From the IMG/VR virus record IMGVR_UViG_3300020122_000036, positions 1 to 28,623 of that record: a stretch of DNA of 28,623 nucleotides. One strand, written 5' to 3'. Made by a program: the position numbers and the translations under genes. This document shows, in pieces, positions 1 to 28,623 of this stretch; the stretch's first letter is position 1, and each line of letters starts with the position of its first letter. The stretch is from a virus. The notes beneath the pieces are model-generated. The model was not told the origin of the DNA, searched no databases, and saw only the letters and a program-made list of their open reading frames with translations.

Positions 1-411
1 AGCATTAGCACTTGCAAGGACTGCTGCGTCTGCTGTTGCTTGTGCTGCGCTTACGGGCTTGTCGGCATCTGCTGTGTTGTCTACGTCTGAAAGGCCAATG
101 TCGGATTTTGTTAATTCAATATTGCCATCAATATCTGGGAGTATATCGTTAACAGACGATACAGTACCTCCACCCTCGGGAATCATTTCAACTGTTGCAA
201 AAGCGGTAGGGCTAGTCGGTTGTGGCGTCCCTGGAGCATATCCGGCTTCTGATTCAACTTCTAGCCCACCATCCTTTAAGTTAAGGAATGAAACGTTATT
301 GTCTTTTCGAAGTGCATTGTCCTTTATCGCTGTTATTTCCTCGTTATCGTTTGATTTTATTATTTGATCGGTGAGAGAGTTAAGCTGGCTTACGCTTCGT
401 TTTGTTGGCAT
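1..411 (-). CDS. Tail fibre / receptor-binding protein, N-terminal part (runs off the window)
   Basis: The ORF starts at the ATG at 409-411 and stays open for 137 codons to base 1, so the C-terminus lies outside the window. Residues about 108-131 read LTKSDIGLSDVDNTADADKP followed by an alanine-rich stretch. This is the linker motif common in phage tail fibres and side fibres (LTKxDVGLxNVDNTxDxxKP), which lies before the trimeric shaft. The N-terminus (MPTKRSVSQLNSLTDQII) is helical and may anchor the protein to the tail. It overlaps the end of the upstream completion-protein gene by 22 bases, so translation is probably coupled. The family call is fairly safe. Receptor and full length cannot be judged. 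Confidence 0.75.
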   Translation of the reverse strand, partial: MPTKRSVSQLNSLTDQIIKSNDNEEITAIKDNALRKDNNVSFLNLKDGGLEVESEAGYAPGTPQPTSPTAFATVEMIPEGGGTVSSVNDILPDIDGNIELTKSDIGLSDVDNTADADKPVSAAQATADAAVLASANA

Positions 412-953
412 AGGTTTTTAAAGCATGAATTTGCTCCGGTTATAGTGATTGTGTAATCAACATAAATAAATATGTAGTCGAGTGGAATAGTATCTAGTCC
501 AAATTCTTCGTTAAAAGCATTGGTTGTATTTATTTCAATATCGCCTGGTTGAACTTGAATTGTATCTGCCTTTAATGAAATAGACAATGCCTTATTATTC
601 AAGATATGAATAGCGTTTGCCAAATCTTCGCCTACGCTGATTGAATCATAAATTGAATTATTAAATTCTTTTTTTCTTTTACAAAAAACTAATCGCATTG
701 GATAGTCTTTTTGTATCCAAGGCTCACATGAAACAGATTGCTCTTCGTCAAGTTCTTCGCTTGAAATAGTTCCAATCAGTCTATGATACGTAAATGAATC
801 TTCAACATTTAACGCCGACCATTCGCCTTTGCAAAACGTAGAAGGGATTTCTTTACCGTCAATAGCATTCTTTTCAACCAACCCTTTCGGCTTTGGCATA
901 TACCCTATTTCAGATAGTAGCGAATCTAAATATGTAATTACTTCATTTAACAT
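390..953 (-). CDS. Probable tail terminator / head-tail completion protein
   Basis: A 187-residue protein without a motif I can name securely. Its place, directly after a gp10-like completion protein and before the tail fibre gene, and its mixed alpha/beta composition fit a tail terminator (lambda gpU-like). The N-terminal helix (MLNEVITYLDSLLSEIG) is followed by beta-rich sequence, and the C-terminal segment (DYIFIYVDYTITITG) looks like paired beta strands, as in terminator proteins that close the tail tube. It overlaps the upstream gene by 11 bases and the downstream fibre gene by 22. The role is inferred from position and could instead be another connector protein. Confidence 0.6.
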   Translation of the reverse strand: MLNEVITYLDSLLSEIGYMPKPKGLVEKNAIDGKEIPSTFCKGEWSALNVEDSFTYHRLIGTISSEELDEEQSVSCEPWIQKDYPMRLVFCKRKKEFNNSIYDSISVGEDLANAIHILNNKALSISLKADTIQVQPGDIEINTTNAFNEEFGLDTIPLDYIFIYVDYTITITGANSCFKNLCQQNEA

Positions 954-1488
954 TTAAATATTTGTTCATTTGTTCAACAACTAATTCAGCGTATGTTTGT
1001 CGTTCGTTTTCAGAAAGTGAAAAGATTTTTGTATCGTATTTTCCTTCTGCACCTAAACGCTTATTGTTGTTTTCTTCATTCAAAGTAATAATTGCCGATC
1101 CGTTAACTAGTTTAGGGCCTTTAACAAAGTCGCTTTCTAATCGACCAAATAAAGAAAGAATAACCTTTCCGACTTTACGGCCTACTTTTTTACGGTATGA
1201 AGTATATGAATCGAAGTATCCTGTTTGATGCGGTTTTTTATCCGAAAATGTTACCTCTCCATTCTTTCCTTTCGGTGGGAACTTCTTTGGTGCATTTTTA
1301 GGGTTCACATAAAGAGGCGTATCCGTATCGTACTTCCCAATTCCTTTACCTTCTGAATCTAATCCGTTTTGAAATATCCTTTCACCCACTTCTGAATTAA
1401 CTGTTATCGATGCACTTAGCACAGCTTTATTCAATACTTCTTGATTGAATTGCTTATTCAATTTATCAAAGTATTTAGAGCCTTTCAT
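943..1488 (-). CDS. HK97 gp10-like / virion morphogenesis head-tail connector protein
   Basis: A basic protein of 181 residues. It has an N-terminal helix (about 1-30) and a segment rich in G, D and K (FQNGLDSEGKGIGKYD, about 39-54). That segment resembles the loop in phage virion morphogenesis and gp10-type proteins, where a region giving positions of chemical groups such as 'GxxiGkY' precedes a basic helix. The following KKPHQTGYFDSYTSYRKKVG fits the 'TGxLxxSi' segment of this group. Family members sit at the head-tail junction. The ATG overlaps the previous stop by four bases (ATGA), so translation is coupled. The call rests on motif resemblance plus position after the capsid gene. Confidence 0.6.
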   Translation of the reverse strand: MKGSKYFDKLNKQFNQEVLNKAVLSASITVNSEVGERIFQNGLDSEGKGIGKYDTDTPLYVNPKNAPKKFPPKGKNGEVTFSDKKPHQTGYFDSYTSYRKKVGRKVGKVILSLFGRLESDFVKGPKLVNGSAIITLNEENNNKRLGAEGKYDTKIFSLSENERQTYAELVVEQMNKYLNVK

Positions 1489-2525
1489 GGTGCGTAAGCA
1501 ACTGTTTTAATGGATGAATTACAATGGAAACAAATATCTTTAGGGATAATCATGTTGTTTAGAATAGCACTCATTGTGCGCTCAAATTCTAATTCATACA
1601 TATCTCTCAGTTCCTGATTATTCTCTTTGTATACTGTAATGGCCGAATTTTGTCTTTTAGAATAAATAATTTCATCCATCAATAACACTCCCGATTTATA
1701 TAAAATTGGCATCCCCAATGATGGAGCAATCGTACACAAAAACGGCTCTATGTTGCATTCTAATGAATAAGAAATGCTTATTCCTCCTGTAGATTGCCCA
1801 CCTATTAGATTCGACTCAATTACATCTGAATCGATTGCTATTTCTCTATAACTTAAATATGAATAGTTGCCATTGTAAGTGTTAGTACATCCTGAGCAAT
1901 GGCCTTTATATAGGTCTGCTTGGTTATGTGAAATGTCTGAATCTGTGCAAATGAATAGATTTAATGGCTTTGATCCTGAGTTGTATTTTTTATTTACTAC
2001 AACATTTACCGCCTTTCCAGCGGTAGCCATAACGGCAATTGTATCTAATTTTTCACCTGTCACAAGGTCATAAACATACACGCTTATAGACTTTGTTTCA
2101 TTTCCAAAAAAAGAAATACTTGCTAGGTTGAACGAAAAATATGGATATGATTTTAATTTATATTGAACCCCTTTCAACTTTCCAGCCTCGGAAGGGATAG
2201 TGTTTTTCTCTTTAAATATTCCAATCGTTCCGTTTTCAATAACAGAACGAGCTAAAAATTTTGTAGCACTATTTTTTACGTGCTGAATTATAAGATTTGT
2301 AGCAAACGAAATCTTGTCTTTAATCATTCTTACACCTGATGCGTACTCGTCAGAAATAGAAGCATCGGCATCTTTAACTGTTAATCCAGTTAAATCATTA
2401 ATGTATAACTGAGAAATGGATGGAGTATTATCACATGTTCTTTTTACCCCAATAATATTTTCAAAACATCTCATTGTGGTTGTTCCCTTCTCGTAATCGT
2501 CTGAATAGTCATCGCTATATGCCAT
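1485..2525 (-). CDS. Structural protein of unknown function downstream of the major capsid protein
   Basis: A 346-residue protein I cannot assign to a named family. The N-terminus holds a tandem tyrosine/aspartate motif (YSDDYSDDYEKG, residues 3-14). A close copy occurs in the large distal tail protein at 14421-16700. Several Cys pairs are visible (C20/C31, the CSGC segment near 210, and CFHC near the C-terminus), which would suit metal binding or disulfides in a virion protein. The middle is beta-rich. It lies between the capsid gene and two head-tail completion genes, so a head decoration, adaptor or connector role is likely. It is separated from the capsid gene by a hairpin terminator and overlaps the next gene by four bases. 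Confidence 0.6.
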   Translation of the reverse strand: MAYSDDYSDDYEKGTTTMRCFENIIGVKRTCDNTPSISQLYINDLTGLTVKDADASISDEYASGVRMIKDKISFATNLIIQHVKNSATKFLARSVIENGTIGIFKEKNTIPSEAGKLKGVQYKLKSYPYFSFNLASISFFGNETKSISVYVYDLVTGEKLDTIAVMATAGKAVNVVVNKKYNSGSKPLNLFICTDSDISHNQADLYKGHCSGCTNTYNGNYSYLSYREIAIDSDVIESNLIGGQSTGGISISYSLECNIEPFLCTIAPSLGMPILYKSGVLLMDEIIYSKRQNSAITVYKENNQELRDMYELEFERTMSAILNNMIIPKDICFHCNSSIKTVAYAP

Positions 2526-2532
2526 AATAGTA

Positions 2533-2566
2533 AAATTAAGCCCTCACATTTGCAAGGGCTTAATTT
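2533..2566 (-). terminator. Strong hairpin terminator after the major capsid gene
   Basis: A perfect 12-bp inverted repeat (2533-2544 with 2555-2566, core AAGCCCT/AGGGCTT) encloses a 10-base loop. It starts 2 bases past the capsid stop codon in transcription order. The minus strand continues TTACTATT after the T-rich 3' arm, giving a modest U-tract. The arms are nearly symmetric, so it could act in both directions. It probably trims or reduces readthrough from the capsid gene into the completion genes. Confidence 0.7.
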
Positions 2567-2568
2567 AT

Positions 2569-3624
2569 TTATGCAGGGTTTACAATTTTTAATTTGTTCA
2601 CACCAGTAACACCATCATAGATGTCGCCATCATAATAAAGATCAGTCGGAACACCAACCGCTTTAAATGATAGGAACATAAAGAAATGCCACTCTCCACA
2701 GTTATCATACTTAGCTCTAAAATCAAATGTGATTCCAGTTCCAGGATGAGTAAGTGTAGTTTGAATGTAATTTTCTTGCATGAAAGCATTCTTACCAGTA
2801 AACGCATTATACGTTAACACTTGAACTGCTCCGGCATCTAACATCAAGAAGTCAGCAGCAGAACCTAATGAATCCTTAATGTAACGATCAGGAATGAAAG
2901 ATCCTCTTAACCCAACTTGTTGAGCAAGCAAAGCAACATTCAAACCATTATCAGCACAGCAAGATGCATCCAATTTAGTGTAAGCCTTTTGGATTTCACC
3001 AAAACCTAATACGTATGGATTTGCACAGTAACCAGCATTTTCAGCAGCGTAATTGATTTCTGAAATGAAGTTATCAGAAACACCACCATCTGTTTTCTTT
3101 GTTGCAACCGTTTTAACGTCATCAACAACCCCTTCTTCGTCTACTCCGTAATTACCAGCAAGGGCAACTACTTGATCGGCTAAGATGGGATCCATTGCAC
3201 GAATTAAACCATCCATCATGTCTAATTGAACTGATTGGATATAGCTTTCGTCAGACTCACAAATGTAAGCCAATTCAGCCATCTCAATCTTACGCTCAAC
3301 ACTTACGCCGACCGCTGGATCAATTGTGTATGTTTCTGAACGGTTACCGTGTGGCGTTACAGCAGTACAATCTTTTCTGTTTACAGAAGTTGTAATGTCA
3401 GTTGTAAGTATACGGGGAGTATACAGCAATTCAATTGTTTTGATTTTGTTTCCACCTGGAGAAACTGTTTTATTCAATACACCATTGGTATTGACAGGCG
3501 AGAAAAGGAATTGGGTTAATCCCGTTTCGTTTAGCTTTAAAAGTCGTGCTTTATCACAACCGAAATAGCCGTTGATTTTTGCCTGACCATCTGGACAAGC
3601 AATTAAACTTGATATATAAGACAT
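2569..3624 (-). CDS. Major capsid protein (HK97-like fold, Bacteroidota phage type)
   Basis: A 351-residue protein, the usual size for an HK97-fold capsid subunit. It directly follows a coiled-coil scaffold-like gene, which is the standard scaffold-capsid pairing. Visible features are a helix with conserved acids and aromatics (ELAYICESDESYIQSV, about 116-131), a spine-helix-like stretch (LDMMDGLIRAMDPILADQVV), and a C-terminal beta region (TGITFDFRAKYDNCGEWHFF) of the kind that closes the axial domain. It is rich in Cys (about ten), unusual for capsid proteins in general. The start ATG lies at the end of a structured leader, and a terminator follows the stop. Assignment is from position, size and sequence style, and no single diagnostic motif exists. 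Confidence 0.8.
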   Translation of the reverse strand: MSYISSLIACPDGQAKINGYFGCDKARLLKLNETGLTQFLFSPVNTNGVLNKTVSPGGNKIKTIELLYTPRILTTDITTSVNRKDCTAVTPHGNRSETYTIDPAVGVSVERKIEMAELAYICESDESYIQSVQLDMMDGLIRAMDPILADQVVALAGNYGVDEEGVVDDVKTVATKKTDGGVSDNFISEINYAAENAGYCANPYVLGFGEIQKAYTKLDASCCADNGLNVALLAQQVGLRGSFIPDRYIKDSLGSAADFLMLDAGAVQVLTYNAFTGKNAFMQENYIQTTLTHPGTGITFDFRAKYDNCGEWHFFMFLSFKAVGVPTDLYYDGDIYDGVTGVNKLKIVNPA

Positions 3625-3737
3625 AGTTGTCGTTAATTTAAAGTTAATTAAATTCCTCTTTTATAGCTTTGGATTTTGCTGTTGAAGGTACGCCTTCGCC
3701 GACTAGATCCTCTGTTTATGTCGGAGGCGACAACTAT
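3623..3737 (-). promoter_or_regulatory. Structured 5' leader of the capsid mRNA, possible translational control element
   Basis: The 138-base gap between scaffold and capsid genes holds nested inverted repeats. An outer helix pairs ATAGTTGTCG (minus 3737-3728) with CGACAACTAT (minus 3632-3623), and the second arm includes the first two bases of the capsid ATG. An inner helix pairs 3720-3724 with 3699-3703 and 3725-3729 with 3691-3695 around a 3-base bulge. A competing hairpin, GAAGG/CCTTC (3684-3688 with 3693-3697), overlaps the inner helix. Folding could hide the start region. No Bacteroidota promoter match was seen in the gap. Function is inferred. Confidence 0.5.
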
Positions 3738-3762
3738 GCTTTATTATACGTGGCTTAAAAGA

Positions 3763-4578
3763 CTATTTACCATCTGCCGCCTTAAGTGCGGAAGGGTGTA
3801 ATTGTCTTCCAGTATCTTGTTGCTGATTTCCACCAGCATTGTTATTGTTTCCTGTAAATATAGGTGTTCTTTGCCCAGCATCATTCTTTTTGATGTATTT
3901 TTTTTCAGTAGCAATAAATTCTATCACTGCATCAGGAGAAAGGAAACCGCCTGCCTTGTTTGGATCTGTCCATCTTTTACCCTCGGCATTCAATACAATC
4001 GGCTGATCCTGTTCATCAAAGTCAATATTTACATTTTCTTTGATAAGGCTATTCATATGAAACTGCTCCGCTTCTGTTAGGGATGCTAACTTTGGCTGAA
4101 CTTTCAATATTGAATCCTTTAATACAGATTGAACTTTAAATGCCTTGAATTGACCTGCAAATTCAGTTTCTTTTGCCTGTAAAGCCTCTTGTGCTTGTTG
4201 TGCCGCAGACTTGTAATCAACAATTAACTTGTTTGACTTTTCAAGTTTTTCATTCAATTCCTTTAGTGCACCGTCAGATGTTTTCAAAGAAAGCTCTGTA
4301 AGCTCTTGCTCTTTTGCTTTTACCTTAGACTCTGCAAGTGAAACATATTCTTCCCACTTAGTAAATTGAGAAGTTTCTTCTGCCGTCAAACCAAATGCAG
4401 ATTTAATTCTGGTTTGAACCGGGCCAAGTGTTTGTCCTATCCAAGTAGATTTTAAAGCATCCTCATCAACAACTTTAACTGTTGACTTAACTACAAATTT
4501 TTCATCAAACTTTTGTTTGAACTCTTCAAATGTTGTAGCCTCAATTCCTGTGTAACCTGTTAAATCTTTTAATTCCAT
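3763..4578 (-). CDS. Capsid scaffolding protein
   Basis: A 271-residue, highly charged protein with a long coiled coil (about 75-150, rich in E, K, A, Q and L, for example KVKAKEQELTELSLKT). It has a Gln/Asn-rich low-complexity segment (NNNNAGGNQQQ) near the C-terminus and a basic tail (GRQLHPSALKAADGK). This is the architecture of phage scaffolding proteins, where the helical centre shapes the procapsid and the C-terminus binds capsid subunits. It sits immediately upstream of the capsid gene. No protease motif is visible, so the scaffold probably leaves intact or is cleaved by an unseen enzyme. The next gene is separated by the structured leader. Confidence 0.85.
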   Translation of the reverse strand: MELKDLTGYTGIEATTFEEFKQKFDEKFVVKSTVKVVDEDALKSTWIGQTLGPVQTRIKSAFGLTAEETSQFTKWEEYVSLAESKVKAKEQELTELSLKTSDGALKELNEKLEKSNKLIVDYKSAAQQAQEALQAKETEFAGQFKAFKVQSVLKDSILKVQPKLASLTEAEQFHMNSLIKENVNIDFDEQDQPIVLNAEGKRWTDPNKAGGFLSPDAVIEFIATEKKYIKKNDAGQRTPIFTGNNNNAGGNQQQDTGRQLHPSALKAADGK

Positions 4579-4586
4579 GTGAGAGA

Positions 4587-4925
4587 TTATTTTTTAATTA
4601 CTTTTTTACTAGCTGAATTTTTAATTTCTTCTTTTACAACTTCTTTGGCTGCATTTTCAAGCATCTCAGGCAGTTCGTCTTTGATTGATTCAATTAACTC
4701 TTCTTCAGTAACATCGAAAGCTTCGCCACTTGTTCCTTCGTGTTCATTACCCTCCCCACTTGCGGAAGGCTTCACAAAATCGGGTACCTCTTCCTCTGGC
4801 AATTCTTGTAACATCATGCCGTAATCTAAAAGCATATCAGGATTTTTAGCCAGTCGAGGCGAAACCCATTTTACTTTACCAGTTTTAATCTGGATGGCTC
4901 TGTGCATTTTGTTTTTGTCAATCAT
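4587..4925 (-). CDS. Small acidic head-region protein of unknown function
   Basis: A 112-residue protein. The N-terminal part (about 10-45) has the pattern AIQIKTGKVKWVSPRLAKNP, followed by an acidic linker rich in E, P, S and G and a helical, charged C-terminal part ending KKVIKK. Its position before the scaffold gene, 8 bases apart, suggests a head-assembly accessory protein. I do not recognise a family with a proven function. Original linkage to the MuF-like gene was probably broken by the HNH gene that now lies between them. Confidence 0.55.
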   Translation of the reverse strand: MIDKNKMHRAIQIKTGKVKWVSPRLAKNPDMLLDYGMMLQELPEEEVPDFVKPSASGEGNEHEGTSGEAFDVTEEELIESIKDELPEMLENAAKEVVKEEIKNSASKKVIKK

Positions 4926-4967
4926 GATACCAATTTAATTTATTTTTTATAATAACCCAAATTTAAT

Positions 4968-5489
4968 TTAAACGCCTACCCAAGTTTTGCCTAAGCGAAC
5001 GTCTGAAATTGTTCTCCGATGTACATTATACATTACTCCGATATCCGTATCTGATAAACCTAATTCTATGAAATGCCTAATATCCTTTACTTTTAATTCA
5101 GATAATTTAGCCTTATGATGTATGTCGCCTATTGCTTTTCTTAATACATGCCTAGCATGAAGTACGTTTTCACTACATGTTACCCACTCTAAATTTTCAA
5201 TAGAATTATTCAGCTTGTTACCATCCTTATGGTTTATTTGCTTTGAATTTAAAGGATTTGCAATAAAATACTTGCCAATAAGTCTATGAACATACTCCTT
5301 TGTATTAATCTTATTGCCATGTCTGAAACATACACACCAATACCCATTTGAATTAATATGAGGCTTTAACATTCTTTGAGGCTCGCTCTTGATATTATTT
5401 TCAGGCCCCATCGATTTAAATGACCTAACATTTCCATAATTAGATATCTGATATCCATTATGCTCTAATATATCCTTCCAAATTTCCAT
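4968..5489 (-). CDS. NUMOD4-HNH homing endonuclease
   Basis: A free-standing HNH endonuclease. A NUMOD4-type N-terminus (EIWKDILEHNGYQISNYGNV, residues 2-21) is followed by the HNH core with INHKDG (85-90) and NNSIENLEWVT (94-104). A C-terminal helix-turn-helix segment (LSDTDIGVMYNVHRRTISDV) should bind DNA. Such enzymes cut a phage allele lacking the gene so that repair copies it in. I chose the ATG at 5489 because the NUMOD4 domain begins there. An in-frame GTG at 5522 would add 11 unlikely residues. It stands between minor head and head-accessory genes as an extra, non-structural gene. Confidence 0.9.
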   Translation of the reverse strand: MEIWKDILEHNGYQISNYGNVRSFKSMGPENNIKSEPQRMLKPHINSNGYWCVCFRHGNKINTKEYVHRLIGKYFIANPLNSKQINHKDGNKLNNSIENLEWVTCSENVLHARHVLRKAIGDIHHKAKLSELKVKDIRHFIELGLSDTDIGVMYNVHRRTISDVRLGKTWVGV

Positions 5490-5524
5490 ATACAAATATA
5501 GTAAATTTGGCGGTATGTACACAC

Positions 5525-6424
5525 CTATTTAGAATGATATTTTAACCTAACAGCCCTATCTATCCACTCTTTAGGAACTCTCGAAGTTATAACTGGAATC
5601 AAATTATGCAAACATCGATACCCCCCTACAAATGAGAAGATTGTGTCTGAATTTGTATTTGCATTCATTCCCTGCCAGGGATAACCACACTTACCAACAT
5701 TTTTCCCTGCACCCCAATCCTGTATCTCTTTTTTATGATACCAATTCCCATGTCTTTCTTCACAAAAACAACGAGTGTCAGCAACTTCACCACCTTGGTA
5801 CTTATAAAACTCTAGTCCTAAGTCTTCGCTGATTACTTTCGTATACTGCCTGTCTGATACTGCAAATGAATCGTAAGCAACCCTTTTAACGTAACGAGTA
5901 AGTAGTCCGTCTGACTTTTCCGTATTCGTAGCAACCTCCCTAATAGCGTTCATTGCATCGGTAAACGTTCCTCCATTTGTGACAGAAGATAATAAACTGT
6001 CTTTGATAGGGGAAATTATCTGAGCCGAAACAGCATCCTGTGAAAGCAAGTCGATTGCGTTCGTTTGTGTTACCCTTAAAGTGCTTTGGTAAACGCTTTG
6101 AGGCTCGAACGTATCAATTATTTTATAGAAATAACTATTGTTGATCGTTGCCTGTGTATTAAACTCTTTTGCAAAGGACGTAAGCGATTTAATGTATTCG
6201 TCATCGATTATAACGCTTTCTAATTCGTTCGAAATGGTATTTATTAACTGAATATTCTTATTGTTAAAGACAAATTTACCGTCAACAATATCCATTTGAG
6301 ATACCAACCGTTCGGCTTCATTGAGCATATTTATTTGTGCTCGATCTGATGCCGTAACCATTTTATCCGGCACACTTGTAAGGCGTGACATCTTCTCCTT
6401 AATTATTTCGTCAAGCGTTGGCAT
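5525..6424 (-). CDS. MuF-like minor head / head morphogenesis protein
   Basis: A 299-residue protein right after the portal gene, the normal place of a Mu gpF-like minor head protein that enters the capsid and may help DNA packaging or ejection. The C-terminal third has the conserved pattern of the Bacteroidota versions: DTRCFCEERHG (216-226), then GKCGYPWQG and GGYRCLHNLIPV (267-278), in which paired Cys and His probably bind zinc. The N-terminal 200 residues are helical, as usual. The ATG overlaps the portal stop by 14 bases. The HNH gene begins just past its stop. Confidence 0.85.
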   Translation of the reverse strand: MPTLDEIIKEKMSRLTSVPDKMVTASDRAQINMLNEAERLVSQMDIVDGKFVFNNKNIQLINTISNELESVIIDDEYIKSLTSFAKEFNTQATINNSYFYKIIDTFEPQSVYQSTLRVTQTNAIDLLSQDAVSAQIISPIKDSLLSSVTNGGTFTDAMNAIREVATNTEKSDGLLTRYVKRVAYDSFAVSDRQYTKVISEDLGLEFYKYQGGEVADTRCFCEERHGNWYHKKEIQDWGAGKNVGKCGYPWQGMNANTNSDTIFSFVGGYRCLHNLIPVITSRVPKEWIDRAVRLKYHSK

Positions 6425-8213
6425 TTGTAAGAACGTTGTCTACGTTTACTTTTGCTGGATTTATTTCTAAATCCTTAGTCTTTGCCATTTGAAATAGCAC
6501 TGTTCGCTGGTCAGTTTTGCTCTTTTCTAAGAACGTCGGATCAAGTTCAATTTGTTCTTCAATAAACATTTCAATTGAAGTATGCAAAATATCTTCCCAC
6601 TTAGCTACTGTGCCGAGTGTTATTTTCTTCAATACGTCATCATTGGAAAGGCCAAGTAATCGATCACAATAGAATATCAAATCAATTATTTTTTGCCCTT
6701 CTGGATCTGTTCCAAAACGAGTTTCAAAATATTCCTTCATCAGTTTTTTCATAGCTGAGTCTGGAAGATTGGCTTCTTTAGCTTCTGAAATTTCAGTTGT
6801 CAGATCGGCATCGTTACGAAGTGCAAATGTTCTAGGTGCAGTAATTACGGGAGCTTCTGAATCATTTCCGTATCTAACGTGAACCAATACGCCTGCGAAG
6901 AACTCAAATATGCTGAATACTTGGTCTGAAATTCTTTTAATGAACGCAAACTGTTCTTCACGATCAATCATGCTTTTTAAAGCAGTATCACTTCCTTTTA
7001 CATTAGAATCAGAAACTGAAATATTAAGGATTGAAGCACCTTTATTTATGTTTCTATCTACCTGATCGGAAAGCAATTGAATAATATCAACACCTGGCCC
7101 GTAAAAACCACCTGGAGGCGTTGGCATATTGGTTTGTGTATTGAAATCAGACAGCTTAATTTCTGTAACACCTAAAACGCCTGGTCTTTGTCTTCCTGTA
7201 CCCATACAAGAAGGGCATTTATGAACGCCATCTTCGCCTCCGATATTGCCTGCTATACACTTGTTCCCGTGATCGTCTTGATAATCACATTCAGAAGTAT
7301 ATTTCCATTCTTTAGGATAGGCGCACTTAGCTTTAATTGCTGACAAATATGATTCATCAAGAGTAGCCAAGTCAAGCAAATTGACTGCCGATATGAATGA
7401 AGATTTATAAAACACTTCATCTTCTACCTGTTTTGCTTTCCCGTTTAACTTCTTGACCGGGACAACTCCTAAATCGTGCTCAAAATAAATGATTGTTTGA
7501 AACTCCCAATCTGTTTTTTTGCCCTTTTGGAATACTCTGTAAATTGTATTTGAATCGTAAATATCAAATACGATCCCATCCATTACGGTTTTATTGGCAA
7601 AGGCAACAGGGCTTTTTTCATCTGTTTCAATAACAGCATAAACACCTTCTGAATAACCTATAATTCTTTCGCATGAATAGTAATGACATACAGGCCAAAG
7701 CTCTTCACGGTCATCCACTACAGGATAAACCTCAACCCTATCAACTATTGTAGGAAGATAAGGAATGTCTATTTTAAGAGCGATTACCCCATTATTGTCA
7801 ATCTCTTTTTGAGCCGTAACAACATCACGAAAGAATGTATCTAAACTTCCGTATTTGGGATAATCTACCTCTAGGTATTGCTTTGCCGCATCGTTTCCTT
7901 TGAAGTCAATCTTCCAGTTCTGATCGTTCCAGATGCGATTTAATTCAGACTGGAACTGCTCCCAAACGATTGTAGTTGGAGTCTTAAAGTTGGCCTCTAA
8001 GTACTCATATTCTACATCTGTTTGATTGGGTGCTCGCTTTCTGAATAAGTCGGCAGGGAATATATCACCATCAGCATGGATTAGTATTCTATCCCGTTGC
8101 TTAATTGACATATCATAAACCTCAGTAAATGGCGTTACTTTTTTAGGGTCACGCTTTTTCAACTGATCAATTTTTTCTGTGATTATTTCCTGAAGCTTTT
8201 CTGGTGTCAGCAT
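6411..8213 (-). CDS. Portal protein with an inserted DnaJ-like zinc motif
   Basis: A 600-residue acidic protein of portal size. It sits before the MuF-like gene, and its long helical C-terminus (SEAKEANLPDSAMKKLMKEYF) matches portal stem/crown style. The portal ring forms the DNA channel at one capsid vertex. Residues 297-342 hold spaced Cys (297, 309, 319, 333, 336) ending in KCPSCMGTGRQRPG, like one CxxCxGxG unit of the DnaJ zinc finger. After this comes a Pro/Gly-rich loop (NMPTPPGGFYGPG) and a helix with DQVDRNINKG. The ATG at 8213 is preferred to a GTG at 8225, because it directly follows the stop of a tiny upstream ORF. Confidence 0.85.
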   Translation of the reverse strand: MLTPEKLQEIITEKIDQLKKRDPKKVTPFTEVYDMSIKQRDRILIHADGDIFPADLFRKRAPNQTDVEYEYLEANFKTPTTIVWEQFQSELNRIWNDQNWKIDFKGNDAAKQYLEVDYPKYGSLDTFFRDVVTAQKEIDNNGVIALKIDIPYLPTIVDRVEVYPVVDDREELWPVCHYYSCERIIGYSEGVYAVIETDEKSPVAFANKTVMDGIVFDIYDSNTIYRVFQKGKKTDWEFQTIIYFEHDLGVVPVKKLNGKAKQVEDEVFYKSSFISAVNLLDLATLDESYLSAIKAKCAYPKEWKYTSECDYQDDHGNKCIAGNIGGEDGVHKCPSCMGTGRQRPGVLGVTEIKLSDFNTQTNMPTPPGGFYGPGVDIIQLLSDQVDRNINKGASILNISVSDSNVKGSDTALKSMIDREEQFAFIKRISDQVFSIFEFFAGVLVHVRYGNDSEAPVITAPRTFALRNDADLTTEISEAKEANLPDSAMKKLMKEYFETRFGTDPEGQKIIDLIFYCDRLLGLSNDDVLKKITLGTVAKWEDILHTSIEMFIEEQIELDPTFLEKSKTDQRTVLFQMAKTKDLEINPAKVNVDNVLTNANA

Positions 8214-8214
8214 A

Positions 8215-8280
8215 TTACTTACCACACTTAGTGCAAGGCTTTGGTTTTGGCAACATTGGTCTTTTAATTACTCTTCCCAT
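8215..8280 (-). CDS. Possible 21-residue peptide with a CxxCG motif
   Basis: ATG at 8280, 21 codons, ending PKPCTKCGK before a TAA that lies one base before the portal ATG (TAATATG). It is strongly basic and Pro-rich and overlaps the FkbM gene end by 17 bases. The CTKCG pair looks like half a zinc knuckle. The ATG and stop spacing fit a coupled cistron, but an ORF this short can occur by chance. It could simply be a leader that couples FkbM and portal translation. Confidence 0.3.
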   Translation of the reverse strand: MGRVIKRPMLPKPKPCTKCGK

Positions 8281-8947
8281 AACATATAATGTCAAATTGT
8301 GTATGTAAACTTTCTAATGGTTCGCCGTAAATGTCTGAATAAATATAACTTATTTTATCAAGATATTCAAATAGTTCGGTTCGGCTTGTGCCGTGTGCGA
8401 TTAATGCCGATTCGTTTACTTCAAGTATTAGAATTGGTTTATGCTTTGCGATTGTTTCGAAGCCACCTACAAGCAACCTCAATTCCATGCCCTCAAGGTC
8501 TGCTTTTATTACATCTGGAATTACCCCGTAATCGGTGCAATAATTATCAATAGTTGTTGTAATGCCTTCACATGAATTTGTTTCCGCTTCTTGCTTAACT
8601 GTAGCCATTCCGAAGTTTTCATTTGGTATCACTACGGAATATCCATGAACGTGGTCTGATAAGGCTATATTACGACAAATAACGTCTTTGCCTTGCATGT
8701 TGTATTTAAGACATTCAAAAGATTCTGGGTTAGGCTCAAATGCGTGAACAACTCCTTTGCTTCTTAATGCTTCGGTAGTATCTCCAATGTATGCGCCAAC
8801 ATCTAATATGATTGAACCTTGTTTAATATGAGGCAATATTCGGGGTAGCATATTATGGTCAAAGTCCAGTCGTTTATGTTCTTCTACCCATTTACTTATA
8901 TGGGTATCGTGTTCTAATACTGCAATGCCTTCTTTAGTTATTTTCAT
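8264..8947 (-). CDS. FkbM family SAM-dependent methyltransferase
   Basis: A class I methyltransferase of the FkbM family, which usually O-methylates sugars or other small groups in glycan and polyketide pathways. In the ATG numbering the SAM-binding motif ILDVGAYIGDTT begins near residue 47, the acidic end of strand 2 is AFEPNPESFE, and KADLEGMELRLLVGG near 148-162 is the family's conserved 'D-EG-E' segment. The length, 227 residues, is normal. The ATG at 8947 overlaps the HNH stop by four bases (ATGA), better than a GTG at 8953. It ends a glycosyltransferase cassette, so the likely substrate is a sugar added by those enzymes. Substrate is inferred. Confidence 0.9.
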   Translation of the reverse strand: MKITKEGIAVLEHDTHISKWVEEHKRLDFDHNMLPRILPHIKQGSIILDVGAYIGDTTEALRSKGVVHAFEPNPESFECLKYNMQGKDVICRNIALSDHVHGYSVVIPNENFGMATVKQEAETNSCEGITTTIDNYCTDYGVIPDVIKADLEGMELRLLVGGFETIAKHKPILILEVNESALIAHGTSRTELFEYLDKISYIYSDIYGEPLESLHTQFDIICYGKSN

Positions 8948-9459
8948 GCCCACTCAAATTTATATCCATGTGCCATAGTTCTATTTCCTGCCAATACAGA
9001 AGAAATATTTGAACATCCTATATTTAATTTTCTTGCAGATTCTCTAATTGAACCATAGATGCCAATCACTATATTGTCCTTTAATACTTTAACTGATTTT
9101 GACCTGTTATGTTCTGCCCCAAATTTGCCAATCATTGGATTATAGTTGGATTTAAGAACATCAACAGAATGTCTTGAATTTTCTTGAACAGTACACCATT
9201 CTAAATTTTCAATTCTATTGTCGTGTCTAGCTCCGTTTTTATGATTTATATATGGTTTGTTTTGAGTATTTTCAATAAATGTTTCAGCAACTAGCCTGTG
9301 AACCATATAATCCCTAACTTTATTCTTTCCATTATTTAATGAAAACCTTTTATATCCACTAGAATTATCCCTTCCAAATGTTTCGTACATTGTTTTAGTA
9401 TATCTCACACGTCCGTCTGGATGTGCTTCGATTGGCAATGTTGGATGTTTTTCCCACAT
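8944..9459 (-). CDS. HNH homing endonuclease with C-terminal NUMOD1 domain
   Basis: A 171-residue free-standing homing endonuclease. The HNH core shows INHKNG (71-76) and NRIENLEWCT with the preceding VHRLVAETF. The C-terminal YGSIRESARKLNIGCSNISS (about 135-154) is a NUMOD1 DNA-binding repeat. The start ATG at 9459 lies one base after the glycosyltransferase stop (TAATATG). A TTG further upstream at 9477 is less likely. Its stop overlaps the methyltransferase ATG by four bases. It therefore sits seamlessly between two sugar-modification genes and differs in domain layout from the other HNH gene in this window (4968-5489). Confidence 0.9.
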   Translation of the reverse strand: MWEKHPTLPIEAHPDGRVRYTKTMYETFGRDNSSGYKRFSLNNGKNKVRDYMVHRLVAETFIENTQNKPYINHKNGARHDNRIENLEWCTVQENSRHSVDVLKSNYNPMIGKFGAEHNRSKSVKVLKDNIVIGIYGSIRESARKLNIGCSNISSVLAGNRTMAHGYKFEWA

Positions 9460-9460
9460 A

Positions 9461-10144
9461 TTAAATAGTGTTTTCAAGTTCTTCTTTTTCTTCTGCTGAC
9501 ATTTGGCTCCATGACCAGTACTGCTTTGACCTGTTTATTCGTGGAGGCATTTCTGAAACATTGTGAAAATGGTAATTTTCTGGTTCGTGCTTCATTGAAA
9601 AGAATCCTAAAATATTAAACTCGCTAAACTGTCTGTGAGGCTGAGAAGTTGCATAGTTTTCTATATCTGGGAACATCTGTGCAAAATGCTCTAGTGTTGA
9701 CTTATGAAATGTTTGTGGTGCAATTCTCATTAGTTCGTAAGGCGCTTTTTCCTTGAAAAGTTTCTCAACTACTGGCTTCCAACATATAGCCTCTCCAACA
9801 TTTTCGTATTTGTCGTAAAGAATTACTGGCTTGTTATCATAGAAATAATCCCTTACGTCTGCCCCCGGATAGAATACAACATCGGAATCAACGAATAGTA
9901 TGTAATTGCCTTTGCAATGCTTGTATGCCTCTAATTTACTTACCTGCTGGCCTATATAATCATCCTTATAAGTCTTGCAAACAACAACCTTTTCAGCCGT
10001 TAAATGATTTAGTAAATGTTCCTGCCCTGTTGGAATACAGATTATAATTTCATCCCATCCGGTTAGGTTTTTATGTATAGATTTTAAACAGTAATTCAAC
10101 CATTTAATATCAGCGTGGTATGTGCGTATGAATATTGAAATCAT
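9461..10144 (-). CDS. Glycosyltransferase, GT-A/GT2-like, with DSD motif
   Basis: A 227-residue protein beginning MISIFIRTYHADIKWLNYCL, the first strand and helix of a GT-A nucleotide-sugar binding fold. A strand-DxD element, YILFVDSDVVFYPG, follows at residues 81-94. The DSD should bind the metal and the nucleotide-sugar phosphates. The C-terminal half has several His and aromatic residues (NYHFHNVSEMPPRI) that could bind acceptor. Length suits a compact phage glycosyltransferase without membrane segments, so it acts in the cytoplasm. It overlaps the Cys-rich gene before it by four bases. Donor sugar and acceptor are unknown. Confidence 0.85.
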   Translation of the reverse strand: MISIFIRTYHADIKWLNYCLKSIHKNLTGWDEIIICIPTGQEHLLNHLTAEKVVVCKTYKDDYIGQQVSKLEAYKHCKGNYILFVDSDVVFYPGADVRDYFYDNKPVILYDKYENVGEAICWKPVVEKLFKEKAPYELMRIAPQTFHKSTLEHFAQMFPDIENYATSQPHRQFSEFNILGFFSMKHEPENYHFHNVSEMPPRINRSKQYWSWSQMSAEEKEELENTI

Positions 10145-10341
10145 TTCTGTTCAAAGTTTACGCATCCGAAATCTTTACCTGTTCTAAGCTGGCATTCCTC
10201 ATACGTTGATGAGTATATGGTATTGTCTTTTGTTCCATCCTCTGACAATTCAGACACTGGAATACCACAATCGCCTATTGATTGAAAATGTTCATCTTTT
10301 GACCAATTTTTGCAATCCTTACAATTTCCTATAGTTATCAT
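10141..10341 (-). CDS. Small Cys-rich protein inside the glycosyltransferase cassette
   Basis: A 66-residue acidic protein with five cysteines, C7 and C10 as CKDC, then C25, C50 and C60. The spacing suggests a zinc-binding or disulfide-bonded mini-domain. Both ends overlap their neighbours by four bases (ATGA junctions), so it is made in step with the glycosyltransferases on either side. I do not recognise the family. It could be an accessory or acceptor-binding subunit of the cassette, which is only an inference from position. Confidence 0.65.
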   Translation of the reverse strand: MITIGNCKDCKNWSKDEHFQSIGDCGIPVSELSEDGTKDNTIYSSTYEECQLRTGKDFGCVNFEQK

Positions 10342-10994
10342 ATATCTTTTATCTGTGAGTTAATCAAATGAAATGCTTTTGAGCTTATTGATTCCGGCGA
10401 ACCATTCATTCCTGTTTCAATGCTAAATATTTTTGCCGTTTTCTTCCAGCTATGTAAATCGTATTGTAAATCGTGCATCTTATGAAAGATATGCGCTTTC
10501 TTTGGTCTTTCCAATTTAAAGCCTTTCTTCAAAAGCATTATCGGTAACCAGTAATCCCAGTGGCACTGACCTAAAGAAAGAAGCGTTTCAGGCAGATCAC
10601 AGTTGTCTTCGGCTAAGAAGAAAGCATCAAACCCAGATTTAAAGAACTTTGAATTTTCAATATTTTCTTTAAAATCATATCTATTAAATATAACTGGATT
10701 GCTTCCAAATATAGGCAAATCCTTTATAATAATATCTGAATTTATAATTAATCCAGCGCCTTCTTTTTTTACAATCGAAATCAATTCACTTGCAGGAACG
10801 TAATGTTTGCCGAATAGTTGCATTCCTGTTTTCTTAGGCTCAATAAATTCGACATCGTAATCCTTTTCAAGTAACCGAATTTCTGAAACATGATTGACTG
10901 AAACAATTTTCTTATCCTGTTTCTTCCAACTTTCAATTGCTTTTAGCTGGTTTTCTTTATTCTTGTGCGTAGGTGCTAGGCTTGTAATTATCAT
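10338..10994 (-). CDS. Glycosyltransferase-like protein with an NSD motif in place of DxD
   Basis: A 218-residue protein beginning MIITSLAPTHKNKENQLKAI, the first strand and helix typical of GT-A proteins. Then GAGLIINSDIIIKD follows at 79-92. The expected DxD reads NSD, so the first acid is replaced by Asn. That may still bind metal through the second acid or may mark an altered enzyme. QCHWDYWLP and AHIFHKMHDLQYD supply conserved His, Trp and Asp that could form the acceptor side. It overlaps both neighbours by four bases. It is likely a glycosyltransferase, but activity is not certain. Confidence 0.7.
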   Translation of the reverse strand: MIITSLAPTHKNKENQLKAIESWKKQDKKIVSVNHVSEIRLLEKDYDVEFIEPKKTGMQLFGKHYVPASELISIVKKEGAGLIINSDIIIKDLPIFGSNPVIFNRYDFKENIENSKFFKSGFDAFFLAEDNCDLPETLLSLGQCHWDYWLPIMLLKKGFKLERPKKAHIFHKMHDLQYDLHSWKKTAKIFSIETGMNGSPESISSKAFHLINSQIKDI

Positions 10995-11749
10995 TTACCT
11001 ACAAATTTATGTTTGTAAATCGATTGAATGTTATAATTGTTCGGACTACAAAACTTTACCAAGTCATCGTAAACTCTTTTGGATGTTATTTTTGATATAC
11101 CGAATCCGTACATAGAAAGGAAATAAGAATCTTTGTTTATTCCTGGATAATCGCAATAGTGAACATCAACTGTTGAATCTAAAGGTTCTTGAAGTGTACA
11201 CGAATGAAGCACCTCATCAGGAATCAACTTCTTTTTACCCCAGCAGTTTTTCAAGTCTTTTTTATCAAGGCGGTTGTAAAGTTCTTTAAGTTTGCTGAAA
11301 TAATTAATAACATGATTGAATCTTCTAAATGCCATTATTGAACTGTTGACATCATTGAAAGTAGGCTGGCATCCGTATTTAGCCATCTTATCAGCTTTCA
11401 TCCACCAATTTTCTTTTGTTTGTCTAATGCTATGAATCCAAAATGATTCTTTTAAAATGCGTTCAAATAAAGGTTGCGGATCTTTCAAACAAATCATATC
11501 TACATCTAAATAGATTGTATGCTCGTAAGGGGTAATTTCAAGTAAGCCTATTTTGATTAGGCACGGATCGTTTAAAAAATCATTCGGACTGAATGGTATT
11601 ATCCTGTCGATTTTGCTCATATCTATTCCATCATGGCATCCATCGGAAGCAAGGGTAATATGAACATTACAGAAACGTTTTATGGAATAAGCTAAATTTG
11701 AAGCGAACTTCGCATAAGCATTATTGCCATATGCAATAAGTAGTATCAT
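10991..11749 (-). CDS. Glycosyltransferase, GT8/glycogenin-like, with DVD motif
   Basis: A 252-residue GT-A protein. YEHTIYLDVDMICLKDPQPL at residues 75-94 is the hallmark of GT8 and related retaining transferases: a DxD (82-84) followed by a conserved loop into the next helix. The N-terminal part (MILLIAYGNNAYAKFASNLA) would bind nucleotide sugar. A later segment (NDVNSSIMAFRR) matches the 'fNsGvm' acceptor-side region in position. It is the first gene of the modification cassette, 11 bases after a terminator hairpin, and its stop overlaps the next ATG by four bases. Its own promoter was not identified. Confidence 0.85.
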   Translation of the reverse strand: MILLIAYGNNAYAKFASNLAYSIKRFCNVHITLASDGCHDGIDMSKIDRIIPFSPNDFLNDPCLIKIGLLEITPYEHTIYLDVDMICLKDPQPLFERILKESFWIHSIRQTKENWWMKADKMAKYGCQPTFNDVNSSIMAFRRFNHVINYFSKLKELYNRLDKKDLKNCWGKKKLIPDEVLHSCTLQEPLDSTVDVHYCDYPGINKDSYFLSMYGFGISKITSKRVYDDLVKFCSPNNYNIQSIYKHKFVGK

Positions 11750-11760
11750 ATATATAAATA

Positions 11761-11785
11761 AGAGAGCGCACCTAGTACGCTCTCT
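11761..11785 (-). terminator. Hairpin terminator after the candidate tail tube gene
   Basis: A perfect 8-bp stem, AGAGAGCG (11761-11768) with CGCTCTCT (11778-11785), encloses a 9-base loop. On the minus strand it is followed by TATTTATATAT, a U-rich but interrupted tail. It divides the tail genes from the glycosyltransferase cassette. Confidence 0.65.
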
Positions 11786-11801
11786 GTTCTCTCACAGAAC
11801 A
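11785..11801 (-). terminator. Second small hairpin directly after the tail tube stop
   Basis: TGTTCT (11785-11790) pairs with AGAACA (11796-11801) around a 5-base loop. The stop codon at 11802-11804 immediately precedes it in transcription order. It abuts the main terminator stem and may extend it or protect the mRNA end. Confidence 0.35.
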
Positions 11802-12341
11802 CTAAAAGATGCCTACAGGGGCATCATATAGTACCGGGAAAGGATCAGCTACATCTTGAGACCACTTCGCAGTAACAAGATATTGTTGCTTTTCCTTATT
11901 TGATTCTGGAATAACTAAACGAGCATTGAAAGTAACTCCTTTTTCAACCACACGAACTGCATTTTGCTCACACAAATACATACCAAAACCAGAGAATTGA
12001 GATTGGTTTAATTTGCGATAGAACTCATCATTCCCTGCGTTAACGTTGAAGTCTTTAATTTCTGCTGTATAGTCGTAACCATCGACAATAGTTTCAGATC
12101 CACAAGCAATAGGGTTTTCGCCCTCAACTGGACTAGGCTCTGGTAGATTGCCTTTGAGGCCTCCCATAATTACCATTGTGCCAGCCGTGATTGCTGCTTC
12201 AACTTGTTCTTCGTCTGTAAAATCGGTTATGCCATGATCTTCTTTTAATACAAAGGTTTTGCTAATACCACCTTTAGGATAGTAACATAAATTAGCCTCG
12301 TATTCTGGAAGGTCTTCGGGCGTACAGTTTATATATGACAT
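11802..12341 (-). CDS. Candidate major tail (tube) protein
   Basis: A 179-residue beta-rich protein in the size range of siphovirus tail tube subunits. It lies at the end of the tail block and has a strong terminator after it, as expected for a highly expressed virion protein. Segments such as DGYDYTAEIKDFNVNAGNDE and GVTFNARLVIPESNKEK look like the strands and loops of a tube-fold sandwich. Near the C-terminus the pattern QYLVTAKWSQDVADPFPVLY ends the domain. I see no diagnostic motif, and another structural role, such as a decoration protein, is possible. A gap of 108 bases upstream contains only a weak hairpin (12416-12428). Confidence 0.55.
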   Translation of the reverse strand: MSYINCTPEDLPEYEANLCYYPKGGISKTFVLKEDHGITDFTDEEQVEAAITAGTMVIMGGLKGNLPEPSPVEGENPIACGSETIVDGYDYTAEIKDFNVNAGNDEFYRKLNQSQFSGFGMYLCEQNAVRVVEKGVTFNARLVIPESNKEKQQYLVTAKWSQDVADPFPVLYDAPVGIF

Positions 12342-12449
12342 GATAAATTGCTTTTAAATTACATTCTCATTTTGTGCTCAGAGAATATTTGCAACTGCCA
12401 TTTTAGGCTTGGGAAGCCACTGTAAAACCACGTATGCGAATATAAGAAT

Positions 12450-13328
12450 TTATTTACAATTCCTATTTATTAAACCACTTGTTTTTTTGCTTACTTTAAT
12501 TACAACCGGAGCGGATAAGCTAGATTTTCTCCAATTTGGTTCTAAGTTCGGTTCTTCTGAATAATATTCCGATCCGTCTACATAAAAGTGATCGTGATTT
12601 ATCCCTATTCCTAAAGCCCGTGCTGTATAATCAACCACTTCTTTAATGGTCAAATCCTGTACCATATCCGTTTCGGAATAAATAACTTTACGGGTATTGT
12701 CAGAGAATTTAAATACTTCCCTTTCTGTGCTTGGTGAAACATTCCATAATTTAGCAGATACACGCAATCGATTCAGTAATTCTAGTGTTTCATAATCCAG
12801 ATTGTAGCCGTTATCATCGTTAGTCCACGAAAGCAATAAAGAACATGTGTGCTCTCCCAAATCAAAGCATTCAGAATTGAATATAATACTATCGCTTTCA
12901 ATTTGAACGTAATATTTGCCATTAGGCAAATCCCAAGGTATTGTAATTTGAACAAAACCTTTGTATGCGGTTAATGTGTCAAATGAAACAGTATATACAA
13001 TTTGATCTGCGCAATCCAATACATTAACAATAGGGGCTTCTATGGCATACACAAATGTTATACAACCATCGAATGGCAGTCCTGCATAGTCTAAGGCGGT
13101 AATTGATATATCGGGAATAACTGCTATGCCTGATAATTGATAAGATCCATTTTCTATTATTTCGTTTTTTCCAATACCGAACGAATCAAAAGACAATTTA
13201 CCTTTTGTCATTCCAGAAATTTCTATTGAAACAATATAGTTTTTCCCTATATCAAGTACTCCAGTTTGCCCTATTGATTCGCCACTTTCTCCCGAATAGC
13301 AAGCGCCTGCATCAGATATTTCCCACAT
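12450..13328 (-). CDS. Tail-associated protein, probable adhesion or minor tail protein
   Basis: A 292-residue beta-rich protein. The first 75 residues (for example SIGQTGVLDIGKNYIVSIEI, then SGMTKGKLSFDSFG) resemble a carbohydrate-binding-like jelly roll that recurs in Bacteroidota phage tail proteins. The C-terminal part has charged, less regular sequence (EVVDYTARALGIGINHDHFY) and ends with a basic tail. The neighbourhood of fibre-like genes supports a role at the tail tip in host contact or wall penetration. No enzymatic motif is seen. Family membership is a judgement by eye. Confidence 0.55.
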   Translation of the reverse strand: MWEISDAGACYSGESGESIGQTGVLDIGKNYIVSIEISGMTKGKLSFDSFGIGKNEIIENGSYQLSGIAVIPDISITALDYAGLPFDGCITFVYAIEAPIVNVLDCADQIVYTVSFDTLTAYKGFVQITIPWDLPNGKYYVQIESDSIIFNSECFDLGEHTCSLLLSWTNDDNGYNLDYETLELLNRLRVSAKLWNVSPSTEREVFKFSDNTRKVIYSETDMVQDLTIKEVVDYTARALGIGINHDHFYVDGSEYYSEEPNLEPNWRKSSLSAPVVIKVSKKTSGLINRNCK

Positions 13329-13330
13329 GG

Positions 13331-13906
13331 CTATACTTGAATACCATCTATTGTCATTGTGAATCCAAAAATTGTAACACCTGAGCCTCCCGAATTGGGT
13401 GTTTTATTTACTTCAACAGTGAACAGCACGCCAGGGGCAACATTTGAAACTAAGGCTGTAATTGTAACAGTATCCGCTCCTGCATCAGCAGATCCAGACC
13501 TTACAACTTTAGAAACCGTTTTGACAACTGTTGTGTCTGCTTTGATTCTTGCATTGAAATCATTAACAGAAGAAACGCTTGAGTTGTTTATTGTAAAATT
13601 AGCAGTTACAATGTAATTCCTATTAATTCCGGATATGGATGTTAATGGTGCAGTTACGGCAGTGTAAGAAGTCCCAACAGAAACTCCTGTTGCAGATATT
13701 TGTTGCCTATCAAATGAGTCTGCCATGCTAACAGGCTCATAAAATTCAAAATCAAAGTCTGTTCCACTTACTTTCCTTATTGCTTCGCCAGCATCCCCTC
13801 CACCTAATATTGCATTTATTGTTTGTATCGCACTATTAAGTTTTGTATACATTTCTGGGAATTTGTCTGTCCCTGGTGCTGAGTCTAGTTCTTCTAATAG
13901 TGCCAT
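13331..13906 (-). CDS. Tail fibre-like / minor tail protein
   Basis: A 191-residue protein. The N-terminus is a helix with ILGGGDAGEAIRKVSGTDFD (33-52), a pattern common where tail fibres join a beta domain. From residue 60 onward it is Ser/Thr/Val-rich and predicted all beta (TSYTAVTAPLTSISGINRNY), ending TIFGFTMTIDGIQV, like a small fibre-head sandwich. It lies two bases before the next gene and three after the previous stop, in a run of tail genes. It may form trimers with its neighbours, but this is inference. Confidence 0.55.
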   Translation of the reverse strand: MALLEELDSAPGTDKFPEMYTKLNSAIQTINAILGGGDAGEAIRKVSGTDFDFEFYEPVSMADSFDRQQISATGVSVGTSYTAVTAPLTSISGINRNYIVTANFTINNSSVSSVNDFNARIKADTTVVKTVSKVVRSGSADAGADTVTITALVSNVAPGVLFTVEVNKTPNSGGSGVTIFGFTMTIDGIQV

Positions 13907-13909
13907 AAT

Positions 13910-14428
13910 TTATAGTGCATCGTTAAGTTCACAATTTGTTAATTCGTATAATTCTATATCTGTCATTTCAGATAATTCTTTCCCGGCTAAATTAGCACAA
14001 TCATATTGTAGTCCAATAGTTACATATTGGCTTGCGTAATGACCATCTGAATCGATTGCAGTAATTAAATATGTTCCTTCACATAATCCCGTAAACGTAC
14101 CTGAAACTTGAAAAACTCCATCGTCTATTTTATATTCATATCCGGATCCGCTTCCTAGTGTAGCAATAGCATCTACTTGACCATCACATTCTCCTATATC
14201 GGAAACGCCTGTAAAGTCAACCGTAAGCAATAATGCTATCCATGTTTCCCATCCTATATATGAATCTCCAAATGTTGGATCAGAATTTACGACACTCCCT
14301 TTAATTTGAAATTGAGTTTCATCTGTAAATCGTACGGGTTGGCAATAATGCTTGCCAACGCACCCACATGAATCAGTTGTGCCTTCTTGGTTAAATTTTA
14401 TTGTCTGATTATCTATAAATTCAATCAT
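13910..14428 (-). CDS. Tail protein with a SprB-like surface-adhesin repeat
   Basis: A 172-residue protein with two visible parts. Residues 1-70 have several Cys (SCGCVGKHYC near 20-29) and a beta-rich stretch. Residues about 84-137 hold GYEYKIDDGVFQVSGTFTGL followed by CEGTYLITAIDSDGH. This is very close to the SprB repeat pattern (YEYSIDGG-FQ---TFTGL-AGTYTV-V-D--G) found in the mobile gliding adhesins of Bacteroidota. In a virion the domain is probably an Ig-like tail-tip or fibre module that touches the host surface. It overlaps the end of the large distal tail gene by eight bases. The domain call is by motif only. Confidence 0.65.
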   Translation of the reverse strand: MIEFIDNQTIKFNQEGTTDSCGCVGKHYCQPVRFTDETQFQIKGSVVNSDPTFGDSYIGWETWIALLLTVDFTGVSDIGECDGQVDAIATLGSGSGYEYKIDDGVFQVSGTFTGLCEGTYLITAIDSDGHYASQYVTIGLQYDCANLAGKELSEMTDIELYELTNCELNDAL

Positions 14429-16700
14429 ATTTTCTAATTAATTTAAACGTAGACAATCCTGTTTTTTGTTTATATTTCAAATCAATCAAAAACCCTTTAA
14501 ATATTTCCGTTTCGTTTGAAATTGTTATATATCCATTGTGAACATCAGAATTAGGATTTTGAAAAGCATCTTTAAGTAAAAGATATTGTTCCCGAGTTAT
14601 TGGATATTGAAATTCTAAATACTCAGCAACAAACAGCGGATTTTCGCCTGATTCATCCCATATAATATCTTGGTTGTTGGATAGTAAATTACCATTGAAA
14701 TAAGACGGACAATCAACGTCATCTTGAGTTGAAATGAATTTATTACCTTCTCCGTATGTAAATTTAACCGAACGTCCCGGATATTTTGTTATTATTGGCG
14801 AAATACTTGAAATATTTCTCAATAAATTTTTACTATTCGTATATCTTAAATTATACGTCGTTGTTGGACTTAAAACATTATCAACTACAGAAAAGTTTTC
14901 ATTCTTTTCAGCCACATCTAACATCGTTGGCTCCCCACCATAACCTACTGTCCGGTTAAGGGCTATTATAAAATTGTCATTATCGTAATCAGTATCCGTA
15001 GTTGCCGATTCAGAATAAGGCATCCTTCTTATTTCTTCAAGGATATATGCTGATGCCAATATAGTGGAAATCTTTTCTAATGGGTTGGCAATGCTTTTCA
15101 TCCCATTTGTATATTGAGATTTAGAGCAATACTCGTCCAGTCCGTTTGTATTTGTTGTTTGCCATTTGTTAAAACCTATCGTTACATCGTTGTAAGCAAA
15201 ATCCTGAGCAACGCTTCTTTTGATTTTAGGCACATGCTCAAAATGAATAATTTCTACATCTTGATAAAAGAAATCTTTCCTTTCCCATCTTAATTTAAAT
15301 TCATTTCCCCACTTCTCAAATCCAAGCCCTATATTATCCATTGAATCCAATGAGTCAAACGCTTCTGTTAATGATATTTGAATACCGTTTGCTCTATCTC
15401 CTGTAATTGGGTATTGCCTAATCATTACGCCACTAGTTATTGCAGCGAATGATCCACATCCATTTTCTTCTTCTTCGTGTGGGGTTGCCCCTATGCGCCC
15501 ATAATATGATGAACGAACAGGATCCGCTACGTCTAGTATAGCTTCTCCAATTCTAGATAACACCTCATAGATATATTGAGCTTTTGAAACGCTTGCCTCT
15601 GCTTCATTTTCATTATACAACCTAATAGATAGTGAATTAAATACATTTGTCACATCGTATGGGAATACGGGATCACTTGTATTCGTCCATATGTTTGCCA
15701 CTACGAACGTTAAAAACAATGAATGCCCAGCTAATACTGTTATAGTATCCTCGTACGTACTTGTAATATCTATGTTTTGAGGCGAAGGCTCATATTCTTC
15801 TAAATGCGCTGCGATCAAAAATGTTGTTGATGCTGATATGAAATCAGCGCCATTCCTCAATTGTAAAGAAGTGAAGAATTGAGATGTTATTGAAGATTGA
15901 TTGTGTGAATTGACTTGTAAATACCCATCAATATCGATAGATACACGAACCAATTGAGACTGACCAGTTGTATTTGTATAAAATTGCTCTAATGTATTTC
16001 TTGTTGATATTTTCCTTAGATACGGGAATGATGGCTGAACAGGACTGCTTAAATCTTCTTGTTGCTCTATGTATACGGGCAATGTATAGTAAAGCGTATC
16101 CGTGCCAGGATCAAATTGCAACGTATCGGTAATGTTATCCAAACCCTTCAATTCACATGTAGCAACAAGCACTTTGCTATGCAAATTTAAATCATAAGGC
16201 TCTGAAATGTCATCAATTTCTATCCCTTCAATTGTGGTAGTCGAGAACAATTCTACTTTGGTATCTGCACGTGAATTTAGCTTTTGATTCGCACCTTGTT
16301 CGATTAATGGTACCTGAGTTTCTTCTTCTAAGATGTTTATGTTGACCAAATCCAAAACACCTTCAAATAATAATTCAAAATCACAATCAGTAGAACTTCC
16401 TCCTTTTTCATAGTCGGCTGAATAGTCTGCGCTATATGAATTTGATACTAATGTTTCAACACATTCGCATGACTCTTCGACTGTAATTAATATTTCTTCA
16501 TCAACCCCTAATGTGTTATATATACCATCAATAAATTCTTTCCCTGATCCACAAATAAACGACAATGCGAGTATTTGAGAATAATTAATGCCATGGTATT
16601 TAGGCGAACGGGTAATGCCTAATTCTGCCGAATCCCATCCTTTGGGATCGGTTGGCAGAACGTAATCCGTTCCATTATGAGATAGCGTGTATCTAAACAA
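14421..16700 (-). CDS. Large distal tail / baseplate protein
   Basis: A 759-residue protein right after the tape measure gene (8-base overlap), where distal tail and tail-associated (Dit/Tal-like) proteins usually lie. It is beta-rich with acidic loops. A Tyr/Asp motif, YSADYSADYEKG (89-100), is nearly the same as one in the structural protein at 1485-2525. The C-terminal part (EIFKGFLIDLKYKQKTGLST) suits a structural wrap-up rather than an enzyme. Cys pairs such as CECVET near 78-83 are typical of this phage's virion proteins. No muralytic or esterase motif was noticed. Confidence 0.7.
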   Translation of the reverse strand: MFRYTLSHNGTDYVLPTDPKGWDSAELGITRSPKYHGINYSQILALSFICGSGKEFIDGIYNTLGVDEEILITVEESCECVETLVSNSYSADYSADYEKGGSSTDCDFELLFEGVLDLVNINILEEETQVPLIEQGANQKLNSRADTKVELFSTTTIEGIEIDDISEPYDLNLHSKVLVATCELKGLDNITDTLQFDPGTDTLYYTLPVYIEQQEDLSSPVQPSFPYLRKISTRNTLEQFYTNTTGQSQLVRVSIDIDGYLQVNSHNQSSITSQFFTSLQLRNGADFISASTTFLIAAHLEEYEPSPQNIDITSTYEDTITVLAGHSLFLTFVVANIWTNTSDPVFPYDVTNVFNSLSIRLYNENEAEASVSKAQYIYEVLSRIGEAILDVADPVRSSYYGRIGATPHEEEENGCGSFAAITSGVMIRQYPITGDRANGIQISLTEAFDSLDSMDNIGLGFEKWGNEFKLRWERKDFFYQDVEIIHFEHVPKIKRSVAQDFAYNDVTIGFNKWQTTNTNGLDEYCSKSQYTNGMKSIANPLEKISTILASAYILEEIRRMPYSESATTDTDYDNDNFIIALNRTVGYGGEPTMLDVAEKNENFSVVDNVLSPTTTYNLRYTNSKNLLRNISSISPIITKYPGRSVKFTYGEGNKFISTQDDVDCPSYFNGNLLSNNQDIIWDESGENPLFVAEYLEFQYPITREQYLLLKDAFQNPNSDVHNGYITISNETEIFKGFLIDLKYKQKTGLSTFKLIRKYD

Positions 16701-19206
16701 TGTTTCTACCCTTTCCTATTGGCATTTCATCCCAGTTTGCAATGCTTACTTTTCCGTTTTTACGGATAGCCTTTTCAAGTTCATGTGTATCAAATTCCGA
16801 ATTTCGACCAATAGCCTTTTTCATCATTTTATTGTATCGTTGTTCTTTCGTTTTTTTGATTTCATCCGCTTTATCTAATGCAGGTTTAACCCATGCCCGA
16901 TCAACATACGAATCAAGTTTATTATTACGAATAGCCCATAAAAGACCTAAATTTTCATCTGTCTCTTTTGCTGTCATTACTGATTCACCCTTAGATAATC
17001 TTGCTTGAATTGAATCACTTGTGCCTGTACCTTCACCTTTTAAATCAATTACCCCGTCTTTAAACTTAGGCAATGGCCGGGCGTTAACAATAGCATATTG
17101 AGCAGCACCAACACCGCCAGCCAATGCCGCCGCTAAGAACCCAGCAGGAGTTGGTCCATAGGCTACGAATGCTTTTAATATAGCCTGTGCTGTATCTATG
17201 ATAATATTAAATTTAGCTGCCTCTTTATCCGCCTTCGCCTGTTTATTTTTTATTGCTGATTCCCTTGCAGATTGCTGTTGTTGCATCTGCGTTAAAGCCG
17301 AATTATATTTTTCTTGAGAAATTGTGCCAGCATTCAATTGTGCTTGCAATGCTTTTTGTTTATCAGAATATAGTTTTTGTGTTTCTGATAAATCAATTTG
17401 GGACTGCGCTTGTCTATTTTGCGCCAAACCATTATATAGCGATGTAGTTTGAGAAGATATAAAATCAATCGTATTTAATGTTGCCTGCTTCTTCTTTGCT
17501 TGCGCATCTGCGTAATCGTCTGCATCTTGATTGTATAATTCTTTTTTCTTCGCCTGTAATTCTAATTCAATATCAAGTGTAGATTTACCTGCTTCTTGAT
17601 TTAATATTTTCTTTTGTTCTAAAACCCCAATCGAAAGATTTAATTCCTGCCTTTTCGCTTCTTTATCCGTTTTAGAAACATTACGAATATTTAATAACTG
17701 AAATTTTGCTCGTTCATCAATGTCTTGAACGTCCTTATTGAAGTTATCTTCGGCCAGTTTACGCTCTGCTTCCGACCTTGCTTTTTGCGAAGCTAGTCGT
17801 TTAGCATCTGAGTCGGCTTGTGCTTTGGTTAAGTCATCAAGATATTTTTTATTTAATGTTGCAATTTCCAAATCAATAGCAGAAGTATCACGACCGTATT
17901 GTTGTAATAATACTTTTTGAGCATTTAAAGACCTGATTTTTATAGCAAGCGTTTCACGGGCTAATTCATCCTGATTCTTTAATTCATTGATTGCTGCCGC
18001 TTCTTGTATTCGCTCGATTGCCTTAATCGCTTCTGTACGGGCTGTTATTTCTTGCTCAATTAAACCCGATTTAATCGCTGCATATTTCTCAGTTAATGCC
18101 TGAGAGCGTCCATCAAGTTCAATAATTTTATTCAACCCATCGGCTTGAACTTGTGCCTGTTCATCTGAAATAGAAAGAAGCCCTTCCTGAGCCTTTACCT
18201 GCTTCAAATAAATAGCAAGCAACTCATCAGCCGATTGCGCTGATCGATATTGCAAAACAACATTTCTAAGTATTGCAACACCCTGTTTATTGTTTGAATT
18301 TATGTTTTCAATCAATCCTAAATTTTGTTCTGAAATGATTGCGAACTTTCGTCTTTCTAATTCAAAGTTTTTGGCAAGGTTTGAATTTTCTAATTCTTGA
18401 GCCTGTGCAACCAGCCCTATTCGCTCCGTTACGGCTATCCCCCTGTTTCGTGCTTGCTTTAATAATGCAGTGATTTGTAATTCTGTTTGACGGCTTACGA
18501 CCTGCATTACCCTCAATTCATCATTAACAGCATCAAGCTCCAAAGATAAATCAAAAGCCCTTTTAGCGGCTGCTGTCATACCTTTAACAATTCCCGACTC
18601 GCTCACCAATGTCCCAGCAACCTCCGACATCCCTAAAGTTAAAACGGCAGCTGTAACCCTTAATGTTTTCCATGATGCGTCTAATATGTTTGATGCTATC
18701 GATCCTTTTGAAAAGGCATCTACTATTTCGCTCCCTAATTGTGTAAATTTCCCAGCTAAAAATCCTGCACCGGCACTAAGCCCTGCGAATGTTGCTTCTA
18801 GTTTAGCAGCACCTTCGTCTGTGCCTTTAAAAAATGCTACCAATGAAGCTGCTGCCGTAATTACTAATGCCAACGCTCCAAGCAATCCAACGCTTATTAA
18901 TGATGTTAATGCTTTAATTCCACCACCTGCCGATTGCGCTCCTGATCCAATTCCTGCAACGCCTTGCCCTAATCCTCTAGCTAATTGTGAAGCGTTTTCT
19001 AAATCGCTTATTAGCCCCCCGAATGGGAGATTCTGCAATGTGTTTTTAACGCTTGCGCCAAGTTTTGAAAATGATTGCTCGGTATTTTTGGCTGTTGTTT
19101 TGCCTTTATTTTCAAGCGTAGTAAATCCCTTTTCAGCCTCCTTAAAGTCTTTTTTAAGTGCCGAAAGATCGCCTTCAAATTTAATTACCTCAACTTCTGT
19201 AGCCAT
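16693..19206 (-). CDS. Tape measure protein
   Basis: An 837-residue protein, the longest here. Its features are charged helices at the N-terminus, a hydrophobic helical stretch about 98-127 (ALTSLISVGLLGALALVITA), and a long Q/K/E-rich coiled coil covering much of 230-680. After residue 715 comes GVIDLKGEGTGTSDSIQARL, the conserved Gly-rich loop often found near the end of Bacteroidota tape measures. At roughly 1.5 angstrom per residue the tail would be about 125 nm long, which suits a siphovirus. Upstream lies the frameshifting chaperone gene, the classic arrangement. The TAATG junction with that gene couples translation. Confidence 0.9.
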   Translation of the reverse strand: MATEVEVIKFEGDLSALKKDFKEAEKGFTTLENKGKTTAKNTEQSFSKLGASVKNTLQNLPFGGLISDLENASQLARGLGQGVAGIGSGAQSAGGGIKALTSLISVGLLGALALVITAAASLVAFFKGTDEGAAKLEATFAGLSAGAGFLAGKFTQLGSEIVDAFSKGSIASNILDASWKTLRVTAAVLTLGMSEVAGTLVSESGIVKGMTAAAKRAFDLSLELDAVNDELRVMQVVSRQTELQITALLKQARNRGIAVTERIGLVAQAQELENSNLAKNFELERRKFAIISEQNLGLIENINSNNKQGVAILRNVVLQYRSAQSADELLAIYLKQVKAQEGLLSISDEQAQVQADGLNKIIELDGRSQALTEKYAAIKSGLIEQEITARTEAIKAIERIQEAAAINELKNQDELARETLAIKIRSLNAQKVLLQQYGRDTSAIDLEIATLNKKYLDDLTKAQADSDAKRLASQKARSEAERKLAEDNFNKDVQDIDERAKFQLLNIRNVSKTDKEAKRQELNLSIGVLEQKKILNQEAGKSTLDIELELQAKKKELYNQDADDYADAQAKKKQATLNTIDFISSQTTSLYNGLAQNRQAQSQIDLSETQKLYSDKQKALQAQLNAGTISQEKYNSALTQMQQQQSARESAIKNKQAKADKEAAKFNIIIDTAQAILKAFVAYGPTPAGFLAAALAGGVGAAQYAIVNARPLPKFKDGVIDLKGEGTGTSDSIQARLSKGESVMTAKETDENLGLLWAIRNNKLDSYVDRAWVKPALDKADEIKKTKEQRYNKMMKKAIGRNSEFDTHELEKAIRKNGKVSIANWDEMPIGKGRNIV

Positions 19207-19505
19207 TATGCAGGTGGTTTCTGTGCTTCTCTGTTATTCTTATCTACTGTGAATTTCAGCAAATCAAAATATTCAGATAAGGACATTCGTTGTATCTTTT
19301 CTTTTTCGCTTATTTTGCCCCCTGCAAGGCGCATAAGTTCTTCTTGGTGATTTTCTTCTATGCGTATTAATTCTGTCCGGTGAGATATTGTTCGTTCATC
19401 TTTTGCCAAGTCATCAACTCCGCTCGACTCTTGTCCATATATACGTCCCAGTCGCTTTCCAATTTTTCCAAATAGGGAATAGATTTCATTAATCCCATTT
19501 TGTAA
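19206..19505 (-). CDS. C-terminal extension of the tail assembly chaperone, made by -1 frameshift
   Basis: This frame lies -1 relative to the gene at 19367-19984. It is open from upstream of an eight-T run to a TAA that overlaps the tape measure ATG, and it has no ATG in a position to start translation of the whole stretch. The only local start option is a TTG at 19409. Read from the T-run, it adds 99 residues, beginning LQNGINEIYSLFGKIGK and becoming a charged helix (TELIRIEENHQEELMRLAGG). This layout is the lambda G/GT situation. A fusion of about 259 residues would result, next to the 205-residue unshifted form. An independent short gene from the TTG is the alternative. Confidence 0.6.
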   Translation of the reverse strand, partial: LQNGINEIYSLFGKIGKRLGRIYGQESSGVDDLAKDERTISHRTELIRIEENHQEELMRLAGGKISEKEKIQRMSLSEYFDLLKFTVDKNNREAQKPPA

Positions 19506-19984
19506 AAAAAATCGTACAGTCCTCCTTGACTGTCTTTGCGTAATTGCTTTACTATCTCTTCATGCACATTCCAATCAACAATGTAAGGCTTTTCGTCTTC
19601 TCGAATATATTTTAATGCCAATATATCAAACCAAAGGTCTTCATGTATCCAAATCTCTTTACGTGATTCAAATTCGGCTATTGCGAAACCAATGCGACCT
19701 ATATCTGGGTTTTTACCACCATTAAGAGCTTTTTTCATTACATCTAAAAGCCTCTGTAGTTCTTCATCTGAAAGGCCCGAGTCTAATCGTTTAAGTCTCT
19801 TGTGTATTTCTTTCACTCGTTGAATTGGATAATCAAAATCGTTATTGGGAACATAATATATTTTCCCGTTACTGTCAACAAATGCCTTTTGCATGTTTTC
19901 AAATCCACTCTTTTTAGATTGCGAATTGAAATACACCTTTAGAACAGCTTTCGAGAATAGCCAGTATAATAATTTATTTAGCAT
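19367..19984 (-). CDS. Tail assembly chaperone (unshifted form, gpG-like role)
   Basis: A 205-residue, helix-rich protein directly before the tape measure gene, the standard slot for tail assembly chaperones that bind the tape measure while the tube forms. Recognisable segments are IQRVKEIHKRLKRLDSGLSD and GFAIAEFESRKEIWIHEDLW. A T-run is met after residue 158 (YDFF), after which the -1 frame is open to the tape measure start. The ATG at 19984 overlaps a small membrane-protein gene by 11 bases. Function comes from position and the frame arrangement. There is no clear sequence match to lambda gpG, as expected for this fast-changing family. Confidence 0.6.
   Translation of the reverse strand: MLNKLLYWLFSKAVLKVYFNSQSKKSGFENMQKAFVDSNGKIYYVPNNDFDYPIQRVKEIHKRLKRLDSGLSDEELQRLLDVMKKALNGGKNPDIGRIGFAIAEFESRKEIWIHEDLWFDILALKYIREDEKPYIVDWNVHEEIVKQLRKDSQGGLYDFFYKMGLMKSIPYLEKLESDWDVYMDKSRAELMTWQKMNEQYLTGQN
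19504..19511 (-). other. Candidate -1 ribosomal frameshift site (eight-T run)
   Basis: The minus strand reads GAT TTT TTT TAC in the chaperone frame, giving a T TTT TTT heptamer in the correct phase for tandem slippage. After slipping, the next codon is TTA and the -1 frame runs to 19206. No clear downstream pseudoknot was identified by eye. Confidence 0.55.
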
Positions 19985-20123
19985 TGCGTTGTGAGAGAAC
20001 GGTGAATGTGATTATAATAGACAACACGGCAGAGGTCAAGTATTCTTTATTCATTGTGCATGATATAGCCAAAATAAATAGCAATATGATGGCCCACCCT
20101 GCAAACATTCGATTACTCCACAT
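19974..20123 (-). CDS. Small two-helix membrane protein
   Basis: A 49-residue ORF with ATG at 20123. Two hydrophobic stretches, AGWAIILLFILAISC and LTSAVLSIIITFTVLS, look like membrane helices separated by a short polar turn (TMNKEY). It overlaps its upstream neighbour by 11 bases and the chaperone ATG by 11, so it fits the packed operon. Holin-like size and shape are possible, but no lysis partner is seen nearby. Function unknown. Confidence 0.55.
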   Translation of the reverse strand: MWSNRMFAGWAIILLFILAISCTMNKEYLTSAVLSIIITFTVLSQRNAK

Positions 20124-20403
20124 ATCCGTATATGATTTTGTTTAGTATTGAACTGATAAGAACACAAACAATCCATTCTTGAATCGATCCTGCAAATATC
20201 CACCAATAGAAGGCGCTACCCCAAACAGAAGCCATGCACGGAGGACATTCGAAGAAAGGTTTGCGTATCATTTTATTTGAAACAATTGACAAGAACCCAT
20301 CTCTTAGCCATCCTAACAACTGCCCCTCACGGGTAAGCGAATACACCGATAACGTGCAAAATGTTAGCACTAAGGCAATCCAAATATAGTCTAATGGGTT
20401 CAT
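20113..20403 (-). CDS. Membrane protein with a CPPC motif
   Basis: A 96-residue protein with a first membrane helix (about 5-23, DYIWIALVLTFCTLSVYSL), a central CPPC followed by MASVWGSAFYWW (53-68) and a hydrophobic C-terminal segment (WIVCVLISSIL). The CPPC-plus-Trp/Gly layout resembles the small membrane proteins of the DUF1360 type seen in phages. CPPC could also serve in thiol exchange or metal binding. It overlaps the previous gene by four bases (ATGA) and the next by 11. Role unknown. The virion-gene context suggests membrane or injection-related use. Confidence 0.6.
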   Translation of the reverse strand: MNPLDYIWIALVLTFCTLSVYSLTREGQLLGWLRDGFLSIVSNKMIRKPFFECPPCMASVWGSAFYWWIFAGSIQEWIVCVLISSILNKIIYGYVE

Positions 20404-20774
20404 ACCTTAATACTTGTTTCGTCCAATTGATTAATTGTATCGTCTGTGTGTAGCTTTTGGAATATAACCGTTAAGCATTCGTACTCTATATCATCAATCG
20501 TAAATGGAATGACATCGTTTGAGTCTTCCGTTTCTGATACCCACAACTTAAAATAAAAATTGGGTGAATAGAAGTCCGGGTAAGGTAACGACATATCAAT
20601 CTTAATTGAACTGTCGTAAAGGCTTACTTCTGCCGATTGCATGGCTATATATCCCGTTGCAATGTTTTGCAGGAACACATACACCTCTGTTAATTCGGTT
20701 TCTACCGTGCCAATAGTCAATTCGCCTGTACATACAGGAATAGGTTTGGCTTCTATGCAATTTGAACAGCTCAT
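20400..20774 (-). CDS. Protein of unknown function between terminase and tail genes
   Basis: A 124-residue protein starting at the ATG at 20774. It begins MSCSNCIEAKPIPVCTGELT, which carries three Cys, and continues as beta-rich sequence (VYVFLQNIATGYIAMQSAEV) with an acidic C-terminal half. A TTG two codons upstream is less likely as start. It lies 12 bases after the terminase gene and overlaps the next gene by four. Its fold could be a beta sandwich similar to virion proteins. No family recognised. Confidence 0.55.
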   Translation of the reverse strand: MSCSNCIEAKPIPVCTGELTIGTVETELTEVYVFLQNIATGYIAMQSAEVSLYDSSIKIDMSLPYPDFYSPNFYFKLWVSETEDSNDVIPFTIDDIEYECLTVIFQKLHTDDTINQLDETSIKV

Positions 20775-20786
20775 AATCAAATATAA

Positions 20787-22091
20787 TTATTTAATTCTAA
20801 ATTTCATTAACCATTCCTTAAAAAAAGTATTTATGGTATATCGTAGACAATCTGCGTGATCTGCGAGCTGGCTTATATCCTTTCTATCCTTCTTAATTAT
20901 CGATCCGAACGCATCACATTGAACAATACTCATATCCCTTTTAAGGTTGGGGCATTTTGTGGGGTTTATCTTAAAATCTGGGAAATGGTGAAGGAATGTA
21001 TTACAATCGGTACGGCTATTTTCGTGTGTTGGATTGCCCGGAACTCTAATTTGTGCAGTCGAAAGCCCTAAACCTCTTTGCAATTGAATGTAAAGGCTCG
21101 CATTATCCCTTTGGCCTAACTCCCCACGCTTGCCCATAGCATCCCCAGTAACCACCATCGTGCGGGTATTATTGCCGTATTTAATTTTAATCTGCTCAAC
21201 CATCTTTTCAATTGAACCATTTGCAACACTCAGCTCGTCGAATACATGGCAATGCTGACCGTCTTTGTCTGACCATATATGAAAGAAAATACAACCAAAC
21301 GGATTATAGTTAAAGTCAATACCTAAGTACAATTGTTTTTTAGGATCATAAACTGCTAATTCTGAAATATGCTTATCGGCTGAATAATTAAAGAAGAACG
21401 GATTTAATGCCTTAGCATCTATAAATTCCCCGTAAATCTCTTGGGTAACCATTTCGGGGGACATTTCACCAATCTCTGTTTCAAGATCCTTTATATCCTT
21501 ATCATTAAGTAATGGATTGTCATAAGATGAGTACTTGTGTATCTTATATGCCGGATTATCTGTTTTCTTACAAATGGTATAAAATGGGTGCTCTGTTCCG
21601 TCCTTTAGGTTCTTTCCCTTTGGCACTCCTGCCGCAATCAATCTTGAATCAGGGAAATCCATAAGCATAGGAAGTACTGCATTTGTGTACAGGTAGCGAT
21701 CCTTTAGAATAATTCCTGCTTCGTTCAAGAATATCATTTTATACCCGAACCCTTCCCAATTTTGAGGATTATCGGCACTTCTAAAATCTATAAATGAATT
21801 GCCAATGGTCATTTTCTTAGCAACCTTATCGAAATGGTGGTCTATTCCGTTTTTCTTTAACTCTGGTAAAAAATACCTTTCGTAGTACCTATCTATATTC
21901 CCGTGGATAGTATCGCCCCAAAGAATTGGGGAAATGCCTTCTAAAGCCCATTCTATTATCGCATTGGCAGCTCCTTTAGTTGCTCCAAATCTTCTACCCT
22001 TTTGAACACCCTTAAATCGAACCCCCTCAGGCCAATCAAAGAATATATCCAATTGTGGATCTGAATACGATAACTCAATCTCCTTTATCAC
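20787..22091 (-). CDS. terL: Terminase large subunit
   Basis: A 434-residue packaging motor. The ATPase half has a Walker A-like KGRRFGATKG (31-40) and a Walker B-like YKMIFLNEAG (117-126), in which the usual first acid is Asn and the catalytic Glu is kept. The RNase H-like nuclease half has YLGIDFNYNPFG (D259), a second acid in HVFDELS (D285), VTGDAMG (D317) and ADHADCLRY near 410. These are the expected metal-binding acids. Length is normal. The ATG overlaps the small subunit gene by 17 bases. It cuts and pumps DNA at the portal. Confidence 0.95.
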   Translation of the reverse strand: MIKEIELSYSDPQLDIFFDWPEGVRFKGVQKGRRFGATKGAANAIIEWALEGISPILWGDTIHGNIDRYYERYFLPELKKNGIDHHFDKVAKKMTIGNSFIDFRSADNPQNWEGFGYKMIFLNEAGIILKDRYLYTNAVLPMLMDFPDSRLIAAGVPKGKNLKDGTEHPFYTICKKTDNPAYKIHKYSSYDNPLLNDKDIKDLETEIGEMSPEMVTQEIYGEFIDAKALNPFFFNYSADKHISELAVYDPKKQLYLGIDFNYNPFGCIFFHIWSDKDGQHCHVFDELSVANGSIEKMVEQIKIKYGNNTRTMVVTGDAMGKRGELGQRDNASLYIQLQRGLGLSTAQIRVPGNPTHENSRTDCNTFLHHFPDFKINPTKCPNLKRDMSIVQCDAFGSIIKKDRKDISQLADHADCLRYTINTFFKEWLMKFRIK

Positions 22092-22392
22092 CCTTGTTCA
22101 GTACTCGTCTAGTAATTCGCATTTCTGTTATATCCTGCGTTTGCACCAATTGCTTAGATTTACCATAAGCACGGTCTAAAAGTATCTCAGACGCTCTTAT
22201 ATCTCCATTCTTTGCCAACTGCATCAACTTATTAAGAATAATCTCTGCTTGGGTTAATCCGTCAGTTTCTTTCCCCAGTACATCAGCCAATAGTTTGTCT
22301 AGCTCAGGAAGCTTTTTAGGTCTTCCGTTTGGATTGCCCGTTTCTCCCTTCTTGAATCTCGTACCTTCGCTATTTGGGACTTCTTTTTTCAC
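22075..22392 (-). CDS. terS: Terminase small subunit (DUF5681-type N-terminus)
   Basis: A 105-residue basic protein. The N-terminus, TRFKKGETGNPNGRPKKLPE (11-30), is the characteristic FKKGxSGNPxGRP motif of small packaging proteins of this type. A helical region (about 44-75, QAEIILNKLMQLAKNGD) probably makes the oligomer and binds DNA. The C-terminus is charged. Its position just before terL, with a 17-base overlap, supports the role of recognising packaging-start DNA. No packaging site was identified, but the intergenic area before it contains an inverted repeat. Confidence 0.8.
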   Translation of the reverse strand: MKKEVPNSEGTRFKKGETGNPNGRPKKLPELDKLLADVLGKETDGLTQAEIILNKLMQLAKNGDIRASEILLDRAYGKSKQLVQTQDITEMRITRRVLNKGDKGD

Positions 22393-22431
22393 CTGTTTAT
22401 CGCCTGTTTTAGCTCTAATTTACAAAAAAAA

Positions 22432-22551
22432 CTAATAAATCGTAGTTAAATATATAAATGACTTATAAGGAGGCATTGGAGAATACCCTTTAGTCATTTG
22501 AATCGGTTGTTTTTGGCATGAAAATACATACCATAGGCTATAATCTACCAT
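22432..22551 (-). CDS. Possible 39-residue protein before terS
   Basis: ATG at 22551, six bases after the previous stop, with 39 codons ending TAG. The sequence (MVDYSLWYVFSCQKQPIQMT at the start) has a credible composition, with aromatic and charged residues rather than a biased repeat. The spacing suits a gene of this operon. Against it, the region also holds an 8-bp inverted repeat (22456-22463 with 22492-22499), which may mean that the DNA or RNA has a non-coding role. The remaining 39 bases before terS are AT-rich, with a long A-run on the plus strand and no clear promoter. Confidence 0.4.
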   Translation of the reverse strand: MVDYSLWYVFSCQKQPIQMTKGYSPMPPYKSFIYLTTIY

Positions 22552-22557
22552 ATACTT

Positions 22558-22899
22558 CTAATTTACCACTCTTCCCCGTGAAACGCAAATTTTAGCCTCC
22601 TTTCTCTCTTCCTCCTTCGCTTGTTCAACTCGTAGATTGGCGTATGATTCCATAGCCTCAATAACGTTATCATGATAATAATGGGTTTCGTCACGCCCAT
22701 CGTTTGTATCTTTAAATGACTCGAATTGACTTAATACAGACTCAGCCGTTAGTGTCTTGTCTATGGGTGCAACGGGTTCGGAATCTTCAACTAATCTCTT
22801 TAAAATGTTGATTGGTGCGCCTAATCCTGATGTATTTACTCTTTCGGCAGATAATAGGGATAACGCTTCTTTTACCTTGTCGATTTGTTGTGTGTTCAT
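22558..22899 (-). CDS. Hypothetical acidic helical protein
   Basis: A 113-residue protein with an N-terminal helical segment (MNTQQIDKVKEALSLLSAER), a middle linker, and a C-terminal helix rich in E, K and R (SYANLRVEQAKEEERKEAKI). No Cys cluster or catalytic motif beyond a single Cys. The ATG overlaps the previous stop by four bases. Similar small helical proteins are common in early or accessory phage regions. Function unknown. Confidence 0.6.
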   Translation of the reverse strand: MNTQQIDKVKEALSLLSAERVNTSGLGAPINILKRLVEDSEPVAPIDKTLTAESVLSQFESFKDTNDGRDETHYYHDNVIEAMESYANLRVEQAKEEERKEAKICVSRGRVVN

Positions 22900-23105
22900 T
22901 TCTGTAGGGTGTTTAAATCAATTGGTTCGGGTATTCCAAATGCACTATTTTTCTTCATTGGTATAGCATTGGGAAATTCCCTACGATCAACAATGCTTCC
23001 TGTCGAACTTATTCCTGCATATCCGCTTTCTTGAAGTTCTTTAATCTTTAAATGATTAGAAGAAACCGTTTGAACGATTTTATCTAGTTGTTCTTTGTTA
23101 TCCAT
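22896..23105 (-). CDS. Hypothetical small protein
   Basis: A 69-residue protein with a helical N-terminus (EQLDKIVQTVSSNHLKIKEL) and a Gly/Pro-containing C-terminal half. It overlaps the next gene by four bases and follows the previous small gene by six. No recognisable motif. It is probably real because of the tight packing and normal codon pattern. Confidence 0.55.
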   Translation of the reverse strand: MDNKEQLDKIVQTVSSNHLKIKELQESGYAGISSTGSIVDRREFPNAIPMKKNSAFGIPEPIDLNTLQK

Positions 23106-23111
23106 TGGGGG

Positions 23112-23273
23112 TTATGATAGTTTAGATGTGAATACAAAACACTTAATACTAGGCAAATACATTACTGAATGACCTGTACCTTGATAATCTTTAGATGCCC
23201 TTTTACATGCGACCTCATTATGTCTAGGAATTATCCGCATCCGATACCTCGGCTTAGGTTGTTCTTTACTCAT
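23112..23273 (-). CDS. Hypothetical small basic protein
   Basis: A 53-residue ORF from the ATG at 23273. It is rich in Arg and Lys (PKPRYRMRIIPRHNEVACKR near the start) and ends in a short hydrophobic stretch (IKCFVFTSKLS). It starts five bases after the preceding gene's stop and ends six bases before the next ATG, which strongly suggests a true member of the operon. A nucleic-acid-binding role is possible from the charge. No family recognised. Confidence 0.6.
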   Translation of the reverse strand: MSKEQPKPRYRMRIIPRHNEVACKRASKDYQGTGHSVMYLPSIKCFVFTSKLS

Positions 23274-23278
23274 GGGTT

Positions 23279-23521
23279 CTATTTTAAAATATTATCCCAA
23301 AATTCATATATCCACATAATTATTCTAACAAGAGATATAAAGAATAGTATTCCGCTCATCCATGCGTACCAATAATGTCTTACTCCCCAATCATTGCCTT
23401 GATCTCCAAAGAATCCACTTGTAGATAGAAATTCACTAAAGAATGTTAGCATCATTGCTGATCCGAATAATGCGATTACCCATAATGATAGTATTAATGT
23501 AAATTTTGTTGCTGTCTTCAT
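23279..23521 (-). CDS. Small membrane protein, two predicted helices
   Basis: An 80-residue protein. The first hydrophobic helix is about 7-30 (FTLILSLWVIALFGSAMMLT) and the second about 52-72 (YAWMSGILFFISLVRIIMWI), with a polar, aromatic loop between (FFGDQGNDWGVRHYW). Size and layout recall small phage membrane proteins, including class II holins, but charged C-terminal tails of holins are not evident and no endolysin is nearby. It could be a superinfection or host-membrane factor. Confidence 0.6.
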   Translation of the reverse strand: MKTATKFTLILSLWVIALFGSAMMLTFFSEFLSTSGFFGDQGNDWGVRHYWYAWMSGILFFISLVRIIMWIYEFWDNILK

Positions 23522-23549
23522 TGCTTACTTGTTTTGTTGGTTGTGAAGA

Positions 23550-23927
23550 TTAATCCATTACGATTTTTATGCCTGAACTTTTATAATAAACAACTTTTGA
23601 TAAAGCCTCGTCTATCATATCGGATATTGCCCCAAAATTAGGTTCAAGTGCTTTTATGGCATCGTAAATATTATCCGTATCATCGTCGACAAAATCTTGA
23701 TTGCTTTGCACATGGTCAGCCAACATATCGGCAATATCCTCTTTAGAAATTCCGGCAGGATTAAAGCCATTTGGGTCTACTAATTCGCAATTCCGATCTG
23801 TGATTTCAATATCTGTAATGAATTGTAAATCACGTAATGATTGAAAACCTTCATCTGCATATAAGTATTTTTCATACCCTGCGTTTAAGGCTTCATGTAA
23901 TTTCATTGTTTGTTTGTTTTGTATCAT
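23550..23927 (-). CDS. Hypothetical acidic protein
   Basis: A 125-residue protein with strong acidic character (DHVQSNQDFVDDDTDNIYDA) and a helical N-terminus (MKLHEALNAGYEKYLYADEG). The ATG at 23927 overlaps the preceding stop by four bases. An ATG seven codons later at 23906, behind an A-rich stretch, is an alternative. Acidic phage proteins of this size sometimes mimic DNA to block host nucleases, but there is nothing specific here. Unknown function. Confidence 0.6.
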   Translation of the reverse strand: MIQNKQTMKLHEALNAGYEKYLYADEGFQSLRDLQFITDIEITDRNCELVDPNGFNPAGISKEDIADMLADHVQSNQDFVDDDTDNIYDAIKALEPNFGAISDMIDEALSKVVYYKSSGIKIVMD

Positions 23928-24181
23928 GGGTTAACTGCTTTATCGTTGAAATCTGATTCTTTTATTAATTCACAAAGACATTCGCCTTCACCAAGCAAAA
24001 GTACTTGAATAACAATAACGCTCATATTTGAATATTCAGGTTTATGGTGAAATATCATATCTGCCATTCTACTCTTTTGGTGAAATCTCACAAAGAAAGA
24101 TTTATTATTTGACTTTTGGATAATCCCTGTTGCAGGAGTATTTATAACCGTTTTTGAATTATTATTTACTGTGTTCAGCAT
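23924..24181 (-). CDS. Hypothetical protein
   Basis: An 85-residue protein with an Asn-rich N-terminus, a basic middle (SFFVRFHQKSRMADMIFHHK) and a hydrophobic strand (MSVIVIQVLLLGEG) followed by CLCELIKESDF. The CLC pair and the His residues do not form a known motif. It lies one base after the upstream gene and overlaps the next by four. Function unknown. Confidence 0.55.
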   Translation of the reverse strand: MLNTVNNNSKTVINTPATGIIQKSNNKSFFVRFHQKSRMADMIFHHKPEYSNMSVIVIQVLLLGEGECLCELIKESDFNDKAVNP

Positions 24182-24182
24182 C

Positions 24183-24374
24183 TTACTTCTCTCCTTTAAC
24201 TTCTGTTATGGTGATGGGTACGCAACGGAAACCCATTTTATAAAGTACTTTCCATTCATAATTTGAATATTCAGCAGAATAATGCCTTTGACACCTTCTT
24301 TTACCATAACATGCTGACCAAGGATATATTTTACCTTTCGGAGGTTTAATTGCGTATGCTTTTATGCCTTCCAT
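24183..24374 (-). CDS. Hypothetical small basic aromatic protein
   Basis: A 63-residue protein, rich in Lys, Arg, Tyr and Trp (KGKIYPWSACYGKRRCQRHY), with three Cys. The C-terminus (FRCVPITITEVKGEK) is likely a beta strand. A basic surface suggests nucleic-acid contact. It belongs to the run of small genes before the terminase. No family recognised. Confidence 0.55.
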   Translation of the reverse strand: MEGIKAYAIKPPKGKIYPWSACYGKRRCQRHYSAEYSNYEWKVLYKMGFRCVPITITEVKGEK

Positions 24375-24406
24375 TTTTGATTTAGGTTAATGTGTTTGTT
24401 GTTTGA

Positions 24407-24484
24407 TTAAATTTGTGGTTTGGTTGCATAGGCAATGCAAAACAGGATAAGCCAGATAATAAGAAGGCGTTTAAGTGTTTTCAT
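24407..24484 (-). CDS. Possible 25-residue membrane peptide
   Basis: ATG at 24484, 25 codons: a basic start (MKTLKR), a hydrophobic stretch (LLIIWLILFCIAYA) and a short polar end. This is the layout of a membrane-inserted mini-peptide or a signal peptide without cargo. It begins two bases after the stop of the 50-residue gene upstream. The spacing supports reality, but size leaves chance open. Confidence 0.35.
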   Translation of the reverse strand: MKTLKRLLIIWLILFCIAYATKPQI

Positions 24485-24486
24485 GG

Positions 24487-24639
24487 TTATTCAAAATTCT
24501 TTCTACAAAAATCAAATATGTCCATAATGGTTACTACGCATAAAACAGTAGCTAATACATGAACCGTTAATGGTTTTGCCCAATCTTCTTTAATTGCATC
24601 TGCAATCGATAAAAGGCCTAATAAAATTACTGTTCTCAT
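24487..24639 (-). CDS. Small membrane protein
   Basis: A 50-residue ORF from the ATG at 24639. A hydrophobic N-terminal segment (MRTVILLGLLSIADAI) is followed by a polar linker and a second hydrophobic stretch (TVHVLATVLCVVTIMDIF), so two membrane helices with both ends on the same side are likely. It follows the 72-residue gene by 28 bases and precedes a 25-residue membrane peptide by two. A lysis or host-membrane role can be imagined, but is not shown. Confidence 0.5.
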   Translation of the reverse strand: MRTVILLGLLSIADAIKEDWAKPLTVHVLATVLCVVTIMDIFDFCRKNFE

Positions 24640-24667
24640 GGTTGTCTTTATTGTTAGCTATTAAGAG

Positions 24668-24886
24668 TTAAACAGATTGCCTGCGCTTAAGCATTGCATC
24701 AGCAACATCATAAGAATAATCAACCCATTCATGGGCTTTATCTAAATTTGCACGATTGGTTTCGGCAGCATAAATACCTTGAATTACATTTGCTGCGAAG
24801 TAGTCACGCATTGTTAAGCCTTCCATTTTCAAAATGGTGTTTTCTGGTACTGGAAACGCTGGTGGACTTTCTGGTTTATCGGCCAT
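24668..24886 (-). CDS. Small conserved phage protein with a GLTxRDYFA motif
   Basis: A 72-residue protein. The central GLTMRDYFAANVIQGIYAAE (24-43) is a widespread phage motif of unknown function, usually found in early or accessory genes and followed by a helix ending in 'ADAML'; here VADAMLKRRQSV. The N-terminus is Pro-rich. Conservation of this motif across unrelated phages is from memory. It is strong evidence that the gene is real, but gives no function. Its ATG lies 13 bases after a 35-residue ORF. Confidence 0.75.
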   Translation of the reverse strand: MADKPESPPAFPVPENTILKMEGLTMRDYFAANVIQGIYAAETNRANLDKAHEWVDYSYDVADAMLKRRQSV

Positions 24887-24899
24887 AACTTCATTTTGT

Positions 24900-25007
24900 T
24901 TAATTAAAACTCTCCGCTACTTTACGGAGGGGAAAATATAGAGTATTTCCTGATCTAGAACGGTTGGCTACTCTATTGATGTCGATACACCACCAATCCA
25001 TACACAT
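24900..25007 (-). CDS. Possible 35-residue protein
   Basis: ATG at 25007, 35 codons to TAA. The sequence (MCMDWWCIDINRVANRSRSG at the start) has two Cys and two Trp early and a basic middle. It ends 13 bases before the next ATG, a spacing seen between other genes here. The tRNA-like gene lies 43 bases upstream. A CTCCG/CGGAG repeat (24912-24916 with 24925-24929) lies within it and is probably part of the coding sequence. Confidence 0.4.
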   Translation of the reverse strand: MCMDWWCIDINRVANRSRSGNTLYFPLRKVAESFN

Positions 25008-25050
25008 AGCAGTTTATCGTGTAGGTCTATTCCATTTTTATACTGCGGTG

Positions 25051-25127
25051 TGGGGTCATAAGGATTCGAACCTTAATCTACCGAGTGTCTTACGCCCAGC
25101 CATCCTAACCAATTAGACGATAACCCC
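25051..25127 (-). tRNA. tRNA-like gene, isotype uncertain (unusual anticodon arm)
   Basis: The acceptor stem (GGGGTTA with TGACCCC), D arm (GTCT-AATTGGTTA-GGAT) and T arm (TAAGG-TTCGAAT-CCTTA) are all canonical. The middle is not. The only good 5-bp stem is CTGGG/CTCGG around a nine-base loop, CGTAAGACA, with two G-U pairs and an extra G before it. Centring a T as position 33 gives anticodon AAG (Leu), but the five-base variable region does not suit a leucine tRNA. No 3' CCA is encoded. It may be a functional odd tRNA or a decayed one. Confidence 0.7.
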
Positions 25128-25218
25128 CATTCGTTTACTATTGTTACGTACAAAGAAACATTCTAAAGAAAGACGTTTTTCAGATCGGGTACTCTGTTAT
25201 CATTTCGCCTTTACTCTG

Positions 25219-25395
25219 TTACCTTGAAACTTTATAGTGCTCAATTTGCTTTGACTTACCATTCGCTAAAGGAATGATTTGATTTCTGCGGGTTGTTACT
25301 GAATAACTTCCGAAATGCTCCGTTACAATTAATGGATAATTTCTGTTGTTAATGGACAATCCTTTTACTTTGTTTCTTTTTCTTGATACTGGCAT
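25219..25395 (-). CDS. Small basic protein of unknown function
   Basis: A 58-residue ORF with ATG at 25395. It starts MPVSRKRNKVKGLSINNRNY and is strongly basic throughout, with a short polar centre (VTEHFGSYSVTTRRNQ). It lies 14 bases after the GYGN-repeat gene, with an A-rich region (AAAAATAAAGTT) just before the ATG, as elsewhere in this window. Possible RNA or DNA binding from charge. No family recognised. Confidence 0.55.
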   Translation of the reverse strand: MPVSRKRNKVKGLSINNRNYPLIVTEHFGSYSVTTRRNQIIPLANGKSKQIEHYKVSR

Positions 25396-25409
25396 AACTT
25401 TATTTTTAA

Positions 25410-26015
25410 TTAATTTACAATTTTATAAAATGGCTTCAACATTTGAATGGTGCTACCACCAAACGAACCTTCTGTTTTCTCAATGAACTCTTCCGGCGTA
25501 TACTTTTTGCTTTCAACTCCTTTTATGAAAGAATCTCTACCCATTTGACAAGATCCAGTCAATTTATTGTGAGCAATCGAAAACTCTTCTATTGAATACA
25601 ATTCGCCTGCTTTAAATTGATCGACAAACTTTTTGATTCGCTCTTCGATTGGTAAATTATCTTCAAACTTCTCATTGGCTTCTTTGAAAGCCTGTTCGAC
25701 AGTATCGGCGTGAGCGAAGTAATTGCCAACTTTAGCAATAAAACAGTCCGTAAAGGTTAAATCAGTATTGAGTATTCGGCCTTTTGCTAGGTTGTTTCGA
25801 ATTAATTTATCAATGATTGTATTTACTCCATCTATCTTATAGACTTTGTTTTCATTAATGGTTAATACGCCGTCGCCGTCGCCGTAGCCGTTGCCGTTGC
25901 CGTTACCGTAGCCGTTGCCGTAGCCGTTGCCGTAGCCGTCGCCGTTGCCGTAGCCGTTGCCGTAGCCGTTGCCGTAGCCGTTATTTATGGATAAAAACAA
26001 CTCTATGCCTTCCAT
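25410..26015 (-). CDS. Protein with an N-terminal GYGN repeat and a conserved phage C-terminal domain
   Basis: A 201-residue protein. Residues 13-49 are an almost perfect run of GYGN/GDGN units encoded by six-base repeats. The rest resembles a module that I recall from other phage proteins with N-terminal repeats: KGRILNTDLTFTDCFIAKVG, then YFAHADTVEQAF, then LTGSCQMGRDSFIKG, ending SFGGSTIQMLKPF. The GSCQMGR and FGGS segments are the most conserved. Function of the module is not known to me. The ATG overlaps the previous gene by 13 bases. The repeat number could change by slippage. Confidence 0.7.
   Translation of the reverse strand: MEGIELFLSINNGYGNGYGNGYGNGDGYGNGYGNGYGNGNGNGYGDGDGVLTINENKVYKIDGVNTIIDKLIRNNLAKGRILNTDLTFTDCFIAKVGNYFAHADTVEQAFKEANEKFEDNLPIEERIKKFVDQFKAGELYSIEEFSIAHNKLTGSCQMGRDSFIKGVESKKYTPEEFIEKTEGSFGGSTIQMLKPFYKIVN
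25869..25982. repeat. Hexanucleotide repeat tract coding for GYGN
   Basis: About 19 near-perfect six-base units (GCCGTA, GCCGTT, GCCGTC on the plus strand) form a GC-rich island inside AT-rich DNA. Unit changes keep the reading frame, so only repeat number, not frame, would vary. Variants occur only at the third base of alternate codons. Confidence 0.9.
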
Positions 26016-26296
26016 ACTTTTTGAGCATTTAAGTTTTTGATAGCAAATTCAGTACATGGTATAATTTGCTCAAATTTTTCAATCAGGATTACATCAACTT
26101 GAACTGTAACTCTTGAAGTATCAAGGATGCCAGTTTGAGAAATGTCCTCAACCGTATTAGCTCCATTCCAGCGGTAAATCTTACGTGCGTTTTTGATTAA
26201 CACTTGAGAACCTTCGATTCCGATTACTTCGCCGAAAAATACTCCGGCCATGTTTGATCTAACTACACAAATTTTGTTTAATAATGCTTCTTTCAT
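26003..26296 (-). CDS. DUF6948-like protein
   Basis: A 97-residue protein. VRSNMAGVFFGEVIGIEGSQ (12-31), then VLIKNARKIYRWNGANTVED, and a C-terminal IIPCTEFAIKNLNAQKVW agree with a small phage family I know as DUF6948, made of a barrel-like beta domain with a Trp in the middle. Its function is not established, and the name is from memory. It overlaps the GYGN-repeat gene by 13 bases. These two gene types tend to be neighbours in such phages, as far as I recall. Confidence 0.7.
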   Translation of the reverse strand: MKEALLNKICVVRSNMAGVFFGEVIGIEGSQVLIKNARKIYRWNGANTVEDISQTGILDTSRVTVQVDVILIEKFEQIIPCTEFAIKNLNAQKVWKA

Positions 26297-26314
26297 AATT
26301 GTACTGTTTGTTAC

Positions 26315-26419
26315 TTACTTTTGTTTAAACTTTTTATATTCACTACGCTCCCATCTCTGCCACTTAGCGAAGAGTCTTTGTATTTTATAGGAGGGTGGTT
26401 CAAAGAATGGGTTTCTCAT
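26315..26419 (-). CDS. Possible 34-residue basic peptide
   Basis: ATG at 26419 and 34 codons. It is rich in Arg, Lys, Trp and Phe (PSYKIQRLFAKWQRWERSEY), which gives a basic amphipathic helix. It overlaps the preceding gene by 20 bases and leaves 18 bases to the next ATG. The composition is unlike random AT-rich reading, so I take it as probably real. It may bind nucleic acid or membrane. Confidence 0.5.
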   Translation of the reverse strand: MRNPFFEPPSYKIQRLFAKWQRWERSEYKKFKQK

Positions 26420-26672
26420 CTCTTAGTCTGTCAAATATCCTCCAAAACTTACTTAAATCTCTTCCTGTAGAATCATGTAAAGACATAGATGATGACAAGC
26501 GACTACCATATATATCGTATGCCTCGTCTGAAATTATTAACCCTTTAGGCTCTGTTTTTTCAAACTCTTCAATAGCCTTCTTATAAAGTGGAAGCCTTTC
26601 AGAATCGAAATTTGTTCGCAATGTTCTTGAACTGCTAAATCCAGAATGAATTGAATCGTTATAGTTATTCAT
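26400..26672 (-). CDS. Hypothetical protein
   Basis: A 90-residue protein, start chosen at the ATG at 26672 because it directly follows the upstream TAG (TAGTATG). A start 24 codons earlier would overlap the preceding gene by 71 bases. The sequence has a Ser/Asn-rich N-terminus (SIHSGFSSSRTLRTNFDSER), an acidic helix (KKAIEEFEKTEPKGLI) and a basic C-terminal helix (DLSKFWRIFDRLRDEKPIL). No recognised motif. Confidence 0.55.
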   Translation of the reverse strand: MNNYNDSIHSGFSSSRTLRTNFDSERLPLYKKAIEEFEKTEPKGLIISDEAYDIYGSRLSSSMSLHDSTGRDLSKFWRIFDRLRDEKPIL

Positions 26673-26673
26673 A

Positions 26674-26886
26674 CTATTTTTGTTTATCGGAAGGCTTCTC
26701 CCGTTCAATAATTGATTCTTTAAGTTGATTAGCATAATCGCCAATCAATTCTTTTACCTTTTCTTTGCCTCCAAGTTCTTTAATCTGAATTGGAGTGAAG
26801 TATTCGCCTGGAATTTGAATAGCCTTGTTTTTTTGACCGATCGGCTTTCTCCCTCTGGTTTCTTTTGTCTTTGGTTTTTTTAACAT
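26674..26886 (-). CDS. Small protein with an AT-hook-like motif
   Basis: From the ATG at 26886 it is a 70-residue, lysine-rich protein. TRGRKPIGQKNKAIQIPGEY contains an RGRKP AT-hook-like core, suggesting minor-groove DNA binding. The C-terminal part is an acidic/basic helix (KEKVKELIGDYANQLKESII). An in-frame GTG at 26919 would extend it by 11 residues, through a hairpin; the ATG follows an A-rich stretch (AAAATAAAAAAACCT) and is preferred. Its function could be regulation of phage genes, but no more can be said. Confidence 0.55.
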   Translation of the reverse strand: MLKKPKTKETRGRKPIGQKNKAIQIPGEYFTPIQIKELGGKEKVKELIGDYANQLKESIIEREKPSDKQK

Positions 26887-26901
26887 AGGTTTTTTTATTT
26901 T

Positions 26902-26932
26902 AGTCGGGTACGGCTTCACGCTTTCCCCGACT
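26902..26932 (+). terminator. Hairpin that has a T-run only in the plus direction
   Basis: AGTCGGG (26902-26908) pairs with CCCGACT (26926-26932), 7 bp with five G-C pairs. On the plus strand it is followed by a U-rich tail (TAAATTTTTTATTTTTT). On the minus strand, the sense direction of all genes here, it lies in the gap before the AT-hook gene and is followed by A-rich DNA. It may stop antisense transcripts. Confidence 0.45.
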
Positions 26933-26942
26933 TCTAAATTTT

Positions 26943-27215
26943 TTATTTTTTGAAGCTTTTAAATTCTTCCTCTGTCATTTTTTCAAGTCTTGATTTTAAC
27001 TCATTAAGGTTATCAATTCCTGAACCAAAACCTTCTATAAATAAACATTTGAATGCTTGCAATTTTTTTGCTTTACTCAATTTGTCGTATCTGATAAATC
27101 CTAAAGAATAAGTTTTTTCAACTTCTTTGTTTTCTTCTTTAGTCCCGAAAATTGAAGCCAATCCATTTACAATTGCTTCTGCTCCGTTTTTGTCTGTGTA
27201 GTAAGAAATTTTCAT
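26943..27215 (-). CDS. Hypothetical protein
   Basis: A 90-residue protein with a short N-terminal strand (MKISYYTDKNGAEAIVNG), a basic helical middle (LSKAKKLQAFKCLFIEGFGS) and an acidic/basic helical end. It may be a small regulatory or accessory protein. The 137-base region before its ATG is AT-rich, has no ATG in any useful frame and may hold a promoter, although no TTTG/TAnnTTTG pair was found. It is the largest gap in this gene set. Confidence 0.55.
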   Translation of the reverse strand: MKISYYTDKNGAEAIVNGLASIFGTKEENKEVEKTYSLGFIRYDKLSKAKKLQAFKCLFIEGFGSGIDNLNELKSRLEKMTEEEFKSFKK

Positions 27216-27352
27216 AATCTTTAGAAGTTTATCTATGCCTTGTTGCTTTCGATGATGTAAAGTAACACAATTGTAATTTAATACGCAAGTTTTTAAATAA
27301 CTTTTTTATTAATTATTTCAAAACACTTTCAACTTATTGATTGTCAGGTAAA

Positions 27353-27751
27353 TTATTTTTCATAATACTTTCTTTTCTGCCTTAAATCACTAATAAATCT
27401 TTGCTTTCTTAAATGTGCATGGCCTTCAAATCGTTCACTCTGCTCATCTGCTAACGCATTCAGATAGCGTCTGCGTGTGATGTGGTTGGCAGCGTATGTA
27501 ATTCGACTTAGAATATCAAGGTATTTTTCATTACGCTTCAATTCGGCTTCTGTTAATGGTGGTTGGTTATCCTTTGGAGTTTTGGCATACTTTAATTGTC
27601 CGCTCGTAACGCTTTCAATTTCTACACGGGATATTTTAAAGTTGAATATCTCTCGTCTTCGAATGTTCATGTATTCCAAATCCTCTTTGATTTGATCGGG
27701 ATTGTTCAACCAACCAGCACGGATTCTTAGTTTTATAATTTGGTTTGCCAT
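27353..27751 (-). CDS. Hypothetical basic helical protein next to the NinG-like gene
   Basis: From the ATG at 27751 (19-base overlap with the upstream stop) it is 132 residues. An ATG at 27805 would add 18 residues inside the upstream gene. The sequence is rich in Arg and Lys (RRREIFNFKISRVEIES), with a helical C-terminal end (HLRKQRFISDLRQKRKYYEK). The position after a NinG-like recombination gene suggests a role in DNA metabolism or regulation of late genes. No family recognised. Confidence 0.6.
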   Translation of the reverse strand: MANQIIKLRIRAGWLNNPDQIKEDLEYMNIRRREIFNFKISRVEIESVTSGQLKYAKTPKDNQPPLTEAELKRNEKYLDILSRITYAANHITRRRYLNALADEQSERFEGHAHLRKQRFISDLRQKRKYYEK

Positions 27752-28389
27752 TTGTCTACTATTTTTTGTTGAATCTTTGTTGGTGTATGGTTTAATCGGG
27801 TGCATTGAAATAGAAACTTTTCAATGTAGTCTTGAAGCATTATTTGGTATTCAAAGGCTCCGTTATTGCTTTTCTTATTGGCACGCATACTAAGCAAATC
27901 AACCGCATCCTTACCGTACTTCTTTTCCATCCACGGGGTATAGGCGTGTAAATTCCCTTCTTTAAAGCCATTACAAGGAATGCAACTAGGGTGCGTATTC
28001 ATTCTATCAAACTTTATGCTTGGAGCTATTGAGCGTGCTATATAGTGGCTATTATTCCCATTAGTCCAATGAACAGCTTTACCACAATAACAAATGAAGT
28101 ATCCGCAAGAAGCATCTGCTGGCTCCATCTTAACCACTAGCGAATAAATAACATCTAAGTCATCTGTGATTTTTTTAAGGATAGATTTCTTTGAAGGAGG
28201 TATTAATTTTCGCTTTTCCTTCTTACCTTCCTTAGACGCTTTTTTAAACTGTTCAACCGTCCATGTTTTACGATTCTCCATCTCTGCCTTTTTCTTTTCG
28301 CTAATACGGTTTATTGGCTTCGGTGCTTTCTTCTCTTTCGGTTCACGGGGAGAATGAAAAAGTTGTTGTTCCTTTGAATATCCGGCCAT
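27733..28389 (-). CDS. NinG/Rap-like recombination nuclease
   Basis: A 218-residue protein. A basic, low-complexity N-terminus (about 15-75) precedes the NinG core. CYCGKAVHWTNGNNSHYIAR (100-119) includes Cys and His residues, and MNTHPSCIPCNGFKEGN (130-146) supplies a second Cys pair, so one zinc is likely held by C100/C102/C136/C139 or nearby. The NinG family helps phage recombination by resolving or processing branched DNA, as lambda Rap does. The first pair is CxC here rather than the commoner CxxC. The ATG shares one base with the preceding stop (TAATG). Confidence 0.8.
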   Translation of the reverse strand: MAGYSKEQQLFHSPREPKEKKAPKPINRISEKKKAEMENRKTWTVEQFKKASKEGKKEKRKLIPPSKKSILKKITDDLDVIYSLVVKMEPADASCGYFICYCGKAVHWTNGNNSHYIARSIAPSIKFDRMNTHPSCIPCNGFKEGNLHAYTPWMEKKYGKDAVDLLSMRANKKSNNGAFEYQIMLQDYIEKFLFQCTRLNHTPTKIQQKIVDKWQTKL

Positions 28390-28623
28390 TACTCGATAGG
28401 TTTGGTTATTGGAACGGTTTCGATTACTTTATAACCATTTGGCCTAAATTGACTCTCGTATTTAGCTGTTGATTCCTTGTCGTATTCCCGGCTTTCAAAT
28501 CTAGTCACCCATACAGTCTTTGTCTTTGGGATGAGAAATAAATCCATTGGGCTTTCATTCCAATTAGTATCGAATTGACCAGTTAAAAACCATGTTTCAA
28601 CGGTATCTTCATGAATGCCAACT
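28389..28623 (-). CDS. C-terminal part of a hypothetical protein (start outside the window)
   Basis: Only the last 77 residues are visible, ending TVPITKPIE before a TAA that shares one base with the NinG-like ATG. Segments such as SPMDLFLIPKTKTVWVTRFE and STAKYESQFRPNGYKVIETV are mixed alpha/beta. It is probably another early or DNA-metabolism protein. The family cannot be judged from the fragment. Confidence 0.6.
   Translation of the reverse strand, partial: VGIHEDTVETWFLTGQFDTNWNESPMDLFLIPKTKTVWVTRFESREYDKESTAKYESQFRPNGYKVIETVPITKPIE

What the first reader, a model, noticed from the sequence alone, without database searches (positions are those of the whole stretch)
8264..11749. Glycosyltransferase-methyltransferase cassette set inside the virion gene block
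Three different GT-A-like enzymes (DVD, NSD and DSD types), a 66-residue Cys-rich protein and an FkbM methyltransferase are joined by 4-base overlaps and sit between the tail tube candidate and the portal. The setting suggests that the sugars may decorate the virion itself, for example a capsid or tail protein, or the host surface during late expression. Methylation by FkbM would cap or mask the glycan. I have not seen this layout described for such phages.
Basis: partly seen in the sequence, partly recalled or inferred. Interest (0 to 1): 0.7.

Follow-up and report, generated by a model that had tools for sequence, protein, structure and literature searches.

The report
Phage sugar-adding cassette beside tail tube
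A group of uncultured tailed phages keeps a set of sugar-attaching and methylating enzymes wedged between the genes for its tail tube and its portal, most likely to coat its own particle with a methylated sugar chain, as some mycobacterium phages are reported to do with unrelated enzymes.

Summary
The cassette is real. Three GT-A-type enzymes, a 66-aa Cys protein and an FkbM methyltransferase lie between tail tube and portal. Eleven viral records with this portal carry the GT8-like enzyme upstream of it, next to the tube wherever visible (10/10). NSD, GT2 and FkbM genes occur in all 11 (FkbM truncated in one): after GT8 in nine, directly upstream of the terminase genes in two. Unrelated phages carry the trio there too, without GT8. 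Cultured Bacteroidota phages with distantly related portals have a tail protein beside the portal and no cassette. The 66-aa gene and HNH are dispensable. NSD has no Pfam or PDB-sequence match but folds confidently as GT-A. The enzymes look soluble and under purifying selection. Best reading: a late, cytoplasmic virion-glycosylation system, with GT8 possibly initiating, NSD/GT2 extending and FkbM methylating. The enzymes are not detectably homologous, so this is a new variant of a known kind. No biochemistry exists.

The parts
11802..12341 (-). tail tube protein (179 aa), gene before the cassette in transcription order
   Evidence: AF2 model poor (pLDDT 56), but the top VIA hits are tail-tube or Hcp-type proteins (Z up to 7.4); precedes GT8 in all 10 records whose contig reaches that far
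11761..11785 (-). terminator-like hairpin (11 pairs) between tube and GT8
   Evidence: same helix in L005, L004, L003 (44/44 cells paired, one doubly changed pair); a different hairpin with a T run in L019; absent in L016
10991..11749 (-). GT8-like glycosyltransferase, DVD motif (252 aa); possibly the initiating enzyme
   Evidence: Pfam Glyco_transf_8 below cut-off (0.0061; 0.00035 in L016; 4 of 6 members match); profile hits Skp1 galactosyltransferase and glycogenin (0.002-0.02); present in 11/11 records, D-x-D conserved
10338..10994 (-). GT-A enzyme, NSD motif (218 aa)
   Evidence: no Pfam or PHROG hit; AF2 pLDDT 93, PDB fold matches WrtF fucosyltransferase, GalNAc-T2, chondroitin polymerase, Z about 12; N-S-D invariant in 11 sequences
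10141..10341 (-). 66-aa protein with 4 Cys (CxxC...C...C plus one more); accessory
   Evidence: no family hit; absent in L003 and L005; in L004 the homologous frame is interrupted by a TAG
9461..10144 (-). GT2/DUF6492-like glycosyltransferase, DSD motif (227 aa)
   Evidence: Pfam Glycos_transf_2 8.4e-5 and DUF6492 9.6e-5, both marginally under cut-off; 8 of 8 members match DUF6492 (best 6.9e-8)
8944..9459 (-). HNH homing endonuclease (171 aa) at the GT2/FkbM junction; selfish insert, not part of the pathway
   Evidence: HNH_3 1.3e-8 and I-HmuI NUMOD-like 3.4e-9, phrog_59 1.3e-33; absent at this junction in L003 and L004
8264..8947 (-). FkbM-type SAM methyltransferase (227 aa)
   Evidence: Pfam Methyltransf_21 6.7e-16; start by homology; intact in 10 of 11 records, truncated in L016
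8215..8280 (-). micro-ORF, 21 aa, Lys/Pro/Cys-rich, bridging FkbM stop and portal start
   Evidence: analogous frame in all six related phages examined
6411..8213 (-). portal protein, gene after the cassette
   Evidence: phrog_7376 5e-19; start ATG 8213 by homology

Best explanation
A virion-glycosylation cassette of a lineage of (probably Bacteroidota-infecting) siphophages. Shown: four conserved enzyme genes (GT8-like, NSD-type GT-A, GT2/DUF6492-like, FkbM) sit in late-gene positions, GT8 always between tail tube and portal. Inferred: they are made in the cytoplasm late in infection, read through a partial terminator after the tube gene. Using host nucleotide sugars, the GT8-like enzyme (glycogenin/Skp1-transferase-like) places the first sugar on an abundant virion protein (tail tube and/or capsid), NSD and GT2 add further sugars, and FkbM O-methylates the chain. 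The glycan would alter the particle surface, shielding it or changing adsorption. The HNH gene is a homing endonuclease parked at a gene junction, and the 66-aa protein is an optional accessory.
For: Synteny in 11 viral records; the trio NSD-GT2-FkbM found elsewhere only directly upstream of terS/terL. GT8 and NSD distances track the portal's (Mantel r 0.87 and 0.94; 0.82 and 0.88 without the three closest relatives), i.e. long co-inheritance with the structural block. dN/dS mostly about 0.05-0.15 within the closest clade. GT-A fold of NSD. Conserved D-x-D-type motifs. No membrane segments, fitting cytoplasmic acceptors such as virion subunits. Precedent with the same composition and a similar position, in which the enzymes are reported to modify capsid and tail tube.
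Against: No glycan has been measured. No Ser/Thr-rich tail, a plausible acceptor, was seen on tube or capsid. No sequence homology to the Corndog-type enzymes, so the precedent is by analogy. In group B phages (L011, L017) the trio occurs without a detectable GT8 (fragments), so GT8 may not be the only possible initiator. The order of action is inferred only from gene distribution and weak family analogy.
Confidence: 0.66

Rival explanations
1. The enzymes modify the host surface late in infection (a glycan or lipid-linked precursor), preventing superinfection or re-adsorption of progeny to debris.
For: Glycosyltransferases of temperate phages are known to change host serotypes (stated in PMC12619734); FkbM and GT2 families also act in cell-surface polysaccharide pathways (general knowledge).
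Against: No membrane-spanning segments in any cassette protein, unlike gtrA/gtrB systems; linkage to virion genes rather than to lysis or early genes.
Confidence: 0.17
2. The cassette hypermodifies phage DNA by glycosylating modified bases.
For: Phage glycosyltransferases can do this (Pyle et al. 2024, cited in PMC12619734); in some phages the trio sits next to terminase genes.
Against: No thymidylate-synthase/dCMP-hydroxymethylase family gene (PF00303) in 7 records (some are fragments); the GT8 gene is always beside tail tube and portal, not replication genes.
Confidence: 0.05
3. The cassette is a moron-like passenger island kept by mobility (the HNH endonuclease) rather than by a virion function.
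For: HNH genes sit at several junctions (window 8944-9459 and 4968-5522, L005 5369-5866, L011 6489-7004); the trio occurs at two positions and in unrelated phage lineages; GT8, NSD and portal show conflicting relationships within the closest clade.
Against: GT8 at the same place in 11/11 records while HNH insertions vary; enzymes under purifying selection; GT8 and NSD co-diverge with the portal.
Confidence: 0.1

Closest known systems
Cluster O (Corndog, Firecracker, Dylan) mycobacteriophage glycosylation genes
   Same: one O-methyltransferase and three glycosyltransferase genes with short overlaps inside the virion block and adjoining the portal gene
   Different: there between portal and capsid protease, here between tail tube and portal; TylF/Methyltransf_24 MTase and GT25/GT2-like enzymes instead of FkbM and GT8/NSD/GT2; no detectable homology; mycobacterial host
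Caudoviricetes sp. MW202462 (Manatee Spring), small GT + FkbM upstream of terminase
   Same: a small GT gene overlapping an FkbM gene, a few genes upstream of the terminase and structural genes; FkbM 30% identical
   Different: one GT only, of another type; not between tube and portal
B40-8-like Bacteroidota siphophages (PDS1, TCUEAP2, P2559Y, P2559S)
   Same: distantly related portal (about 20-22% identity; hhalign probability 97.5%) directly downstream, or one small gene away, of a putative major tail protein
   Different: no glycosyltransferase or FkbM gene at that junction

Membership tests
Corndog-type virion glycosylation operon | O-methyltransferase plus several GTs within the virion structural block | tested here: met
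Corndog-type virion glycosylation operon | homologous enzymes | tested here: not met
   blastp, hmmsearch and hhalign of all four enzyme families against Firecracker gp33-36: nothing significant
Corndog-type virion glycosylation operon | glycan on capsid or tail tube protein | not testable with these tools
   needs mass spectrometry
Glycosyltransferase family 8 (gene 10991-11749) | Pfam PF01501 above gathering score | tested here: not met
   0.0061, 16.6 bits against cut-off 24.3; best member 0.00035, still below. 'GT8-like' only
Glycosyltransferase family 8 (gene 10991-11749) | D-x-D motif | tested here: met
   conserved in 11 sequences (D-V-D or D-A-D)
GT2 / DUF6492 (gene 9461-10144) | Pfam match above gathering score | tested here: inconclusive
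   PF00535 23.0 vs 23.3 and PF20102 22.0 vs 22.9 bits; 8/8 members match DUF6492, best 6.9e-8
GT-A glycosyltransferase fold (gene 10338-10994) | GT-A fold over most of the chain with a metal-site-like acidic motif | tested here: met
   AF2 pLDDT 93; Z about 12 to GT-A enzymes over residues 1-206; N-S-D in place of D-x-D
FkbM methyltransferase | Pfam PF05050 above gathering score | tested here: met
   6.7e-16, 59.3 bits against 22.7
HNH homing endonuclease | HNH_3 plus NUMOD-type domain, insertion absent in relatives | tested here: met
gtr serotype-conversion cassette | membrane proteins GtrA/GtrB and membrane GT | tested here: not met
   no 19-residue stretch with mean hydropathy above 1.2 in any cassette protein
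DNA-hypermodifying glycosyltransferase system | thymidylate synthase/hydroxymethylase homologue | tested here: inconclusive
   none in 7 records, some of which are fragments

The most novel reading that the evidence does not exclude
An entire lineage of Bacteroidota siphophages obligately glycosylates its virion: the GT8-like enzyme between tail tube and portal initiates glycosylation of the tube, and a mobile, recombining NSD-GT2-FkbM extension module with two alternative positions (after GT8, or upstream of terminase) sets the glycan structure. This would be virion glycosylation arisen independently of the mycobacteriophage systems.
Probability: 0.4. Interest if true: 0.65.

Novelty: new variant of a known kind. 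Interest (0 to 1): 0.5.

Why it matters
If right, enzymatic glycosylation of phage particles has arisen independently outside the mycobacteriophages with the same recipe (several GTs plus an O-methyltransferase, beside the portal). That would make it a general phage strategy, with a conserved gene arrangement that can be searched for, and a test of what phage-particle glycans are for where shielding from an animal immune system is not at issue.

Tried and rejected
No solved structure matched NSD or tube by sequence. tblastn of the three GTs against 50,697 phage records found nothing; only FkbM has distant matches. A genome-contig scan with GT2 found nothing; with NSD only four weak Planctomycetaceae loci, 23-28% identity, without the other cassette genes. 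Sequence homology between tube179 and the tail protein beside the portal of B40-8-like phages was not detected; equivalence is by position only. A Bacteroidota-like -7 promoter motif was not enriched in the window. The 66-aa protein had no match in phages at E 1. The idea that the window's FkbM was recently imported from the L003/L004 lineage was dropped: the W-L004 dS for FkbM (1.37) resembles that of the tube (1.16) and the MuF-like gene (1.37), so the odd allele is that of L005. The hairpin's covariation is weak: 4 sequences, one doubly changed pair, 27/500 shuffles reach the score. Freeman et al. 2023 is not in the library, so its result is quoted second-hand.

Full report
WHAT IS THERE. 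The window is an IMG/VR virus record of 28,623 bases, most likely with every gene on the - strand. In transcription order the region reads: tail tube (12341-11802), hairpin (11785-11761), GT8-like DVD enzyme (11749-10991), NSD enzyme (10994-10338), 66-aa Cys protein (10341-10141), GT2/DUF6492-like DSD enzyme (10144-9461), HNH homing endonuclease (9459-8944), FkbM methyltransferase (8947-8264), a 21-codon micro-ORF (8280-8215), portal (8213-6411). The HNH gene was missed, so the third glycosyltransferase and FkbM are not directly joined.

IDENTITY OF THE ENZYMES. FkbM is a clear Pfam match (6.7e-16). The DSD enzyme is marginal for GT2 and DUF6492, but all eight family members match DUF6492. The DVD enzyme is only GT8-like: below Pfam's cut-off, with a profile match around the DVD motif to the Skp1 galactosyltransferase and glycogenin at 0.002-0.02. 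The NSD enzyme has no Pfam, PHROG or PDB sequence match, but AlphaFold2 with eight sequences gives pLDDT 93 and the model is a GT-A fold (WrtF fucosyltransferase, GalNAc-T2, chondroitin polymerase; Z about 12 over nearly the whole chain). The neighbour called tail tube has a poor model (pLDDT 56), yet its top structural matches are tail-tube or Hcp-type proteins (lambda V, SPP1, 80alpha; Z up to 7.4), so the assignment is likely, not proven.

CONSERVATION. Relatives were collected with portal, NSD, GT2 and GT8 queries. Eleven viral records, counting the window, carry this portal (39-72% identical to the window's). All 11 have the GT8-like gene just upstream of the portal region, and in the 10 whose contig reaches it the tube gene precedes GT8. 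In nine (window, L005/L002, L003, L004, L016, L019, L054, L057, L058) the order is GT8-NSD-GT2-FkbM-portal, with FkbM reduced to its C-terminal part in L016. In two (L059, L060) GT8 stands alone there, and NSD-GT2-a second methyltransferase (Methyltransf_24)-FkbM lies immediately upstream of a small gene (probably the small terminase subunit) and the large terminase gene. Two other phages without detectable tube or portal homologues (L011 and its identical copy L010; L017, a short fragment) have NSD-(HNH in L011)-GT2-FkbM in that same pre-terminase position and no detectable GT8. The set is what pattern scans found and is not exhaustive; several records are fragments.

NOT ANCESTRAL TO THE JUNCTION. 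In cultured phages with distantly related portals (Croceibacter P2559Y and P2559S, Parabacteroides PDS1, Elizabethkingia TCUEAP2) a putative major tail protein sits directly, or one small gene, upstream of the portal with no sugar enzymes (an unannotated faecal record shows the same). So the cassette looks like an insertion at an older tail-protein/portal junction in this lineage, though the tail proteins are equivalent by position only. These hosts suggest, but do not show, that the window's host is a Bacteroidota bacterium.

EVOLUTION. Pairwise dN/dS within the closest clade is mostly about 0.05-0.15 for the enzymes, like the structural genes, with dS near saturation. GT8 and NSD distances follow the portal's (Mantel r 0.87 and 0.94; still 0.82 and 0.88 without the three closest relatives), GT2 and FkbM less so (0.44 and 0.55, not significant, in that reduced set). 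GT2 of the window is 59-62% identical to that of group B phages, whose tube and portal are not detectable, but 42-48% to several same-lineage phages: exchange of GT2 between lineages is likely. Within the closest clade GT8 supports W+L003 (10 amino-acid sites, against 0 for W+L005), while NSD and portal support W+L005 (16:3:1 and 81:2:6). The cassette therefore recombines, as expected for enzymes that diversify a surface structure (inference).

DISPENSABLE PARTS. The 66-aa protein is absent from L003 and L005, and the homologous frame in L004 has an in-frame TAG. HNH endonucleases sit at different junctions in different phages. L005 has an HExxH protein (SprT-like, weak) at the GT2/FkbM junction instead.

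EXPRESSION. A strong hairpin follows the tube stop codon in window, L005, L004 and L003; L019 has a different one followed by a T run; L016 has none. I infer that it is a partial terminator that keeps enzyme levels below tube levels.

MECHANISM. Soluble enzymes, late position, constant proximity of GT8 to the tube, and the precedent below make a virion protein the most likely acceptor. GT8 as initiator is suggested by its presence beside the tube in every record and by the weak glycogenin/Skp1-type match; NSD and GT2 as extenders and FkbM as capping methyltransferase follow from family knowledge. None of this has been measured. DNA modification is unlikely: no thymidylate-synthase-family gene in seven records.

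COMPARISON WITH THE KNOWN. Cluster O mycobacteriophages have an O-methyltransferase, two glycosyltransferases and a putative N-acetylglucosaminyltransferase between portal and capsid protease; the enzymes were found in infected cells but not in virions, and capsid modification was proposed (PMC4351075; Firecracker and Dylan records). Later papers cite Freeman et al. 2023 for modification of capsid and tail tube (PMC11600133; PMC12619734); the original is not held. Sequence and profile comparisons found no homology between the two enzyme sets. The arrangement is thus a new, probably convergent, variant of a known kind.

Noticed in passing
window 8280-8215 (-); L002, L003, L004, L019, L016 at the same junction: A conserved Lys/Pro/Cys-rich micro-ORF of 18-32 codons bridges the FkbM stop and the portal start (e.g. 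MGRVIKRPMLPKPKPCTKCGK) in all six phages examined. It may be a real microprotein or a translational coupler.
   Followed up: partly
window 11785-11761 (-): Conserved terminator-like hairpin between tail tube and GT8, retained in four phages, with a different one in L019.
   Followed up: partly
window 4968-5522 (-), L002 2884-3441, L005 5369-5866, L011 6489-7004: HNH homing endonuclease genes at several different gene junctions, including one between NSD and GT2 in an unrelated phage.
   Followed up: partly
L004 9410-9637: The frame of the 66-aa Cys protein carries a single in-frame TAG: decay, or possibly stop-codon recoding in that phage; not resolved.
   Followed up: no
L019 7690-8241; L061 4964-5524; L062 3335-3895: An additional methyltransferase (Methyltransf_24, the Pfam family also matched by the Corndog-type O-methyltransferase; weak in L019) joins the cassette in three relatives.
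   Followed up: partly
window 25410-26015 (-): Weak match to TrAA12 (PF22807, 1.4e-5, below cut-off) over 40 residues; function unclear.
   Followed up: no
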